In this document: piece by piece, positions 1-64,000 of the stretch | Layout: the number at the start of each line of letters is the position of its first letter | Position numbering within the stretch: the first letter of the stretch is position 1 | Source of the DNA: Neisseriaceae bacterium PsAf | Lineage (GTDB): Bacteria; Pseudomonadota; Gammaproteobacteria; Burkholderiales; Neisseriaceae | Assembly: GCA_017114885.1 (NCBI GenBank) | Contig: WNLJ01000010.1 | Location: 1 to 64,000 of the forward strand | Reading direction: 5' to 3' | DNA: 64,000 nt | The notes under the pieces: generated by a model | Told to the model about the DNA's origin: nothing | Databases searched by the model: none | What the model saw: the letters and a program-made list of their open reading frames with translations, nothing else | Program-made: the position numbers and the translations under genes

Positions 1-51
1 AGTCGCATTAGGCAAACCACTACGATCATAGCCTGTTACTTGATTATTCAC
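1..51 (-). CDS. Unidentified protein, 5' end only
   Basis: A reading frame starting with GTG at 51 runs off the left edge of the window. The first residues read (M)NNQVTGYDRSGLPNAT. A strong Shine-Dalgarno AAGGAG lies 6 bases upstream of the GTG, which is the main reason to call a gene start here. Seventeen residues are too few to assign a family. The preceding 20-codon ORF at 62-124 ends ten bases before this start, so the two may be translated together. Confidence 0.45.
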   Translation of the reverse strand, partial: MNNQVTGYDRSGLPNAT

Positions 52-61
52 TGCTCGCTCC

Positions 62-124
62 TTACTGGTCGTGACAACTCGCTAATAACAAAAGCACACT
101 TAAATATAATATTCGATGCAACAT
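62..124 (-). CDS. Possible 20-residue lipoprotein
   Basis: A complete small ORF reads MLHRILYLSVLLLLASCHDQ and then stops. It has a positively charged start, a leucine-rich hydrophobic core and a lipobox LASC, which would leave a mature peptide of only four residues (CHDQ) after signal peptidase II cleavage. A strong ribosome-binding site (AAGGAG, spacing 5) precedes the ATG. The gene at 51 follows after ten bases. Small lipoproteins of this type include entericidins and colicin lysis proteins, but nothing here ties it to either. It could also be a translated leader for the downstream gene. Too short for similarity evidence. Confidence 0.4.
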   Translation of the reverse strand: MLHRILYLSVLLLLASCHDQ

Positions 125-127
125 CTA

Positions 128-154
128 TTCTCCTTAAAAAAGTCTCCTTAAAAA
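128..154 (-). repeat. Tandem direct repeat containing a duplicated ribosome-binding site
   Basis: On the minus strand the 12-base unit TTTTTAAGGAGA occurs twice in a row with a two-base spacer, so two AAGGAG Shine-Dalgarno motifs sit just upstream of the 20-codon ORF at 62-124. The copy nearer the ATG is correctly spaced; the distal one is not. Confidence 0.6.
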
Positions 155-366
155 GCTTTATTACCCACAATGCTACATAAAGATAATATAATACCAATAA
201 CGAACTACTAACTGTAAGATAGTTATTATATTATGCTAAACTCCTGCTATATCAAATGATTAAAATATAAACTATATTTTCGAAATACAACTCATTGTTG
301 AATTTCCTCTACCTAAATCCCTCATAAAACCTATTGTTTAATCTGGTCGCATAAGTAAAATCCCTA

Positions 367-395
367 TTGCCAATAAAAAAAATTTATAATATGAT
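367..395 (+). promoter_or_regulatory. Candidate sigma-70 promoter of oxyR
   Basis: TTGCCA (367-372) and TATGAT (390-395) are separated by 17 bases, about 37 bases before the oxyR start. The remaining bases 125-366 hold AT-rich sequence with no gene or clear signal besides the tandem repeat at 128-154. Confidence 0.45.
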
Positions 396-431
396 TAAAT
401 TTTATTAAAGACTCCATGTAAAACAACTACT

Positions 432-1349
432 ATGACCTTAACTGATTTAAAATACCTCATCGCAGTATCTCAAGAAAAACATTTTGGGAAAGCAGCTCAG
501 AAATGTTTCGTAAGCCAACCTACGCTTTCGATTTCTATCAAAAAACTAGAAGATGAATTGGATGTTAAAATTTTTGATAGAAGCTCTAGTGAGATTATTA
601 CCACCCCTATAGGTGCAAAAATAATTGAACAAGCTAAAAAAGTGATTGAAGAGTCCAATAAAATTAAAATGATTGTTAGCGAAAAGCAAGATGAGCTGTC
701 TGGTGAATTTAAGCTGGGTCTTATTTTTACCATCGCCCCCTATATTCTACCTAAGATGATCACTAATCTTATTCAGCTTGCCCCCAAAATGCCACTCATG
801 CTGGAAGAAAATTACACTTCACACTTACTTGAAATGCTAAAAAATGGTGAATTAGATGCCATAATTGCAGCCGATCCAATAGATGAAACAGGAATTGAAA
901 CCATTCCTTTATATGAAGAACCTTTTTTCGTTATTGTTCCTAAAGGACACCCTTTTGAAGAATACGATCAAATCAGCACCAAACAATTAACCAGCGAAAA
1001 AATATTACTATTAACCGAGGGTAATTGTCTAAGAGATAATATCCTAGATAGGTGTAAGGAATTAGCTGCACAGCAAAGAATTCAAGGCTTAACCAACTCG
1101 CTACAAGGCAATTCTATAACAACTGTTCGTTATATGGTTGCAAGTGGTTTAGCAATCAGTATTCTACCTTCTACCGCTTTATACGAAAACGATCATACTA
1201 TATTTAGTATTATCCCTTTCGAAAACCCAGCGCCTAAAAGAACGGTTATTTTATGTTACCGTAAAAATTTCTTTATGACCAAAGCCATAGATGCAATCAA
1301 AGAAACTGTTTTTGCTTCCAATCTCGCTGGTGTTAGTTTTATTAAATAA
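432..1349 (+). CDS. oxyR: LysR-type hydrogen peroxide sensor OxyR
   Basis: This is a cytoplasmic redox-sensing transcription factor that controls peroxide defence genes. The 305-residue length is normal for OxyR. An N-terminal winged helix-turn-helix occupies roughly residues 1-60 (HFGKAAQKCFVSQPTLS recognition region) and a periplasmic-binding-like sensor domain follows. The two cysteines that form the regulatory disulfide in OxyR fall at C199 and C208 in the motif GNCLRDNILDRC, matching the classical positions exactly. The ATG lacks a good Shine-Dalgarno. It is a single gene, convergent with ilvC across a shared hairpin terminator. Plausible targets inside the window are the peroxiredoxin at 42900 and yaaA at 9136, which is inference only. 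Confidence 0.93.
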   Translation: MTLTDLKYLIAVSQEKHFGKAAQKCFVSQPTLSISIKKLEDELDVKIFDRSSSEIITTPIGAKIIEQAKKVIEESNKIKMIVSEKQDELSGEFKLGLIFTIAPYILPKMITNLIQLAPKMPLMLEENYTSHLLEMLKNGELDAIIAADPIDETGIETIPLYEEPFFVIVPKGHPFEEYDQISTKQLTSEKILLLTEGNCLRDNILDRCKELAAQQRIQGLTNSLQGNSITTVRYMVASGLAISILPSTALYENDHTIFSIIPFENPAPKRTVILCYRKNFFMTKAIDAIKETVFASNLAGVSFIK

Positions 1350-1350
1350 T

Positions 1351-1377
1351 AAAAAACCGCCTCCAGGGTGGTTTTTT
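1351..1377. terminator. Bidirectional intrinsic terminator between oxyR and ilvC
   Basis: A stem with arms AAAAAACCGCC and GGTGGTTTTTT around a short loop has T-rich tails on both strands. It can end oxyR transcripts on the plus strand and ilvBHC transcripts on the minus strand. Confidence 0.85.
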
Positions 1378-1393
1378 ATTATTTTCGATATGA

Positions 1394-2422
<1,029 letters not shown>

Positions 2423-2426
2423 TTAA

Positions 2427-2918
2427 TTAAACTTTCATAGTTCTTTCGCCACGTCCAAGACCTATAGCCCCTGTTCGAACTATCTCTAAAATACTCGTTT
2501 GACCAATCAAGCCAATAAAAGAATCAACTTTATCACTGGTCCCCGTTATTTCTGCTGTTAATGTTCTTTCAGTCACATCAACCACATTACCTCGATAAAT
2601 TTGAATAAGCTCCAAAAATTCTTTACGATCTTTGGCCGTTGTTCTAATTTTGATTAGAATCAACTCCCGTTCAGTAAATCTACTCTCATTCAAATCACAA
2701 ACTTTCACTACTTCAATAAGCTTGTTTAATTGTTTTAGGATTTGCTCAATCATTCGCTCATCGCCTTGGGTTGTTAAGGTCAATCGAGATAATGTTTTAT
2801 CATCTGTCACATTCACGGATAAAGAATCAATATTGTAGCCTCTCGCAGAAAACAAGCCCACTACTCGACTAAGTGCGCCTGATTCATTTTCCATTAAAAT
2901 TGAAATGACATGTCTCAT
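2427..2918 (-). CDS. ilvH: Acetolactate synthase small (regulatory) subunit
   Basis: Regulatory subunit that activates the catalytic subunit and confers valine feedback inhibition. The 163-residue protein opens with an ACT domain (about residues 4-75, ENESGALSRVVGLFSARGYNIDSL region) followed by the C-terminal activation domain typical of IlvH/IlvN. Its start codon overlaps the ilvB stop by four bases (ATGA), which implies translational coupling and equal subunit synthesis. Neighbours on both sides are ilvB and ilvC, so the assignment is secure. Confidence 0.96.
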   Translation of the reverse strand: MRHVISILMENESGALSRVVGLFSARGYNIDSLSVNVTDDKTLSRLTLTTQGDERMIEQILKQLNKLIEVVKVCDLNESRFTERELILIKIRTTAKDRKEFLELIQIYRGNVVDVTERTLTAEITGTSDKVDSFIGLIGQTSILEIVRTGAIGLGRGERTMKV

Positions 2919-4693
2919 GGCACACTCCTTATATCATAATTCCTATCCTTGACATCAAATACATCTGAATCTTTTGCTGTTTCTCTCATATGAGGAGGCA
3001 ACAACATTTCATCAAGCCCCTTGCCATTACCCACCATAGGATAGACATTTTGCTCTCTACTTGTGACAAAATCCATAAAAACTAAACGATTTTTAAGTTT
3101 AATCGCTTCTTTCAATGCAGGTTCTACATCCGCTTTGGTTTCAATACGCATACCAACATGTCCATAGGCTTCTGCCAATTTAACAAAATCAGGCAATGAA
3201 TCCATATAAGTGTGCGAATAACGATTGTCATAATAAAATTCTTGCCACTGTCTTACCATCCCTAGGAAATGATTATTCAAATTAATTACTTTTATGGGCA
3301 AATTATATTGATAACAAGTTGATAACTCCTGTATATTCATCTGAATTGAACCATCTCCTGTCACACAAAATACATCTTCTTCAGGCAATGCAAATTTAGC
3401 ACCCATCGCGTATGGCAACCCTACCCCCATCGTACCTAAACCACCTGAATTTAACCATTGTCTTGTTCTCTCAAAAGGATAATATTGAGCAACGAACATT
3501 TGATGTTGACCAACATCCGAAGTAATAATTGCATTATTATTAGTTAATTTAGCCAGAGTTTCTATCACATATTGTGGTTTTACTAAATCTGTTTCATTAT
3601 CATAATAAAAGCAATCTCTAGCGCGCCAGCCCTCTATGGTTTCCCACCATTTTTGTAAGTTCGCGCTATTTAAAATTAATTTTTTCTCTTGCCACATGCT
3701 TAATAAATCAGTCAATACCGAATTCACATCACCTACAATAGGAACATCTACTGGAACCCTTTTAGATATAGAAGAAGGGTCTATATCAATATGAATAATT
3801 TTCTTTTTAGCTTCTAAATATTTTTCCGGAACAGAAATAACACGATCATCAAATCTAGCGCCAATCGCCAATACTACATCCGCATTTTGCATGGCTAAAT
3901 TAGCTTCATAACTTCCATGCATGCCTACCATACCAATAAACTGGGGATGAGACGATGGGTAAGCACCTAAACCCATTAAAGTACCAGTACAAGGCACTCC
4001 CAATAACTGGACTAATTTAATTAATTCTTGATCTGCATTTCCCAAAACAACACCACCACCATAATAAATAATAGGTCGTTTTGCTGAAGCAAGTAGTTGA
4101 GCTGCTTTTTTAATCTGTCCTTTATGACCCTTGGTCACTGGTTGATAGGAACGAATAAAAGGTTCTTCCTGTAAATAACAGAATTTACTTAATTCTTGAG
4201 TCGCATCCTTCGCTACATCAACAACAACAGGTCCCGGTCTTCCCGTTCTAGCAATATGAAAAGCTTTTTTAATAGTATCTGCCAATTCAGATGCTTTAGT
4301 AACTAAAAAATTATGTTTAACACAAGGACGAGTTACTCCAACCATATCAACTTCTTGAAAAGCATCAGAACCAATTGCCGGAGATGATACTTGCCCAGAA
4401 ATAACCACAATAGGCACTGAATCACTATTCGCAGTCGCAATCCCTGTAACAGCATTGGTCGCACCAGGACCTGAAGTCACTAAAGCAACCCCAACCTCAC
4501 CAGAAGCTCTGGCATAAGCATCTGCCATATGCACAGCAGCTTGCTCGTGTCTTACTAAAACATGTTGAAAAGCATTTAATTGAAAAATGGCATCATAGAT
4601 TTCAAGAACAGCACCACCAGGATAGCCAAAAACGTGTGTCACGCCTTCAGACTTAAGACTCTGCACAATAATATGTGCACCAGAAATTTGCAT
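2915..4693 (-). CDS. ilvB: Acetolactate synthase large (catalytic) subunit
   Basis: Thiamine diphosphate- and FAD-dependent enzyme that condenses pyruvate with pyruvate or 2-ketobutyrate, the committed step of branched-chain amino acid synthesis. The catalytic glutamate is in VRHEQAAVHMADAYAR near residue 50. The thiamine diphosphate motif begins GDGSIQMNIQEL and ends before NLNNHFLGMVRQWQ. I place the start at the ATG at 4693 because AAGAGG lies five bases upstream. An in-frame GTG six bases earlier would overlap that ribosome-binding site. Length is 592 residues, normal for IlvB/IlvI. The upstream 216 bases may hold a leader peptide (see the feature at 4784-4825). Confidence 0.96.
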   Translation of the reverse strand: MQISGAHIIVQSLKSEGVTHVFGYPGGAVLEIYDAIFQLNAFQHVLVRHEQAAVHMADAYARASGEVGVALVTSGPGATNAVTGIATANSDSVPIVVISGQVSSPAIGSDAFQEVDMVGVTRPCVKHNFLVTKASELADTIKKAFHIARTGRPGPVVVDVAKDATQELSKFCYLQEEPFIRSYQPVTKGHKGQIKKAAQLLASAKRPIIYYGGGVVLGNADQELIKLVQLLGVPCTGTLMGLGAYPSSHPQFIGMVGMHGSYEANLAMQNADVVLAIGARFDDRVISVPEKYLEAKKKIIHIDIDPSSISKRVPVDVPIVGDVNSVLTDLLSMWQEKKLILNSANLQKWWETIEGWRARDCFYYDNETDLVKPQYVIETLAKLTNNNAIITSDVGQHQMFVAQYYPFERTRQWLNSGGLGTMGVGLPYAMGAKFALPEEDVFCVTGDGSIQMNIQELSTCYQYNLPIKVINLNNHFLGMVRQWQEFYYDNRYSHTYMDSLPDFVKLAEAYGHVGMRIETKADVEPALKEAIKLKNRLVFMDFVTSREQNVYPMVGNGKGLDEMLLPPHMRETAKDSDVFDVKDRNYDIRSVP

Positions 4694-4783
4694 ATTCACC
4701 TCTTTTCTATTTTAAATCTGAGATTGAAATCTTGCCCTTATTAACAATGCTTTGTCAGCTACTCCAACCAACGACGATTTAGG

Positions 4784-4825
4784 GTACGTGATGATTAAAA
4801 ATAGTCAAATCGGCAATCATCCAAT
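4784..4825 (-). promoter_or_regulatory. Possible ilv leader peptide
   Basis: In the 216-base gap between sspB and ilvB, a minus-strand ORF reads MIADLTIFNHHVP and stops. It contains two Ile, one Leu and one Val codon. The same frame continues after the stop with Ile-Val-Val codons. Branched-chain operons are often controlled by attenuation at such leaders, but there is no strong Shine-Dalgarno and no clear terminator hairpin before ilvB. This remains a weak candidate. Confidence 0.2.
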
Positions 4826-4915
4826 AACTTCAGTTTAAATCTGGGTTATTTAAATCACATTTGATTGCTTAGGTTATCTCATTTCATCTCTTTTTTCAAG
4901 ATTCCAACAGGAAAA

Positions 4916-5359
4916 TTACTCTTTATCTTTTTTCTTAACAACTTTTAAATGACTTTCTCTTTTGGGCTCTTTTATATTTTTGACGTTAGATTTCTCCGAC
5001 GTCTTTTCTTTTCTCGGTTGAGAGGCATCAAGAGGTTTACTGTGTTCTTCTATTGGAAAAGTCAACATTAAATCAGTATCTTCACGTGCGTAAATTGCTA
5101 ACACATGACCCATAGGGATAATCACTTCTCTAATTTCCCCAGAGAATCTTGCGCTGAAGTGCACAACATCATTCTTAATTTCAATATCAGGACAGGCCAA
5201 CATGCTTATATTTAAAGTAATGGCATTATCATTAACAAACTCTGATGGCACTTGAGTAAAGTCATTTACGAATACATGAATATAGGGAGTAAAATTCTTA
5301 TCTGTTATATATTCATAAAAAGAACGAACTAGATACGGCTTAAAATCAGTAGGTAACAT
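4916..5359 (-). CDS. sspB: ClpXP protease specificity-enhancing factor SspB
   Basis: Adaptor that binds ssrA-tagged proteins and hands them to ClpXP. The 147-residue protein has the substrate-binding fold at about residues 1-105, starting LPTDFKPYLVRSFYEYITDK and containing VHFSARFSGEIREVIIPMG. A charged flexible linker follows, then a C-terminal SHLKVVK stretch that resembles the ClpX-binding tail (LRVVK) of characterised SspB proteins. It lies two bases downstream of sspA in the conserved sspA-sspB order. The lysine-rich C-terminal extension after the tail motif (KKDKE) is slightly unusual. Confidence 0.93.
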   Translation of the reverse strand: MLPTDFKPYLVRSFYEYITDKNFTPYIHVFVNDFTQVPSEFVNDNAITLNISMLACPDIEIKNDVVHFSARFSGEIREVIIPMGHVLAIYAREDTDLMLTFPIEEHSKPLDASQPRKEKTSEKSNVKNIKEPKRESHLKVVKKKDKE

Positions 5360-5361
5360 CT

Positions 5362-6000
5362 CTATTTTCTCATGGCTTTTTCGGCAGGGGTTAATGCTTC
5401 AATAAAGGATTCTCTTTGGAAAATTCTCTCTCTATATTTTAAAATAGCAGCACAAGATTCCCCTAAATTAATATCGTAATAATCTAAACGCCACAATAGT
5501 GGTGCAAGTGCAACATCTAATAGAGAAAAATCATCTCCCAAAATATATTTATTTTTAGCAAACATAGGTGACAAAAGGGTTAAACCCTCAGCAATATTTT
5601 GTCTAGCTGCATCTTGCTCTTTTTCCTTAATATTATATTTTTTCTTCCCTTCTCCCGATTCTAAATTAATAGACTCTAAAATCTGCACTTGTGAGAAAAT
5701 TTCTTTTTCTAGGCGATACATAAACAACCTTCCTCTGCCACGAGTAATTGGATCTGCTGGCATCAACTGAGGATGAGGAAAACGTTCATCGATGTACTCA
5801 TTAATAATATTTGATTCATGTAAGGTTAAATCACGTTCCACTAAAACTGGAACCTGATTATATGGATTCATTAATACCAAATCTTCTGGTTTATTAAAAA
5901 TATCTACGTCTTTAATTTCAAAGTCCATCCCTTTTTCATAAAGAACAATGCGACACCTTTGACTAAAAGGGCAGGTAATGCCCGAATACACAATCATCAT
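5362..6000 (-). CDS. sspA: Stringent starvation protein A (glutathione S-transferase fold)
   Basis: SspA binds RNA polymerase and modulates transcription under starvation and acid stress; it has a GST fold without needing GST activity. The N-terminal thioredoxin-like domain opens MMIVYSGITCPFSQRCRIVLYEKGMDFEIK, followed by PYNQVPVLVERDLTLHESNIINEYIDERFPHPQLMP, all typical of SspA. The helical C-terminal half starts near residue 85. I chose the ATG at 6000 (212 residues) because GGAT lies six bases upstream; a TTG 12 bases earlier is also in frame. A good promoter lies immediately upstream, and sspB follows. Confidence 0.95.
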   Translation of the reverse strand: MMIVYSGITCPFSQRCRIVLYEKGMDFEIKDVDIFNKPEDLVLMNPYNQVPVLVERDLTLHESNIINEYIDERFPHPQLMPADPITRGRGRLFMYRLEKEIFSQVQILESINLESGEGKKKYNIKEKEQDAARQNIAEGLTLLSPMFAKNKYILGDDFSLLDVALAPLLWRLDYYDINLGESCAAILKYRERIFQRESFIEALTPAEKAMRK

Positions 6001-6038
6001 ACAATTATCCAATCTAAAACATAAATAATAATAGTGTG

Positions 6039-6067
6039 ATTATAGCAAATTTCAGATTTTTTCTCCA
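6039..6067 (-). promoter_or_regulatory. Promoter of sspA-sspB
   Basis: On the minus strand TGGAGA (6062-6067) and a perfect TATAAT (6039-6044) are 17 bases apart, and the -10 is preceded by an extended TGC. The expected start is about 30 bases before the sspA ATG. Confidence 0.65.
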
Positions 6068-6090
6068 CTTTTTTAATTGTAACTATTTGT

Positions 6091-6837
6091 TTAAATTGGA
6101 TTTTTTTCATCAAAGAAAATAACCTCTAACCCGAATTTTTCCTGAATATGTTCTCCGAGTGCCAATACCCCGTATCGCTCTGTTGCATGATGCCCTGCCG
6201 ATATAAAGGCGACATCTGTTTCATTGGCAAAATGATACTGAGCCTGAGAAGCTTCACCTGTTACAAAGACATCAACATCTTGAGCAATTGCTTCTAAAAA
6301 GAAATTTTGACCTCCTCCTGTACACCATCCAATTTTTTTTATTTCTTTATTCGGTCTACCAATCACGAGTGGTTTTCTTTTTAACTCTATTTCTAATTGC
6401 ATCTCTAAATTATTCAAAGACATCTTGTTTATTAATTCCCCTACACATAACAATCCTTGTTCTCCAGTAGTCTTTTGGCATACCCATTGCATTTTTTTAG
6501 CAAGTTGAGCATTATTTCCTAATTCTGGATGAGCATCTAAGGGCAAATGATAAGCGACTAAATTAAGATCAAATTTTAATAATTCTTGTAGTCTTTTCTT
6601 TTTCCAACCAGTAACAACATCAGCTTCATTTTTCCAAAACATTCCATGATGAACCAATAGCATATCCACGTTATTTTTGGTGGCAAAATCAATCGCTTTC
6701 AAACTCGCTGTAACTGCAGTGACTATTTTTAATACTTCCTCTTTTCCTTCAACTTGAAGTCCTAATGGTGAGTAATCAGAAAACAAATCTATGTTTAATA
6801 ATTGATTTAAATAATTTAGTAATTTTTCTCGTTTCAT
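6091..6837 (-). CDS. NIF3 / YbgI family metal-binding protein (DUF34)
   Basis: Member of the widespread NIF3-like family, annotated in databases as 'GTP cyclohydrolase 1 type 2', whose cellular role is not settled. The 248-residue length matches bacterial YbgI. Metal-binding motifs are visible: LLVHHGMFW near residue 60, AYHLPLDAHPELGNN near residue 95, and SAGHHATERYG near residue 214, giving the expected His/Asp/Glu ligands. It stands alone, divergent from glpQ and upstream of the sspA promoter on the same strand. The 93-base divergent gap shows no strong promoter. Confidence 0.9.
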   Translation of the reverse strand: MKREKLLNYLNQLLNIDLFSDYSPLGLQVEGKEEVLKIVTAVTASLKAIDFATKNNVDMLLVHHGMFWKNEADVVTGWKKKRLQELLKFDLNLVAYHLPLDAHPELGNNAQLAKKMQWVCQKTTGEQGLLCVGELINKMSLNNLEMQLEIELKRKPLVIGRPNKEIKKIGWCTGGGQNFFLEAIAQDVDVFVTGEASQAQYHFANETDVAFISAGHHATERYGVLALGEHIQEKFGLEVIFFDEKNPI

Positions 6838-6930
6838 TTCTATATTCCGTTCTAATTAGTCATTACAATCTTGATGTAACTATATATTATCATTTAAAAT
6901 ACTCCTTTCAATGAACAAGATTCTAATACC

Positions 6931-8082
6931 ATGTATAAAAAAGTTATGCTTTCCTTTATCTCTATTTTCACATTCACTCTCTCTCAACCAATATTAGCTA
7001 CAGAGATACCTACTCCCAATCAGATAATCGAAACGGTTGTTTTACAAAGAGAGGAAGTTCGCTCCTATATTCCAAAAAATATTGTAATTGCCCACAGAGG
7101 AACGACCTACTGGGCTCCTGAAGAAACGGAAGCAGCCTACCGATGGGCAAGAAACATAGGTGCAGACTACCTAGAAGCTGATTTACAACTAAGTAAGGAT
7201 GGCCTTATTTTAACCTTACACGATACTGATTTAACCCGAACAACCAATATACAGGAAGTATACCCCTCAAGAGCTAAAAATACGACCAACACCTTCACCT
7301 ACCAAGAATTATTAAAGCTAGATGCAGGTTCTTGGTTCAATCAAGCTTACCCATCTCGAGCTAGAGCAGGATTTAAAAATCTAGAAATTTTAACCTTAGA
7401 AGATGTGATTAAAATTGCGGAAGGTTATAGAATACAAAGAGATAAAAACAATCGTAGAATTGTTCGAAAAGATGGTAGTTTTGCTTATGTTAAAGATGAA
7501 AAAGACAATGGTCATCGTCCTGGTATTTATATAGAACTTAAGGAGCCCGAATTAAACCCAGGTATTGAGAAAAAACTCGAACAAGAGTTAAACAGACTAG
7601 GATGGAATATCATAAAAAAACCAGAAAACTCCAAACAATTTTATCTTGATGGAAAAGTTAATATTGGCCATACTGATGGAAAACTAATATTACAAACTTT
7701 CTCAGAAGAAAGTTTAATTAATATTCAAAAAATATTCCATGCTCAGATCCCTACTACCTTTTTAATAGAGTGGTATGACGGCAAATTCGAAAACAACTAC
7801 CCTAGCAGTTCATTACAAAAAAAAGTGGACTTTGCCAATCAACATCAAGCTACTTTTTTAGGGCCTTCTATTGAAAAGAAAAATCATCCTGACTATTGGT
7901 TACCTTCCCTAATGACACATAAAAAAAATCAACGCTTTTCTAATTGGATTCATCTGCAAAAACTAGACATACATCCTTATTCATTTGATACACTTAAACA
8001 AATGGAAAGCTGGAAAAATTTAGTCGAAGGAATGTTTACCAACCGTGCTGATTTAAGTGTTTCATTTTACAAAAAAAAATGA
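6931..8082 (+). CDS. glpQ: Periplasmic glycerophosphodiester phosphodiesterase
   Basis: Hydrolyses glycerophosphodiesters (deacylated phospholipids) to glycerol-3-phosphate and an alcohol. Residues 1-23 form a signal peptide (KKVMLSFISIFTF core, LATE cleavage region). Catalytic GDPD signatures follow: IAHRGTTYWAPEET near 53, DYLEADLQLSKDG near 78 and LTLHDTDLTRTT near 93. The insert between the last His and the TIM-barrel end is typical of the GlpQ/protein D subgroup. The frame stops straight after a run of nine A (8071-8079). Skipping one A would extend the protein about 22 codons to 8149, so the C-terminus may be variable or truncated (see findings). Confidence 0.9.
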   Translation: MYKKVMLSFISIFTFTLSQPILATEIPTPNQIIETVVLQREEVRSYIPKNIVIAHRGTTYWAPEETEAAYRWARNIGADYLEADLQLSKDGLILTLHDTDLTRTTNIQEVYPSRAKNTTNTFTYQELLKLDAGSWFNQAYPSRARAGFKNLEILTLEDVIKIAEGYRIQRDKNNRRIVRKDGSFAYVKDEKDNGHRPGIYIELKEPELNPGIEKKLEQELNRLGWNIIKKPENSKQFYLDGKVNIGHTDGKLILQTFSEESLINIQKIFHAQIPTTFLIEWYDGKFENNYPSSSLQKKVDFANQHQATFLGPSIEKKNHPDYWLPSLMTHKKNQRFSNWIHLQKLDIHPYSFDTLKQMESWKNLVEGMFTNRADLSVSFYKKK

Positions 8083-8174
8083 ATTAAGACCTCAAAATTT
8101 ATTAACCATAAAAAATAGCAAAAAATTATTAGATGAATTAGGCTATTAAGTAACTTTTACCTTGGGAGAAATCC

Positions 8175-9152
8175 ATGGAATCACCAAACAAAGAAAATAA
8201 CATCCAGTATTGGTCTAAGTGCAAAGTTAAAGACTTGTATAATCTTCCTTTCATGGATTTAATCTATAAAGCGGCTAGCATACACCGTGAAAATTTCAAT
8301 CCCAATGAAATACAAGTTTCAAGTTTACTATCCATTAAAACAGGTGGCTGTCCAGAAAATTGTGCTTATTGCTCACAATCAGCACACCATAAAACAGGCA
8401 TCAATAAAGAAAGTTTGATGCCATTAGATGAAATATTAGAAAGGGCTCAAATCGCAAAATCTAGAGGTGCTTCGCGATTTTGCCTTGCAACAGCGTGGAG
8501 AGGGCCAAGACCGAGAGATATTAGCTATTTAACTAATATTATTCAGGAAGTTAAAAATTTAGGTCTGGATACTTGTGCTTCTTTCGGACTACTGGAAGAA
8601 GGAATGGCTGAATCTTTAAAAGATGCTGGATTGGACTATTATAATCATAATCTAGACACCACTCCTGAAAATTATCAAGCTATTATACAAACCAGAAATT
8701 ATGAAGACAGGATCAATACCATTCAACACATACAACATGCTGGCCTAAAATTATGTTGCGGAGGGATTATAGGGATTAATGAAAATGAGGATGATAGAGC
8801 AATGTTTATTGCCAATCTTGCCAACCTAGAACCTCAACCAGAAAGCGTCCCTATTAATCAATTGGTTAAAATACAAAATACACCTTTAGAAAATGCTAAA
8901 GAGCTAGATTGGACGGATTTTGTAAGAACAATTGCTATTGCTAGAATTACAATGCCCAAAAGCCATATCCGTCTTTCTGCAGGTAGAAACATGCTTGACG
9001 AAGCGGCCCAAGGTTTGTGTTTTCTAGCAGGTGCTAACTCTATATTTTTCGGAGATAAATTATTGACTACAGAAAATAATGAAGAGTCTTTTGATTTAAA
9101 ACTTATGCAAAAATTGAATTTAATACCTGAAAAACCTAACTTTCCTGAATAA
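8175..9152 (+). CDS. bioB: Biotin synthase
   Basis: Radical S-adenosylmethionine enzyme that inserts sulfur into dethiobiotin, the last step of biotin synthesis. The radical-SAM motif CPENCAYC supplies cysteines C59, C63 and C66. The [2Fe-2S] site ligands are visible as cysteines in [19 protein letters not shown] and [10 protein letters not shown], with the conserved arginine in HIRLSAGR. At 325 residues it is normal length. The ATG follows GGGAGAAA. Its 3' end overlaps the convergent yaaA by 17 bases. No other bio gene is in the window, so biotin genes are dispersed here. Confidence 0.96.
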
Positions 9153-9912
9153 AAACCCATTCAGTTGCTGTCGATAAATCAGGATGATACACATAATTTT
9201 CTAAATTAAATTCTTTTAAGTCTTCACTATTGCTTATTTGCTGCTCTGCTGCATAACGAACCATCAAGCCCCGAGCATATTTAGCCAAAATTCCTACTAC
9301 TTGGTAGCGCCCATTCTTAGGATTCATTCTCTTAAATACGGGAGTGATAACAGGGTAAGGTATCTTCTTAAAATCCAATACTTTTGCATATTCTTGTGAT
9401 GCCAAATTGATTAAACACTTACCCTCTTGTTGACTATCATTTTGTAATTCTTGAGTAATATATGCATCGAGTAGTCCATCCCAAAATTGATATAAATTCT
9501 TAGCACCTTCTATTGATAAAGGCGTTCCCATTTCTAAACGGTATGGTGGAATTGTATCACCAGGTTTTAAAACACCATACAGTCCAGAGAGAATCAATAA
9601 GTGATTTTGTACATACTGCTTTTCTACTCCACTCAAGCTAGAATAGTCAAGGCCACGATAAACATCACCAGCAAACAACTCTATTGCAGGATACATTTGA
9701 GCAGATCCAGATAAAATATCTTGATATCTTTGCTTGTTTTGCCAAGCCAATTTATCAGAAATCTTCATCAAAGAAGCAATTTCTTGTGGTGAATAAGTAC
9801 CAAGCACCTCTAGTAACTCTTGAGCCTGGTTTTGAAAAGTAGGAGCATGAAAATTTGTCTGATTACTTTCAGATTCATTCATCTTTTTTGCTGGAGATAG
9901 TATAAAAATCAT
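9136..9912 (-). CDS. yaaA: Peroxide stress protein YaaA (UPF0246)
   Basis: YaaA lowers intracellular free iron and DNA damage during hydrogen peroxide stress, and in Escherichia coli belongs to the OxyR regulon. The protein opens [17 protein letters not shown], with [16 protein letters not shown] and YPVITPVFK stretches typical of the family. I start it at the ATG at 9912 because AAGG lies about five bases upstream; two earlier codons (GTG ATA) are also in frame. It sits directly behind the rmpM terminator with no room for a separate promoter (see findings), and its end overlaps bioB by 17 bases. Confidence 0.92.
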
Positions 9913-9923
9913 TATCACCTTTC

Positions 9924-9956
9924 AAAAAAAAAAGGTTCCAACCGGAACCTTTTTTA
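9924..9956 (-). terminator. Intrinsic terminator of rmpM, abutting the yaaA ribosome-binding site
   Basis: Arms AAAGGTTCC and GGAACCTTT flank a four-base loop. On the minus strand the stem is followed by a T10 tract that runs straight into GAAAGG, the yaaA Shine-Dalgarno. A shorter T-tail also exists on the plus strand. Confidence 0.85.
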
Positions 9957-9968
9957 TATAAAATCTAA

Positions 9969-10613
9969 TTAGTTAGTAGGTTGTTCAATTTCGATTCTCT
10001 TAGTTGCACGAACCTTGATATCAACTCTACGATCTGGCTCAATACAATCGATTTGAGCTAAACGTTTTTTAGCTGCGTTTTTGATTCCAGCTACTTGAGC
10101 TTGACATTGTTCTGTCATACGAGCTTGACTTTCACCATAACCAACTGCAGAAATAATTTCAGCAGGAACACCTTGGCTGATTAAGTAGTCTCTTACAGAA
10201 TTAGCACGACGTTCAGAAAGTGCTTGGTTATAATCTTCTTTACCCATAAAGTCAGTGTGACCTTCAATCACTACAGACTCAACTTGAATACCTTGTTCGG
10301 TAATTTTAGCTGCAGCATTATTCAACGTTTGAATTGCTTCCGGACGTAATGTAGATTTATCGAAACCAAATAAGAAATTACTGCTTAAACTAATTACTGA
10401 ATCTTCAAATTGAACAGGAACTTCACCACCACATTCAGGTGCTTTAGTTTCTAAAAATGAATTTTGCCAACATTCATCGTAGCTGTTCTTAACAATTTTG
10501 CCATCAGTCAAACTTGTTTCAGTATAACCAGGATGGTCATGCTGAGCAGCAAACACACTAGTAGAAGCAAATAACGCAAGTAATACTGCGCTTAATTTTA
10601 GCTGTTTGGTCAT
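9969..10613 (-). CDS. rmpM: RmpM/OmpA-family outer-membrane-associated peptidoglycan-binding protein
   Basis: Periplasmic protein that anchors outer-membrane porins to peptidoglycan; in Neisseria it is the class 4 protein RmpM. Residues 1-22 are a signal peptide ending in VFAAQ. A short cysteine-containing linker ([15 protein letters not shown]) precedes the OmpA C-terminal domain at about residues 75-205, with [29 protein letters not shown] carrying the Asp and Arg that bind diaminopimelate. There is no N-terminal beta-barrel, which separates it from classical OmpA. A two-cysteine element ([17 protein letters not shown]) lies late in the domain, as in RmpM. It is driven by a strong promoter at 10746-10774. 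Confidence 0.93.
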
Positions 10614-10745
10614 TATTATTTCCTCTATAAAAAATTATGCAACACTTAATTAAACACTATATATTGTCTGATCAAGCCTAAAATTAAAACATCACATGTT
10701 TAACTCTTAAAATAATACACGCGACACACGTAAATCCATACACTT

Positions 10746-10774
10746 ACTATAATGATAGGCCTAAACTCTGTCAA
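10746..10774 (-). promoter_or_regulatory. Strong sigma-70 promoter of rmpM
   Basis: On the minus strand a perfect TTGACA (10769-10774) and TATAGT (10746-10751) are separated by 17 bases, giving a leader of about 130 bases. The rest of the 571-base gap up to 11184 is AT-rich and shows no gene. Confidence 0.8.
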
Positions 10775-11113
10775 GACATACAAGCCTAATATATCCATAT
10801 ATCTCAAGCTAAATAAGCAATCCTTCCGTATCATTATATTGCATCATCAAAAACAAGCCAATAAACAATCTATATTTAGTTAGACACTTTATTGACTTAA
10901 ATTTAATCTCTTTTAAAACTATCTTAAAATTAATCCTATTTTAAAAAAATATGTTAAAAATTAAACATTTAAGATTATCAGCTAACTATTTGTTCAAGAA
11001 TAATATATTTGAATATTTTTACTTCAGAAAACACAATTAGAATTGTATAAAAGTAAATATTAGTCTAATATTATCCGATGGTTTAAACTCACTGAAATTT
11101 TCTGTTGTTTTAG

Positions 11114-11122
11114 TGCTACAAT
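11114..11122 (+). promoter_or_regulatory. Candidate extended -10 promoter of the TPR-lolB-ispE operon
   Basis: TGCTACAAT is an extended -10 element (TGn plus TACAAT) about 60 bases before the TPR gene start. No good -35 is visible. Confidence 0.4.
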
Positions 11123-11184
11123 TATCGCTCAACCAAACGAATAACCAAATATTTTTTGTTTTTCCTTAATTTTTAGGATTTTTA

Positions 11185-12954
11185 ATGAAGTTATCTAATA
11201 TACGTATGCGTACATATTTATCATATTTATACTTTTCAATAACAATTTTATGTATTTTTATCTCATCTAATTTAATTCACGCCAATGATGAACAAGAAAT
11301 TAGGAATAAAGCTTCCTATTTATTCATGGCCCTTAGTTCTGAAATCCTATTGACAAAAGGATATGGTGATGTTGCACTCGATGCTTATTATAAGCTACTA
11401 CAACAAACACAAGATGTAAAAATAGCAGAGCGTGCTACCGAAATAGCTTTAGCCAATAGAGATTTGGCAATGTCTAAGCAAATCCAATCTTTATGGAATA
11501 GCTATCATAAAAAACCATCGAATCATTTAAAAAATCTAGCTTGGGAGCAAGCAGTTCTTGAGAAAAATTACTCTTATTTGTTTAACAATCTTGAGCGTGT
11601 ACTGTCATCCACAACGCCACAAGAACAAAATTTTGTGTTCAATACAATGATCTCTCTTATTCTACAAGATATGTCTTTATCTAGATACGCTAAACAGATT
11701 AATACCATTACCAAACGATACCCTGACAATATAGACGCCATCATTACCAATGTAATATATTCTGCAGCTAGTCAAAATTATTCCTCAACTCAAAAGGCGA
11801 TTACCCAGTTACATTCAATCTCTCCTAAACCCAATGAAAGAATTGTTGTTTTATTGAGATTCTTAAATGATGTTAATCCGACTTATCTTAATGATTTTTT
11901 CAAAAATCTACCTCCTGAAAAATATCAAAAAGAATGGATCTCTTTTTATATAGACCAATTCCTTAATCAAAAACAGTATGAACAAGCATCCGATATCATT
12001 CAAAAAGCTTTGGTTAATTTTCCTAGCAAACCACTGTACACACAGGCAGGTTATATTTCAGCCTTAAAAAATGAGCCTCAAAATGTATACAATCATTATT
12101 TCACTCAGGCTTATCAATTAGCAGATAAAGAGCAAAAAAATTATGTTGCTGCTTTTGCTGCTGCGGGTGCCTTAGCCAATAAAAGTCTAGATTTATGTCA
12201 ATTATGGCTTAATAAAATACAGAGTCCTGACTACGAATACGATAAATTAATTATGCAAGGATTTATTGCTTATGATCAGGGCGATTACAAACGATTAAAA
12301 AAAATATTAACTCAAGCAGAAAAACTACCCCAGCTCTCTGGTGTTGTATATCAGTATGATCAGTATGCACGACTTAAGTTAGCCCAAATAGCTCAAACCG
12401 AAAAGGGTAAAAATGCCCTAAAAGAGGCAATCGTTTTAGAAAATTCAGTTCAAGGGAATGCACCTGAATTAACTGATATAAAAATGAGAATATTATTATA
12501 TAAAGGTGACCTTTATGCTGATGATAAAAATTATACCCAGGCAGAACAAGCATATAGAGAGGCTGTTAGCATATACCCAGATGCTTTTAATCTTAATGCC
12601 CTGGGTTACACCCTTCTGGAATTTAACGACCAGAAAAAAAACAAGCAAGCTTTGACTATTCTTCAGCAAGCTTATGAATTAGATACAAGTTCTCCAGAAA
12701 TTATGGATAGTCTCGGCTGGGCCTATGTGTTAAATGGCTATGTCAATAAAGGCCTACCATACTTAAGAAGGGCTTACCAAGCAATACAATCCAGTGAAGC
12801 GGGTTCTCACCTAGCTCATGCTTTATGGATTAGTGGAGATAAAGAAAGTGCCTTACAAATTATTCGCACTGAACTTAATAAAAACCCTTCAGATCCCTTC
12901 ATGCAAAAAGTCATTAAAATAAATCGAATTTCAAAGAAAGAACTAAACTTATGA
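11185..12954 (+). CDS. Exported tetratricopeptide repeat protein
   Basis: A 589-residue protein whose N-terminal hydrophobic segment (about residues 14-34, then IHAND) looks like a signal peptide or signal anchor. Helical repeat character runs through the whole sequence. The clearest TPR units are near residues 445-480 (KGDLYADDKNYTQAEQAYREAVSIYP), 490-515 and 525-580 (DSLGWAYVLNGYVNKGLPYLRRAYQ). A TPR gene placed before lolB is common in Betaproteobacteria. Partner and function are unknown; an envelope scaffold role is a guess from its operon with lolB. TAGGAT lies five bases before the ATG, and the stop overlaps the lolB start by four bases. Confidence 0.85.
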   Translation: MKLSNIRMRTYLSYLYFSITILCIFISSNLIHANDEQEIRNKASYLFMALSSEILLTKGYGDVALDAYYKLLQQTQDVKIAERATEIALANRDLAMSKQIQSLWNSYHKKPSNHLKNLAWEQAVLEKNYSYLFNNLERVLSSTTPQEQNFVFNTMISLILQDMSLSRYAKQINTITKRYPDNIDAIITNVIYSAASQNYSSTQKAITQLHSISPKPNERIVVLLRFLNDVNPTYLNDFFKNLPPEKYQKEWISFYIDQFLNQKQYEQASDIIQKALVNFPSKPLYTQAGYISALKNEPQNVYNHYFTQAYQLADKEQKNYVAAFAAAGALANKSLDLCQLWLNKIQSPDYEYDKLIMQGFIAYDQGDYKRLKKILTQAEKLPQLSGVVYQYDQYARLKLAQIAQTEKGKNALKEAIVLENSVQGNAPELTDIKMRILLYKGDLYADDKNYTQAEQAYREAVSIYPDAFNLNALGYTLLEFNDQKKNKQALTILQQAYELDTSSPEIMDSLGWAYVLNGYVNKGLPYLRRAYQAIQSSEAGSHLAHALWISGDKESALQIIRTELNKNPSDPFMQKVIKINRISKKELNL

Positions 12955-13559
12955 ATCAGGCAAAATTTCGTTTTTTATCTTTTTTATCAGCTGTCTCCTT
13001 ATTGTCTGGCTGTGCTACTCTGCCAAATGATAATGCTGTCTGGCAAGCTTACTCCAATCAGAACATAGATTTTAATGCTTTTGGTCGTCTATCTATAAAA
13101 GTTGAAACACGTGGTTCACATGGCAACTTTGATTGGAATAACCAGCACTCTGAAAATTTTAGCGTCATTGATATTAACACCCCTCTTGGCAACACCATAG
13201 GAGAACTATGTAAAGATTCTATGGGTGTGGTTGCTGAAAATAACAAAGGCGAAATTTTTACTGGAAAAAATGCTGCCGAATTAAGTGAAAGACTGCTCGG
13301 TTTCCCCGTCCCTATTGATTATCTTGATTTATGGGTCAATGGCTACGCTTCAACACAAGCTCCTTACAAAATATCTGGTAATAAACTGTACCAAGACAAT
13401 TGGACCATCGAACGAGTATTGGATAAAAACCAACAACCTAAGGCGATAATGCTACAAAGAAATGAATTAAGTATGACTATCTTTTTTGATGAGTTTTCAA
13501 AGCTCAATCATCAAAATGATAACAACCAACATTTAATTTGTCCTAATAGAAGCTTATGA
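12951..13559 (+). CDS. lolB: Outer-membrane lipoprotein receptor LolB
   Basis: Accepts lipoproteins from the periplasmic carrier LolA and inserts them into the outer membrane; it is itself a lipoprotein. The signal peptide ends in the lipobox LSGC with the lipidated cysteine at residue 21. The mature part has LolB features such as GRLSIKVETRGSHGNFDWNNQHSENFSV and TPLGNTIGELC, and 202 residues is normal. Four-base overlaps with both the TPR gene and ispE indicate tight coupling. The lolB-ispE neighbourhood is conserved in Beta- and Gammaproteobacteria, which supports the call. Confidence 0.92.
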   Translation: MNQAKFRFLSFLSAVSLLSGCATLPNDNAVWQAYSNQNIDFNAFGRLSIKVETRGSHGNFDWNNQHSENFSVIDINTPLGNTIGELCKDSMGVVAENNKGEIFTGKNAAELSERLLGFPVPIDYLDLWVNGYASTQAPYKISGNKLYQDNWTIERVLDKNQQPKAIMLQRNELSMTIFFDEFSKLNHQNDNNQHLICPNRSL

Positions 13560-14389
13560 GCTATTATTTATCCCCAGCAAAATTGAATTTATATTTAAAA
13601 ATCAAGGGGAAACGTGATGACGGCTACCACTTAATTGAATCCGTTTTTTCACTCATTAATTTGTTCGATATACTTGAGATTGAACCCACATTTAAAGATG
13701 AAGTCACTCTTGTTTCATCAAATAAAGAAATAGCTAATGAAGATAATTTAGTGGTAAGAGCCGCTTATTTACTCAAAGAAAAAACAAATAATAAAAATGG
13801 TGCTAACATCATTCTAAGTAAAAATATTCCTATGGGCGCAGGATTAGGCGGTGGTAGTTCTAATGCAGCTACTACTTTAATAGCACTTAACTATTTGTGG
13901 AAAACCTGCTTATCCGTATCTGAGCTAAGAGAAATTGGACTTCAACTAGGTGCAGATGTGCCTTTTTTCATTTTAGGTAAAAATGCCTTAGTCTCTGGTA
14001 TAGGTGAGATTTTAAAGCCCATCCAGCTAGAAAAATCATATTATGTTGTCATCTTTCCCAATATACACATTTCTACAAAAAAATTTTTTCAGTCCTTAAT
14101 CTTGACACAAAATGAAACTCCTAGCATAATTAGCGGTCTTGATGATGAGTCAATTGCAATAAATGACCTACAAACAACTGCTTTTAGTTTACACCCAGAA
14201 ATGGAAACAATTAGTCAGTTGCTAGCACCGTTTGGTAAAGCTGTTATGACTGGTTCTGGCTCTGCACTTTTTATTAAAACAAAAAGCAAGGAACAGGCAT
14301 TTTTAATAAAAAAACAATTACCTAATCATTTAAGGATTTTTTGTGTTGAATCTTTAGCACAGCACCCGTTAAATGGTTTAAAAATTTAG
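13556..14389 (+). CDS. ispE: 4-diphosphocytidyl-2-C-methyl-D-erythritol kinase
   Basis: ATP-dependent kinase of the MEP (non-mevalonate) isoprenoid pathway. It is a GHMP-kinase superfamily member: the substrate motif PAKLNLYLKIKGKRDDGYH is at residues 7-25 and the ATP-binding glycine loop PMGAGLGGGSSNAA is near 90-103. A C-terminal motif (AVMTGSGSALF) completes the active site. At 277 residues it is normal length. It overlaps lolB by four bases and is followed after ten bases by tRNA-Gln, so the tRNA is probably processed from the same transcript. Confidence 0.96.
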   Translation: MSYYLSPAKLNLYLKIKGKRDDGYHLIESVFSLINLFDILEIEPTFKDEVTLVSSNKEIANEDNLVVRAAYLLKEKTNNKNGANIILSKNIPMGAGLGGGSSNAATTLIALNYLWKTCLSVSELREIGLQLGADVPFFILGKNALVSGIGEILKPIQLEKSYYVVIFPNIHISTKKFFQSLILTQNETPSIISGLDDESIAINDLQTTAFSLHPEMETISQLLAPFGKAVMTGSGSALFIKTKSKEQAFLIKKQLPNHLRIFCVESLAQHPLNGLKI

Positions 14390-14398
14390 GGATACAGA

Positions 14399-14474
14399 TG
14401 GGGAGTCGTCAAGTGGTTAAGACACTGGGTTTTGATCCCAGTATGCGGAGGTTCGAATCCTCCCTCCTCAGCCA
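14399..14474 (+). tRNA. trnQ: tRNA-Gln (anticodon TTG)
   Basis: A 76-base cloverleaf with encoded CCA. The acceptor arms TGGGGAG and CTCCTCA pair with one G-T wobble, the anticodon stem CTGGG/CCCAG encloses the loop TTTTGAT, and the T arm contains GGTTCGAATCC. It is ten bases after ispE and upstream of prs, as in other Neisseriaceae-like genomes. Confidence 0.97.
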
Positions 14475-14480
14475 AAATTC

Positions 14481-14515
14481 GAGCGTATGGGATAATCCTG
14501 TGCGCTCTTTTGTTT
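14481..14515 (+). terminator. Intrinsic terminator after tRNA-Gln
   Basis: A 12-pair stem (GAGCGTATGGGA with TCCTGTGCGCTC, three wobble pairs, loop TAA) is followed by TTTTGTTT. It would end the TPR-lolB-ispE-tRNA transcript. Confidence 0.75.
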
Positions 14516-14651
14516 GTTGCGTTAATACGACTTTAGTAGGATTAGTTTTTAAAACACCTCTATTTTGTGGTATTCTTGCAAAACAATATACAGGCTCAAA
14601 TTAATAATGTTTTGTAAAGTTATAAAATTTAACTCACTTTATGGAATTGAC

Positions 14652-15638
14652 ATGGCTTCTTACGACAGCTTAATGGTTTTTACGGGCAATGCGAATCCCG
14701 TATTAGCGGAAAATGTAGTTAAACATTTGGATATATCCCTTGGTAGAGCGAATGTAGGTACCTTTTCTGATGGGGAAACAGCAATAGAATTACTGGAAAA
14801 CGTTAGAGGCAGAGATGTGTTTATTTTGCAATCTACCTGTCATCCAACAAATGATAATTTGATGGAAATTCTAACCATGGCTGATGCACTAAAAAGAGCT
14901 TCAGCTGGAAGAATTACTGCTGCCATTCCTTACTTTGGATATGCTCGCCAAGATCGCAGACCTCGTTCAGCACGTGTACCTATTTCTGCAAAACTGGTAG
15001 CTAACATGTTAGATAAAGCAGGAATTGATCGTGTCTTAACTGTAGATTTGCATGCCGATCAAATTCAAGGCTTTTTTGACATTCCGGTGGACAATGTTTA
15101 CGCAACACCTATTTTGACTCATGATATTCAAGAGCAAAGATTAAAAAATATTATCGTGGTTAGTCCTGATATTGGTGGTGTGGTTCGTGCAAGAGCAGCA
15201 GCTAAAGTATTAAATAGTGAATTGGCTATTATTGATAAACGTCGACCTAAAGCCAATGTAGCAGAAGTGATGAATATTATTGGTGAAGTAGAAAATAAAA
15301 CCTGTTTATTATTCGATGATATGATAGATACCGCCAATACTTTATGTAAAGCAGCCACTGCTTTAAAAGAAAAAGGCGCTAATCAAGTGTTGGCATACGC
15401 CACCCACCCTGTATTATCTGGTGGTGCTGTGCAAAGAATAAATGAATCAATTATTGATAAAGTAGTAGTAACTGATACTATTCCTTTATCTGAAGAAGCT
15501 CAATCTTCTAAAAAAATAAGACAAATTAGTATTTCTGGATTACTGGCTGAAACAATGCGTCGTATCAGCAATGAAGAGTCGGTTTCCTACTTATTTAATG
15601 AAGATTTAGCAAAACCGGGAGCTTTATTTCTCCCTTAA
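14652..15638 (+). CDS. prs: Ribose-phosphate pyrophosphokinase
   Basis: Makes phosphoribosyl pyrophosphate from ribose-5-phosphate and ATP, feeding nucleotide, histidine and tryptophan synthesis. I chose the ATG at 14652, giving [22 protein letters not shown] and 328 residues, the family's usual length. Earlier in-frame ATGs at 14565 and 14587 would place foreign sequence in front and lack a ribosome-binding site. Family motifs are visible: [51 protein letters not shown] and the PRPP loop [13 protein letters not shown]. The next gene, rplY, is separated only by a terminator-like hairpin. Confidence 0.96.
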
Positions 15639-15646
15639 CTAAAACC

Positions 15647-15690
15647 TATCTAGAAAATTGGTCGCGATTTTATCTAGATAATAATTTTTT
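15647..15690 (+). terminator. Terminator-like hairpin with U-tract directly before the rplY ribosome-binding site
   Basis: TATCTAGA (15647-15654) pairs with TCTAGATA (15673-15680), extended inward by AAA/TTT pairs, and is followed by AATTTTTT ending at 15690. The next base begins GGAG, the rplY Shine-Dalgarno. It may be a leaky terminator or an attenuator between prs and rplY. Confidence 0.55.
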
Positions 15691-15702
15691 GGAGTGTTAA
15701 TT

Positions 15703-16275
15703 ATGACAGAAGTAGTAAAAGCAAATAAAAGAGACGAGATAGGTACGCGTGCGAGCCGCCGCCTACGTAAAGAAGGATTGATTCCTGCTATTGTTTATGG
15801 TGAAAATCAAGAACCAGTAAATATATCAGTCGATCAAAACAAAATGTTCCATGCTCTAAATCGACCTGAATTTCATACCAGTTTGATTAATTTAGAGTTA
15901 GATGGCAAGACTTTAGAAGTAATTGTGCGTTCTTTTCAGATGCACCCTTTTAAACCTAAGGTTCAACATATTGACTTTCAGGTGGTTGATGCTAAAAAAA
16001 CAATTAAAATTAAAGTTCCATTGGAATTTTTAAATGCTGAATCTTCAGCAGCTGTAAAACTCCATGGTGGTGCTATCTTTAGAATTGCTAATTCAGTTGA
16101 GGTTATTACCAAGCCGACTTCTATTCCACAAAAACTAACAGTCGATTTACGAGATATTCTTCCTGGACAAATTTTGCATGTATCTGATATTGAATTACCA
16201 GAAGGTGTCGAGTCAGTTGCCCTGAAACGTGGTAACAATCCACCAATCGTATCATCTTCAGGAAAGAGCAAATAA
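15703..16275 (+). CDS. rplY: 50S ribosomal protein L25 (general stress protein Ctc type)
   Basis: Binds 5S rRNA in the large ribosomal subunit. This is the long two-domain form: an N-terminal L25 domain (about residues 1-92, RDEIGTRASRRLRKEGLIPAIVYG) and a C-terminal Ctc/TL5 beta domain ending with DIELPEGVESVALKRGNNPPI. I use the ATG at 15703 (190 residues) because GGAG lies eight bases upstream; an in-frame GTG nine bases earlier overlaps that site. The prs-rplY order is conserved in Proteobacteria. A hairpin terminator follows. Confidence 0.95.
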   Translation: MTEVVKANKRDEIGTRASRRLRKEGLIPAIVYGENQEPVNISVDQNKMFHALNRPEFHTSLINLELDGKTLEVIVRSFQMHPFKPKVQHIDFQVVDAKKTIKIKVPLEFLNAESSAAVKLHGGAIFRIANSVEVITKPTSIPQKLTVDLRDILPGQILHVSDIELPEGVESVALKRGNNPPIVSSSGKSK

Positions 16276-16283
16276 ACAACCCT

Positions 16284-16314
16284 AAAAAAAAACCAAGCAG
16301 TGCTTGGTTTTTTT
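16284..16314 (+). terminator. Intrinsic terminator of rplY
   Basis: AAAAACCAAGC and GCTTGGTTTTT form the stem around a short AGT loop, followed by a T tract. Confidence 0.9.
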
Positions 16315-16403
16315 GATTCTTCTTTTGTGGTAAATATACATCATAAAAATAACCGCTTTAACCGCTTGTTACATCACGCTAACATACTATGCTGGTTTTA
16401 ATT

Positions 16404-16432
16404 TTAAAATAAATGACAATATCTAATATAAT
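16404..16432 (+). promoter_or_regulatory. Promoter of the GDSL autotransporter
   Basis: TTAAAA (16404-16409) and a perfect TATAAT (16427-16432) are 17 bases apart, about 30 bases before the start codon, with AAGGAAAT as ribosome-binding site. Confidence 0.6.
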
Positions 16433-16461
16433 CAACAAAGATTAACTATAAGGAAATAATC

Positions 16462-18639
16462 ATGCGAATGAATAAGTCTTTGCTCACCTTAACATTAAGC
16501 ACGTTACTAACAGCTCCATTAAGTTTTGCGGATGAAATCTCTAACATTATATCTGGTATCCCTGTTTTTATAGACGATATAGTCGCAGGCGGCCCTCTTA
16601 ACTATATTCCTGACTTCCCACAAGAAAACCTAGATAAAAAGAAAGATGGCTATGAATTCAATAACTTGATTATTTTAGGAGATAGTTTAAGTGATCAAGG
16701 CTCTAGTGGTAGAAAATATCGATACATTGCTGGCGGTTATGAAAGCCCTATGTATTTAGATTATTTAAGTCTTGCATTTACTGGTAAAAATGCTGCGCCA
16801 GCAGATGCTGGTGGTATGAACTATGCACTTAGAGGAGCGAGTATGTTGAGAATTCAAGATGACCGCAGGAGCATTCAAGAACAATATGATTTGTATCTTA
16901 AACAACATGATTATAAGGCTGATCCTGACTCCCTTTATGTTTTATGGGGAGGAAATATGGATTTAAACGTGTTAGTCGCCAATAATGCTGTCAACATACT
17001 TCTTGGAAAATATGATTTAAATAAACCAGAATACACACTTAATGAATCACCTCAGGAAACAGCTGATATTGCACAAGATTTACTTAATCGTGGTGCACCA
17101 TATGTATTTATTCCCAATATCCCAGATTCAACTATTTTCCCTTATAGTATGTTGGTTACAGTGGAACAAGTGGTAGAAACGATCTTTAAACCCATTAAAA
17201 TTATTCCCTATACATGGATGATTAGCGCAGCAGGGCGTCAAGTTGACCACTATGCAAGAAATCCAAATAATACCGTCCAAGCAGACGGTCGATATTTCTT
17301 TCGTGAAAACCATATTAACGCGATGCAAAGTCAACTTTATTGGATGTTACCAAGACCTCTTATCGCTTTTATGTATGACGCTATTACCTATCTTCAAGAT
17401 AAGACGGTTGGACAATATAACTATTCCCTTAATCAAGCATTAAGCAATGTGGATGGCAATATTGTTTATTTTGACTTTGATGCCTTATTAAATGAAGTAG
17501 CTTATAACTATAAAGATTATGGTATTGATACTGTTTTAGTTCCCACATGTACTTTGGGTTATTCTTCTCGTTTTTGTGATAGAGGTTCGCCTGAATACCA
17601 CTCAGAAATTTCTTTATTTAGTGATTGGTTCCATCCTAGTCCAGAATTACATCTTATGATGGCGCAAACCATGCAAGCGATTTTTAATGCCCCTGTTTAT
17701 GCAAGTTCTATTGCACGACAAGCAGACAGCATTAATTTATCTAGAGAATTTTTTATCAATAATCAACTCGATGAATTAAGGTATCAAATCAGTCCAGAAC
17801 TTAATCGCCCTTCTTTTTTCGTAGGCTATTCTGGTTCTACCGATAAAAGTGGTGTGTATGTCGATAAAAAGAAAACCCATACAAATATGTTAAATATTGG
17901 AATATATTCGTATATAAATCCACAATGGCTAGTGGGTGCCGCTGTATCTCTAGGTTTTGGTAAAAATAAGCCGCATGATCATTTTCAATATGATTTCAAT
18001 CACCAAAACTTGAGTTTCTTTACTCAATATACTTTTGAGAATAATTTATGGCTTAACCTAAACCTTGGTGTTGGTCGTTTGAGTGCCGAAGATATTGTTC
18101 ATTCTACGCTTATCTATACAAAATTGATTGAAAACAAAGGTGAAACTAAAGCCTACTCTTATAATGCCTTAGCGAGAATGGGTATGGATGTCTATAAGGA
18201 TGAGAATCAACAAACGGGCCCTATTTTAGAATTAGGATTTAATCGATTTAAAGTTAATGGTTATGAAGAAAGTGGTAAGAAGTTTTTAGCTATGAAGTAC
18301 AATAAGTATAATTATGATAAGGATCATGTTGGTGTTGGCTGGTACTATCGTAATCAAGCTCTAGAAATAGGATCTAAGCCTGTTCAAGTGTCTTTTGAAA
18401 CTACGGTCAATCGTAGATTGGGTGGTAATCAATTTAAAATTCCCGCTTCTCTGACAACTGCTCCTGCTATGTTTAAAAGAGAAATTAAAGACACTGACAA
18501 ACAGTGGGTTAATACTAAAGTTGGTGCAAAAATGAACATTAATCAAGCCACATCAATCTCAACCAACCTAGGCTATTCATCTGATTTAAAACGAAGTAAA
18601 CACCTTAACTACTCACTTGGTTTCAAATATCTATTTTAA
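16462..18639 (+). CDS. GDSL-type esterase/lipase autotransporter
   Basis: A type Va autotransporter with an SGNH hydrolase passenger. Residues 1-23 are a signal peptide (LLTLTLSTLLTAPLSFAD). The catalytic serine is in GDSLSDQG at S75. Block II is GGMNYALRGASM, block III is a modified LWGGNMDLNVL, and the Asp-His pair is in SDWFHPSPELH. From about residue 450 the sequence alternates hydrophobic and polar residues as an outer-membrane beta-barrel and ends in the terminal aromatic signature YSLGFKYLF. The layout matches the EstA/ApeE/McaP family of surface lipases, usually about 600-650 residues, so 725 is slightly long. Substrate is unknown; membrane-lipid or tween-type esters are likely by family. 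Confidence 0.9.
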   Translation: MRMNKSLLTLTLSTLLTAPLSFADEISNIISGIPVFIDDIVAGGPLNYIPDFPQENLDKKKDGYEFNNLIILGDSLSDQGSSGRKYRYIAGGYESPMYLDYLSLAFTGKNAAPADAGGMNYALRGASMLRIQDDRRSIQEQYDLYLKQHDYKADPDSLYVLWGGNMDLNVLVANNAVNILLGKYDLNKPEYTLNESPQETADIAQDLLNRGAPYVFIPNIPDSTIFPYSMLVTVEQVVETIFKPIKIIPYTWMISAAGRQVDHYARNPNNTVQADGRYFFRENHINAMQSQLYWMLPRPLIAFMYDAITYLQDKTVGQYNYSLNQALSNVDGNIVYFDFDALLNEVAYNYKDYGIDTVLVPTCTLGYSSRFCDRGSPEYHSEISLFSDWFHPSPELHLMMAQTMQAIFNAPVYASSIARQADSINLSREFFINNQLDELRYQISPELNRPSFFVGYSGSTDKSGVYVDKKKTHTNMLNIGIYSYINPQWLVGAAVSLGFGKNKPHDHFQYDFNHQNLSFFTQYTFENNLWLNLNLGVGRLSAEDIVHSTLIYTKLIENKGETKAYSYNALARMGMDVYKDENQQTGPILELGFNRFKVNGYEESGKKFLAMKYNKYNYDKDHVGVGWYYRNQALEIGSKPVQVSFETTVNRRLGGNQFKIPASLTTAPAMFKREIKDTDKQWVNTKVGAKMNINQATSISTNLGYSSDLKRSKHLNYSLGFKYLF

Positions 18640-18732
18640 AAGTAATAATTCAACGAGAAGAACTAATACACTTTGGCTCTTCTGGTTAAGTTATTAGTCT
18701 TAATTTTTACTACATAAAAAATAAGGAAATTC

Positions 18733-19062
18733 ATGCGTAAAGAAAACTCTATTAACGCACAAAATGAATCGTATTTACATGATTTCTGTCCTGCCTTTAA
18801 AACGCTTTTGTTGATTAATGGACGTTGGAAATTGAATATCATTTTTTATTTAAATGATAAAAAAAATCCTGCAACTTACTCAGATTTCAAAGAACTTCTG
18901 CCTTCAATCAGTGATAGAATGCTTGCCAAACAATTAAATGAACTGATTAGAGACGATATCATTATCAAAAATAAAAAGAAAAATTTTTCTTTTTATTCGT
19001 TAACAAAAAAAGGAAAACGTCTGGAACCTATTTTAAAGGAATTACGTCAATTCGACATGTAG
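18733..19062 (+). CDS. HxlR-family winged-helix transcriptional regulator
   Basis: A 109-residue DNA-binding protein of the HxlR (DUF24) family, whose members often sense aldehydes, quinones or oxidants through an N-terminal cysteine. The diagnostic CP dipeptide is at residues 19-20, followed by the domain core LLINGRWKLNIIFYL, FKELLPSISDRMLAKQLNELIRDDII and YSLTKKGKRLEPIL. An AAGGAAAT ribosome-binding site precedes the ATG. It converges with a frameshifted VOC/glyoxalase gene whose stop is adjacent, so regulator and metalloenzyme may once have formed a small stress module. An IS30 remnant lies nearby, which marks this as accessory sequence. Confidence 0.88.
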   Translation: MRKENSINAQNESYLHDFCPAFKTLLLINGRWKLNIIFYLNDKKNPATYSDFKELLPSISDRMLAKQLNELIRDDIIIKNKKKNFSFYSLTKKGKRLEPILKELRQFDM

Positions 19063-19534
19063 TTATTCAAAATTAACAGATTGTAAAAACTCGATAACTT
19101 CACCATTAGGAGCACTAACAACCCCATTGACTACCCTAACTGTTTTATCCTTAGTAGAGTCATATAGTTCAATAACTCCCTTGTCTAGAATAATACTAGC
19201 GCCAAGACTTAAGGCTTGCTTCAGAGCCACACTAACGTCATCAACTGTAAAAACAAATATGCAGTAATGCATTTTCAATATATTCGTCATGCTCCTCTCT
19301 TTTCCTACCTTGAGTTGGCATATCTGCATTCCGATCACATATTTCTAAATAGAAATTAATTTTGGGATTAAATAGCATGCAGGTTTTTTCTAAATTAAAT
19401 TCAGGTAATGACCAAGAATGGATAGGGATAAATCCAAATTCTTTATAAAAATTAATAGTTTCTTCAAAGTTATTTGCCTTAATACTGATATGATGAAATC
19501 CAATAATATTGTCTTGCAATGGCAATGCTTTCAT
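19063..19534 (-). pseudogene. VOC/glyoxalase-family protein, frameshifted
   Basis: Two overlapping frames together make one vicinal-oxygen-chelate protein. The first part (97 codons from ATG 19534, ribosome-binding site AAGGA) reads IIGFHHISIKANNFEETINFYKEFGF and stops just after LLHICF. The second part continues in another frame with TVDDVSVALKQALSLGA and ends NGEVIEFLQSVNFE at 19063. Removing one base from the A5 run at 19249-19253 (T5 on the coding strand) joins them perfectly as ...LLHICFTVDDV.... Family members are metal-dependent lyases, dioxygenases or resistance proteins; the substrate here is unknown. It is either a recent pseudogene or a one-base sequence error. Confidence 0.85.
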
Positions 19535-19633
19535 TTTTTTATCCTTTATATGTTATATATTTTGTATATTACAAAAAAATAGCATTGACCGAAATAAACT
19601 AACAAAATTGTTAGTAATTTAAGAGAATTAGAA

Positions 19634-19660
19634 AAATTTGATACTATAATTATCAAATTT
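19634..19660. repeat. Perfect 10-bp inverted repeat
   Basis: AAATTTGATA and TATCAAATTT flank the seven-base CTATAAT. On the minus strand it is followed by a T5 tract. It lies between the VOC gene start and the end of the IS30 remnant, and may be an operator, a transposase-gene terminator or an IS target palindrome. Confidence 0.5.
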
Positions 19661-19664
19661 ATTC

Positions 19665-20470
19665 TTAGACTCTAACATAAAGTACAACCGCTATTTTCCA
19701 AATAATATTTCATTAAGATTCTTTAACCAAGTCTTTCACGTGGTCTATTATTAAGTTTTTGCATTACTAGATTAATTTCTTCTTCTGTGATTCCTCTGGA
19801 ATCTTTATTCTTAGGAAAATATTGTCTGATTAGTCCATTGGTATTTTCATTAGTACCTCTTTCCCAAAAAGAATAAGAATGTGCAAAGTAAAATTGATAT
19901 TGAGTATTTTTTCTGAATCAGTGTATAACCACTTTATCGTTCAACTAAAATTCAATGGCTTGCTGATGAACTTTACCAGTAAATAGTATCTGCTTCTCAA
20001 ACCTCTACGAAGGTCTTGATTAACTATCTTGGTCTATGAATAAATATGTAACTATACCTTTGATACATCATCGATTATCGTTTATAGCATACCGCTTCTT
20101 TTTCTTTTTTTACAATATAAATGACGGTATAACTGCCCCTCTTGAGCTTTGTTCTTATAAAGACCATAAATACTTTCTGCATTAATTCCTATATAGTGAG
20201 CAATTTATTCTTGACTCCATTGAGTAGATAACTTCTCTTTAACTAATATCCAATAGCGTTCCTCAGCCACTCTGACATTATTAGATTTTCTAGTACAAGA
20301 TAAATGATACGCTTGTTTAGGACTATAGGCTCTTTTACCTTTATTTTACTTTAATTCTCTATAAATACTAGAGGATGTTTACCTATATTTTTGCTATTGC
20401 TTTTGTGTAATTTTTGTTTTTTCCAACGCATAAATCTGGTATCGTTATTCTTGAGTAATGTAATGTATTA
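19665..20470 (-). mobile_element. Degenerate IS30-family insertion sequence (transposase remnant)
   Basis: No intact ORF remains, but minus-strand translation in shifting frames recovers an IS30-type transposase. Near 20460 it reads YITQE*RYQIYALEKTKITQK, then GKHP-like sequence, then SPKQAYHLSC near 20300. Further on are NAESIYGLYKNKAQEGQLYRHLYCKKRKR (20220-20090) and finally SFWERGTNENTNGLIRQYF and NLVMQKLNNRPRERLG (19885-19730). Several stop codons and frameshifts are present, and the central DDE region is shortened. Family length is about 1 kb and only about 0.8 kb is recognisable. The stretch 20470-20580 has no recognisable gene. Terminal inverted repeats could not be identified by eye. 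Confidence 0.85.
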
Positions 20471-20580
20471 AAACACTCATCTGTACAAACTCGACTGTGG
20501 TGGTTTGAAAGCGAATATTTTAACTTCATATTAGAATTCATGTTATTAAATATGTATATGAAAAAAATATTCACAAATTT

Positions 20581-20609
20581 AAAAAAGGCAACCTTAAGTT
20601 GCCTTTTTT
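20581..20609. terminator. Intrinsic terminator after the GlsB/YeaQ gene
   Basis: AAAAAAGGCAAC and GTTGCCTTTTTT form a near-perfect stem around CTTAA, with T-tails on both strands, ending transcripts of the gene at 20620. Confidence 0.9.
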
Positions 20610-20619
20610 CACCTTAAAT

Positions 20620-20871
20620 TTACTTACCTTTAATTTTTCCATAAATAAATAAAACAATTAAAGCACCAATAATAGCAACCACAAAACTACCAAAATTAAA
20701 ACCGTCTACAGTACCAAAACCAAAGAAAGCACTTACCCAACCGCCTACAACAGCACCCACAATACCCAATATAGAAGTAACGATTATACCTCCACCATTA
20801 GTGCCTGGCATAATCCATTTTGCCAAAATACCAGCAATTAAACCAAATATAATCCATGATAATATACCCAT
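20620..20871 (-). CDS. GlsB/YeaQ/YmgE family small membrane protein
   Basis: An 83-residue inner-membrane protein of the 'transglycosylase-associated' family, commonly induced by general stress but with no proven activity. It has three hydrophobic segments at about residues 3-20, 28-47 and 57-77. The glycine-rich signature GLIAGILAKWIMPGTNGGG leads into SILGIVGAVVGGWV, and the protein ends in a basic tail GKIKGK. It lies downstream of purB (same strand, 38 bases) and ends at a strong terminator. A ribosome-binding site AAAGGAAA precedes the ATG. Confidence 0.92.
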   Translation of the reverse strand: MGILSWIIFGLIAGILAKWIMPGTNGGGIIVTSILGIVGAVVGGWVSAFFGFGTVDGFNFGSFVVAIIGALIVLFIYGKIKGK

Positions 20872-20909
20872 AATTTAATTTCCTTTCATAAAAATTGTTG
20901 AATAATTTT

Positions 20910-22280
20910 TCAAACACTTTCTGCTAAACTTTCAGCCTTACCGATATAATTGACAGGCGTTAAAGACAATAATTCATTTTTTACTTTATCTGGTAATTCT
21001 AACGTATTAATAAAATCTTGTATTGTTTTTTGATCAATCTTTTCCTTGCCTCTTGTCAAGGCTTTGAGTTTCTCATAAGGAGAGTCTATCCCATAACGAC
21101 GCATAACCGTTTGAATAGGTTCTGCTAATAACTCCCAATGTCTATTTAGGTCTCTTTCAATAACTAATTGATTAACTTCCAGTTTTGAAAGACCTCTTAA
21201 CAAGGATTTATTCGCTAACACAGCATAGCCAAGCCCTACACCTATATTACGCAATACAGTACTATCGGTCAAATCTCTCTGCCACCGAGAAATTAATAAT
21301 TTTTGCGACATATGGCTTAATAAAGCATTAGATAATCCTAAATTCCCTTCAGCATTCTCAAAATCAATAGGATTTACCTTATGAGGCATGGTGGAACTTC
21401 CTACCTCTCCCTCTTTTAATTTTTGCTTAAAATAATTTAAAGAAATGTAACCCCATACGTCACGACTTAAATCAATTAAAATTGTATTAATTAAAATTAA
21501 AATCTGAAAATATTCTGCAATATAGTCATGTGGCTCAATTTGAATTGTATAAGGATTGAATTCCAATCCTAGTGATTCAATAAATTCTTGATTACCAGAC
21601 GGCCAATTAATTTCTGGATACGCTACTACATGGGCATTATAATTTCCCACCGCTCCATTGATTTTTGCCCTAAAAGAAAATTGCCGTAACTTATTTAACT
21701 GCCGTTCAAGTCGATACACAACATTCGCAAACTCTTTTCCAACTGTAGTAGGACTAGCAGGTTGTCCATGCGTGCGACTCATCATCGAAATACTGGCATA
21801 AGTGTGCGCTACGTTCCTTAATGAATCAACCACTTCCTCTAACTGAGGAATAACAACTTCTCTATTAGCATCTCTGAGCATCAGAGCATAACTAACATTA
21901 TTGATATCCTCACTGGTACATGCAAAATGAAAAAACTCTTTTATCTCATTAACTTCAATATTATCTTTAAATGTTTCTTTTAACCAATATTCAACCGCTT
22001 TCACGTCATGATTGGTAGTTTTTTCAATTTCTTTAATCTTTCTAGCGTCATCTAAAGAAAAATTATTAATCACTTCTTTGAATGTCGTTTGAGTCTTTTG
22101 AGAAAAAGTAGGAATTTCCTCAATTTTTTCTATCTCAGATAAATGTTGTAACCATAATATTTCAACCATGACTCGATATCGAATCAATCCATACTCGGAG
22201 AAATAAGGAGACAACACTTCCGTTTTAGAATGATATCGACCGTCTAAAGGCGACAGAGCACTTAATAAATCCACTGACAT
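20910..22280 (-). CDS. purB: Adenylosuccinate lyase
   Basis: Catalyses two beta-eliminations releasing fumarate: SAICAR to AICAR in purine synthesis, and adenylosuccinate to AMP. The sequence opens MSVDLLSALSPLDGRYHSKTEVL as in proteobacterial PurB and carries the superfamily signature SSTMPHKVNPIDFENAEGN, the TTNHDVKAVEYWLKE motif and SRTHGQPASPTTVGKE. At 456 residues from the ATG at 22280 it has family length. An upstream in-frame TTG at 22313 is rejected because it would run into the preceding lipoprotein gene. The nearest Shine-Dalgarno (AGAGGA) is about 14 bases away, longer than usual. The lipoprotein gene ends five bases upstream. Confidence 0.96.
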   Translation of the reverse strand: MSVDLLSALSPLDGRYHSKTEVLSPYFSEYGLIRYRVMVEILWLQHLSEIEKIEEIPTFSQKTQTTFKEVINNFSLDDARKIKEIEKTTNHDVKAVEYWLKETFKDNIEVNEIKEFFHFACTSEDINNVSYALMLRDANREVVIPQLEEVVDSLRNVAHTYASISMMSRTHGQPASPTTVGKEFANVVYRLERQLNKLRQFSFRAKINGAVGNYNAHVVAYPEINWPSGNQEFIESLGLEFNPYTIQIEPHDYIAEYFQILILINTILIDLSRDVWGYISLNYFKQKLKEGEVGSSTMPHKVNPIDFENAEGNLGLSNALLSHMSQKLLISRWQRDLTDSTVLRNIGVGLGYAVLANKSLLRGLSKLEVNQLVIERDLNRHWELLAEPIQTVMRRYGIDSPYEKLKALTRGKEKIDQKTIQDFINTLELPDKVKNELLSLTPVNYIGKAESLAESV

Positions 22281-22285
22281 AATCG

Positions 22286-22915
22286 TTAAATATTTCCTCT
22301 CAAAATTTTCCAACCTTTATTCGTTAAATAAAATGTCGCTGATTTTTCTTGCTCTTGTCCTAAATATTTTTCATAATTCTTATCTGTCACTTTCAAAAAT
22401 GGTTTTGCCCATCTGTCTATTTTAGGTTCCACTGTATAGGTTACATGACTAACATGACGACCAAGACTTGACGCTGGAACACTATAGTACAACATATCAG
22501 AAAACTCAAAATGACCTATACAAACAGCACTCCCACCATTAAAGTATCTCGTTCCTTTATCTGTAAGCGTCCATACCTTATAAGTTGTTGAAATATTATC
22601 TTGTAATTGAATTTTTTCAGTACCTGTTTCTTTATAAAAACCTTGTTTCTTTAGAATATCCATTTGTTCAATAGCAGCTTTATTCACTTTTTTGCCATCA
22701 ACATCTTTGTATTTAATTTTAATTTGTTGATCACCAAAGCGATAATTTGGCGCCATTTCATTATTGTCTAAAGCCAAACGAATTCTTACACAAATAGGCT
22801 CATCCTCATAAATTTGATTAATCGATTTCTTTACTTCTCTTTCACTTATCTTGTCATTAGAAGAACATGCCCCCAACAAAACAAGAACAGATACAGCCAA
22901 TACAGTTTTTTTCAT
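22286..22915 (-). CDS. Predicted lipoprotein of unknown function
   Basis: A 209-residue protein starting MKKTVLAVSVLVLLGACSS; the lipobox LGAC predicts lipidation at the cysteine near residue 17. AAGGA lies six bases before this ATG, which is preferred over an in-frame ATG 30 bases upstream. The mature part is soluble, with KSINQIYEDEPICVRI, an internal YKVWTLTDKGTRYFNGG and a C-terminal FYLTNKGWKILRG. The two similar TxKG segments suggest an internal repeat, possibly a pair of winged or beta-rich domains. I do not recognise the family. It ends five bases before purB and may share its transcript. Confidence 0.75.
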   Translation of the reverse strand: MKKTVLAVSVLVLLGACSSNDKISEREVKKSINQIYEDEPICVRIRLALDNNEMAPNYRFGDQQIKIKYKDVDGKKVNKAAIEQMDILKKQGFYKETGTEKIQLQDNISTTYKVWTLTDKGTRYFNGGSAVCIGHFEFSDMLYYSVPASSLGRHVSHVTYTVEPKIDRWAKPFLKVTDKNYEKYLGQEQEKSATFYLTNKGWKILRGNI

Positions 22916-23032
22916 AAAAATTCCTTTTATACAATAAAACTTCAATAGTAGGATTCTATCCTATGGTTATCTAGTCATGAGTTTAATGTATGACCCTATA
23001 ATTTGCAACTGAAACCATTCTTCACCTTTTAC

Positions 23033-23061
23033 TTGAAACCATATAATTTGTCATACATAAT
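23033..23061 (+). promoter_or_regulatory. Candidate promoter of lpxH
   Basis: TTGAAA (23033-23038) and CATAAT (23056-23061) are 17 bases apart and about 28 bases before the chosen lpxH start. This supports the ATG at 23090 over one at 23003. Confidence 0.4.
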
Positions 23062-23089
23062 AAAAATATTGTCACTCACACTCATAAAT

Positions 23090-23860
23090 ATGTCTCAAAC
23101 ATTATTACTTTCTGATTTACACTTATCAAAACACACACCTGATTTTAATCATATTTTACAAGATAACCTTTCAAAATGGGCAATAGAATATGATGCTCTT
23201 TATTTATTAGGCGATATTTTTGATATATGGCTGGGAGATGATATTGTGGAAGAGTATGCAGCTAATATTATCGACGCACTACAAAACTTTTCTAAACAAA
23301 AACCTCTATATTTTATGCATGGGAATAGAGATTTCCTGATAGGACAACATTTTTTAAAATTAGCTGGCGCGACCTTACTAGAAGACCCTCATTTAACAAA
23401 AATTTATGATCAATTTTACATCTTATCGCATGGTGATTTACTCTGTACTGATGACATCGAATATCAAAAGTTTCGCACTAAAACACGCTCAACTAAATGG
23501 CAAAACAATATACTAAAAAAACCCAAATGGTATCGAAAAATTTTAGCAAAGAGTATTCGAAACTTTTCCTCCATTAAAGGGAAAACACGACAGCAAATAA
23601 AGATTAGCGATGCCACCGAAATCGGAATTCAAGAATTAAAAAATCGTTTTGCTAAATTTCCTGAAGCAGATATTATCCATGGACATACCCATAGACCCCA
23701 AATCCATATGGAGACATTCAACTTAAAACAGGCTGCATATCCATTTAGTCTCTACGTTTTACCAGATTGGCGGCCTAACATATGTGGCGGTTTAAGCATT
23801 AATGAAGATAATCAGGTAAAGTATATAAATTTCAAAAAAATAAGTGTTGAAAAAATGTAA
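23090..23860 (+). CDS. lpxH: UDP-2,3-diacylglucosamine diphosphatase LpxH
   Basis: Cleaves UDP-2,3-diacylglucosamine to lipid X and UMP in lipid A synthesis, at the cytoplasmic membrane face. It is a calcineurin-like phosphoesterase with the ordered metal motifs LLSDLHLS (near residue 8), LGDIFDIWLGDD (near 45), HGNRDFLIG (near 80), LSHGDLLCTDD (near 115) and HGHTHRPQIH (near 195). The start ATG at 23090 gives MSQTLLLSDLHLS and 256 residues, normal for LpxH. An in-frame ATG 87 bases upstream would add an unrelated extension and sits before the likely promoter. No lipid A neighbour is present. Confidence 0.93.
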   Translation: MSQTLLLSDLHLSKHTPDFNHILQDNLSKWAIEYDALYLLGDIFDIWLGDDIVEEYAANIIDALQNFSKQKPLYFMHGNRDFLIGQHFLKLAGATLLEDPHLTKIYDQFYILSHGDLLCTDDIEYQKFRTKTRSTKWQNNILKKPKWYRKILAKSIRNFSSIKGKTRQQIKISDATEIGIQELKNRFAKFPEADIIHGHTHRPQIHMETFNLKQAAYPFSLYVLPDWRPNICGGLSINEDNQVKYINFKKISVEKM

Positions 23861-24023
23861 CAATTTTTTTTGAAATTTATTTTTTTGTATTTTTACAACA
23901 CTTTATAAAAAGTAATTAACTCCTTTTGTTCTTTAAAATTCTATTAAATCAAATACTTATATATAAAAAATTTTAAGATTGATTTCACTTCATTAATTAA
24001 CTTTGAGTTAAAAGTATTTCAAT

Positions 24024-24053
24024 TTGCCTAATAGGCACATTCTATTGGATAAT
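24024..24053 (+). promoter_or_regulatory. Promoter of the candidate small RNA
   Basis: TTGCCT (24024-24029) and GATAAT (24048-24053) are separated by 18 bases. A start 7-8 bases downstream would place the first transcribed base at the foot of the first stem-loop (24060/24061). Confidence 0.55.
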
Positions 24054-24059
24054 TACCTC

Positions 24060-24152
24060 ATTGAGAAAGCCAAGGACTTTCTCAATAGTCTCTCCTCTAT
24101 TTCTCCTTTGTAGACTTTGATACACCTTATATTCTTATAAGGTGTTTTTTTT
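24060..24152 (+). ncRNA. Candidate small regulatory RNA with anti-Shine-Dalgarno loop
   Basis: Three stem-loops follow the promoter at 24024-24053 with almost no spare sequence. SL1 (24060-24086) is a 10-pair stem ATTGAGAAAG/CTTTCTCAAT with loop CCAAGGA. SL2 (24087-24116) is a 5-pair stem AGTCT/AGACT closing a 20-base pyrimidine-rich loop that carries CTCCT twice; the two TCTCCT copies are at 24091-24096 and 24102-24107. SL3 (24122-24152) is a terminator, ACACCTTATA/TATAAGGTGT with loop TTCT and a T8 tail. UCUCCU is complementary to Shine-Dalgarno sequences, and the 3' U-tract suits Hfq binding. The architecture recalls the neisserial sibling sRNAs (NmsR, NgncR_162/163); no alignment was made. 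The T-tail overlaps the last base of mrp on the opposite strand. Confidence 0.65.
24122..24152 (+). terminator. Rho-independent terminator of the candidate small RNA
   Basis: A perfect 10-pair stem with a four-base loop is followed by eight T on the plus strand. The minus strand lacks a T-tail, so it does not serve mrp. It could also terminate lpxH, 260 bases upstream. Confidence 0.85.
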
Positions 24153-25227
24153 AGTTTTTTTCAACGCCAATATTAGAAAAATGATGGCTATAGTCATCGT
24201 TCATTTGAGCCACTTTAAGAACGAGTTGCCATGCTATCCTTTGATAAACTTCAGAATAATTTCCCATTTCCCCAATGGCACCTGTATCCATTGCCTCTCT
24301 AATCTCATATGCTAAAGGCACTTGACCCAGCAATTCAACCTTGGTTTTTTGAGAAAGTTTCTCTCCACCCCCAGAACCAAATATTTCTTCTTTGGCATGG
24401 CACTTAGAGCAGATATAGTAAGACATATTTTCAATAATGCCGACCACAGGAATAGAAACCTTATCGAACATCGAAATTGCTTTATAAGCATCAATCAAGG
24501 CAATTTCCTGAGGCGTAGTCACAACCACTGAAGCCGTAACAGGTATCTTTTTTGATAAAGTCAACTGGGTATCCCCTGTACCTGGAGGCAAGTCTACAAT
24601 TAAATAATCCAATTCATCCCATTCAGTAAAAAACAGTAATTGTTGCAGTGCCTTACTAACCATTGGACCTCGCCAAACAACAGCCTGCTCATCATCAATC
24701 AAAAACCCCATAGACATCACCTGAATACCCAACTCATTTTCTACAGGAATAAATCGACCTTCTCTTTGTTCCGGTTTTTGATCTCTAACTCCCATCATTA
24801 GCGTTTGACTAGGTCCATATAAATCAGCATCTAATAATCCAACTTTTGCACCCATTCGATTTAATGCTACCGCTAAATTAGCTGATACGGTACTTTTACC
24901 AACACCACCTTTTCCTGAAGCTACCGCAATAATATTTTTAATATTAGCAACAAGCGGAATATTGGATTGAACTTTTTTAGCTTTGATATGAGACGCCAAC
25001 TCTAGATTAATTTTAGGATAATCATCTGATAAATTATTTTTTATATTTTCTACTAACTGAGCTTGAGTCGTCCTATCTATTGAAAAAGGCAAAGTGATTA
25101 AAAAATTATCTGACTCAGTACTATTCTCAATAGATTCAAGCGAGAACTTAAAATCGCCTAACTTCATTTCACTATTAGGAATCTTAACCTCTTGCATTAA
25201 TTTTTCAATCTTATGATTTTTATCCAT
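24151..25227 (-). CDS. apbC: Iron-sulfur cluster carrier ATPase Mrp/ApbC
   Basis: P-loop ATPase that carries and transfers [4Fe-4S] clusters to target enzymes. The N-terminal MIP18-like domain (about residues 1-90) is followed by the Mrp ATPase with the deviant Walker A motif GKGGVGKST near residue 108, the DADLYGPSQTLMMG motif, LIVDLPPGTGD, and the cluster-binding CSKC. At 358 residues it has normal length. I use the second of two adjacent ATGs (25227), because AGGA is then five bases away. It lies 19 bases or so downstream of lysS on the same strand and probably shares its transcript. Confidence 0.94.
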   Translation of the reverse strand: MDKNHKIEKLMQEVKIPNSEMKLGDFKFSLESIENSTESDNFLITLPFSIDRTTQAQLVENIKNNLSDDYPKINLELASHIKAKKVQSNIPLVANIKNIIAVASGKGGVGKSTVSANLAVALNRMGAKVGLLDADLYGPSQTLMMGVRDQKPEQREGRFIPVENELGIQVMSMGFLIDDEQAVVWRGPMVSKALQQLLFFTEWDELDYLIVDLPPGTGDTQLTLSKKIPVTASVVVTTPQEIALIDAYKAISMFDKVSIPVVGIIENMSYYICSKCHAKEEIFGSGGGEKLSQKTKVELLGQVPLAYEIREAMDTGAIGEMGNYSEVYQRIAWQLVLKVAQMNDDYSHHFSNIGVEKN

Positions 25228-25248
25228 CATTATCCTAAGCTAATCATT

Positions 25249-26760
25249 CTAATGATTATCTTCTTTCCTCATTTGAGGAAATAAAATAACATCCCGAATT
25301 GATTGTGAATCAGTTAATAACATGACCAAACGATCCACACCAATGCCACCACCACCTGTTGGTGGCAATCCATACTCCATTGCACGTATATAATCCGCAT
25401 CATAGTGCATCGCTTCTTCATCTCCAGCATCCTTTTGCATGGCTTGCTGTTTAAATCGTTGAGCTTGGTCTTCAGGATCGTTTAATTCCGAATAGCCATT
25501 TGCCAACTCTCTTCCCACAACAAATAACTCAAATCGCTCAGTCAAATCTGGATTAACATCAGAACGTCTCGCCAAGGGTGAAATCTCTATTGGATAATCA
25601 ATAATATACGTCGGATTCCATAATTTTTCTTCTGTCGTTTCCTCAAACAAGGCAAACTGTAAACTACCTAAACTTTGATTGGTTGGTTCAATTTTTCTTT
25701 TGGCTAATTCTGTTTTTAGCCAATCAATATCATTGAGATTTTCTAAAGAATATTCTGGATTGTACTGATAAATAGCAGCCACAACAGTTAATCTATCAAA
25801 AGGTTTATCTAAATTAACTTCTCTACCATTATAATCAAAAATAAGGCTATTTCTCACTTGCATGGCACTATACTTAATAATAGCTTCTGTTAATGCCATC
25901 ATGCGTTCATAGTTGGAATAGGCCTCATAAAACTCCATCATGGTAAATTCTGGATTATGTCGTGTGCTAATGCCCTCATTTCTAAAACTACGATTTAATT
26001 CAAAAACCCGTTCAAAACCACCAATCACTAGCCTTTTTAAAAATAACTCAGGGGCAACTCTCAAATAAAGTGTCATATCCAAGGTATTGTGATAGGTTTC
26101 AAAGGGTTTTGCAGTCGCACCTCCTGGTATAGAATGCATCATCGGCGTTTCCACTTCAAGATAGTTTTGGCTTAGCATATATTCTCTGACTGCTTGTAAA
26201 ATTTGACTCCGCTTTTTAAAGACATCCCGACTTTCTTGATTGACCATCAAATCCACATAACGTTGTCTGTATCTTTGTTCTTGATCTGAAAGCCCTTTAT
26301 GTTTTTCTGGCAATGGTCTCAATGATTTCACCAATAGCCTTAATTCCGTCACACGGACAGACAATTCACCATGGTTGGTTTTAAACACTTCACCTTTAGC
26401 CCCTAAAATATCCCCTAAATCAAAATGTTTAAACTCTTCGTACAATTCTTCCCCTATTAACTGCTTGCTGATATACAATTGAATAGTACCTGTCATATCC
26501 TGAAGTGTTGCGAAACTTGCCTTACCCATAACCCGTTTCAACATCATCCTACCGGAAACCGTTGCCAATACCTTTTTTTCTTCTAAATCTTCTTTACTAA
26601 AATTATCATATTCATCATGTAAATCTTGAGCAAAATCAGTGCGCTTGAAATCATTTGGATAAGCACCACCTTTCTCTCTTAAACGATTTAGTTTTTCACG
26701 TCTCAATGCGATGATCTGATTTTCATCAACCATGTTTTCAAGGGGGTTTTGTTGATCCAT
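25249..26760 (-). CDS. lysS: Lysyl-tRNA synthetase (class II)
   Basis: Charges tRNA-Lys with lysine. The N-terminal OB-fold anticodon-binding domain (about residues 60-150) contains [21 protein letters not shown]. The class II catalytic core has motif 2 [23 protein letters not shown] and motif 3 [12 protein letters not shown] near the C-terminus. The 503-residue length is normal. AGGA lies seven bases before the ATG. The gene is between ppsR and mrp, all on the minus strand. Confidence 0.97.
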
Positions 26761-26805
26761 TTATTCTTCCTATTTACATATCATTAATGCTGTTGTTGTA
26801 AAATG

Positions 26806-27636
26806 TTAAAACTGTCTTTTCAATCCTGTTTGAGCCATTACACTCGCTGCTAATTCCTCAACAGATTTATTGGTACTACTCATATAAGGTATTTTATTGT
26901 ACTTGAATATTTTTTCAGCTTGAGCAACTTCTTTTTTACAATTTTCTAAATCTGCATATTTAGACTCTGGCCTTCTTTCCGTGCGAATACCATGCAGTCG
27001 TTCGGGGTCGATAGTCAAACCGAATAATTTATCTTGGTACGGGGCCAATAACCGAGGAATATCAAGTTTGCCTAAATCATCTTCTATTAAAGGATAGTTG
27101 GCCGCTCTAATTCCATAATTTAATGCTAAATATAAGCAAGTTGGGGTTTTACCTGAGCGAGAGACTCCTACCAATATAATATCGGCATCTTTTAAATTCT
27201 TATGTATGAGTCCGTCATCATGGTTTAAAGAAAAATTCACGGCTTCCATTCTTCGATCATATTTTTCAGTATCATTTAAGCCATGTGTTTTTCCAACTTT
27301 ATTACTCGCACTTACCTGCAATTCTTTTTCTAATAAGTGAATAAAAGTATCAAAGAAATCAATATGGAATCCTTGGCATTGATGAATTGTTTCCCTTATA
27401 TCTGTATTCACAATACTAGAAAAAATCAAAGGTCTAGGATACCCATCTTCCACTAACTTATTAATTTGATTTACTAGTGTTTCTGCTTTTTCAATTGAGT
27501 CAATAAATGGATAAGTTCTTTTTTGGAAATCCACATAATCAAAACGACTTAACAATGCCTCCCCTAGCCCTTCAGAAGTGATACCTGTTCTATCTGAAAT
27601 GAAAAATGCATATCTGGGTTTTTCCGCCTCACTCAT
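26806..27636 (-). CDS. ppsR: PEP synthase regulatory protein (bifunctional kinase/pyrophosphorylase)
   Basis: DUF299-family enzyme that inactivates PEP synthase by ADP-dependent threonine phosphorylation and reactivates it by phosphate-dependent dephosphorylation. The opening RYAFFISDRTGITSEGLGEALLSRF is the family signature, and the P-loop-like nucleotide motif GVSRSGKTPTCLYLA is near residue 158. Length is 276 residues from ATG 27636, chosen because AAGGA lies six bases upstream; two earlier codons (TTG GTG) are in frame. It is divergent from ppsA, its substrate, which makes the assignment secure. Confidence 0.95.
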   Translation of the reverse strand: MSEAEKPRYAFFISDRTGITSEGLGEALLSRFDYVDFQKRTYPFIDSIEKAETLVNQINKLVEDGYPRPLIFSSIVNTDIRETIHQCQGFHIDFFDTFIHLLEKELQVSASNKVGKTHGLNDTEKYDRRMEAVNFSLNHDDGLIHKNLKDADIILVGVSRSGKTPTCLYLALNYGIRAANYPLIEDDLGKLDIPRLLAPYQDKLFGLTIDPERLHGIRTERRPESKYADLENCKKEVAQAEKIFKYNKIPYMSSTNKSVEELAASVMAQTGLKRQF

Positions 27637-27673
27637 CACCAATCCTTAGTATAATTATTAATGTTAAGTGCCC

Positions 27674-27702
27674 ATTATCTCAATTTCTATTAGAATAAGC
27701 AA
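27674..27702 (-). promoter_or_regulatory. Promoter of ppsR
   Basis: TTGCTT (27697-27702) and GATAAT (27674-27679) lie 17 bases apart on the minus strand, about 38 bases before the ppsR start. No comparably good ppsA promoter was seen in the rest of the 236-base divergent gap. Confidence 0.5.
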
Positions 27703-27872
27703 TTTTATAAATCCATAATATTCTAGGCTAAGGAAATGATTTTATTTATATTTCAAGTCTTTAATTGATTAATTAGCATTGAAACTCAAAATTACATGAC
27801 ATCGTATCACGAAAAAGTTAGAATATCTATATTTATTCTATAGGTTAACCTTAAAATTCAAGGAACAGCAAT

Positions 27873-30272
27873 ATGTCAAATGAAAACATTATTTGGTTTG
27901 AAAATTTACGTATAACAAATATCGATCAAGTAGGTGGTAAAAATGCATCTTTGGGCGAAATGATTAGTCAGCTAACTGAAAAAGGCGTTAGAGTCCCAGG
28001 AGGATTCGCAACTACTGCTGATGCTTTTCGACGTTTCTTAACGCATAACAACCTTAATGAAAAAATTAATACCGCATTAAATAATCTTGATGTTGACAAT
28101 GTAAATGAACTGGCCAATGTTGGTAAGCAAATTCGCCAATGGATTATTGACACACCTTTCCCTGAAGATTTAGAAACCGATATTAAAACCGCCTGGGACA
28201 AAATGTGCCAAGATGCTGGTAGCGACCAAATCTCAGTTGCCGTACGCTCATCTGCAACCGCTGAAGACTTACCTGATGCTTCTTTTGCAGGACAACAAGA
28301 GACTTTTCTAAACATCCAAGGTTTTGATAATGTAAAAGAGGCAATCCACCATGTGTTTGCCTCTCTATATAATGATAGAGCTATTTCCTATCGGGTTCAT
28401 AAAGGATTTGAACACGATATTGTTGCTCTTTCTGCTGGAGTCCAACGAATGGTTCGCTCAGACGAAGGTGCTTCTGGTGTTATGTTTACCATGGATACAG
28501 AATCTGGATTTGATCAAGTGGTATTTGTCACTTCTTCTTATGGATTAGGAGAAACAGTTGTGCAAGGAGCGGTCAATCCAGATGAATTTTATGTACACAA
28601 ACCAATATTAAAAGCAGGCAAACCTGCTATTATTAAAAAGGTATTAGGCGAAAAAGCCATTAAAATGATTTTTACTGATGAAACTCAAGCTGGTCGTTCC
28701 GTTAAAATAGTCGATGTTCCTGAAGAAGATCGTCGTCAGTTTTCAATTAATGACGATGAAATTACAGAATTGGCTAAATATGCTTTGACCATCGAAGAAC
28801 ATTATGGTTGTCCTATGGATATTGAATGGGGTCGTGATGGAATAGACAATAAATTATATATTTTACAATCTCGACCAGAAACAGTTAAATCTCAAGAAAC
28901 TAAAGTAGACACATTAAGAAATTACCATATTCAAGAAAAATCCGAAATCTTATGTACTGGGCGAGCTGTTGGTCAAAAAATCAGCCAAGGCAAAGTTAAG
29001 GTCATCACAGATATTGCTCAAATGGATAATATTAAGGCGGGAGATGTTTTAGTAACCGACATGACGGACCCTGACTGGGAACCGGTAATGAAACGTGCTT
29101 CTGCTATTGTCACTAATCGTGGCGGCAGGACTTGCCACGCGGCTATTATTGCGCGCGAGCTTGGTATTCCGGCTGTTGTTGGCTGCGGTGATGCCACTAA
29201 AAAACTATCGGATGGACAAGAAGTGACTGTCTCTTGCGCTGAAGGCGACGTGGGAAGAATATACGAAGGCTTATTAAAAATAGAAGTGATTGAATTAAAA
29301 TTAGATAATATGCCAGAAGCCCCTGTTAAAATTATGATGAATGTAGGAAATCCTGAGCTTGCTTTTAATTTCTCTAGCTTACCAAATGAAGGTATTGGAT
29401 TAGCTCGTATGGAATTTATTATCAATCGTCAAATTGGTATTCACCCTAAAGCCTTAATCGAATATGAGAAACAATCTGATGAATTGAAAAAAATCATCGA
29501 TGAAAGAGTTGCTGGTTATAGTTCTCCTGTTGATTTTTATATTGATAAAATTGCGGAAGGTGTTGCTACTCTAGCAGCTTCTGTTTACCCTAAAAAAGTA
29601 ATTGTGCGTCTTTCTGATTTTAAATCAAATGAATATGCTAATTTAATTGGTGGTACCTTGTATGAACCTCATGAAGAAAATCCGATGCTTGGGTTTAGGG
29701 GTGCTTCTCGTTATGTTTCTGATTATTTTAGAGATTGTTTTGATTTGGAGTGCAGTGCTTTAAAAAAAGTACGCGATGAAATGGGTTTAACCAATGTTGA
29801 GATTATGATTCCTTTTGTAAGAACACTTACAGAAGCAGAACAGGTCATCAGAGTATTGAAAGAAAACAACCTAGAAAGAGGTAAAAATCAACTTCGTCTG
29901 ATTATGATGTGTGAAATTCCTTCTAATGCAATTTTAGCAGAACAATTCTTACAATATTTTGATGGTTTTTCTATTGGCTCAAATGATATGACACAACTGA
30001 CTTTAGGTGTTGATAGAGACAGCGGAGGAGAGGTTGCAAGTACGTTTGATGAACGAGATCCTGCTGTAAAAACCATGTTCTCATTAGCTATTTCTGCTTG
30101 CCGAAAATTAAATAAATACGTAGGCATTTGTGGACAAGGGCCTTCTGACCATGAAGACTTTGCTAAGTGGCTAGTCGAACAAGGCATAGAAACCATTTCC
30201 CTCAATCCTGATACTGTGGTTGAAACTTGGTTATATTTGGAGAACGAACTCAATTCAGAGAAAAAAGTATAA
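27873..30272 (+). CDS. ppsA: Phosphoenolpyruvate synthase
   Basis: Converts pyruvate, ATP and water to PEP, AMP and phosphate, enabling gluconeogenic growth on pyruvate or lactate. Three domains are visible. The N-terminal ATP-grasp domain carries [29 protein letters not shown]. The central phosphohistidine domain has the catalytic His in [22 protein letters not shown] near residue 420. The C-terminal PEP/pyruvate barrel includes [31 protein letters not shown] and [10 protein letters not shown]. At 799 residues it is normal length. AAGGAA precedes the ATG. Its regulator ppsR is divergent. Confidence 0.97.
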
Positions 30273-30304
30273 ATAAAATTAATATTAATAAGAAAGGAAT
30301 GAAA

Positions 30305-30817
30305 ATGAAAAAGTCTTGGTTACTTACTTTGATATTACCTTTGGTTGCTACCTATACTTTTGCTGATCAGGTGTTACTGGGTAAAAATTGGTCGGCTAAA
30401 GAAATTGACGGTGTTTATGTCGTTAGTATTAAAGATAGAGCCAATCTAGTTGAAGCATTAACCGATTTTGTTACTACCAATAAAATTACAGCAGGACAAA
30501 TTCAAGGATTAGGTGCTATCAATAGCGTTACTTTGAAAATGTTTAACCCTACTACGCAAAAATTTTCTAGTAAAACTTTTAATAAACAGTTAGAAATGAC
30601 GAACGTAACGGGCAATATTTTTACCATGGATCACAAGCCCAACTTGCACTTACACGTTACTTTAGGGGATGAAAACTATCAAGCTATTGCTGGACACCTT
30701 CTTGAGGCAAAAATAAGAGGTGCTGGTGAATTTTATGTTACTCCCGTGAAAGGCATCGTTGAAAAAACCCCTTCTAAAGAAGTGGGTCTTAATTTATACG
30801 ATTTTCAAAAAAAATAA
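30305..30817 (+). CDS. Exported PPC/DUF296-domain protein
   Basis: Residues 1-20 form a signal peptide (KKSWLLTLILPLVATYTFAD) and the rest is one PPC (plants and prokaryotes conserved, DUF296) domain of about 140 residues. Family hallmarks include LVEALTDFVTTNKITAGQIQGLGAI, and a His-rich metal-site-like stretch HKPNLHLHVTLGDEN followed by AIAGHLLEAKI. In plants this domain occurs in AT-hook DNA-binding proteins; the bacterial function is unknown. The start is the ATG at 30305, with AAAGGA six bases upstream; another ATG at 30299 abuts the ribosome-binding site. It follows ppsA by 32 bases. A periplasmic location rules out a DNA-binding role unless the signal is misjudged. Confidence 0.85.
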   Translation: MKKSWLLTLILPLVATYTFADQVLLGKNWSAKEIDGVYVVSIKDRANLVEALTDFVTTNKITAGQIQGLGAINSVTLKMFNPTTQKFSSKTFNKQLEMTNVTGNIFTMDHKPNLHLHVTLGDENYQAIAGHLLEAKIRGAGEFYVTPVKGIVEKTPSKEVGLNLYDFQKK

Positions 30818-30833
30818 ATAAGGCGGGTTTATT

Positions 30834-31268
30834 TTGACACAGAAAAATAAATACTTTTTGTTTGCTTCTATTCTCTGGTTTTTATTAAGTTGTTATGGTT
30901 TATTTTCAGAAGCTGACTCAAGTCATTCTGGTTTTCTAAGTCAAATTATTAGCTTTTTAAACCTTGATCAAACTAATTGGGCTATTGATAAAATAGCCCA
31001 TTTTTCTATGTTTTATATTCAAGCTATTTTAATTTTTTATAGCTTTCATCCTTTTAAAAAAACAAGTTTCATCTATATAATAATTTTACTAATAGTTTGG
31101 GCTTTTTTATCAGAACAACTACAATCTATTTTAACAATGACACGGCATAAAGATTTGTATGATGTCATGGCAGACAGCTTGGGTATATTATTTGCTTGTA
31201 TATTTTTTCTATATGTGGAAAGAAAAACATACGAACCTAAGTCACAATCTATGCAAAAGGAAAACTAA
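30834..31268 (+). CDS. VanZ-like family membrane protein
   Basis: A 144-residue protein with four hydrophobic helices, at about residues 7-23, 48-68, 74-94 and 112-130. The VanZ-type motif [17 protein letters not shown] precedes the loop [19 protein letters not shown], which contains the conserved D(x)xxN/D-type polar residues of the family. Function is unknown for most members; VanZ itself gives low teicoplanin resistance. The start is a TTG at 30834 behind AAGGCGGG, as no suitable ATG exists. Its stop overlaps the pyrB ATG (TAATG), so the two are probably cotranscribed. Confidence 0.82.
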
Positions 31269-32191
31269 TGTCCAATCCTCTGTATCAAAAAAATATCATT
31301 TCAATTCCTGAACTTTCTAGAGATGAACTTGAACTTTTAATTCAAACTGGATTAAATTTAAAACACTCCCCTCGTAATGATTTACTTAATGGAAAAGTGA
31401 TTGCCAGCTGTTTTTTTGAACCATCCACCCGCACTCGATTGTCTTTTGAAACTGCCATACAACGCTTAGGAGGAAAAGTAATCGGTTTTTCTGATGCTCA
31501 AAACACCAGTGTCAAAAAAGGTGAAACCTTAGCAGATACCGCACGTATGATTAACGCTTATGCTGATGCTATTGTAATGAGGCACAACAAAGATGGAGCA
31601 GCAAGAATTGTAGGTGAATTTGCCAACTGCCCTGTTATTAATGCTGGTGATGGCACCAATCAACACCCATCTCAAACACTTTTAGATCTTATTTCAATCA
31701 AAGAAACCCAAGGGACTTTGGAAAATTTAAAAATTGCTTTAGTTGGGGATTTAAAATATGGACGAACCGTACACTCCCTAGTCCAAGCTTTAAGCCTATT
31801 TAATTGTGAATTTTACTTTCTTTCTCCAAGTAATCTTGCCATGCCAGAATATATTTGTGAAGAACTAGATAATGCCAATATTACTTATCAAACTTGTCAA
31901 TCATTAGCAGATGTTATTAAAGTAGTAGATATTTTATACATGACACGCATACAAAAAGAACGTTTTGATGAACAAGAATTTCTAAAGTTAAAAAATAGTT
32001 ATATATTAAATGCCTCTTTACTTAATGAAGCAAAATCAAATCTGAAAATTTTACATCCTTTACCTCGAGTGGATGAAATTCATTATTCTGTAGACAGTAC
32101 GCCTTATGCTTATTACTTCCAACAAGCAGGCAATGGTGTTTTCGCAAGACAAGCAATTCTTGCTTTAGTTCTTAATCCTTCAATTTCTTAA
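31268..32191 (+). CDS. pyrB: Aspartate carbamoyltransferase catalytic chain
   Basis: First committed step of pyrimidine synthesis: carbamoyl phosphate plus aspartate to carbamoyl aspartate. The carbamoyl-phosphate motif STRTRLSFE is near residue 53, the lysine loop [15 protein letters not shown] is near 79, and the [10 protein letters not shown] motif is near 262, all catalytic hallmarks. The 307-residue length is that of the class B catalytic chain. The ATG overlaps the VanZ-like gene stop, and pyrI follows after 24 bases, giving the classical pyrBI operon. Confidence 0.97.
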
Positions 32192-32215
32192 CTTAATGAA
32201 TGTTGAATGTAAAAA

Positions 32216-32671
32216 ATGAAAGAACAAACTCTTAGTGTAAAAGCCATTGAAAATGGCACCGTCATTGATCATATTCCAGCAGGAGAAGGTCTTAACATAC
32301 TGCATTATTTTGCTCTTGACCAACTACAAAAATGCATTACTGTCGGTTTCAATCTTAAAAGTGGCACTCAAAATTATAAAGATTTAATTAAAATAGAAGA
32401 TGTTTTCTTTACTGAAGAAAACATCCAACAAATCGCCTTTTTTGCACCTCAGTGCACTATTAATATCATTAAAAATTTTGAAGTCATTCAAAAAATAACA
32501 CCAACTTATCCTGATCAAGTGGTTGGCATTTTCAAATGCCCTAATATGAATTGTGCCTCTCATGGAGAGCCAGTCAAAAGCCATTTTTATGTTAAAAACA
32601 AAAACAACAAGACAAAATTAAAATGCCATTATTGTGAAAAAATATATCCATTTGAATGGGTACACAAATAA
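32216..32671 (+). CDS. pyrI: Aspartate carbamoyltransferase regulatory chain
   Basis: Binds CTP or ATP and imposes allosteric control on the PyrB catalytic trimers. The N-terminal nucleotide-binding domain opens LSVKAIENGTVIDHIPAGEGLNILHYF. The C-terminal zinc domain has four cysteines in CPNMNC and CHYC, the last pair near residue 140, which hold the structural zinc that contacts PyrB. The 151-residue length is typical. It ends four bases from the convergent parE stop with no terminator hairpin between them. Confidence 0.96.
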   Translation: MKEQTLSVKAIENGTVIDHIPAGEGLNILHYFALDQLQKCITVGFNLKSGTQNYKDLIKIEDVFFTEENIQQIAFFAPQCTINIIKNFEVIQKITPTYPDQVVGIFKCPNMNCASHGEPVKSHFYVKNKNNKTKLKCHYCEKIYPFEWVHK

Positions 32672-32674
32672 TAA

Positions 32675-34663
32675 TTAGATATCTGCTTCTACTTGATTGC
32701 CTTTTTCCTCTATCCATTCACGTCTCGAAGCAGCTTCTCCTCTGCCCATTAGCAGTACGAACATTTTCTGAGTATCATCTGGAATATCATTGATACGAAC
32801 TTGTAATAGTCTTCTACTATCTGGATCCATGGTGGTGTCTCTCAATTGCTCAGGATTCATTTCTCCTAAACCTTTAAAACGACTGATAGAATATCCATTT
32901 TCATTAATGCCCTCTTTTGTTAATTTGGCAACAATGCCATCTAATTCTAGACTATCCAATGCATAATATTTTCTGGCAGGTTTATTTTTACCCCTGGCGT
33001 TCACATCCACTCTAAATAAAGGAGGTTGAGCTACAAAAATATGACCTTCTTGTATTAACTTAGGAAAATGCCTGTAAAATAAAGTCAATAACAATACTTG
33101 TATGTGAGCCCCATCCACATCTGCATCGGATAAAATAGCAATTTTTCCATAACGTAAAGAATTTAGATCCACCTCATCATCTAAAGAATGTGGATCAACA
33201 CCAATAGCAACTGAAATATCATGTATTTCTGCATTGCCTAATAACTGATCCTTATGCACATCAAAACTATTCAATACTTTTCCTCTTAAAGGAAGAATAG
33301 CTTGATTATACTTATTTCTAGCTAATTTAGCCGAACCACCAGCAGATTCTCCCTCAACCAAAAACAATTCAGTTTCACGAACATCTTCGCTCTCACAATC
33401 GGTTAATTTACCTGGTAAAACGGCCAGCCCAGATCCTTTTCTTTTCTCTATTTTTTTGGCAGAACGCATCCGAGCTTGTGCTTGTTTAATAGATAAATCG
33501 GCAATTTTTTTACCTACTTCTATATTTTGGTTCAACCATAATTCAAGCGAATCTAATAATGCCTGAGACACTAAACGGGTACTTGTTCTATTAATAAGTT
33601 TCTCTTTAGTTTGACCCTGAAATTGAGGATCCATTACTCGAGCAGATAGTACAAAAGATACCCTAGAAAACACATCATCACTTTGCACTTTTACGCCTCG
33701 GGGTAACAAATTATGTAGGCGAATAAAATTATCAACCGCAGTAAAAATAGCTTGTTTTAAACCTGATTCATGAGTCCCTCCCAAAGGTGTCGCTATCAAA
33801 TTCACATAACTGCTGGAAGCAACGTGCCCTTCCTCACTCCACGCTAAGGCAACTGATACTCCCTCACCTTCACTAAAATCTCCAATATCTTCAGTAAGAT
33901 AACTTTCCATATATTGAACAGGATGAATTAATTCTACATCCCCCAACATGGACTCTAAGTATTCTTGCATTCCATTAGAATAATACCAACTTTCGCTCTC
34001 AATACTATCATCTGCAGCGTGTATATTTAAGGTAACTCTCAGCCCTGGCAATAACACAGCCTTAGCTTTTAGTAAATTTTCTATTTGAGGAATTGAATAA
34101 TTTGGATTTTCAAAATACTGTGGATCTGGCCAAATCCTTACTTTGGTTCCCGTGTCTTTTTTGGCACAAGTCCCAATCTTGGTTAATGGCTCTATTACTT
34201 CGCCCCCAGAAAAAACGATATACCAAATTTCACCGTCTCGTTTAACCGTTACTTCAAGACGGGATGATAATGCATTGGTCACAGAGACACCTACACCATG
34301 CAATCCTCCTGAAAAAGCATAGGCACCACCTTCTTTCTTATTAAATTTTCCACCTGCATGCAAACGACTAAATACTAACTCGAGAACACTTATTTTTTCA
34401 TCAGGATGTTGGCCTGTAGGAATACCTCGACCATTATCTTCAACTTGCAATGACAAATCAGAAAAAACATCTACTGTGATTTGATCTGCAAAACCACCTA
34501 AAGCTTCATCTGCTGCATTATCAATAACTTCCTGACAAATATGTGTTGGATTGTCAGTATAAGTATACATACCAGGTCTTTTTTTAACAGGTTCTAAGCC
34601 TTTCAGAACTGTTACACTCGCTTCATCATAACTACGGTCCAACCAATTTTGTTTATTCATCAT
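32675..34663 (-). CDS. parE: DNA topoisomerase IV subunit B
   Basis: ATPase subunit of topoisomerase IV, which decatenates daughter chromosomes. The GHKL ATP-binding site is at DNAADEALGGFADQI and VEDNGRGIPTGQHP. The transducer domain follows, then the TOPRIM metal-binding domain with LFLVEGESAGGSAKLAR and LSDADVDGAHIQVLLLTLFYRHF. The C-terminus GRGEAASRREWIE marks ParE rather than GyrB, as does the 662-residue length and the absence of the long GyrB insert. It lies upstream of nothing on its strand; rppH is its upstream neighbour. parC is not in the window. Confidence 0.95.
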   Translation of the reverse strand: MMNKQNWLDRSYDEASVTVLKGLEPVKKRPGMYTYTDNPTHICQEVIDNAADEALGGFADQITVDVFSDLSLQVEDNGRGIPTGQHPDEKISVLELVFSRLHAGGKFNKKEGGAYAFSGGLHGVGVSVTNALSSRLEVTVKRDGEIWYIVFSGGEVIEPLTKIGTCAKKDTGTKVRIWPDPQYFENPNYSIPQIENLLKAKAVLLPGLRVTLNIHAADDSIESESWYYSNGMQEYLESMLGDVELIHPVQYMESYLTEDIGDFSEGEGVSVALAWSEEGHVASSSYVNLIATPLGGTHESGLKQAIFTAVDNFIRLHNLLPRGVKVQSDDVFSRVSFVLSARVMDPQFQGQTKEKLINRTSTRLVSQALLDSLELWLNQNIEVGKKIADLSIKQAQARMRSAKKIEKRKGSGLAVLPGKLTDCESEDVRETELFLVEGESAGGSAKLARNKYNQAILPLRGKVLNSFDVHKDQLLGNAEIHDISVAIGVDPHSLDDEVDLNSLRYGKIAILSDADVDGAHIQVLLLTLFYRHFPKLIQEGHIFVAQPPLFRVDVNARGKNKPARKYYALDSLELDGIVAKLTKEGINENGYSISRFKGLGEMNPEQLRDTTMDPDSRRLLQVRINDIPDDTQKMFVLLMGRGEAASRREWIEEKGNQVEADI

Positions 34664-34685
34664 ATTTAATTGTATCTGTTTTATA

Positions 34686-35180
34686 TTATTTTTGATTTGT
34701 ATCAGAATCTATACCAAGGATAGGAGCAAATTCTTGTAATACTGCTTGATACACTTCTTTTTTAAAGTCAATAATTTCCCGAATAGGATTCCAATACCCA
34801 TTCCATCGCCAACCATCAAACTCAGGTTTACTGGTTGCTCTTAAAGAAATGTCTGAATTCCTACCGACGAATCGTAACAAAAACCAAATTTGTTTTTGTC
34901 CCTTATAGAAGTTATCCGAATCTTTTTTTAACCATTTTTTAGGAACATCGTAATAAATCCAATCATTCGTTCGATTGATAATTTCAACTTGATTGGGTTT
35001 TAAACCCACTTCTTCCATTAATTCTCTGTACATTGCCTCATCAGGAGTTTCTCCTTTGTCAATACCACCTTGGGGAAACTGCCAAGCAAGTTGCCTAACT
35101 CGTTTTCCCCAAAATACTTTATTTTCTCGATTGACGATAATAATCCCAACATTAGGCCTATATCCTAATTGATCTAACAT
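34686..35180 (-). CDS. rppH: RNA pyrophosphohydrolase (Nudix)
   Basis: Removes pyrophosphate from 5'-triphosphate RNA ends and so starts RNase E-dependent mRNA decay. The protein opens [21 protein letters not shown] and has the Nudix box [12 protein letters not shown]...RELMEEVG at about residues 38-59, with the conserved WQFPQGG before it. The 164-residue length fits RppH. It is 22 bases upstream of parE on the same strand, with gluQ next upstream. Confidence 0.95.
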
Positions 35181-35242
35181 TTTACTACCTATTTAAATTT
35201 AATAATTTTATTCTCTCATAATTTGAATTTGAAAACTAGGGA

Positions 35243-36109
35243 CTATTCAGTAATGATATTCTTTTTAGAAAGCTTGATTTCATTCCAATTTTTAACTGCC
35301 CAAGCAAGCAGTTCTTGTATGTTATTGGTTGAAGGAATGGGTTCCGAAAATCCAAACAAATTCAACAATTCATATAAAATTTGAATTTTCTTATCTAATT
35401 GAATCTCTGGTGCTTTGGTTTGTTTAGACCATTTTTGTCCTTGTTGGTTGGTCAGTAAAGGAAAATGTTTATAATATTGCGGCCTAAAATTAAGACATTG
35501 CTTTAAATAAATTTGTCTGGGTGTAGAGTCTAATAAATCTTGTCCTCGTACAATATCAGTAACTCCCTGTAATTCATCATCTACAACAACAGCTAATTGA
35601 TAAGCAAAACAACCATCTGCGCTTTTTAGAATAAAGTCTCCTACCTCTTGCTTTAAATTTTGCTGATATAAACCCACAATACCATCTGTAAAACTAATAT
35701 TAATATCGGGTACTTTCAATCTATAACTAGGTATTCTATTGGGTTTGTTTTTTATATTGATATCTCTACCAGATAAATTTTTAATCCGATTCCACTCTTT
35801 TCTAGAAAAGAAACAAGGATAAGCAAAATCTCGCTTATATAAATCATCTAAATAATGCTGATATAACGCTATCCGCTCACTCTGATAAACAACTTTTTCA
35901 TCCCAGTACAATCCAAATTCTTCTAAAGTTTTTTGAATATGAGTCGCCATGTCCTCACTACAACGATAAGTATCGATATCCTCTATTCTTAACAACCAAG
36001 TCCCTTGATTGGCTTTGGCATCAAGATAACTAATAAGTGCCGCAAATATAGAGCCTATATGCAACGGCCCCGTTGGACTGGGGGCAAAACGACCAATATA
36101 TTTATTCAT
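35243..36109 (-). CDS. gluQ: Glutamyl-Q tRNA(Asp) synthetase
   Basis: Truncated GluRS paralogue that attaches glutamate to the queuosine base in tRNA-Asp. The class I signature GRFAPSPTGPLHIGS is at residues 6-20, the RIEDIDTYR motif at about 42-50, and the KMSKS-like GQKWSKQTKA near residue 230. It lacks the anticodon-binding domain, which distinguishes it from GluRS. The usual zinc site (Cys-x-Cys plus two later ligands) is incomplete: PCFFSRKEW keeps only one cysteine and no later pair is seen. The 288-residue length is normal. It is divergent from tsaB. Confidence 0.93.
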   Translation of the reverse strand: MNKYIGRFAPSPTGPLHIGSIFAALISYLDAKANQGTWLLRIEDIDTYRCSEDMATHIQKTLEEFGLYWDEKVVYQSERIALYQHYLDDLYKRDFAYPCFFSRKEWNRIKNLSGRDINIKNKPNRIPSYRLKVPDINISFTDGIVGLYQQNLKQEVGDFILKSADGCFAYQLAVVVDDELQGVTDIVRGQDLLDSTPRQIYLKQCLNFRPQYYKHFPLLTNQQGQKWSKQTKAPEIQLDKKIQILYELLNLFGFSEPIPSTNNIQELLAWAVKNWNEIKLSKKNIITE

Positions 36110-36154
36110 TATAAAAAATGTTACAATGTCAATTCTATCATTTTAAAAAATACT

Positions 36155-36856
36155 ATGTCCAACCTATCAAATTTGCTGCCTCGTTTAGCAATCGACACCA
36201 GTACTGAATATCTTTCAGTCGCCCTTCAAACTCAGTCTAATGCCTTTTTGCGGCATGAAAAAGTTATTAATCAACATTCTGATTTTATCATTCCTTTTAT
36301 CTTAGATGTCATCAAGCAAGCAAATATATCCTTAGATTTTATTCAATTAATTACCTACGCGGCAGGTCCTGGCTCCTTTACAGGCTTAAGAATTGCTCTA
36401 TCAGTTATTAAAGGAATTGCTTTACCTAGAAATATTCCTCTGGTTGCCATCCCTACGCTAGACTATATTGCCTATCAAGCTCATGACATTAAGTCTCAAT
36501 TAAAGATTATTGCAATAATGGATGCAAGATTGAATGAAGTCTTTGTGGCTCATTATCAGAATAATCCATTTCAAAAAATAAAACCTGACTCTATTTTAAA
36601 AAAAGATTCTCATGAATTTCAAACAATACTAGACCAAAAAAATTCAATTATCATTAGTAATAGTGATTTCATTAAAAATGATTTGAGATCGGAAAATATT
36701 TTGCTACAAAAACCAAAGGCTGATCAGCTATTTAAACTCATTGATAATACCACGAACTATTCGATGACCAATGCTGAAAATGCAACTTTAAACTATCTTA
36801 GAAATAAAGTAGCATTAACACATCAAGAACAACTACTAAAGGCTAAATATATTTGA
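36155..36856 (+). CDS. tsaB: tRNA t6A37 threonylcarbamoyladenosine synthesis protein TsaB
   Basis: Scaffold partner of TsaD in making t6A37 on ANN-decoding tRNAs. The ASKHA-fold opening LPRLAIDTSTEYLSVALQ and the motif AAGPGSFTGLRIALSVIKGIALPRNIPLVAIPTLD are diagnostic. Its C-terminal half is shorter and more divergent, normal for TsaB, giving 233 residues. I place the start at ATG 36155; the frame stays open further upstream but that region is the gluQ 5' end and promoter. The stop overlaps the TTG start of rimI, in the common tsaB-rimI arrangement. Confidence 0.92.
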   Translation: MSNLSNLLPRLAIDTSTEYLSVALQTQSNAFLRHEKVINQHSDFIIPFILDVIKQANISLDFIQLITYAAGPGSFTGLRIALSVIKGIALPRNIPLVAIPTLDYIAYQAHDIKSQLKIIAIMDARLNEVFVAHYQNNPFQKIKPDSILKKDSHEFQTILDQKNSIIISNSDFIKNDLRSENILLQKPKADQLFKLIDNTTNYSMTNAENATLNYLRNKVALTHQEQLLKAKYI

Positions 36857-37284
36857 TCCGCGACATAAGACTCTCAGATTTAAAATCAATTCATCACCTT
36901 GATAAATTAACCAATCCTCATCCATGGAGTCTGAATAATATCGAGTCGAGTATTCAACACAATTTAGGATATGTGTATCTTTACCAAAATAATTTAGTTT
37001 CTTTTTTATTATTCGCAAATCAATTGGATTACACAGAAATTCTATTATTAGCCACACATCCTCAATATCAAAATCAACATTTAGCAAGTCAATTAATCAA
37101 TTCTTTAGTAGAATATAATCAAAAAACTAAAATTGATAGAATTTTACTCGAGGTAAGACAATCAAATTCTATTGCCTTACAGTTTTATCAAAAAGTTGGC
37201 TTTACCTATTTAAACACAAGAATAAATTATTATCACAACCCCATTGAGAATGCTTTAATTTTGGAAAAAAATGTTAAATCCTAG
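36853..37284 (+). CDS. rimI: Ribosomal protein S18 alanine N-acetyltransferase RimI
   Basis: GNAT acetyltransferase that modifies the N-terminus of ribosomal protein S18. The 143-residue protein has IRLSDLKSIHHLDKLTNPHPWS at its start, as in RimI. The acetyl-CoA loop is degenerate: LATHPQYQNQHLASQLIN replaces the usual QxxGxG. LEVRQSNSIALQFYQKVGF near residue 95 is well conserved. The start is a TTG overlapping the tsaB stop. The family and operon position make the call good; activity is less certain because of the altered loop. Confidence 0.85.
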   Translation: MIRDIRLSDLKSIHHLDKLTNPHPWSLNNIESSIQHNLGYVYLYQNNLVSFLLFANQLDYTEILLLATHPQYQNQHLASQLINSLVEYNQKTKIDRILLEVRQSNSIALQFYQKVGFTYLNTRINYYHNPIENALILEKNVKS

Positions 37285-37906
37285 ATTATTAAACTATCTG
37301 AAAGAATTAGACTTAGAACCTTTGTGGCTGCGTAAAGGCAACAATATATCCCCTATTATTACGCCAAAGAATCAAAAGGAATTAAAACCTAAAACTATCA
37401 AAAAAAGCAGCACACCCAATAGTCAATTCATAGTCCAAGAAAAGAGTTCAGATAATAGCATTCCACATACATTAACAGAAACCAACTCAACGGAAAGTAT
37501 TAATGAGTTAGAAGTCAATACTAGAGCTCAATTTATACTAGCAGATAAAGATGGAGATTTTATGCTAATTGGCTTTATGGCACCTAGCCTAAATCAAATA
37601 CAAAATCCCCTTAAAGAAAGTACCTATTCAAGATTATTGAATCAACTATTCAAACAGCTAAATTTAACCTTTCCTGATGACTATTTAATTAAAAAACAAG
37701 AATTAAATCAATATATCAGTAAGTATAAAATACAAGCTATATTATTATTTAGTAGAGAATTTAACGCTACTCAACTCTTAACTGAATTATCACAAAAAAA
37801 TGCTCCAATAAAAATATTAGAGCATCCAAACAATCTTATCCGCAACCCATTACTCAAAAAAGAATTATGGCTGCAACTCCATCAATTTTTTAAAAATCTA
37901 AACTAG
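37271..37906 (+). CDS. UDG-fold-like or DNA polymerase III psi-like protein, no catalytic cysteines
   Basis: A 211-residue protein overlapping rimI by 14 bases. In Betaproteobacteria a family 4 uracil-DNA glycosylase often follows rimI, while Gammaproteobacteria have holD (psi subunit) before it. The C-terminal LEHPNNLIRNPLLKKELWLQL resembles the UDG motif HPxxLLRxPxxKxxAW and also the end of HolD. DFMLIGFMAPSLNQIQNPL (near residue 96) aligns with the UDG GEAPG segment but lacks its key residues. The protein contains no cysteine at all, so the family 4 [4Fe-4S] cluster is impossible. A low-complexity linker (residues 35-80) joins an N-terminal helix RLLNYLKELDLEPLWLRKG. I infer a non-enzymatic derivative, perhaps a psi analogue. 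Confidence 0.55.
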   Translation: MLNPRLLNYLKELDLEPLWLRKGNNISPIITPKNQKELKPKTIKKSSTPNSQFIVQEKSSDNSIPHTLTETNSTESINELEVNTRAQFILADKDGDFMLIGFMAPSLNQIQNPLKESTYSRLLNQLFKQLNLTFPDDYLIKKQELNQYISKYKIQAILLFSREFNATQLLTELSQKNAPIKILEHPNNLIRNPLLKKELWLQLHQFFKNLN

Positions 37907-39734
37907 TATTTCCCTTTTTTCGCTTAATATTGTCATATAAATAGGAAAGAATAGCTATTTCATTCTTTTTCGCAATCATATCTCTAGATTTTTCAAAAGA
38001 AAGTTTGATTTTTTCCTGACTAAAAGGATAGTCTAAGGTTTCTGAATTTACTTTTACAATAGTAGGTTGAGAGCGTTTATCTAGCAAGTAATATCCAGGT
38101 TGTCCATTTTTAGACTTGGTGGATAAAAAGTTGATGTATTCGTCTTGAGACAAATTGGCCTTAGCTTCTTCAACTGACATAACCAACGGATTAGTCCAAT
38201 TCAATAATACTGTTTCTCCCGACTTTAACTGATTAAATTTTCTATTGGCATCAGCCAAAGCAAGCTCTCCTGCCTTCATCAAAATATAATCATTGGCTAC
38301 TTGTTGTTTTACTTCGTTAAAATCACGCAATTTTGCAGGACTATCCTTAGTCACTCTTACCACCCAATAGCTTTCGCCTACATTAATAACTTCAGAATTA
38401 GATTTATCAGAAATACTCATAGGATCAAACAAAGTTTCGATCACTTCAACAGGCAAACCATCTAAAAGTGCTTGCTGTTTCGTTACCCATTCACCACTAG
38501 ATTGAACAATATCAGAACCTAATTCTTTTTGAGATACTTTATGCAAATCTTTGCTTTCATTAAAGGCAGCTTCTGATAATTCATCTCTTAATGTGATTAA
38601 ATTTTCTTTCGCTTGATTGTATTTTAGAACATATTCTATTCCCGCTCTATCTTGGTTATAAGAATGCCAATCCATCGCCGCATCAACTTTAATGATATGG
38701 TAACCATCTTCTGTTTCTACTATTTGATTATATATTTGACCAGTACCTAGGCCAAAGGCAGCATTTTCAATTGCTTCATAATATTGTCCATTTTTTTCAA
38801 TCAGACCTAAAGAACCTCCAAATTGAGCTGTAGAGGCGTCTTGTGAATATTTCTGAGCATATTCAGAAAATTTTTCAGGTTCTTGTTTTACTTTACTTAA
38901 AATTACTTCCGCCTGTTTTCTTAAGTTTAATTTCACATCTTCATTTGGTGCTTGACCCTGAGGGAACATCAACACAACATGTGATACCATCCGTTTAGGA
39001 TTATTTTCTTTATTACTCTCGTAATAAGCTTGTATTTTTTCTTCAGGGATTTTAACTTGCTGAATCATCCAATCAGGTGTTAAATGCAAATAGTCAAATT
39101 GGATCGATTGATCTTGCTTATAAGCTTCTTTGTGTTCTTCATAAAATGACTTTAATTCATTATCATTATACTGCACTTGATCTTTATAGTTAGCAATAGG
39201 GAAACTAACACTTTGAATTTCTTTGCGTGTTTCATAGACCGCTAAGTATTGAAGTAACTGATAATCAGAAACAATATGATTATTATTTAAATAATAGGTC
39301 ATATACGTAAATATCAAATTCTTCTTCATTTCATCTTCAAATAAAGCATCAGAACGATAGGTGTTGTTTATGAAGCTTCTATATCTATCTACATCAAAAT
39401 TACCATTGAAGTCCTTAAAAGCAGGTTCAGATTTAATCATCTGATTAAGTTGATTAGGTGAAATCTCTATGCCAATTTTTTTACCACCCTCAATGAGATA
39501 AGCTCTTTTTTGTAAAAAGATATAAGATTGCTTTATACTTTCTTCATCTTGCATCTGTCTATTTCTTTGCAAGTAGGTCTTAACATCAAAATTGCTAATT
39601 TTAGTATCACCTATTTCTACGAGATATTGAGTCTTAGGCGCACTTAACCCGCCCACACCAAAGTAAACAAAACTAGCCGCAATAACGACTAAAAATATTT
39701 TAACTAAAATACTATTTTTAAAAAAATCAAACAT
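37890..39734 (-). CDS. ppiD: Periplasmic folding chaperone / PPIase PpiD
   Basis: Inner-membrane-anchored periplasmic chaperone that receives proteins emerging from the Sec translocon. A single transmembrane anchor is at about residues 10-32 (ILVKIFLVVIAASFVYFGVGG). A SurA_N-like domain follows with EIGDTKISNFDVKTYLQRNRQ. One parvulin domain starts near residue 245 (RMVSHVVLMFP, then KYSQDASTAQFGGSLGLIEKNG). A C-terminal lobe follows, giving 614 residues. It overlaps the convergent gene at 37271 by 17 bases. With SurA lacking parvulin domains, this is the only periplasmic parvulin in the window. Confidence 0.92.
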   Translation of the reverse strand: MFDFFKNSILVKIFLVVIAASFVYFGVGGLSAPKTQYLVEIGDTKISNFDVKTYLQRNRQMQDEESIKQSYIFLQKRAYLIEGGKKIGIEISPNQLNQMIKSEPAFKDFNGNFDVDRYRSFINNTYRSDALFEDEMKKNLIFTYMTYYLNNNHIVSDYQLLQYLAVYETRKEIQSVSFPIANYKDQVQYNDNELKSFYEEHKEAYKQDQSIQFDYLHLTPDWMIQQVKIPEEKIQAYYESNKENNPKRMVSHVVLMFPQGQAPNEDVKLNLRKQAEVILSKVKQEPEKFSEYAQKYSQDASTAQFGGSLGLIEKNGQYYEAIENAAFGLGTGQIYNQIVETEDGYHIIKVDAAMDWHSYNQDRAGIEYVLKYNQAKENLITLRDELSEAAFNESKDLHKVSQKELGSDIVQSSGEWVTKQQALLDGLPVEVIETLFDPMSISDKSNSEVINVGESYWVVRVTKDSPAKLRDFNEVKQQVANDYILMKAGELALADANRKFNQLKSGETVLLNWTNPLVMSVEEAKANLSQDEYINFLSTKSKNGQPGYYLLDKRSQPTIVKVNSETLDYPFSQEKIKLSFEKSRDMIAKKNEIAILSYLYDNIKRKKGNTSLDF

Positions 39735-39784
39735 ACTGATAACCGATAAGATGAATTAAATAAGCCTTATTGTAACTTAATTTA

Positions 39785-39815
39785 ATAAAAAAGGTGAGTT
39801 TTAACTCACCTTCTT
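39785..39815 (-). terminator. Intrinsic terminator of hupB
   Basis: AAGGTGAGTT and AACTCACCTT form a 10-pair stem. On the minus strand it is followed by TTTTTTATT. Confidence 0.85.
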
Positions 39816-39834
39816 TTGAATACATTGGGAACGA

Positions 39835-40104
39835 CTAGACTGACTCTTTAAGATTTTTACCTGCTCTAAATTTAGGTGTTTTTGAAGCCTTAATCACAAT
39901 AGTTTCACCTGTTTTAGGATTTCTACCATTTCTTTCTGCACGTTCACCCACATAAAAGGTACCAAAACCAACTAAAGTCACGGTATCACCTTTACCTAAA
40001 GCACCAGAAACAGAATCAATAAAACCATCTAAAGCTTTAGCTGCAGTATTTTTAGGAATTCCTGCACTTTCTGCAATCGCACTTACTAATTCAGACCTAT
40101 TCAC
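39835..40104 (-). CDS. hupB: DNA-binding protein HU
   Basis: Nucleoid-associated histone-like protein that bends and wraps DNA. The 89-residue product from the GTG at 40104 reads (M)NRSELVSAIAESAGIPKNTAAKALDGFIDSV. The beta-arm has GFGTFYVGERAERNGRNPKTGE and the tail is FRAGKNLKESV, all standard HU. The GTG is chosen because GGGAG lies seven bases upstream; an in-frame TTG at 40122 overlaps that ribosome-binding site. It sits downstream of lon, as in many Proteobacteria. It has its own strong promoter inside the lon terminator region and its own terminator. Confidence 0.96.
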   Translation of the reverse strand: MNRSELVSAIAESAGIPKNTAAKALDGFIDSVSGALGKGDTVTLVGFGTFYVGERAERNGRNPKTGETIVIKASKTPKFRAGKNLKESV

Positions 40105-40193
40105 AATGAGTCTCCCTTTCAAAAAAATATTAATAACCCTCTACTAGAGAGCCTAAACTGTGTAAACAACACACATACAATTATCCTAAACCA

Positions 40194-40223
40194 TTTATAG
40201 CAAAAATAAAAAGCCCATGTCAA
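40194..40223 (-). promoter_or_regulatory. Strong promoter of hupB, overlapping the lon terminator
   Basis: A perfect TTGACA (40218-40223) and TATAAA (40194-40199) lie 18 bases apart on the minus strand. The -35 overlaps the 3' arm of the lon terminator stem. Confidence 0.75.
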
Positions 40224-40266
40224 GCATTTATGCACTTTTTAGCATTTTTCTTCACATGGGCTTTAA
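40203..40266 (-). terminator. Intrinsic terminator of lon with long loop
   Basis: AAAGCCCATGT and ACATGGGCTTT form an 11-pair stem around a loop of about 33 bases, which itself contains a small GCATAAATGC palindrome. On the minus strand the stem is followed by TTTTTATTTTT. Confidence 0.7.
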
Positions 40267-40286
40267 ATAACATACCAAAAATACCA

Positions 40287-42740
40287 CTAATTCTTGCTTA
40301 TGGGGCTTTTCCCTTTTTTATGAGGGGTGTTGACATTGCCCGCGATGGCCGTACTTGGATCTCCTAATAATTTTTTAGATTCCTTATCCGAAGGCAAAAC
40401 TTCGGGCATCCTCTCTAGTGCTAATTGTAAAATTTCATCGATCCATTGTACTGGAATAATTTTTAAACCTTCTTTAACATTATCAGGAATTTCTTCTAAG
40501 TCTTTCATATTCTTATTAGGGATAAGAACTGTATCGATGCCTCCTCTTAACGCTGCTAATAACTTCTCTTTTAAACCACCAATTGGCAACACTTCACCTC
40601 TTAAAGTGATCTCTCCAGTTAAGGCAACATTTGCTTTAACAGGAATACCTGTTAAAGCAGAAACAATCGCTAAAGTCATCGCACCCCCAGCACTCGGACC
40701 ATCTTTAGGTGTTGCGCCCTCTGGTACGTGCACATGGATGTCATACTTTTCATAAAAATCAACGGGGATTCCTAATGACTCAGATCTAGAACGAACAACC
40801 GATAGGGCCGCAGTAATTGATTCTTGCATTACATCACCCAGTTTACCAGTCCGAACAATATCTCCTTTACCTTTCAAAGCAACCGCTTCGATTGTTAAAA
40901 GTTCTCCACCTACTTGAGTCCATGCCAAACCTGTAACCTGACCCACTCTATTTTCACTCTCAGCTTTACCAAAATCATAACGCTGCACACCTAAAAATTC
41001 AGATAGATTATCTTCGGTCACAATAACCTTCTCATTTTTAGATTTGGAATCCTTATTATCTGAACTCAATACATGTCCAATCACAACACGTCTACAAATT
41101 TTGGCAATTTCTCTTTCTAGAGAACGAACGCCAGCTTCTCTGGTGTAGTAACGTATAATACCTCTGATTGCTGATTCCTCAATTTGGATTTCATCTTCCG
41201 TTAAACCATTATCTTTCATCTGCTTACTAACCAAGTAATTCAAAGCGATACTAACTTTTTCATCTTCGGTATAACCAGACAAGAAAATTACTTCCATTCT
41301 ATCCAACAATGCAGGAGGGATATTTAAAGAATTAGATGTTGCAATAAACATCACATCAGACAAGTCATACTCTACTTCCGTATAATGATCTGAAAAGGAA
41401 TGATTTTGTTCAGGATCCAATACCTCTAATAACGCACTGGCAGGGTCTCCTCTAAAATCTTGACCTATCTTATCCACTTCATCTAACAAAAATAATGGGT
41501 TTTTTACACCAACTTTCATCATGTTTTGAATGATTTTCCCTGGCATTGAACCAATATACGTACGACGGTGTCCTCTAATTTCACTTTCGTCGTGCACGCC
41601 TCCTAAGGCCATACGTATATATTTACGTCCTGTCGCATTTGCGATAGAGCGTCCCAACGAAGTCTTACCAACCCCTGGCGGACCAACCAAACACAAAATA
41701 GGTCCCTTAATCTTACCCACTCTTTTTTGTACTGCTAGATATTCCAAAATTCTATCTTTTACTTTTTCTAAGCCAAAATGATCATCATCTAATGTTTTTT
41801 GAGCTTTAGAAATATTGGTATTAATTCTGTTTTTTTTCTTCCATGGCAACTCAAGCAATACATCTATGTAGTTTCTCACCACTGTTGCTTCAGCCGACAT
41901 ACTTGGCATCATCTTTAGTTTTTTTAATTCTGCCAAAGCTTTTGTTTCTGCCTCTTTGGACATTCCAGCAGAAAGAATTTTCTTTTCTAACTCTTCTAAT
42001 TCTTCTTTTTCATCCTCTTCACCAAGTTCTTTTTGAATGGCCTTCACTTGCTCATTCAAATAGTATTCTCGTTGAGATTTTTCCATTTGTTTTTTAACTC
42101 GTCCACGAATACGCTTTTCGACTTGGAATAAATCCATTTCGGCTTCAATATAGCCTAATAATAAAGATGCTCTCTCATTAACGTCTAAAGTTTCAAGAAT
42201 TTTCTGTCTTTGTGATAATTTCAACTGCATTTGAGCAACAATAGTATCTACCAACTTGCCTAGTTCATTAATTTCTTTAATGCTATTGATAATTTCTGTA
42301 GGCACTTTTTTACTCATATTGGCGTATTCATCTATTTCATGAATTAAAGCCCTATGCAATACTTCTGAAGTTTCATTGCCTTCACCTGCATCATTTAACA
42401 CAGATACACGAGAAACAAAAAACGAATCCTCATCAGTAATATCTAAAACCTTCGCTCTATCAACACCTTCTACCAAAGCTTTTACAGATCCATCTGGAAG
42501 TTTCAACATTTGAATCACTTTAACGATAGTACCTATATCATATAGGTCTTCAGCCGTTGGATTTTCAATTTGATAGTCTTTTTGTGCTAATAAAAATATG
42601 GATTTATCTTCCTCTAAAGCTGCTTCTAAAGCCGCAATAGATTTCTCTCTGCCAATAAGCAAAGGAATCACCATGCCTGGATAGACAACTACATCTCTTA
42701 AAGGAAGTGTAGACAACTCATATGTTTTTCTTCTTGCCAT
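40287..42740 (-). CDS. lon: ATP-dependent protease La (Lon)
   Basis: Cytoplasmic AAA+ serine protease that degrades misfolded and regulatory proteins. The N-terminal substrate domain starts [23 protein letters not shown]. The AAA+ module has Walker [16 protein letters not shown] near residue 357 and Walker [13 protein letters not shown]. The C-terminal protease domain has the catalytic serine in [11 protein letters not shown] and lysine in [14 protein letters not shown], within an overall 817 residues. A sigma-32-like promoter lies just upstream. hupB follows downstream. Confidence 0.97.
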
Positions 42741-42776
42741 TATGCTCTTTCCCTATTTCATAATTGATATGTAACG

Positions 42777-42805
42777 ATATGGTGGGTACTTATTTAAATT
42801 TCAAG
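42777..42805 (-). promoter_or_regulatory. Candidate heat-shock (sigma-32) promoter of lon
   Basis: CTTGAAA (42799-42805) and CACCATAT (42777-42784) are 14 bases apart, matching the RpoH consensus CTTGAAA/CCCCATNT at all but one position. It is about 37 bases before the lon start, between the peroxiredoxin terminator and lon. Confidence 0.65.
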
Positions 42806-42828
42806 CCCTTAATATCAAATATAATAAA

Positions 42829-42871
42829 AAACCACTATGATCCAATGCTACGCTTTCAATCATAGTGGTTT
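42829..42871 (-). terminator. Intrinsic terminator of the peroxiredoxin gene
   Basis: AAACCACTATGAT and ATCATAGTGGTTT pair around a loop of about 17 bases. On the minus strand they are followed by TTTTTTATTAT. Confidence 0.8.
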
Positions 42872-42899
42872 CAATAAAATAAGATTTATAATTTAAATA

Positions 42900-43517
42900 T
42901 TATAATTCCTTAGCATGGCTAGCTAAATAAACAGCCACACCTTCAGCATCAGGTTTCATTCCTTCTGTTCCTTTTTGCCAATTAGCAGGACAAACTTCAC
43001 CATACTCTTCTGCAAACTGCAACGCATCTACCATACGTATCATTTCATCTACATTCCGCCCTAATGGTAGATTATTAATCACTTGGTGCTGTACGATTCC
43101 TTCTTGATCAATTAAAAATGAACCTCTTAAAGCGACACCTTCTTCGGTTTCCACGTCATAGGCACGAATGATTTCTCCTTTAATATCTGAAATCATAGTA
43201 AATTTAACGGGTCCAATACCACCTTCATTCACAGGTGTTTCTCTCCATTTTGCGTGCACATGAGGATTATCAATTGAAACAGAAAACACTTCTACATTTC
43301 TTTTTTTAAATTCATCAAATCGATTATCAAAAGCAATAATTTCTGATGGACATACAAATGTAAAATCCATAGGGTAGAAAAATACTACGGCATATTTACC
43401 CTTCACTGCATTTTTAAAATTGAATTTTTCATCAATGACACCATCAGCTGTTACTGCTGAAAAAGTTTTATCCGAATCAAAGAAAAATGGCGCTGGTTTA
43501 GTAACGAGAACAGACAT
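42900..43517 (-). CDS. Typical 2-Cys peroxiredoxin (AhpC/Prx1 type)
   Basis: Thiol peroxidase that reduces hydrogen peroxide and organic hydroperoxides, recycled by thioredoxin or a dedicated reductase. The peroxidatic cysteine is C56 in PMDFTFVCPSE and the resolving cysteine C175 in EEYGEVCPANWQKG. The GG(I)G and C-terminal YF-like elements that mark sensitivity to overoxidation are only partly present: GGIGP is there but the tail reads YLASHAKEL. At 205 residues it is normal. A strong ribosome-binding site AGGAGG precedes the ATG. It may belong to the OxyR regulon; no operator was verified. No reductase gene is adjacent. Confidence 0.94.
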   Translation of the reverse strand: MSVLVTKPAPFFFDSDKTFSAVTADGVIDEKFNFKNAVKGKYAVVFFYPMDFTFVCPSEIIAFDNRFDEFKKRNVEVFSVSIDNPHVHAKWRETPVNEGGIGPVKFTMISDIKGEIIRAYDVETEEGVALRGSFLIDQEGIVQHQVINNLPLGRNVDEMIRMVDALQFAEEYGEVCPANWQKGTEGMKPDAEGVAVYLASHAKEL

Positions 43518-43564
43518 AATACCCTCCTTTTGAAAAATTAACTTACTCCATTATAAAATTACCC

Positions 43565-46195
43565 TTAAATAGATTCATAAATCTTAGTAGCGACTTCTAT
43601 TACATCACTAGAATTAACATGACCCAAAAGCCACTTCATTTCTTTTTGAATCAATTTTTGTCGATCTTCATCCAACATACTCACTACTTTAAATGAATCT
43701 ACCAGTCTTGCAGCCATCATGGGATTAAATTTTTCTATCTTTACGATTAATTTAGTAATAAATCGATAACCCTCACCATCTATCTGGTGAAAGAAAATAG
43801 GATTTCTGGCAAATGTAACTAATAGTGCCCGTACTTTATTAGGATTCGTTATATCAAAATAGGGACTTTTTAAACTTTTTTTAACGTTTTCAAACGTATC
43901 TTTGGCAAAACTTGAAGCAATTAGATTAAAATACTTATCCAATACCAAACCTTCATTTTTAAGTTGCTCTGCAAAAGAATCCATCAATTCCTCTTTTGTT
44001 TTGCTTTCAATGTGTTTAATAGATTCTAATACACCTATTCTATGAGTCATATTCGTAGATATATCCTCATACTCAGAAGTAAATTGATTAAAGTAATTTT
44101 TATCCGCCTTAATTAAATAAGTTCTGAATATGTTAATCAATGCTCTTATCCATTCTAACTGAGGATGATATTGCTCTTGAACACCAAAAGGATCGCTCGC
44201 TTCATATTTTACCAATGCCTTATATTCAGGTTCTATGCTCACAAAGCAATTTAATGCCAGTTCTAATTTAAAATCCAAGATAACTTTTTGTAATAAAACA
44301 GGATCTACTGGTGCATTTTCTTCCAACAATTCATTAAAACCTGGTAACTCTAATAATAAAGATAATAAAGCATAATTATCTTCTTCAAAAATTAATTGAT
44401 TAATTTTAGAACTTAGTACTAAAATTGGCGGGTATCTTCTACCTGTCTTTTTCGCTTTCAAAAACCTTTTAATATATTTTTTATATAATTGTTGAGAAGC
44501 TTCCCAACGAATAAACTCATCGCTATCATGTAGCATCAAAGTCAACAGCTCGTCTTCTGATTGTTTATATTTTAATTTAATTGGTGCTGAAAAACCTCGT
44601 CCGATAGATAATATGGGATTTTCATCTGAGTTTATTTTAAATTCTATTTCTGCTTTTTTATCTTTTAATAATAAGACACTTTCGTCTTGCCACTGTTTAA
44701 TATTTTCTACCTTATAACTTTGTTTTTTCCCATCGTGAGTCAAAAATCCCATCTTAATAGGAATTAATAGTGGTTTTTTATTTTCACCTGGTATTTTTTG
44801 TTTTAATTTTATTAAAACTTTTTTCTGATCCTTATCAAAGTATTTTTTTACTTTGACAACTGGTGTGCCTGCGTATGAATACCATCTTAAAAACTGAGGT
44901 ATTTCTATGTTATTGGCATCTACCATTGCGTTAAAAAAATCTTCACATGTGACCGCTTGACCATCATGCCGTTCAAAGTAAAGACGCATACCATTTTGAA
45001 AGCCTTCTTCTCCTAAAATAGTATGCAACATACGCACGACTTCGGCGCCTTTTTCATAGACGGTCGTGGTATAAAAATTATTAATTTGTTCATATGCTTC
45101 GGGTCTTACTGGATGAGACAAAGGCCCAGCATCTTCTGTAAATTGAAACTCACGCAATACTTTGACAGCCTCAATTCTTCTTGCAGCCCTTGAACTCATA
45201 TCAGAAGCAAATTCTTGCTCTCTGAAAACAGTTAACCCCTCTTTTAAGGTTAATTGAAACCAGTCTCTGCACGTTACTCTATCTCCCGTGTAATTGTGAA
45301 AGTATTCATGTCCAATGACTGATTCAACACTAGCAAAATCTTTATCTGTTGCCGTTTCAGAAGTTGCTAACACATATTTAGTATTGAAAATATTGAGTCC
45401 TTTATTCTCCATCGCACCCATATTAAAATCATCTACGGCAACAACCATAAAAATATCTAAATCGTACTCTAGATTAAAGCGGCTTTCATCCCATTGCATT
45501 GCTCTTTTTAAAGATTCTATTGCAAAATCAATCTTTTCAATATCTTTGGCCCGACAATAGAATTTAATACTTACATTTTTTCCTGAACGAGTGGTATAAG
45601 TATCCTCTTTATGTGCTAACTGACCTACAACTAAAGCAAATAAATAACTAGGTTTTTTATAAGGATCATGCCAAGTAACCCAATGTCTATTATTATCACT
45701 TTCTCCCGATTTAATTGGATTTCCATTAGAAAGCAAAACAGGATATTTATCTTTATCACCTTCAATGGTAACTGTATATTCTGTCATGATGTCGGGACGA
45801 TCAAAAAAATAAGTAATTCTACGAAATCCTTCTGATTCACATTGTGTGAATAAATTTCCTTCTGATTCGTACAATCCCATCAGAGCTTTATTATCCTTGG
45901 GGCTTAATTGGGTAACTATTTGCAATTTGATATGTTTTTCTGTAGCTTTCCCTAAGTTTAATTGATTATTATCAAGTAGATAATCTTCTTTTGATAATTG
46001 CTGGCCATTCAATTCAACACTGATTAACCGAGCTTCACCGTCCAAAATAAGCTCTTGATCTAACTTTAATACTTCAATTTCTAATACAGAATTGACCAAT
46101 ACATGTTCTTGCTGAATATTAAAATGTAAATCAATTCCATTAACTATAAATGGCAACGGTTCATAATCTTTTAAATATTTTACTGTGTTTTCCAT
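43565..46195 (-). CDS. pepN: Aminopeptidase N
   Basis: Zinc M1-family metallopeptidase that removes N-terminal residues from peptides in the cytoplasm. The exopeptidase motif GAMENKGLNIFN and the zinc site HEYFHNYTGDRV (His, His and the later Glu in LKEGLTVFREQEF) are clear in the region of residues 255-320. The C-terminal helical domain runs to residue 876. The bacterial PepN length is about 870-880. I use the ATG at 46195; an in-frame TTG twelve bases earlier is less likely. cyaY lies upstream on the same strand. Confidence 0.96.
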   Translation of the reverse strand: MENTVKYLKDYEPLPFIVNGIDLHFNIQQEHVLVNSVLEIEVLKLDQELILDGEARLISVELNGQQLSKEDYLLDNNQLNLGKATEKHIKLQIVTQLSPKDNKALMGLYESEGNLFTQCESEGFRRITYFFDRPDIMTEYTVTIEGDKDKYPVLLSNGNPIKSGESDNNRHWVTWHDPYKKPSYLFALVVGQLAHKEDTYTTRSGKNVSIKFYCRAKDIEKIDFAIESLKRAMQWDESRFNLEYDLDIFMVVAVDDFNMGAMENKGLNIFNTKYVLATSETATDKDFASVESVIGHEYFHNYTGDRVTCRDWFQLTLKEGLTVFREQEFASDMSSRAARRIEAVKVLREFQFTEDAGPLSHPVRPEAYEQINNFYTTTVYEKGAEVVRMLHTILGEEGFQNGMRLYFERHDGQAVTCEDFFNAMVDANNIEIPQFLRWYSYAGTPVVKVKKYFDKDQKKVLIKLKQKIPGENKKPLLIPIKMGFLTHDGKKQSYKVENIKQWQDESVLLLKDKKAEIEFKINSDENPILSIGRGFSAPIKLKYKQSEDELLTLMLHDSDEFIRWEASQQLYKKYIKRFLKAKKTGRRYPPILVLSSKINQLIFEEDNYALLSLLLELPGFNELLEENAPVDPVLLQKVILDFKLELALNCFVSIEPEYKALVKYEASDPFGVQEQYHPQLEWIRALINIFRTYLIKADKNYFNQFTSEYEDISTNMTHRIGVLESIKHIESKTKEELMDSFAEQLKNEGLVLDKYFNLIASSFAKDTFENVKKSLKSPYFDITNPNKVRALLVTFARNPIFFHQIDGEGYRFITKLIVKIEKFNPMMAARLVDSFKVVSMLDEDRQKLIQKEMKWLLGHVNSSDVIEVATKIYESI

Positions 46196-46209
46196 AATTG
46201 TTTCCAAAA

Positions 46210-46527
46210 TTAAAATATCTGGCCTTTTTCACCAGAAACCATATCTAAATACCGTTTAATCACTTCTAGCATACTTTCTGTTTTATTTTTTTTAGACACC
46301 CAGTTTTTATTTTCATATATAAATTGATAGGCATCCTTACCTGCTACTAGCCATATTTCATGTTGTCCATAATTTTTTGTCATGACCATATACTCTTGAC
46401 CATTGTTATAGATAATAAAAATATCACCTTTATTATCATAATCAAAGTCCCAATCATAACTGTCTAATTCATCTTCTACTTCTATGAAAAACTTATCCGA
46501 CTCACTTCTGTAATCTACATCATTCAT
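46210..46527 (-). CDS. cyaY: Frataxin-like iron-sulfur assembly protein CyaY
   Basis: Iron-binding regulator of IscS-dependent iron-sulfur cluster assembly. The 105-residue length, the acidic first helix (DVDYRSESDKFFIEVEDELD), the central beta strands GDIFIIYNNGQEYMVMTKNYGQHEIWLVA and the YENKNWVS segment match the frataxin fold. It is divergent from lptM/lysA, a conserved arrangement in Proteobacteria, and lies 15 bases before pepN. Confidence 0.94.
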   Translation of the reverse strand: MNDVDYRSESDKFFIEVEDELDSYDWDFDYDNKGDIFIIYNNGQEYMVMTKNYGQHEIWLVAGKDAYQFIYENKNWVSKKNKTESMLEVIKRYLDMVSGEKGQIF

Positions 46528-46633
46528 TTTAAAACCCTCGACTATCTATCTACATAGAAGATATTATAATACAATACTCCAATATTTTTGATGTGTCATA
46601 TTATTACATACTAAATAAAGAGATATAATCCTT

Positions 46634-46855
46634 ATGAAACCAAGTCAACTATTTATGCTCATCCTAGTAGCAACATTAACGGCCTGTGGCTATAAAGGGG
46701 CCTTATACTTGCCTGACGAAAATGAAGATAATTCTAATTTTGGCCCCATTCAAACCGGAATAGGATTGAGCCCCAATAAAAAAACGAATCATAAAGCACA
46801 GCAAACCGATCAACCAACACCTACCAACAATAACGAAGAAAGTAAGGATGATTAA
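46634..46855 (+). CDS. lptM: LPS translocon maturation chaperone LptM (YifL) lipoprotein
   Basis: Small outer-membrane lipoprotein that assists disulfide maturation of LptD. The 73-residue precursor has a signal peptide with lipobox LTAC (Cys18) directly followed by GYKGALYLP, the family signature sequence. The rest is a polar, proline- and asparagine-rich tail with no fold. It lies between cyaY (divergent) and lysA (three bases downstream), its standard position. Its client LptD is encoded at 58044-60428. Confidence 0.93.
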   Translation: MKPSQLFMLILVATLTACGYKGALYLPDENEDNSNFGPIQTGIGLSPNKKTNHKAQQTDQPTPTNNNEESKDD

Positions 46856-46858
46856 AAT

Positions 46859-48106
46859 ATGCTGCATTATATTAAGCAACAATTATTTATTGAAAAAGTA
46901 TCTTGCCTTGATTTAGTCAAAACTTACGGAACACCTCTTTATGCATACTCTAGAAACTATATCCAAGATGCTTTTTTAAATTACACGCATACTTTTTCTG
47001 TTTCAAATCCTTTGATTTGCTACGCGGTAAAAGCAAATAGTAATTTATCTATACTGCGTTATTTAGCGCATCTAGGTTCTGGGTTTGATATTGTATCTGG
47101 TGGAGAACTGCAAAGGGTTCTTCTTGCTGGAGGAGACGCTAAAAAAATCATTTTTTCTGGGGTCAATAAAAACGAACAGGAGATAAAACTTGCCTTAACA
47201 GCTGGTATCCTGTGTTTTAATATTGAGTCATTACCTGAAATTGACCGCATACAAAAAGTAGCCAAAGAGATAAATGTCATTGCCCCCGTCTCTTTTAGAA
47301 TCAATCCAGATGTTGATGCTAAAACACACCCATATATTTCCACAGGACTCCAAAATAATAAATTTGGTATTTCCTATCAAGACACACTACACGCCTATAC
47401 CTATGCGCAAAAGCAATCGCATTTAACTATTGTTGGCATCGACTGCCACATAGGTTCCCAATTATTAGACTTAACACCATTAAAAGAAGCGGCTGATAAA
47501 ATCTTTGAACTGGTTGTCCAATTAAAACAAAAAGGTATTATTTTAAAGCACATTGATTTAGGTGGGGGTATTGGTATTCCTTATCAAGAAAATGAAAAAA
47601 GTCCTGATTATGCAGATTATGCCAAACACATTGCTCCTTTTTTTAAAGCAAATCCTGAAATACAGTTAATTTTCGAGCCTGGACGCTCTATTATCGGAAA
47701 TGCTGGTGTTTTGTTAACCAAAGTAGATTTCATTAAACACAATCAAAACAAGAATTTTATTATTGTAGATGCTGCTATTAATGATTTATTAAGACCTGCC
47801 TTATACGATAGTTATCACGATATTATTCCCGTTACCCTCAATAAAGACTTGCACCCCATACAAGCAGATGTTGTTGGTCCAGTATGCGAGTCAGGAGATT
47901 GTTTAGGTAAGAATAGAATCCTTTCAGTACAAGCTGGTGACTATCTTGCCATAAAAAGTGCTGGTGCTTATACTGCTTCTATGGCTAGTCATTATAACTC
48001 TCGTCTCATCGCTCCTGAAATCCTTATTGATGAAAAAACACATAAAATCATCAGGAGCAGAGATACGTTTGAACAACTCATTCAAAATGAAACTCCTTTT
48101 TTATAG
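46859..48106 (+). CDS. lysA: Diaminopimelate decarboxylase
   Basis: PLP enzyme that decarboxylates meso-diaminopimelate to lysine, the last step of lysine synthesis. It is a fold III alanine racemase-like barrel with the PLP lysine in CYAVKANSNLSILR (near residue 60), the HIGSQLLD motif, GGGIGIPY, EPGRSIIGNAG and the substrate cysteine motif CESGDCLG near residue 345. The 415-residue length is normal. It is coupled to lptM with a three-base gap, and an ABC exporter operon follows on the same strand. Confidence 0.96.
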   Translation: MLHYIKQQLFIEKVSCLDLVKTYGTPLYAYSRNYIQDAFLNYTHTFSVSNPLICYAVKANSNLSILRYLAHLGSGFDIVSGGELQRVLLAGGDAKKIIFSGVNKNEQEIKLALTAGILCFNIESLPEIDRIQKVAKEINVIAPVSFRINPDVDAKTHPYISTGLQNNKFGISYQDTLHAYTYAQKQSHLTIVGIDCHIGSQLLDLTPLKEAADKIFELVVQLKQKGIILKHIDLGGGIGIPYQENEKSPDYADYAKHIAPFFKANPEIQLIFEPGRSIIGNAGVLLTKVDFIKHNQNKNFIIVDAAINDLLRPALYDSYHDIIPVTLNKDLHPIQADVVGPVCESGDCLGKNRILSVQAGDYLAIKSAGAYTASMASHYNSRLIAPEILIDEKTHKIIRSRDTFEQLIQNETPFL

Positions 48107-48117
48107 AAAGTCTTGCA

Positions 48118-49014
48118 GTGAATTCAATTGCTTTAGATATACAAAATGTTATTAAAATATATAATAATGGCTTTAAAGCACTGGATAACGTTTCCTTTCA
48201 GGTCTTTAAAGGTGAATTTTTTGGTCTATCAGGTCCAAATGGTGCAGGTAAAACAACTTTGATTTCTAGCATTGCTAGTTTAAGCAATCCTACTTCAGGA
48301 TCTATCCATGTTTTAGGATACGACACCCAAAAAGATAGTAACCACTCTAAAATGAATTTAGGTGTCGTACCTCAAGAATTAGTCTTTGATCCTTTTTTTA
48401 CAGTAAAAGAAGTTTTATCTTATCAATCAGGTTACTACGGCATTAAAAATAATGATCAATGGATTGAAGAGATACTAGAGCAACTAGGCTTATTATCAAA
48501 AATCAACGATAATACCCGTAGTTTATCAGGTGGTATGAAACGTCGTTTAATGGTAGCACAAGCCTTAGTGCATAAACCTCCTGTTATTATATTGGACGAA
48601 CCTACTGCTGGCGTTGACGTGGAATTGCGTCAATCTTTGTGGGTTTTTATTAAAAAACTCAACCAACAAGGTCATACCATTATTTTAACAACGCACTACT
48701 TAGAAGAAGCAGAACAATTATGTGACCGGATCGCTTTTATGAAAAAAGGACAACTTATTGCCCTAGATGAGACAGAAAAACTGTTAGCAGTAGATGAACA
48801 AATTCATGTTTCTTTCACCTGTCATGAGAATATAAGCCCACTAATTGCTCATTTTAACTATCAACATGAAAAAAACAAGTGGTCATTTGAGCTCAATAAC
48901 TATGCACAAGTAGAACATCTGTTACATATCATCAACACCAATCAGGTCACTATCTCAAATTTAGGAATTATGGAAAAAGATTTAGAACAAGTTTTTTTGA
49001 GTTTAATACAATGA
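48118..49014 (+). CDS. ABC-2 exporter ATP-binding protein (YadG type)
   Basis: Nucleotide-binding subunit of an ABC-2-type export system. Walker A GPNGAGKTT is near residue 38, the Q-loop region VVPQELVFDPFF is near 82, the signature LSGGMKRR is near 137, and Walker B VIILDEPTAG with the H-loop LTTHYLEEAEQLC completes the set. The 298-residue length matches YadG. It starts with GTG just after lysA and overlaps the permease gene by four bases. Substrate is unknown; the following bolA gene suggests the common yadG-yadH neighbourhood of Beta- and Gammaproteobacteria. Confidence 0.9.
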   Translation: MNSIALDIQNVIKIYNNGFKALDNVSFQVFKGEFFGLSGPNGAGKTTLISSIASLSNPTSGSIHVLGYDTQKDSNHSKMNLGVVPQELVFDPFFTVKEVLSYQSGYYGIKNNDQWIEEILEQLGLLSKINDNTRSLSGGMKRRLMVAQALVHKPPVIILDEPTAGVDVELRQSLWVFIKKLNQQGHTIILTTHYLEEAEQLCDRIAFMKKGQLIALDETEKLLAVDEQIHVSFTCHENISPLIAHFNYQHEKNKWSFELNNYAQVEHLLHIINTNQVTISNLGIMEKDLEQVFLSLIQ

Positions 49015-49775
49015 CAAATTTATACGGCATTTACACACTTTTTAAAAAAGAGATTCTGCGTTTTGCAAAAGTAGGCGTTCAAACTCTTTGTGCGCCCATT
49101 ATCTCTTCTTTACTTTATTTATTAATTTTCTCTAATGCATTACAAGATAAAGTTAATGTTTATCCTGGGGTTAGTTACATACAATTTCTTGTCCCTGGCC
49201 TTATTATGATGAGCATTATGCAAAATGCATTTGCCAATGTTTCTAGTAGCTTAATCCAATCAAAAGTGTCTGGAAATATCATTTTTATCCTGTTACCCCC
49301 ATTGTCTAATATTGGCTTTTTTATTGCTTTTGTGGGGGCCGCCTTAATTAGAGGACTAATTGTTGGTTTAGGTATTTTTCTTTGCTCTTTTATTTTTGAA
49401 CCAACGATCCCTGTTCATGGATTATGGGCTATTTTATTTGCCGTCATTGGCGGCACAACTCTAGGCTCTCTCGGTTTAATCGCGGGGATTGTGGCAGAAA
49501 AATTTGACCAAACAGCTTTATTTCAAAACTTTATTATTATGCCTCTGACTTTTCTGTCAGGCGTTTTTTATTCGATACAAAATCTACCTGATTTTTGGTA
49601 CAAAGTCAGCCAAGTTAATCCTTTCTTTTATCTAGTTGATGGATTTAGATATGGTTTTTTTGGACAAGCAGACATACAACCCTCTATATCCCTAACTGTT
49701 TCTCTAGTATTTTTAATATTACTAGCCAGCATTGCGATGCTAATATTAAAATCAGGTTATAAACTTAAATCCTAA
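49011..49775 (+). CDS. ABC-2 exporter permease (YadH type)
   Basis: Membrane subunit partner of the ATPase at 48118. The 254-residue protein has six hydrophobic segments, at about residues 23-42, 60-80, 103-125, 137-158, 170-190 and 225-245. It includes the ABC-2 family sequence FIIMPLTFLSGVFYSIQNLPDFWYKVSQVNPFFYLVDGFRYGF. The four-base overlap with the ATPase gene supports stoichiometric synthesis. Substrate is unknown. Confidence 0.9.
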   Translation: MTNLYGIYTLFKKEILRFAKVGVQTLCAPIISSLLYLLIFSNALQDKVNVYPGVSYIQFLVPGLIMMSIMQNAFANVSSSLIQSKVSGNIIFILLPPLSNIGFFIAFVGAALIRGLIVGLGIFLCSFIFEPTIPVHGLWAILFAVIGGTTLGSLGLIAGIVAEKFDQTALFQNFIIMPLTFLSGVFYSIQNLPDFWYKVSQVNPFFYLVDGFRYGFFGQADIQPSISLTVSLVFLILLASIAMLILKSGYKLKS

Positions 49776-49791
49776 CATAAAAAGGAAATAT

Positions 49792-50037
49792 ATGAAGTTA
49801 GAAGAAGTCACTAATCTTATTCAGCAAATACTACCATGTGACTACGTAGAAGTTGATGGGGATGGCCATCATTTCTTTGTAAAAATTGTCTCTCCTGAAT
49901 TTGAAGGCTTAACTCGACTACAAAGACACCGCCTGATTAAAGATGGTTTAAAAAAAGAAATTGCCAGTAATGAATTACATGCACTATCCATCACAACAGC
50001 GGCCACCCCTGAAGAGTGGCAATTAAAAAACAAGTAA
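49792..50037 (+). CDS. ibaG: BolA/IbaG family protein
   Basis: An 81-residue BolA-like protein of the IbaG (YrbA) subgroup, which binds iron-sulfur clusters together with monothiol glutaredoxins. Visible features are VEVDGDGHHFFVKIVSPEFEGLTRLQRHRLI with the conserved histidine pair, and the C-terminal ELHALSITTAATPEEW. In E. coli the gene follows the mla operon; here it follows a YadGH exporter instead. AAGGAAAT precedes the ATG. It ends four bases before the convergent aroG. Confidence 0.88.
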   Translation: MKLEEVTNLIQQILPCDYVEVDGDGHHFFVKIVSPEFEGLTRLQRHRLIKDGLKKEIASNELHALSITTAATPEEWQLKNK

Positions 50038-50040
50038 TTT

Positions 50041-51117
50041 TTAAGATGAAAACCGCTTAGGAAGTATGTCTTTCAATTTATTACGCATTTTTAAAATAGC
50101 TTGTTCTGTTGTTTCCCAATCAATACAAGCATCTGTTACGGATACCCCATATTTTAATTGGGTTAAGTCTTCTGGTATTGATTGATTGCCCCACTCTAAA
50201 TTACTTTCTATCATTAAAGCACAAATAGATTGATTGCCATCCAAAATTTGATTGATAATATTATCAATCACCAAAGGCTGTAATTCAGCCTTTTTATTCG
50301 AATTCGCATGAGAGCAGTCAATCATAATATTGGTAGATAATCCCGCCTTACTTAATCTTTCTTCAGCCAATGTTACATTCACAGAATCATAATTGGTTTT
50401 ATTATCTCCACCTCTTAGGACAATATGTGCATATTGATTGCCTCTGGTTTTAACGCGAGAAACACGCCCTTCTTGATTAATACCTAAAAAATGGTGCGCA
50501 TTAGCTGCTGATTTTAAAGCATTCAAAGCAACCGTCAAGCCCCCATCTGTCCCATTTTTAAAACCAACCGCCGAAGACAATCCAGATGCTAATTCTCTAT
50601 GGGTTTGGGATTCGGTTGTTCTCGCCCCAATAGCCGACCAACTGATTAAATCCTGTAGATATTGAGGGGAGATTGGATCTAAAGCTTCAGTAGAAGTCGG
50701 CACACCCATTTCAGCAATTTCCAATAATAACTTTCTACCCAAGTGCAATCCATCCTCAATTTTAAATGTATCATTTAAATAGGGATCGTTAATCAATCCT
50801 TTCCAACCAACAGTCGTTCTGGGTTTTTCAAAGTACACGCGCATGATTAAAAAAAGCGTATCATCCACCTCTTGGGATAATTTTTTTAACCTACTCGCAT
50901 ACTCTATCGCTGCTTTAGGATCATGAATAGAACAAGGACCCACTACAATAAATAAGCGATGGTCATTATGATCCAAAATATTTTTTACGGTTTGTCGACT
51001 CTCTGATACTAAAGCACGAGCAGATGTCGACAGAGGTAATTTATCCTTTAATTCTTGGGGTGTAATAATTGGCACATTCGCCTCAATATTAATATCATTA
51101 ATTTTTTGTTTAGCCAT
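50041..51117 (-). CDS. aroG: 3-deoxy-7-phosphoheptulonate synthase (type I DAHP synthase)
   Basis: First step of the shikimate pathway, condensing PEP with erythrose-4-phosphate. It is a class I-alpha enzyme: VVGPCSIHDPKAAIEYA near residue 60, RVYFEKPRTTVGWKGLINDP near 95, the metal and PEP residues in SWSAIGARTTESQTHRELASGLS, and GFKNGTDGGLTVALNA. Length is 358 residues from ATG 51117; a GTG nine bases earlier is also in frame. The isozyme type (Phe-, Tyr- or Trp-sensitive) cannot be fixed by eye, so the symbol is tentative. Upstream neighbours belong to a minus-strand run ending at 53507. Confidence 0.92.
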   Translation of the reverse strand: MAKQKINDINIEANVPIITPQELKDKLPLSTSARALVSESRQTVKNILDHNDHRLFIVVGPCSIHDPKAAIEYASRLKKLSQEVDDTLFLIMRVYFEKPRTTVGWKGLINDPYLNDTFKIEDGLHLGRKLLLEIAEMGVPTSTEALDPISPQYLQDLISWSAIGARTTESQTHRELASGLSSAVGFKNGTDGGLTVALNALKSAANAHHFLGINQEGRVSRVKTRGNQYAHIVLRGGDNKTNYDSVNVTLAEERLSKAGLSTNIMIDCSHANSNKKAELQPLVIDNIINQILDGNQSICALMIESNLEWGNQSIPEDLTQLKYGVSVTDACIDWETTEQAILKMRNKLKDILPKRFSS

Positions 51118-51132
51118 AACTCTCACTACTCA

Positions 51133-51810
51133 CTACATAAATAGATGAAAAAATTTATCAAAAAAGGTAATCGCTGCTTGAATAGCCCAATTGACAATGG
51201 GTCCCATTACTTGAAATAGACCTAAAAATAAAGCCGCCAAAACAATCCAAAACCCATATGGTTCTAACTTCATATATTTACTAGAAGCTTCTGGACTTAA
51301 ATAACTATTCACAATACGACTTCCATCCAAAGGAGGTATCGGCACCAGATTAAATACACATAAAACCGTATTAATAACCATACCAAACATAGACATTTCA
51401 TTAATAAATGATATTAAATTAGAACCCTGATTTTGCTGTGATAAATAAAAAGTTCCAACATATAGTGCAGCCCAAATAAACATCATGAGTAAATTAGATA
51501 AAGGACCCGCTGCTGCGACTTGTCTCATCCCTTTACGATAATCTTTAAACTGGTAGGGATTAACAGGCACTGGTTTTGCCCAACCAAATAAAAACGGCGC
51601 CCCCATTACTAGTAAAAATAACGGTAATACTACCGTACCTATTGGGTCTATATGTGCCAGTGGATTCAATGTTAATCTACCTGCATTATCTGCTGTATAA
51701 TCACCATTTTTCTTAGCCACATAACCGTGTGCCGTTTCATGCACGGTCACTGCCAATACCATAGGAATGGCATAAACACAAACTTTGTAAAAGATACCTG
51801 CTATATCCAT
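51133..51810 (-). CDS. Site-2 protease family membrane metalloprotease (M50)
   Basis: Intramembrane zinc protease of the short, PDZ-less S2P group. The zinc motif HETAH in LAVTVHETAHGYVAKKNGD is at about residue 22-26, and the third ligand aspartate is in NLVPIPPLDGSRIV near residue 165. Five or six hydrophobic segments make up the 225 residues. Bacterial members may cleave anti-sigma factors or membrane remnants; this one has no obvious substrate neighbour. It sits between the PHP protein and aroG in a minus-strand cluster. Confidence 0.9.
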   Translation of the reverse strand: MDIAGIFYKVCVYAIPMVLAVTVHETAHGYVAKKNGDYTADNAGRLTLNPLAHIDPIGTVVLPLFLLVMGAPFLFGWAKPVPVNPYQFKDYRKGMRQVAAAGPLSNLLMMFIWAALYVGTFYLSQQNQGSNLISFINEMSMFGMVINTVLCVFNLVPIPPLDGSRIVNSYLSPEASSKYMKLEPYGFWIVLAALFLGLFQVMGPIVNWAIQAAITFFDKFFHLFM

Positions 51811-51817
51811 AAATATC

Positions 51818-52657
51818 CTAATTAAAATTTTTAAATGTAGTCCATATAGGTCGACATTCTGTTGGTAAATCGGGTGTCACGCCTATTTTTCTCTGGTCAT
51901 ACTCATGCCCATGAAAATCACTACCCGAAGAAGCGAATAAATTATATTGCTCTGCTAATAATGAAGCTGTCATTATCTCATTATAATCATGGCTACTACA
52001 ACCCACTTCTATTCCTTGTCCCCCATAGAGAACAAACTCATCTAAAAACTGGCGTATTTTTGATAAAGTTAGATTGTAACGTAAAGGATGGGCCAAAACT
52101 GCGATACCTCCTGCCTCCACAATCAGTCTTACAACTTCTGGTAATGATCCCCACTCTGTTTTAACAAAACCTTTTTTACCCTCTCCTAAATACTTATTAA
52201 AAGCTTGTTGAATAGAAGACACAATTCCTTCATTAACCAGATACTCAGCCATATGTCTTCTTCCTACTGTATCTGGATGAGAAGCTAAAGCCAGAGCTCC
52301 TTCGTATAAACCATTAATACCAATGTGTTCCAATTTTTCTGACATCAATGCAAGACGTTTTAATCTTACACTTCTAATTTCATCAATCAACTTTATTAAA
52401 GGTTGATAATTCATATCAAAATTTAATCCTACCACATGAATGACTTTACTGCCCCAAGTCACTGAAATTTCGACCCCATTGACAAAGGATATCCCAAGCT
52501 CTGCAGATGCTGTTTTTGCTTCCTCTAAACCACCTATATTATCATGATCTGTAAGAGCTAGTAATTGAGCACCATTCGCTTGGGCTTTCTTTATTAATTC
52601 TCTAGGGGGGTAAATTCCATCAGAAAAGTTTGAATGGAAGTGTAAATCTATTTGCAT
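51818..52657 (-). CDS. rnm: PHP-domain phosphoesterase, RNase AM (YciV/TrpH) type
   Basis: Metal-dependent PHP hydrolase. The characterised E. coli member is a 5'-3' exonuclease that matures 5S, 16S and 23S rRNA 5' ends and acts on 3',5'-bisphosphonucleotides. Metal motifs are DLHFHSNFSDG at residues 4-14, LALTDHDNIGGLEEA near 36, VEISVTWGSKVIHVVGL near 62, and ASGSDFHGHEYD near the C-terminus. The 279-residue length is right. In many genomes the gene is close to a tRNA threonylcarbamoyl or trp gene; here it precedes an M50 protease. Confidence 0.9.
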   Translation of the reverse strand: MQIDLHFHSNFSDGIYPPRELIKKAQANGAQLLALTDHDNIGGLEEAKTASAELGISFVNGVEISVTWGSKVIHVVGLNFDMNYQPLIKLIDEIRSVRLKRLALMSEKLEHIGINGLYEGALALASHPDTVGRRHMAEYLVNEGIVSSIQQAFNKYLGEGKKGFVKTEWGSLPEVVRLIVEAGGIAVLAHPLRYNLTLSKIRQFLDEFVLYGGQGIEVGCSSHDYNEIMTASLLAEQYNLFASSGSDFHGHEYDQRKIGVTPDLPTECRPIWTTFKNFN

Positions 52658-52701
52658 GTCTTATTCTACCTTATTCAATAAGGTAATGGTTTTTATAATT
52701 A

Positions 52702-53112
52702 TTATTTATTTTCAACTAAACTAGAAAATCCTTGCATTAAATCATCATCTAGCTGCCCTACTTTTTGAGTTTGTAGGTCTAAAATTACATAAGTAACCTC
52801 AGCATCGACTACTACTTTATTATTCTTAGTATTAATAATTACTTGCTCTATAATGCCCTTTTTTTCATTAAATTCCTTAATGGTTGATTGCACTTCAAGC
52901 TCGTCACCTAAAACCGCTGGAGAACGGTAATTAATGTTGATGTTAACAATCACAAATCCCAAATGTTTACGATGTAAATCACGCATAACATCTGCACTAT
53001 CAGTCATATCCCAGCGAGCTTCTTCTAAAAATTCTAAATACCTCGCATTATTGACATGCCGATATAAATCCAAATGAAAACCTCTAACTTTTATAGGCGT
53101 TTTAAAAATCAT
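52702..53112 (-). CDS. Acyl-CoA thioesterase, FadM/YbgC hotdog family
   Basis: A 136-residue single hotdog-fold thioesterase. The sequence VRGFHLDLYRHVNNARYLEFLEEARWDM has the conserved DxxRHVNNxxYxxxxExAR active-site pattern, and VNININYRSPAVLGDELEVQ follows. FadM-type enzymes hydrolyse long-chain or unusual acyl-CoAs; YbgC-type ones act with acyl carrier protein at the membrane. Context does not decide between them. It lies 29 bases downstream of the hypothetical gene at 53142 on the same strand. Confidence 0.88.
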   Translation of the reverse strand: MIFKTPIKVRGFHLDLYRHVNNARYLEFLEEARWDMTDSADVMRDLHRKHLGFVIVNININYRSPAVLGDELEVQSTIKEFNEKKGIIEQVIINTKNNKVVVDAEVTYVILDLQTQKVGQLDDDLMQGFSSLVENK

Positions 53113-53141
53113 TATTATTCCTTTATTTAACTACTACGTGC

Positions 53142-53507
53142 TTAAGATTCTCCAATATAAAATGGTAATCTTTCTCTTTCAATTTCTGTTTTGATCACAT
53201 CACTTACAACGGTTGATAACAAGACATCAAACCATTTCTGAAACACATCTATATTTAATTCCGGGTATGTTTCCATAGCCTCACTCCAATTAGCGAGTTC
53301 TGCACTAAATATTTCTTGTACATACTTTTCTATCACATCCCATACTTCATCAATTTGCTCACAAGGAGTAATTAAATAAGAATTCGGATTATTTTGTAAG
53401 TCTTGTAATTCCAAACCAATTAAATCAATTTCAGGAAGATTTTGCAACCATGACCAAAATGGCTGTTTGGGAATTAATACAATGATACTTCTATCTATGT
53501 CATACAT
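53142..53507 (-). CDS. Conserved hypothetical protein
   Basis: A 121-residue acidic soluble protein opening MYDIDRSIIVLIPKQPFWSWLQNLP. It has several tryptophans, and acidic helices EVWDVIEKYVQEIFSAELANWSEAMETYPELN, then FQKWFDVLLSTVVSDVI. The opening 'YDIDRS...PKQPFxxWL' resembles a family of hypothetical proteins common in Beta- and Gammaproteobacteria with no known role. A strong ribosome-binding site AGGAG (spacing 7) supports the start. No signal peptide or membrane segment is visible. Confidence 0.75.
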   Translation of the reverse strand: MYDIDRSIIVLIPKQPFWSWLQNLPEIDLIGLELQDLQNNPNSYLITPCEQIDEVWDVIEKYVQEIFSAELANWSEAMETYPELNIDVFQKWFDVLLSTVVSDVIKTEIERERLPFYIGES

Positions 53508-53590
53508 ACGATAGCTCCTATGAAAGAAAGTATTTTTAGAAATTTTATTGTTTTTTTTGATGTTACTTTAATTTTTAGACTTTAAATTTT

Positions 53591-53740
53591 TCTAAAGCTA
53601 TTACTGTCACAATCTAATTCAAGAATAGAACATATCCAAACTGCTTGAATAATAAACTGGTGATAGGTACAAAAGTCTTGCTGGGTTTGTTTATGCTTAG
53701 ATTGACCTACTGAGCCACAAACATTGCGAACATTATTCAT
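53591..53740 (-). CDS. Possible 49-codon ORF coupled to mlaC
   Basis: The 229-base gap between mlaC and the gene at 53142 contains a minus-strand ORF whose ATG overlaps the mlaC stop as ATGA. It reads MNNVRNVCGSVGQSKHKQ and continues to a stop near 53591, with four cysteines and no recognisable fold. It occupies the place where mlaB (STAS domain) would be expected, but no STAS motif is found in any of the three frames. There is no Shine-Dalgarno besides an A-rich stretch. It may be a chance ORF or an unrecognisable remnant. Confidence 0.2.
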
Positions 53741-54378
53741 TGTTTTTTTTTCGATTGATTATTCTCTTCTTGTAAGTTTTGAATCAAGCCATCAATTGCA
53801 CTTTCTTGGATAATTTCAGAAAACTGTCCACGATATGCAGTCACCAAACTAATTCCTTGTACATTAACATTATAAATTTTATATCCATACTCTGTTTTGT
53901 ATAAGAAATAATCTATATCGATAGGCTCTTTTAAACCTGCACTTACAGAAGTTGCTTTAGATTGAATAATAATCTCCCTACCCTCATTTTTAATAATAGG
54001 GTTTTGTTTAATTTCTACTTTAGCATCTTTTACATGTACAAGCGCATTATAATAAGCATTAATTAATTTACATCTAAACTCTTGACTCAATTGCATTTTT
54101 TGGTTTAAGGTTGCATTCTTCCATGGAAATCCAACCGCTAAGGCTGTAATCCGATTAAAATCAAACAAGTCAATGCTCTTGTCAATGACTTTCGCTTTAA
54201 TTTCATCCGTATTGCTCCCATCATCTAAAGACATTAAACTCACAACCTCAGTAACAGTAGTCGTTAAATTCTTCACTGCCTGCGCTGGTGTTTGCATCGA
54301 GTCAGCATAAACCTGACCCAATGTGATCAATGGGCAAAATAACAACAATCCTATTATAAAGTTTTTTATTGTTTTCAT
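53737..54378 (-). CDS. mlaC: Phospholipid-binding periplasmic protein MlaC
   Basis: Periplasmic shuttle of the Mla system, carrying phospholipids between the outer-membrane MlaA complex and the inner-membrane MlaFEDB transporter. Residues 1-25 form a signal peptide (IIGLLLFCPLITLGQVYA). The Tol-Tol_Ttg2 domain follows, with FDFNRITALAVGFPWKNATLNQKMQLSQEFRCKLINAYYNAL typical of MlaC. The 213-residue length is right. It is the last confident gene of the mlaFEDC set; it follows mlaD after 21 bases. Confidence 0.93.
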   Translation of the reverse strand: MKTIKNFIIGLLLFCPLITLGQVYADSMQTPAQAVKNLTTTVTEVVSLMSLDDGSNTDEIKAKVIDKSIDLFDFNRITALAVGFPWKNATLNQKMQLSQEFRCKLINAYYNALVHVKDAKVEIKQNPIIKNEGREIIIQSKATSVSAGLKEPIDIDYFLYKTEYGYKIYNVNVQGISLVTAYRGQFSEIIQESAIDGLIQNLQEENNQSKKKQ

Positions 54379-54399
54379 ATTCGTAATCTAGCTGATGTA

Positions 54400-54870
54400 T
54401 TAATCTTTTGTTTTTCCTAAAAAATTAACCACAATTTTATTTAATAACTCTTCAATGACAACTGCGGAATTAGTTATATTAATAGTATCCCCTGACTGCA
54501 AGTCAAGAGAATCTCCTCCTTGTTGCAAACCTATATATTGCTCTCCCAAAATTCCCATGGTCAAAACAGAAGCAGAGGTGTCCTGTGAAAAAGAATACTG
54601 GTTATTGATGGATAATTCAACTTTTGCTTGATAGTTGTTCACATCCAAAGAAATACTTTTCACTCTTCCCACTAATACTCCTGAAGCCCTAACAGGAGCC
54701 CCTACCTTTAGATTTCCAATATTATTAAAATAAGCAACCACCTCATAACTACCGTCATCTGAGGAAAAATTATACTTATCTCCTGCTACCTTAACACATA
54801 AAAAAACAATAGCCAGAATACTCAAAACCACCAGTAATCCAACAGAAAATTCAATATTTTTTTGTTTCAT
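54400..54870 (-). CDS. mlaD: MCE-domain lipid transport protein MlaD
   Basis: Substrate-binding ring subunit of the Mla transporter. The N-terminal transmembrane anchor is at about residues 8-28 (VGLLVVLSILAIVFLCVKVAG). The MCE domain at about 38-120 contains VVAYFNNIGNLKVGAPVRASGVLVGRV and MGILGEQYIGLQQGG. The 156-residue length matches MlaD, and the C-terminal helix lines the hexamer pore. Four bases separate it from mlaE. Confidence 0.95.
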   Translation of the reverse strand: MKQKNIEFSVGLLVVLSILAIVFLCVKVAGDKYNFSSDDGSYEVVAYFNNIGNLKVGAPVRASGVLVGRVKSISLDVNNYQAKVELSINNQYSFSQDTSASVLTMGILGEQYIGLQQGGDSLDLQSGDTINITNSAVVIEELLNKIVVNFLGKTKD

Positions 54871-54874
54871 AACA

Positions 54875-55654
54875 TTAACCCGTAAATAAAAATACTGTTA
54901 ATATAAAATCTGTTGCTAAAATACACAACGAACACCACACAACCGTACGATTGGTTGCTTTTAAAATTCCGCTAGGACTTGGATAAGCATACAACCCATT
55001 GTAAACTGCAATCAAAGAAATTAATACACCAAACACCACAGACTTGATAATAGCTCCGAATAAATCATAAGATACTGAAATAGCTGATTGCATTTGTCCC
55101 CAAAAAATATTAGCATCTAAGCCGTAAAACATCACCGCCATTACATAGGTACCGAGTATGGCAAAGGCATTACATATCACGGTTAAAAGTGGCATAGAAA
55201 TAACACCTGCCCAAAATCTAGGTCCTATAACTCTTTCAATAGGACTGACCGCCATTACCTCTAAAGCACTTAGCTGATCTGTTGTTTTCATTAATCCTAT
55301 TTCACTTGTCATAGCACTTCCAGCACTACTAGCAAATAAAATAGCAGCCAATACAGGTCCTATTTCTCTTAAAACAGAAATACCAACCAATGCCCCTAGG
55401 CTTGACTCTGCATTAAATAGAATAAGAGAATTGTAAGCCTGCAAGCCGAGAACCAAACCTAAAAACAAACCACAAAAAACGATGATACTCACAGAAGAAA
55501 CACCAAATACATAGATTTCTTTAATAATTAAATGAGGTTTTAAGAAATTTTTAAGTGACTGAGATAGGATTGAAAATAGCAATAATACCATTTTGCCTAT
55601 TTTCATATTAAACTGAATGACCGTTTGACCTATTCTTCTAATCATATTCAACAT
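54875..55654 (-). CDS. mlaE: Lipid transport permease MlaE
   Basis: Permease subunit of the Mla ABC system in the inner membrane. The MlaE family signature is clear: FVFGVSSVSIIVFCGLFLGLVLGLQ region, then LREIGPVLAAILFASSAGSAMTSEIGLMKTTDQLSALEVMAVSPIERVIGPRF. About five to six hydrophobic helices are present in 259 residues. I use the ATG at 55654, with AAGGA eight bases upstream. A TTG at 55660 overlaps the mlaF stop, so the two genes are translationally close in either case. Confidence 0.94.
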   Translation of the reverse strand: MLNMIRRIGQTVIQFNMKIGKMVLLLFSILSQSLKNFLKPHLIIKEIYVFGVSSVSIIVFCGLFLGLVLGLQAYNSLILFNAESSLGALVGISVLREIGPVLAAILFASSAGSAMTSEIGLMKTTDQLSALEVMAVSPIERVIGPRFWAGVISMPLLTVICNAFAILGTYVMAVMFYGLDANIFWGQMQSAISVSYDLFGAIIKSVVFGVLISLIAVYNGLYAYPSPSGILKATNRTVVWCSLCILATDFILTVFLFTG

Positions 55655-55656
55655 AA

Positions 55657-56424
55657 TCAACTTCCTTCATTTAATTGAAAAGAAATAGAAGCTGCTTGTA
55701 AAAATTCCTGTACTATTTTATTTTTGTTTTTAACAAAACTATCTGGTGTTCCATCAAAAATAATGCTTTTATCAGCTAACAGAATAACCTTGTCAGCCAG
55801 TGGCAATGATTCTTTAATATTATGAGTCACCATAATACTGGTCGCATTAATGTCTTGATTCGCTTTTCCTATTAATGTTGCAATTTTAACTAAAGTAATA
55901 GGATCTAACCCCGCAAAAGGCTCATCATACAATAATAAACTAGGATTTAAAGCAGTCGCTCTTGCTAGGGCAACTCTTTTAACCATACCACCGGATAACT
56001 CTGCAGGGTATAATTTTTCTGTTCCAACAAGATCTACCGAGAGTAATTTATTATTTACCATATTTTCAATATCCTTCTCAGACAGAGAAGTATGCTCTCT
56101 AATTGGAAAAGCAACGTTATCGTAAACATTCAAATCAGTAAATAGAGCGCCTTGTTGAAATAGATAGCCCATATTTTTACGGTGTTCATATAACTCTTGT
56201 TTTGAGAAATCTGTGATTGATTTCCCTTTAATCAATATTTCGCCTATCTTAGGAAAAATTTGACCAGATATTAACTTTAATAATGTTGTTTTGCCTGATC
56301 CTGATCCACCAATAATACAGACAAACTCACCTTCCCTGACAGCAAAGCTTATGTTATGCAATATTTCTTGCTTTGTATAAGAAAAAGTTACACTTTTAAA
56401 TTCAATATAGGGTGTTTGTACCAT
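55657..56424 (-). CDS. mlaF: Lipid transport ATP-binding protein MlaF
   Basis: ATPase of the Mla phospholipid transport system. Walker A GGSGSGKTTLLKL is near residue 38, the Q-loop YLFQQGALFTDLNVYDNVAFP is typical of MlaF, the signature is LSGGMVKRVALARA, Walker B LLLYDEPFAGLDP and the switch histidine is in MVTHNIKES. The 255-residue length is slightly shorter than the E. coli protein. pdxA ends seven bases upstream, so mla is tied to the lptD-surA-pdxA run. Confidence 0.95.
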   Translation of the reverse strand: MVQTPYIEFKSVTFSYTKQEILHNISFAVREGEFVCIIGGSGSGKTTLLKLISGQIFPKIGEILIKGKSITDFSKQELYEHRKNMGYLFQQGALFTDLNVYDNVAFPIREHTSLSEKDIENMVNNKLLSVDLVGTEKLYPAELSGGMVKRVALARATALNPSLLLYDEPFAGLDPITLVKIATLIGKANQDINATSIMVTHNIKESLPLADKVILLADKSIIFDGTPDSFVKNKNKIVQEFLQAASISFQLNEGS

Positions 56425-56431
56425 AAAATAC

Positions 56432-57400
56432 TCAAATCATTCGACTAGCCATATTAATGGCTTGAATTAAACTTCTAGCATTTACTTTCCCGTTCCCTGC
56501 TAACTCAAGAGCCGTGCCATGATCCACAGAAGTCCTTATGTATGGTAAACCCAATGTGATATTTACCGCTTTCTCAAAGGAGGCATATTTAATAACGGGC
56601 AACCCTTGATCATGGTACATTGTTAAAATGACATCATTATTCTCTATAAGTTCCTTTTGAAATACCGTATCCGCAGGATAGGGACCAGACACTAAAATAT
56701 TTTCATTTTTTAAATACTTTATGGCAGGGATAATAATCTCTAATTCTTCCATCCCAAGATAACCATTTTCTCCGGCATGAGGATTGAGGCCTGTAACCAA
56801 TATTTTCGGAGAAGCTATCTTAAATTTTTTCTTGAGTTCTTGGTTAATGATATGAACAACTTTTATAATTAATTCAGTAGTAATTGCTTTAGGTACTTGG
56901 CTTAAAGGTAAATGTGTAGTCGCCAAGGCGACATTTATTACCCCATCCGATAACATCATAACTACTTGATCAACACCGGCTCTGTTTTGAAAATATTCAG
57001 TATGACCAGTTAAAGAAACACCACTTTTGTTAATAATTCCTTTATGTACAGGACCTGTCACTATTCCCGCATAAGTTCCTTTTTCAACACCCTCTATTGC
57101 TTGGTCTAGAAGTGATAAAACATAGGCTGAGTTTTTAACATTTAATTGACCTGCAATAACTTTTTCTTGAACTGGTATGTGCTTAAAAGTAACATAGGGG
57201 TGCTTTTCATCAAAATATTGATGCAAAAATTCTTCTTGTTTAAGTTCTTTCGCTCTATCTTCCAAAGCCTCTATATCAACTAAAATCTCAATTGGGTAAT
57301 CAAAATTAGCCTCAAGAATACCCAAACAAATATCAAGCCCAATTCCTGCAGGCTCGCCACTTGTAACAGCTAAAGGAATTTGGGCTTGATTTTTTTTCAT
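56432..57400 (-). CDS. pdxA: 4-hydroxythreonine-4-phosphate dehydrogenase
   Basis: NAD-dependent enzyme of the DXP-dependent pyridoxal 5'-phosphate pathway. The opening PLAVTSGEPAGIGLDICL is the PdxA signature. The metal histidines are in SLTGHTEYF and GLNPHAGENGYLG, and in TMYHDQGLPVIKY. The 322-residue length is typical. It follows surA by 12 bases in the conserved lptD-surA-pdxA order. In E. coli ksgA comes next; here mlaF takes that place. Confidence 0.95.
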   Translation of the reverse strand: MKKNQAQIPLAVTSGEPAGIGLDICLGILEANFDYPIEILVDIEALEDRAKELKQEEFLHQYFDEKHPYVTFKHIPVQEKVIAGQLNVKNSAYVLSLLDQAIEGVEKGTYAGIVTGPVHKGIINKSGVSLTGHTEYFQNRAGVDQVVMMLSDGVINVALATTHLPLSQVPKAITTELIIKVVHIINQELKKKFKIASPKILVTGLNPHAGENGYLGMEELEIIIPAIKYLKNENILVSGPYPADTVFQKELIENNDVILTMYHDQGLPVIKYASFEKAVNITLGLPYIRTSVDHGTALELAGNGKVNARSLIQAINMASRMI

Positions 57401-57412
57401 GAAAATAAAATA

Positions 57413-58039
57413 CTAGTATGGTTTTTCTCTATATTCTATATAAGCTCTATTTTTCAAATCTTGTACAATGCTTGATAGAATCTCTTGTTGTTTTGCATTT
57501 TCAATAAAGTTCCTAGCATCTTGTTTATTTTGTTCCGTTGCGGGCATTTTGTTTTGATTTAACAAAGCTTCTATTTCAGCTTCCGTCACTTCAATTTGAC
57601 CTTGAGAAACTTCCTTTGCTAGAGCATCAACCATTAAATTATCTTTAACAGTAGCTCTCAACATTGATTTAGGAACGCCTTCTCTTGCAATTGCTTTATA
57701 AAATTGCTCTGATGTTAGCTTATTAGAAGCAGCTATTTTCTCAACTTCTGCATCAATTTCTTTTTCTGAAATTTTAATCTGCATATTTTCTGCCGCTTGT
57801 TTTAATAATCTTTGCTGAATTAGATTATCGATGGCTACCTGTTTTACATCTATTTTCTTAAGTTCTGATTTTGGAACCTGTGCTCTAATTTGGTTACTGA
57901 TATCGTTAATATCTCTTTGGGTGATAACGTCCTGATTAACAACCACCACGATTTGATCAACCCATTGTACAGGCGCTGCATTCGCGCTCAACAACCCAAA
58001 ACCCAACAGTACAGCACTTAACCACTTTCTTAAACTCAT
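57413..58039 (-). CDS. surA: SurA-type periplasmic chaperone lacking both parvulin domains
   Basis: Outer-membrane-protein chaperone by family and position (lptD-surA-pdxA). The signal peptide ends GLLSANAAPV. The SurA N-domain is well conserved: VDQIVVVVNQDVITQRDINDISNQIRAQVP, then IDNLIQQRLLKQAAENMQIKISEKEIDAEVEKIA. After EVTEAEIEALLNQNKMPATEQ the sequence passes straight to the C-terminal helix and strand NFIENAKQQEILSSIVQDLKNRAYIEYR, which in full-length SurA follows two parvulin domains. At 208 residues it is less than half the usual 430. The frame is intact, so this looks like a clean domain loss. The start ATG is five bases inside the lptD end; the AGAGG ribosome-binding site is about 12 bases away. 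Confidence 0.88.
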   Translation of the reverse strand: MSLRKWLSAVLLGFGLLSANAAPVQWVDQIVVVVNQDVITQRDINDISNQIRAQVPKSELKKIDVKQVAIDNLIQQRLLKQAAENMQIKISEKEIDAEVEKIAASNKLTSEQFYKAIAREGVPKSMLRATVKDNLMVDALAKEVSQGQIEVTEAEIEALLNQNKMPATEQNKQDARNFIENAKQQEILSSIVQDLKNRAYIEYREKPY

Positions 58040-58043
58040 ATTA

Positions 58044-60428
58044 TTATTTAACCTCTCTTTTAGGACGATAACCTGGTATAGAGCGATACAGTTCATCAAA
58101 TGGATTCACTCCCAAACCGCCTAAACCTCTCAAATTCAACTGAAAAAATACCGCATTTTTTCGCTTATCATATTCTGTCACATATGTTTGAAATACTGTG
58201 TTTACTCCCCAACATTGACATTCACTAATGTACTCGATTCCTGCCAATGCCTCCAATAATTTTTTATCAGACAAAGAATAATTATACCTACCTACAATCG
58301 AATACCTATCAGCAATTGGCCACTGAAATAAAAAATCAACTTGCTCAAACTTCTCGTCACTTCGATTAATCCAAGGACTATTTTTGTCGTATTTATAACG
58401 CAAATTCACCAATTTACCAAATTCTGGGTTGTATCTTAACCCTACCATATAACGATTATCCGTTTTACGATTACCATTAAAATACAAATCCGCTTGCAAG
58501 GAGATTTTATCAGTAATTTGCCCTTGAGCAAACAATAATGTATCAGAATTATTCTTTCTGTCTTTATCTACCACCTCATCATCTAAACTCACATTATCTT
58601 TTCTAAAATAGATTCGTTGCCCTATTCCTGCTCTAAACAACTCAACCCCATTATGTTGACTGTAAAACCTTGTCATTAAACTATAAGACAAATTATTTGC
58701 AGAATTCACTCTATCATAGCCTGTAAATCTGTTTTCTCTAAACAAGCTAGAAAAAGTTGTATCTACCTCTTCACTATCAAAGTTAGGCAAATCATTTTGT
58801 TCTTTTCTTGGGATATAGGTATAAAAAAGCCTAGGTTCAAGGGCTTGCACAAAATTACTTCCTTTAAACGTCCACGGTCTTTCAAAAATTAAACCTGTAT
58901 CCATACTAAAGATAGGCAATACCCTCGAAAAGTTCCTTTTAGATAAATTAATTCTGGTTCCATCTTCATCTGCTCGCCAATAATTATCTAATTGATAATA
59001 AGTAGCATGCAATCCAAATCTAGGTCTGAAGAATCCCCATTCATTAGAAAAATCCCATGTTACCCGAGGATAAAATAAACTTCTCACTCCCGTTTGCTTG
59101 GTACGATGATCAAAGTTACTCACTTGAGTCAACACATCTACTTCTGCTGCATTTCCTAGTAATCGAGACCATCTTAAAGTCAATTGAGGTTCTAGACGAT
59201 ACGGTTCATCAATAGTTCCACCAGAGTTTTGCAATGTTTGATAATTTTGTACCGTTAAAAATGCAGAAAATGGCCCCCCAAAAAATTGATCATTGTACGA
59301 TAACCATAATTGTCGATTTAAATTATTATTTTCTGCAGATGCAGTTCTACTGCCAAAATCTTTAAAATAATAATTATCAGATACTTGGTTATAATCAATT
59401 CCTAACGATATTTTTGGCGTCAAATTTTGAAAATGCTGAAAACTAACTGCGTAACGATTGCTTTTATCCAAATCTTTTTTGGCAACTCTATCACTAGGCA
59501 GAAAACTTGCTGAAATTTTACCCAAGAAATTAAGAGATAAATACCTAAATTCGCCATCAACACCCATCCCCCTTTTCGTATATAGATGAGGTGTTATGGT
59601 CATATCATAATTGGGCGCTAGGTTAAAATAATAGGGCAAACCAAGTTCTAAGCCATTTCCAGACTTGATTCCTGCAATAGGACTTAAAAAACCACTCTTG
59701 CGATTACCATTTAACGGAAAATCAAACCATGGAACAGTAACCAAAGGTACCCCTTTAAAAACAAATTTAGTCTTTTTCGCAACCCCTATATTCCGATCAT
59801 AGTCTACATTAATTTCTTTTGCCTCTATATACCAACTATCATCCCCAGGATTACAAGTATTAACGCGTGCATTTTGTAAGCGATAGAAATTTGTTTGTAG
59901 AATTTCTAATTTTTTCCCTTCTCCTTGCAGTGGAATTTTGTTTCCTTGGCTACTGAACTTAAAGTCATGCATATTGCCTAGTTTGGTGTTTAAATCATAC
60001 TCCAAACTTCGTCCACTCAAAATATTACTACTGTCTTTTAATTTAAAAGGATCTGAAGTAGAAAGTCTATTATTTTTATACAGTACTTTATTGGCGTTTA
60101 AAACTTGCTCTTCATGTTCAACAATAACATTACCCTCAACCAGAGCCTCTTCTGAGCCTTTTCCTTCAACTTTTTTGTCAAAAGTTAAACGCACCCCTCC
60201 ATTATCAGGCACTGGTTCTTGACTGGTTTCAATAGGTTCAATAGGCTCAAACTTCCCACTGGTAGAGGAACAAGTATTTTTGATTAGCAACTCATCTTTT
60301 GTGACAACCTCTTTACTAGAGTTCTTCTTATCAGGAGCGTCACTTAAAGAATCTGCCAAACCAATATTAAAGCATAAACCAATTTGAGCTAATGATAACT
60401 GCAACACAATCTTTTTTATTCGAAACAA
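58044..60428 (-). CDS. lptD: LPS assembly outer-membrane protein LptD
   Basis: Beta-barrel that inserts lipopolysaccharide into the outer leaflet with LptE. A signal peptide occupies residues 1-25 (IVLQLSLAQIGLCFNIGLAD). The N-terminal OstA jellyroll (about 75-205) contains VEGNVIVEHEEQVLNANKVLYKNN. The barrel follows with VPWFDFPLNGNRKSGFLSPIAGIKSGNGLELGLPYYFNLAPNYDMTITPHL, the best LptD signature. Cysteines for the inter-domain disulfides are visible near the N-terminus (NTCSS) and in EYISECQCWGVNT. The start is a TTG at 60428 with AAGGG seven bases upstream. The 794-residue length is normal. It is divergent from amgK. Confidence 0.95.
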   Translation of the reverse strand: MFRIKKIVLQLSLAQIGLCFNIGLADSLSDAPDKKNSSKEVVTKDELLIKNTCSSTSGKFEPIEPIETSQEPVPDNGGVRLTFDKKVEGKGSEEALVEGNVIVEHEEQVLNANKVLYKNNRLSTSDPFKLKDSSNILSGRSLEYDLNTKLGNMHDFKFSSQGNKIPLQGEGKKLEILQTNFYRLQNARVNTCNPGDDSWYIEAKEINVDYDRNIGVAKKTKFVFKGVPLVTVPWFDFPLNGNRKSGFLSPIAGIKSGNGLELGLPYYFNLAPNYDMTITPHLYTKRGMGVDGEFRYLSLNFLGKISASFLPSDRVAKKDLDKSNRYAVSFQHFQNLTPKISLGIDYNQVSDNYYFKDFGSRTASAENNNLNRQLWLSYNDQFFGGPFSAFLTVQNYQTLQNSGGTIDEPYRLEPQLTLRWSRLLGNAAEVDVLTQVSNFDHRTKQTGVRSLFYPRVTWDFSNEWGFFRPRFGLHATYYQLDNYWRADEDGTRINLSKRNFSRVLPIFSMDTGLIFERPWTFKGSNFVQALEPRLFYTYIPRKEQNDLPNFDSEEVDTTFSSLFRENRFTGYDRVNSANNLSYSLMTRFYSQHNGVELFRAGIGQRIYFRKDNVSLDDEVVDKDRKNNSDTLLFAQGQITDKISLQADLYFNGNRKTDNRYMVGLRYNPEFGKLVNLRYKYDKNSPWINRSDEKFEQVDFLFQWPIADRYSIVGRYNYSLSDKKLLEALAGIEYISECQCWGVNTVFQTYVTEYDKRKNAVFFQLNLRGLGGLGVNPFDELYRSIPGYRPKREVK

Positions 60429-60496
60429 AATTATACCCTTTTGGACAAATGAGTTAGAATAGTGCCTATTTTAACCTGAATTACTATAAAAATAAT

Positions 60497-61507
60497 ATGC
60501 AACGTGAAAATAATTTAATGAATTGGGTTCAAACGCTTTATCCCAAGCAATCTTTTCAAATAAAATTTGCTGCTGCTGACGCAGATCATCGAAAATATTA
60601 TAGAGCTATTTTTGAAGATAATTCGTCTATCATTTTGATGGATGCTCCCCCTGAAAAAGTTAATATAGATCCTTATATTTATGTACAAAACCTATTTCAA
60701 GCCATACAAGTGCCTGAAATATACCATATCAACCAAGAAGATGGTTTTATGGCATTACAGGACTTTGGCGATGATTCATTCATTAACTTAATGTTAAATA
60801 ACGACTCTCGTGAATTGCATAGAGAATTGTTACTTAAAGCAGTTTCAGAGTTGATTAAATTACAACAAATCTCTCAAGAAAATAAACTGCCTATTTATTC
60901 TAAAGAAAAACTGAATGAAGAAATGGATTTATTTGTCACCTGGTGTATTCCTAAATATTACCACTGTGAACTGGATAAAAAACAAACTGATATCTGGCAA
61001 CAAGCTAAAGATAAACTGCTATCTGAAATTTTAAATCATGCTAATGTATACGTACATAGAGATTACATTATCAGAAATCTTATGTTATTACCCGATCAAT
61101 CAGTGGGCGTCATTGATTTTCAAGACGCTGTTTGGGGAAGTATTTGCTATGATATTGTATCTCTCACACGAGATGCTTTTATTTCTTGGGATGAAGAATT
61201 CACTTTGGACATAGTAATACGTTACTGGCAACAAGCTAAAGAAAAAAACCTACCTGTTCATCCTTCTTTTGACGATTTCTATAAAAGTTATGAGTGGATG
61301 GGTATTCAAAGACATCTTAAGGTTGCTGGCATTTTTACTCGTTTAAAATATAGAGACAATAAAGATAAATATATTTCAGAAGTTCCTAGATTTATCCAAT
61401 ATCTGAAACAAACTACCCGTCGTTACTCTGAATTACATCCACTCTATCGACTAATAGTGGAGTTAACAGGTGAAGATAAAGAATTGCAGCAAGGATTTAG
61501 CTTTTAA
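60497..61507 (+). CDS. amgK: N-acetylmuramate/N-acetylglucosamine kinase AmgK
   Basis: Cytoplasmic sugar kinase of the peptidoglycan recycling route that bypasses de novo UDP-MurNAc synthesis. It has the aminoglycoside phosphotransferase fold: AAADADHRKYYRAIFEDNSSIILMDAPPEK near residue 24, the catalytic loop VYVHRDYIIRNLM near 190, and the metal motif VGVIDFQDAVWGSICYDIVSL. At 336 residues it fits AmgK. It is divergent from lptD, the same neighbourhood as in Pseudomonas, but the expected partner gene murU is not next; a patatin gene whose start overlaps the amgK stop follows. Confidence 0.88.
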   Translation: MQRENNLMNWVQTLYPKQSFQIKFAAADADHRKYYRAIFEDNSSIILMDAPPEKVNIDPYIYVQNLFQAIQVPEIYHINQEDGFMALQDFGDDSFINLMLNNDSRELHRELLLKAVSELIKLQQISQENKLPIYSKEKLNEEMDLFVTWCIPKYYHCELDKKQTDIWQQAKDKLLSEILNHANVYVHRDYIIRNLMLLPDQSVGVIDFQDAVWGSICYDIVSLTRDAFISWDEEFTLDIVIRYWQQAKEKNLPVHPSFDDFYKSYEWMGIQRHLKVAGIFTRLKYRDNKDKYISEVPRFIQYLKQTTRRYSELHPLYRLIVELTGEDKELQQGFSF

Positions 61508-61537
61508 TGAAATTAAATCAATTATCTTTTTATTTTA

Positions 61538-62392
61538 TTGTTTACAAGTTGTCAAAAAACGATTCCCTTCGACGAGAAAGCACCACCACCTAAGATTGCT
61601 TTAGCCCTTGGTGGCGGTGGGTTTAAGGGTTTCGCACACATTGGTGTTCTAAAAGTCCTAGAAGAAAATCAAATTCCAATTGATATAATAACAGGTACTA
61701 GTGCAGGTTCTGTAGTCGGTAGTCTTTATGCCTCAGGCATGTCGATTGATGAACTTGAAAATCAAGCTAAAAAATTTTCGCCCTTGAAAATTATCGATTT
61801 ATCTCTCTCTGGCAATGGTGGCTATATTAAAGGAGAAAAAATACAACGCTTAATTAATCAAGCTGTTCACTTTAAATCGATAGAAGAATTCCCCTACTCA
61901 TTTGCAGCCGTTGCAACTGAAAAAAGTACCGATCACGCTGTTATTTTTAAGCAAGGTAATCCAGGACTCGTTGTTCGGGCTTCTTCTAGTATTCCCTTTA
62001 TTTTTCAACCCACCTTAATTGATGGGAAGTACTATATTGATGGAGGGTTATCCTCTCCTGTTCCTGTCCGAGCTGCTAAAGAATTAGGCGCAGATATTGT
62101 AATTGCCATCGATATTTCTGCTGGCGCTCAAGGTCAAGATAACCAAGTCAACACAATAAATGATATCGAACAAACCTTAGAGATGGTCGATCAAAAAGCA
62201 CTTAATAAAGAACTACAACAGGCGGATATTATTATTCGACCAAAACTTGAAAATATTAGTGTTATTAGTGGTATATTAAACATTGAAGAAGCAATTAAAG
62301 CTGGAGAAAATGCGACAAAAAAAATGCTGCCCACTATTAAACTCCTTTTAAAACAAAAAAATCTCAATTCCCTCGGAGATAAGAATGATTGA
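61538..62392 (+). CDS. Patatin-like phospholipase, signal peptide frameshifted
   Basis: Serine esterase with a Ser-Asp dyad of the RssA/patatin group. The oxyanion motif [15 protein letters not shown] is near residue 25, the nucleophile in GTSAGSVVG near 54 and the aspartate in DGGLSSPVP near 170. The continuous frame can only start at a TTG (61538), beginning [10 protein letters not shown] better gene start is the ATG at 61507, overlapping the amgK stop. Deleting one T from the T5 run at 61527-61531 gives [16 protein letters not shown], a lipoprotein signal with the cysteine in place. So the gene probably encodes an outer- or inner-membrane lipoprotein, broken here by one base, slippage-controlled, or misread. 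It overlaps hemA by eight bases. Confidence 0.85.
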
Positions 62393-63572
62393 TATAACCC
62401 CTTTTGAAACCACTATTAACAACCTTAAAAAAGCTGGAAAATATCGTGTTTTTAATGATATTTTACGAGAAAACGGGCAATTCCCTTATGCTTTATGGTA
62501 TGGAGAATATGGGGTTAAAACCATTGTTAACTGGTGTTCTAATGATTACCTTGGCATGGGTCAAAATAAAATTGTCTTAGATGCTATGCGTACTGCTTTA
62601 GATAAAACAGGCGCTGGTGCGGGGGGAACAAGAAATATTAGCGGTACAACCCATTACCATATTATTCTCGAGCATGAATTAGCTAGTTTGCATAAGAAAC
62701 CAGCTGCTCTGCTCTACTCCAGTGCCTATGTAGCCAATGAATGGACAATTATTGCTTTGAGTAAAATTATTCCTAATATTCACTTTATTAGTGATCAAAA
62801 GAATCATAACAGTATTATCGTCGGTATTAGTTATAGCCGAAAACCGAAAACAATATTCCAAAATAATAACTTAAAAGAATTAGAACAAATTTTTCAGACA
62901 GTAAAAGCTAATAATGAAATTCCATGCATTATTTTTGAATCTGTGTACTCTATGGACGGTGATGTTAGTCGTATTCAGGAAATTTGTGATCTAGCTGATA
63001 AATATCAAGCCATCACTTATATAGATGAAGTACACGCCGTTGGCTTATACGGTAAAGAAGGTGCGGGAAAACTTGAAGAATTAGGCTTACAAGATAGGGT
63101 TGATATTGTTAACGGAACGTTAGGTAAAGCATTTGGTGTGCAAGGGGGCTATATTGCCACTGATGCCACTGTCATTGATGCTATTCGTTCTATTGCTGCT
63201 GGCTTTATTTTTACAACCAGTTTAAGTCCTATTACCTGTGCAGGAGCCTTCTCTGCAATTAAATACCTAAGAAAAAACCCAGAGTTAAGAGAAAAACATC
63301 AAGAACGAGCCACCCTACTAAAAAATAAATTGAAAGCAGCTGGTGTTAATATCATGCCCAGCACCACTCATATCGTTCCTGTTCTTATTGGGAATGCCGA
63401 AAAAGCCAAATCAATTAGTGACCAATTATTAACGGACTATGGGATTTATGTACAGGCGATTAACTACCCGACTGTAGCTATAGGCACAGAGCGTCTGAGA
63501 TTTGCGCCAACACCTTATCACACCAATCAAATGATAGATGATTTAGTGGACGCTCTTACTGATTTACTTTGA
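62385..63572 (+). CDS. hemA: 5-aminolevulinate synthase (C4 haem pathway)
   Basis: PLP enzyme that condenses glycine with succinyl-CoA to 5-aminolevulinate, the first committed haem precursor. The ALAS-specific N-terminal [19 protein letters not shown] and [14 protein letters not shown], the glycine-rich [17 protein letters not shown], the cofactor aspartate motif [17 protein letters not shown] and the Schiff-base lysine in [14 protein letters not shown] (near residue 245) place it with ALA synthase rather than BioF or KBL. At 395 residues it is close to alphaproteobacterial HemA. Betaproteobacteria normally make ALA by the C5 route, so transfer is likely. No PLP or haem neighbour is adjacent; it overlaps the patatin gene by eight bases and the convergent TolC gene by nine. 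Confidence 0.9.
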
Positions 63573-64000
63573 GGTGGTTTCTTGATTTACGTTTTGAGTC
63601 TCTTTTTTCCAACCGCCACCTAATGCTTGATAGAGTAATATAGTAGCTCTCGCTGAATTTAATTTTTGTCGAATGGTTTCTTCTCTCGCCTTTAAATAAT
63701 CTAAATAGTTAAGAGGAATCTTTTCATAGGTTATTTCACCATAACGAAAAAGCTTACTACTATCATTAGATCGCTTTAATAAAATATTCTCTGTCTTAGT
63801 TAGGTGTTGCGTATTTTTTTCATACGCCACTCTCCAACGATAAGCTGTATCAACTTCTTTTAAAGCACCCAATAAGGCATCATCATAATCATATAGTGCT
63901 TTCTGTAAGATAGCTTCATTTGCTTTGATATTAGCTCTAATTTTACCTGCTGTAAAAATAGGTAAATTGACGCCTACATCAAATAAAGGCCCTGAAAAAG
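63564..64000 (-). CDS. RND efflux outer-membrane channel, NodT/TolC family (C-terminal part)
   Basis: The 3' end of a longer gene that runs off the right edge of the window. The 145 visible codons are helical TolC-fold sequence: [27 protein letters not shown], then [22 protein letters not shown] and a C-terminal [10 protein letters not shown], which is the typical ending of NodT/OprM/MtrE-type channels. Such proteins join a membrane-fusion protein and an RND pump to expel drugs or fatty acids; those genes would be to the right. It overlaps the convergent hemA by nine bases. Confidence 0.9.

Follow-up and report, generated by a model that had tools for sequence, protein, structure and literature searches.

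Closest described systems

The NmsR family of small RNAs (sRNAs) is known and well studied in two human pathogens. In Neisseria meningitidis its members NmsRA and NmsRB (Rfam RF02877; also RcoF1/RcoF2) form a tandem pair at dsbB / lrp, are transcribed from a sigma-70-type promoter and fold into three hairpins ending in a terminator; mutation of their anti-Shine-Dalgarno (anti-SD) motifs abolishes repression of the tested targets, with gltA requiring anti-SD2 only (PMC5362039). In the published structure of the second stem-loop (SL2), an inner stem, UCUA/UAGA, leaves anti-SD1 single-stranded and places anti-SD2 in the loop. The N. gonorrhoeae siblings NgncR_162 and NgncR_163 are Hfq-binding sRNAs whose regulon takes in amino-acid uptake, the TCA and methylcitrate cycles and glycine cleavage; control is chiefly by occlusion of ribosome-binding sites (RBSs), although some targets are regulated positively (PMC9973317, PMC13104608). 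Both Hfq binding and Hfq-dependent stability have been reported for this sRNA family (PMC9973317). A separate Rfam family, Betaproteobacteria_toxic_sRNA (RF02278), likewise has a terminator preceded by a pair of CUCCU-type motifs, and may have a mode of action similar to that of the sRNA described below.

An NmsR-family sRNA between lpxH and mrp

The window, by which we mean the whole 64,000-nt stretch of PsAf DNA that was analysed, has approximately 34% G+C and lies on contig 31 of the 1.81-Mb genome. Between lpxH and the convergent gene mrp it contains a real but ordinary member of the NmsR family, its copy number and location being a little out of the ordinary; what is new is the PsAf member itself, which departs from Neisseria in occurring as one copy and in its lpxH-mrp location. 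The features of the locus are as follows.

23090-23860, plus strand: lpxH, upstream neighbour outside the sRNA (NCBIfam TIGR01854 / NF003743)
24024-24053, plus strand: sigma-70-type promoter TTGCCT-18-GATAAT (-35 TTGCCT at 24024-24029, 18-nt spacer, -10 GATAAT at 24048-24053), with hexamers and spacer length kept in the sister species
24058-24151, plus strand: whole sRNA, as matched by Rfam RF02877 NmsRb
24060-24086, plus strand: stem-loop 1 (SL1), 10 pairs, covarying across 30 relatives
24091-24117, plus strand: conserved 27-nt core TCTCCTCTATTTCTCCTTTGTAGACTT, near-invariant in the family and containing the weak SL2
24091-24096, plus strand: anti-SD1 TCTCCT, part of the core
24100-24109, plus strand: anti-SD2 TTTCTCCTTT, part of the core
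24122-24152, plus strand: SL3, an intrinsic terminator whose 10-pair stem covaries in relatives and is followed by a T8 tail
24151-25230, minus strand: mrp/apbC, convergent neighbour outside the sRNA (NCBIfam NF008669, open reading frame)

An earlier note, made from the sequence alone, had read this locus as a candidate anti-Shine-Dalgarno sRNA and had named a covariance search with the NmsR/NgncR_162-163 family as a check. Such a search gave a full-length match to RF02877 (NmsRb, equivalent to RcoF1/NgncR_163; model positions 1-91 of 91) at 65.5 bits, above the family's gathering score of 52 bits, and this is the sole Rfam match in the whole window apart from one tRNA. The reading was thus right, and the likeness to the neisserial sibling sRNAs that the note had suggested is one of actual membership. 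The score is nonetheless below those of Neisseria (up to 107), and that of the sister species, 43.6, falls under the gathering score. Two other assignments were considered and rejected. Betaproteobacteria_toxic_sRNA scored 27.3 bits where its gathering score is 50, and its model lacks SL1; a minus-strand ylbH leader scored 30.3 bits, again with 50 as the threshold, and mirrors the same sRNA hairpins.

Resemblance to the meningococcal pair extends to length, the order of the three hairpins, the terminator and the promoter type, and both anti-SD motifs match letter for letter. They lie within a CU-rich core in which PsAf and the Neisseria siblings do not differ, so that family and core are also shared with NgncR_162/NgncR_163. 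PsAf differs in the letters of SL1 and of the terminator stem, in three extra nucleotides before the terminator, in its position at lpxH / mrp rather than dsbB / lrp, and in possessing one sRNA where both N. meningitidis and N. gonorrhoeae have two.

The elements flanking the core were largely as first described. Taken alone, the promoter match is weak (9/12 letters; four such sites were seen where 1.8 are expected), but the earlier assignment of TTGCCT-18-GATAAT is supported by the sister species (G056, of the same genus), in which the -35, 18-nt spacer and -10 are the same as in PsAf whereas the DNA farther upstream has diverged. From the promoter position the sRNA is expected to start near A24060. 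The 10-pair 5' stem-loop is present and is formed by ATTGAGAAAG/CTTTCTCAAT (24060-24086), and the terminator with its T8 tail is likewise borne out, the 10-pair hairpin spanning 24122-24145 and the tail 24145-24152, with two terminators scanned in the region against 0.0 expected from shuffles. The predicted fold of the 93-nt RNA has an energy of -26.4 kcal/mol (z = -5.0), and none of 200 shuffles was as good.

Distribution and conservation

Of 83 Neisseriaceae genomes, 74 carry an RF02877 match, as does none of 14 control genomes. In a sample of 399 genomes from the wider order, 56 gave a match, which exceeded the cut-off in 30; the viral contigs scanned gave no match. In a scan of named genomes the exact 27-nt core was present in Neisseria, Snodgrassella, Eikenella, Alysiella, Stenoxybacter, Conchiformibius and Chromobacterium, and also in Aquitalea, Vogesella, Paludibacterium, Pseudogulbenkiania, Gulbenkiania, Crenobacter and Craterilacuibacter. 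An sRNA controlling metabolism in two human pathogens is therefore common to most Neisseriaceae and extends to numerous related genera, Chromobacterium, Vogesella and Aquitalea among them; its pairing region is frozen across the family, whereas its stems, the number of copies and the genomic site vary.

The earlier note had made its reading depend upon conservation of the two CTCCT motifs and the stems in related genomes, and both are found. An alignment of 30 diverse members shows hardly any change in the core, whereas SL1 and the terminator stem vary in letters with pairing kept. In SL1 and the terminator 93.9% of alignment cells are paired, compared with 29-51% when the partner is slid by 1-3 columns, and the former figure is conservative because the terminators of the window and of the sister species are offset in the alignment and partly counted as unpaired. 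Two-sided changes occupy 133 cells, where shuffles average 37, and affect 15 of the 20 pairs. These data bear upon one alternative, namely that the hairpin and T tail are a mere terminator between convergent lpxH and mrp, with no sRNA at all. The position between the two genes and the mrp stop codon, which falls within the T tail, would suit such an element, but the Rfam match, the invariant core, the covarying SL1, the sRNA's own conserved promoter, and the lack of a T tail on the minus-strand hairpin leave this alternative with almost no credibility.

Location and copy number are less constant. In the sister species the sRNA occupies the same lpxH-mrp place, with purB beyond; its SL1 is shorter, and the modelled fold differs if the start is placed as in PsAf. 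Elsewhere the sRNA neighbours lrp (in Neisseria) or pnp, kefC, nadD, hpnC, tyrS or prephenate dehydrogenase (in other genera), and since neighbour genes differ among genera the sRNA location moves. PsAf and its sister species have one copy each, and the tandem siblings that are usual in Neisseria, although not a requirement of the family, are absent. A search of the PsAf genome for the core with up to two mismatches found no second sibling, the one other match having two mismatches. Many relatives have two or three copies, and many others, including most of genus g10, have one match. Such a natural single-copy variant would offer a simple system for asking whether sibling copies matter.

Some variants of the core were also observed. 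Two genomes (L049, L050) of genus g8, most genomes of which have no match, contain diverged NmsR-like loci with extra core bases (TCTCCTCATATTTCTCCT / TCTCCTCATATTTTCTCCT). At L029:1265-1355 (and also L114) one sibling copy has a duplicated core unit, TCTCCTCTATTTCTCCTCTATTTCTCCT, and so possesses three anti-SD motifs.

Fold of the central region

Of the three stem-loops, SL1 and the SL3 terminator are strong and covarying, and SL2 is weak, with a probability of about 0.5. The second stem-loop described in the earlier note exists, in that an outer stem AGTCT/AGACT (24087-24091 with 24112-24116) encloses both CTCCT motifs in a single 20-nt loop, but this loop is not purely pyrimidine as had been stated (A and G are present), and the published inner stem competes with it. 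The two stems overlap in letters and are mutually exclusive, with near-equal modelled pair probabilities (~0.46 outer, ~0.52 inner). Under either of them, both UCUCCU motifs are predicted to be largely unpaired.

The same note had suggested a self-inhibiting switch, in which AAGGA in the first loop would pair with UCCUU of the second element and mask it. The letters are indeed there, AAGGA lying in and beside the SL1 loop (24072-24076), and an isolated 5-bp duplex has a modelled energy of -3.6 kcal/mol. Conservation and energy nevertheless speak against this proposal, which was rejected and which we regard as very improbable. Among 79 distinct stretches (34 nt before the core) AAGGA occurs in the window itself and in none of the 78 other relatives, with the sister species reading AAAGT at this position. 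The modelled ensemble contains no nested AAGGA-UCCUU pairing, and forcing it costs ~9 kcal/mol. A kissing or pseudoknot contact is conceivable but, modelled as the isolated duplex only, finds no support.

Proposed mechanism and targets in PsAf

The best explanation for the locus, held with high confidence, is a single NmsR-family sRNA that would repress TCA and methylcitrate mRNAs by Hfq-assisted RBS pairing. One RNA of ~93 nt, belonging to the NmsR/NgncR_162-163/RcoF family, would be transcribed from ~24060 as far as its own terminator. Assisted by Hfq, its CU-rich region would pair in trans, through a UCUCCU placed between the first two stem-loops and through UUUCUCCUUU within SL2, so as to cover the RBSs of TCA-cycle, methylcitrate-cycle and related mRNAs; translation initiation would then be blocked, and expression lowered. 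It is from the meningococcal and gonococcal work that we infer expression, Hfq binding, repression and a metabolic role for the PsAf sRNA.

The PsAf genome has hfq, as well as gltA with sdhCDAB and sucABCD adjoining, fumC, prpB, prpC, prpD and gcvT-gcvH (sdhD, sdhA, sdhB, sucA, sucB and sucD being named from gene order). Several of their RBSs are complementary to the core, including the prpB site AACAAGGAGAAA and AAGGAG sites at gltA, sdhB, sucD and prpD. No good fitting site was found in PsAf at sdhC and sucC, which are validated meningococcal targets, and none was evident for gcvT at the starts examined, unlike the control of glycine-cleavage genes by NgncR_162/163. In a comparison covering 103 genes from parts of the genome, pairing with the core is better for the TCA/methylcitrate genes than for 90 others (p = 0.0005 by Mann-Whitney test), a difference reached by 6 of 300 shuffled cores. 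The Shine-Dalgarno sites of the same genes are, however, stronger too (p = 0.00006); this confounds the enrichment, so that target pairing is consistent with the model but no proof of specificity.

Of the targets named in the earlier note, the peroxiredoxin is a possible one (AAAAGGAGG, rank 15 of 103), whereas neither AAGGAG nor AGGAGG occurs upstream of the first plus-strand gene (432), and this candidate was discarded. By contiguous helix, the best core pairing among the 103 genes is that of a DJ-1/PfpI gene (L171:5534-6082, minus strand; RBS UUAAAGGAGGAAAUAA), a candidate new target; a malate/lactate dehydrogenase and Lon are also among the best-pairing starts, although single ranks mean little because anti-SD pairing is promiscuous.

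These rankings raise the question of a rewired regulon, in which an sRNA that is NmsR by descent would mainly control DJ-1/PfpI proteins, malate/lactate dehydrogenase, peroxiredoxin and the like, rather than sdhC/sucC. The best-pairing starts point this way, as do the missing sites at sdhC and sucC and a prpC broken by TAA, but fitting sites are still found at prpB, gltA, sdhB, sucD and prpD, and on balance we consider such rewiring unlikely. Less likely still is the fuller scenario of a small AT-rich lineage in which a relocated, single-copy NmsR had its regulon rewired by loss of sdhC/sucC and gain of stress genes; if true, the same invariant core would be serving a different regulatory task.

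A separate observation concerns prpC (2-methylcitrate synthase; L173:7340-8434, minus strand; PsAf contig 9, 51360-52403), which one in-frame TAA interrupts in PsAf. The gene is open in the sister species, and PsAf prpB and prpD are intact.

Follow-up and report, generated by a model that had tools for sequence, protein, structure and literature searches.

A parvulin-free SurA in the Neisseriaceae bacterium PsAf, probably a minimal chaperone core left by an in-frame deletion

Wild-type SurA of E. coli carries two parvulin (PPIase) domains. The core formed by its N- and C-terminal domains carries most of the in vivo chaperone function, to which domain I adds (PMC2556385; this paper and those below are cited from excerpts), in agreement with what an initial annotation of the DNA described here had stated about the two domains. 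The E. coli core alone binds BAM as the full-length protein does and complements a ΔsurA strain for its membrane sensitivity, residues 23-28 of SurA dock on POTRA-1 of BamA, and the roles of the parvulin domains are said to "remain more elusive" (PMC11366764). Over 99% of SurA homologues, but not all, have at least one parvulin domain: core-only forms make up 73 of 14,244 homologues, Halomonas supplies 49 of the 73, and these few cases are said to be confined for the most part to bacteria from extreme environments (PMC11401910, Nat Commun 2024). The meningococcal (meningitidis) SurA is reported to have no key role, and SurA lacking its PPIase domains fails to stop the aggregation of OmpT (PMC9820271).

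Here we describe a core-only SurA from PsAf, which is reported as a Neisseriaceae-related symbiont of the louse Polyplax serrata with a genome of 1,814,374 bp and 33.7% GC (PMC9376444, PMC12175528). The lineage is host-restricted, low in GC and rich in hypothetical genes, and neither SurA nor the outer membrane is mentioned in the account of it (PMC9376444). The bacterium that our DNA comes from is most likely this louse symbiont. Its genome comprises 1,814,374 bases in 32 contigs and is rated 100% complete; the window, by which we mean the whole stretch of 64,000 nucleotides that was analysed (contig WNLJ01000010.1, positions 1 to 64,000), lies within a contig of 96 kb. The initial annotation had described a surA gene in lptD-surA-pdxA order with an intact frame, a signal peptide, a complete N-terminal domain and the C-terminal helix and strand, and this description holds for the reading frame, Pfam, alignments and a structural model alike. 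The gene runs without interruption from an ATG at 58039 to a stop at 57413 on the minus strand (208 codons in the ORF list of the window), between lptD (4-nt gap upstream) and pdxA (12-nt gap downstream), which are on the same strand. The features are as follows.

57413-58039, minus strand: surA, core-only, 208 aa plus stop; intact ORF, SurA_N at 61.3 bits, parvulin family absent
57977-58039, minus strand: signal peptide, residues 1-21, cleavage after A-N-A (from the sequence, by eye)
57548-57976, minus strand: stretch starting APVQWVDQI, aligned with the POTRA-1-docking N-terminus of E. coli SurA
57536-57541, minus strand: junction between A167 and T168, where relatives have 105-108 aa with a single parvulin (alignment with relatives, Pfam)
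57416-57535, minus strand: C-terminal helix and strand, residues 169-208, ending in YIEYREKPY (alignment, profile, model)
58044-60428, minus strand: lptD, full length, 794 aa (ORF list; PF04453, E 3.1e-96)
56432-57400, minus strand: pdxA (ORF list; 50-56% identical to the pdxA near surA at 4 of 18 fetched loci)
37890-39734, minus strand: PpiD, single parvulin at 38682-38981 (74.4 bits), named by size and parvulin match

After ANA, the mature protein starts with APVQWVDQIVVVVN. As is usual for surA, the gene adjoins lptD, an adjacency that is frequent across Proteobacteria. Among the 18 fetched loci of relatives (L049-L066), lptD was present in all, while a tblastn search found pdxA near surA in four of the 18 (in none of the six from genus g8).

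The Pfam family SurA_N (PF09312) covers residues 27-138 with 61.3 bits against a curated cut-off of 30.8, SurA_N_3 is also matched (52.9 bits), and no parvulin or Rotamase family is found in the 208-aa protein even at E≤1. The at least one parvulin (PPIase) domain of a canonical SurA is therefore lacking, and the score against the NCBIfam SurA equivalog PRK10770.1 is 52.7 bits where the cut-off is 394, the window protein alone having been scored. The C-terminal segment that completes the SurA core is present, as judged from the alignments, a profile alignment with E. coli and a model superposed up to residue 427. In Pfam terms this is a SurA_N member without an annotated PPIase domain, and we classify it as a core-only rather than a canonical homologue, because it has no Rotamase match and the parvulins of the genome lie elsewhere.

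The initial annotation was right that no parvulin is left in this SurA, but wrong in supposing that two had been lost. SurA_N was found in 78 of 83 genomes of the family (70 of 71 good ones), and the best SurA frames in the other 77 genomes all span at least 308 codons, against 230 codons for the frame in the window. In an alignment of 31 loci (the window and 30 of the 77 other SurA-bearing genomes) a single parvulin block is filled in all 30 relatives; each of the four relatives searched with Pfam (4/4) shows SurA_N and a single Rotamase stretch, and PF00639 lies inside the surA frame in 8/8 SurA-bearing relatives among ten genomes tested. Since SurA of this family carries one parvulin, one domain and not two was lost in the PsAf lineage. 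The closest comparison is with genus g8, whose SurA shares with that of PsAf the lptD-surA order, the N-terminal core and the C-terminal tail: YIEYREKPY in the window matches Y/F-I-D/S-Y/F-RKKPY, with EKPY here and KKPY there. Where four g8 members (loci L009, L020, L024 and L025) retain 105-108 aa with the parvulin and its linkers, however, PsAf has an in-frame gap, and MPA is joined directly to TEQ. The other SurA frames of the order, searched in 399 genomes, are mostly 430-540 codons long among the best 150 matches, the length expected for two parvulins. No further core-only SurA was seen among these 150 matches; two short frames of 194 and 198 aa sit at contig ends and were set aside. A contig scan with PdxA returned six distant loci and no near relative.

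Within PsAf, SurA_N gives one match in the whole 1.81-Mb genome, at 57413-58039, and PF00639 gives two, in PpiD in the window and in a 292-aa PrsA-like ORF on another contig. There is thus no spare SurA, and the lost parvulin is not found elsewhere. A second full-length surA, one of the two findings that would have spoken against the initial annotation, is ruled out by the single SurA_N match, and so is relocation of the parvulin, as PpiD and the PrsA-like protein both have counterparts in relatives. The single parvulin that had been assigned to PpiD is confirmed at 38682-38981. PpiD is a membrane-anchored protein. Foldases of the PpiD and PrsA types, both of which occur in PsAf, have a SurA-like region that is structurally related (PrsA and PpiD chains are among the structure matches), but unlike the window SurA they have kept their parvulin.

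AlphaFold2, run on the single sequence, gave a best model with a pLDDT of 72.4 and a pTM of 0.51, the other four models reaching 46-55. In this model strands are predicted only at residues 30-34, 37-39 and 201-205, and the run of three consecutive strands that a PPIase domain would have is absent. Foldseek returned 13 matches at E≤0.001, of which 12 are SurA and one is the leptospiral LIC12922; the top ones are SurA chains, the best at 7.9e-08. By VIA-align, residues 27-205 superpose on residues 25-427 of E. coli SurA (1m5y) with 168 residues aligned, an rmsd of 4.5 and a Z of 14.1, a value in the range (near 13-14) that helical folds can also give. Because the superposition spans the junction, the N and C parts are predicted to fold together across it, and the suggested comparison with the E. 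coli N+C core thus came out in favour of a shared core fold in the model, at about 20% sequence identity in the structural alignments. A seven-sequence profile likewise aligns the tail of the window protein with the E. coli C-terminus. In domain composition, the protein equals the engineered E. coli N+C construct, with the difference that its own state is natural.

We consider it probable, with a chance of roughly two in three, that this is the orthologous surA, that its single parvulin was removed by an in-frame deletion, and that what remains is a working minimal N+C core in a genome undergoing reduction. A deletion of about 320 bp would have taken out the sole parvulin and with it the only enzyme domain of SurA. 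The core-only protein would still be exported, hold unfolded outer-membrane proteins (OMPs) in the groove of the core, dock through its N-terminal strand on POTRA-1 of BamA, and pass its clients to BAM without an isomerase module, while PpiD and the PrsA-like protein would retain parvulin domains in the envelope. We infer a holdase that delivers OMPs to BAM because the window protein keeps a matching N-terminus and core. The initial annotation had suggested a natural minimal chaperone. This is favoured by the intact frame, a gap that coincides with the domain, the unaccelerated core, the place in the operon and the single SurA. What does not survive is the idea that a parvulin-free SurA would be something new: 73 such homologues are in print (PMC11401910, in the part consulted), so the kind is already known, and the PsAf protein adds an independent instance from what is probably an insect symbiont. 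It resembles the 73 in having a SurA_N core and zero parvulins, and differs from them, as they are described there, in its probable insect host, its one-parvulin ancestor, its status as sole surA and the absence of Skp. The literature that we searched gave no account of the SurA of this symbiont, nor any link between core-only SurA, genome reduction and a missing Skp. As a small natural core and a rare natural counterpart of a form made artificially in the laboratory, it forms with its one-parvulin relatives a comparative series on the role of the parvulin domain.

The most serious alternative, which we regard as unlikely while giving it some weight, is that the deletion marks one stage in the reduction of the genome and that the expressed remnant is of little use and on its way to being lost, as seems to have happened in the congener G001. 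The host-restricted, low-GC lineage with its many hypothetical genes (excerpts of PMC9376444) would fit such decay, as would the missing key role of SurA in meningococci (excerpts of PMC9820271) and the congener, which has neither a SurA_N match nor LptD; the meningococcal and OmpT results and the congener, which seems to manage without SurA, also weigh against a working core. Decay sits less well with a frame, signal peptide, SurA_N domain and C-terminal tail that are all intact. On the LptD topology (the window and 13 relatives, from 18 fetched loci), the terminal branch of PsAf measures 0.687 for SurA and 0.703 for LptD, a ratio of 0.98 that lies within the 0.31-2.01 of the 13 relatives, for 172 core columns and with LptD, which may itself be relaxed, as the sole yardstick. 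Both the SurA and the LptD trees put the window beside g8. The GC content at third positions is 0.262 and 0.222 in the two parts of surA, resembling that of its neighbours pdxA (0.254) and lptD (0.260). Branch ratio and third-position GC speak against free decay of the core at the level of the sequence, which is not the same as proof of activity.

Skp, another soluble chaperone of OMPs, is missing as well. PF03938 had no match in PsAf, in the congener G001 or in the g8 member G063, and was found in the other seven of ten genomes tested; all ten have BamA, and PsAf also keeps LptD. In PsAf, lpxD follows bamA after 113 bp (L047:4720-4832), in the congener after 112 bp (L048:5220-5331), and in both skp is missing in between. 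As G063 belongs to g8, skp may have been lost more than once. The ORF list for G063 (L042) likewise has no skp beside bamA, downstream of which lies a thymidylate kinase-like ORF. With SurA and Skp as the chaperones searched for, the core-only SurA is possibly the last soluble OMP chaperone of the classical type in PsAf, in a lineage that would be stepping from a one-parvulin SurA to the core and on to none. More tentatively, and with somewhat less than an even chance of being right, we propose that a diderm symbiont with BamA and LptD but without Skp uses the SurA core, free of parvulin, as the sole soluble chaperone of its OMPs, in a naturally evolved minimal system midway in a series of two parvulins, one, none and no SurA. 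If true, this midway state shows which parts of SurA are the last to go. An independent natural loss of the parvulin in a Skp-less genome suggests that, within a protected host niche, the core can be enough.

It is improbable that the core serves mainly another role, for instance as a holdase dedicated to LptD or acting generally in the periplasm, rather than as a general OMP chaperone. Such a role could explain why lptD and surA, adjacent in PsAf, are both missing from one and the same set of 5 genomes among the 83 of the family. Four of the five (G040, G052, G060 and G073), however, are only 58-85% complete, the fifth, G001, seems to lack a whole 12-kb block at once, and lptD-surA adjacency is common in Proteobacteria in any case. 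Removal of the parvulin codons by an assembly or sequencing error is very improbable even in a draft of 32 contigs, as the gap is in frame and on domain borders, the window contains no ambiguous bases, no strong or otherwise notable repeat spans the junction, surA lies in the interior of its 96-kb contig, and the only parvulin matches of the genome are PpiD and the PrsA-like protein; nothing points to the misassembly that the initial annotation had named as its other possible refutation.

Lastly, we compared PsAf with the congener G001, a single contig of 1,607,491 bases rated 100% complete. It had no match for SurA_N, LptD, Skp or a second Omp85 (TamA-like) protein (L048, L068), and has kept BamA. 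The best match of P0001 there (E 0.12) was rejected as a SurA, being a thermonuclease-like ORF by eye. POTRA-1 of BamA is 90.0% identical between PsAf and the congener, and no footprint of SurA loss was seen on it. The congener retains lpxD-, fabZ- and lpxA-like ORFs (named by eye) and LptD is unmatched, so lipid A genes seem to outlast the LPS export gate in this genome. A 12-kb DNA query around surA gave only a 130-bp match in G001 (40 of 89 candidates scored), within a patatin-like ORF by eye, and the whole block therefore seems to be missing; its loss in the congener is likely. The window has a patatin-like ORF of its own at 61538-62392 (by eye), for which the congener gives a single DNA match, to a related ORF that lies in a different gene neighbourhood.
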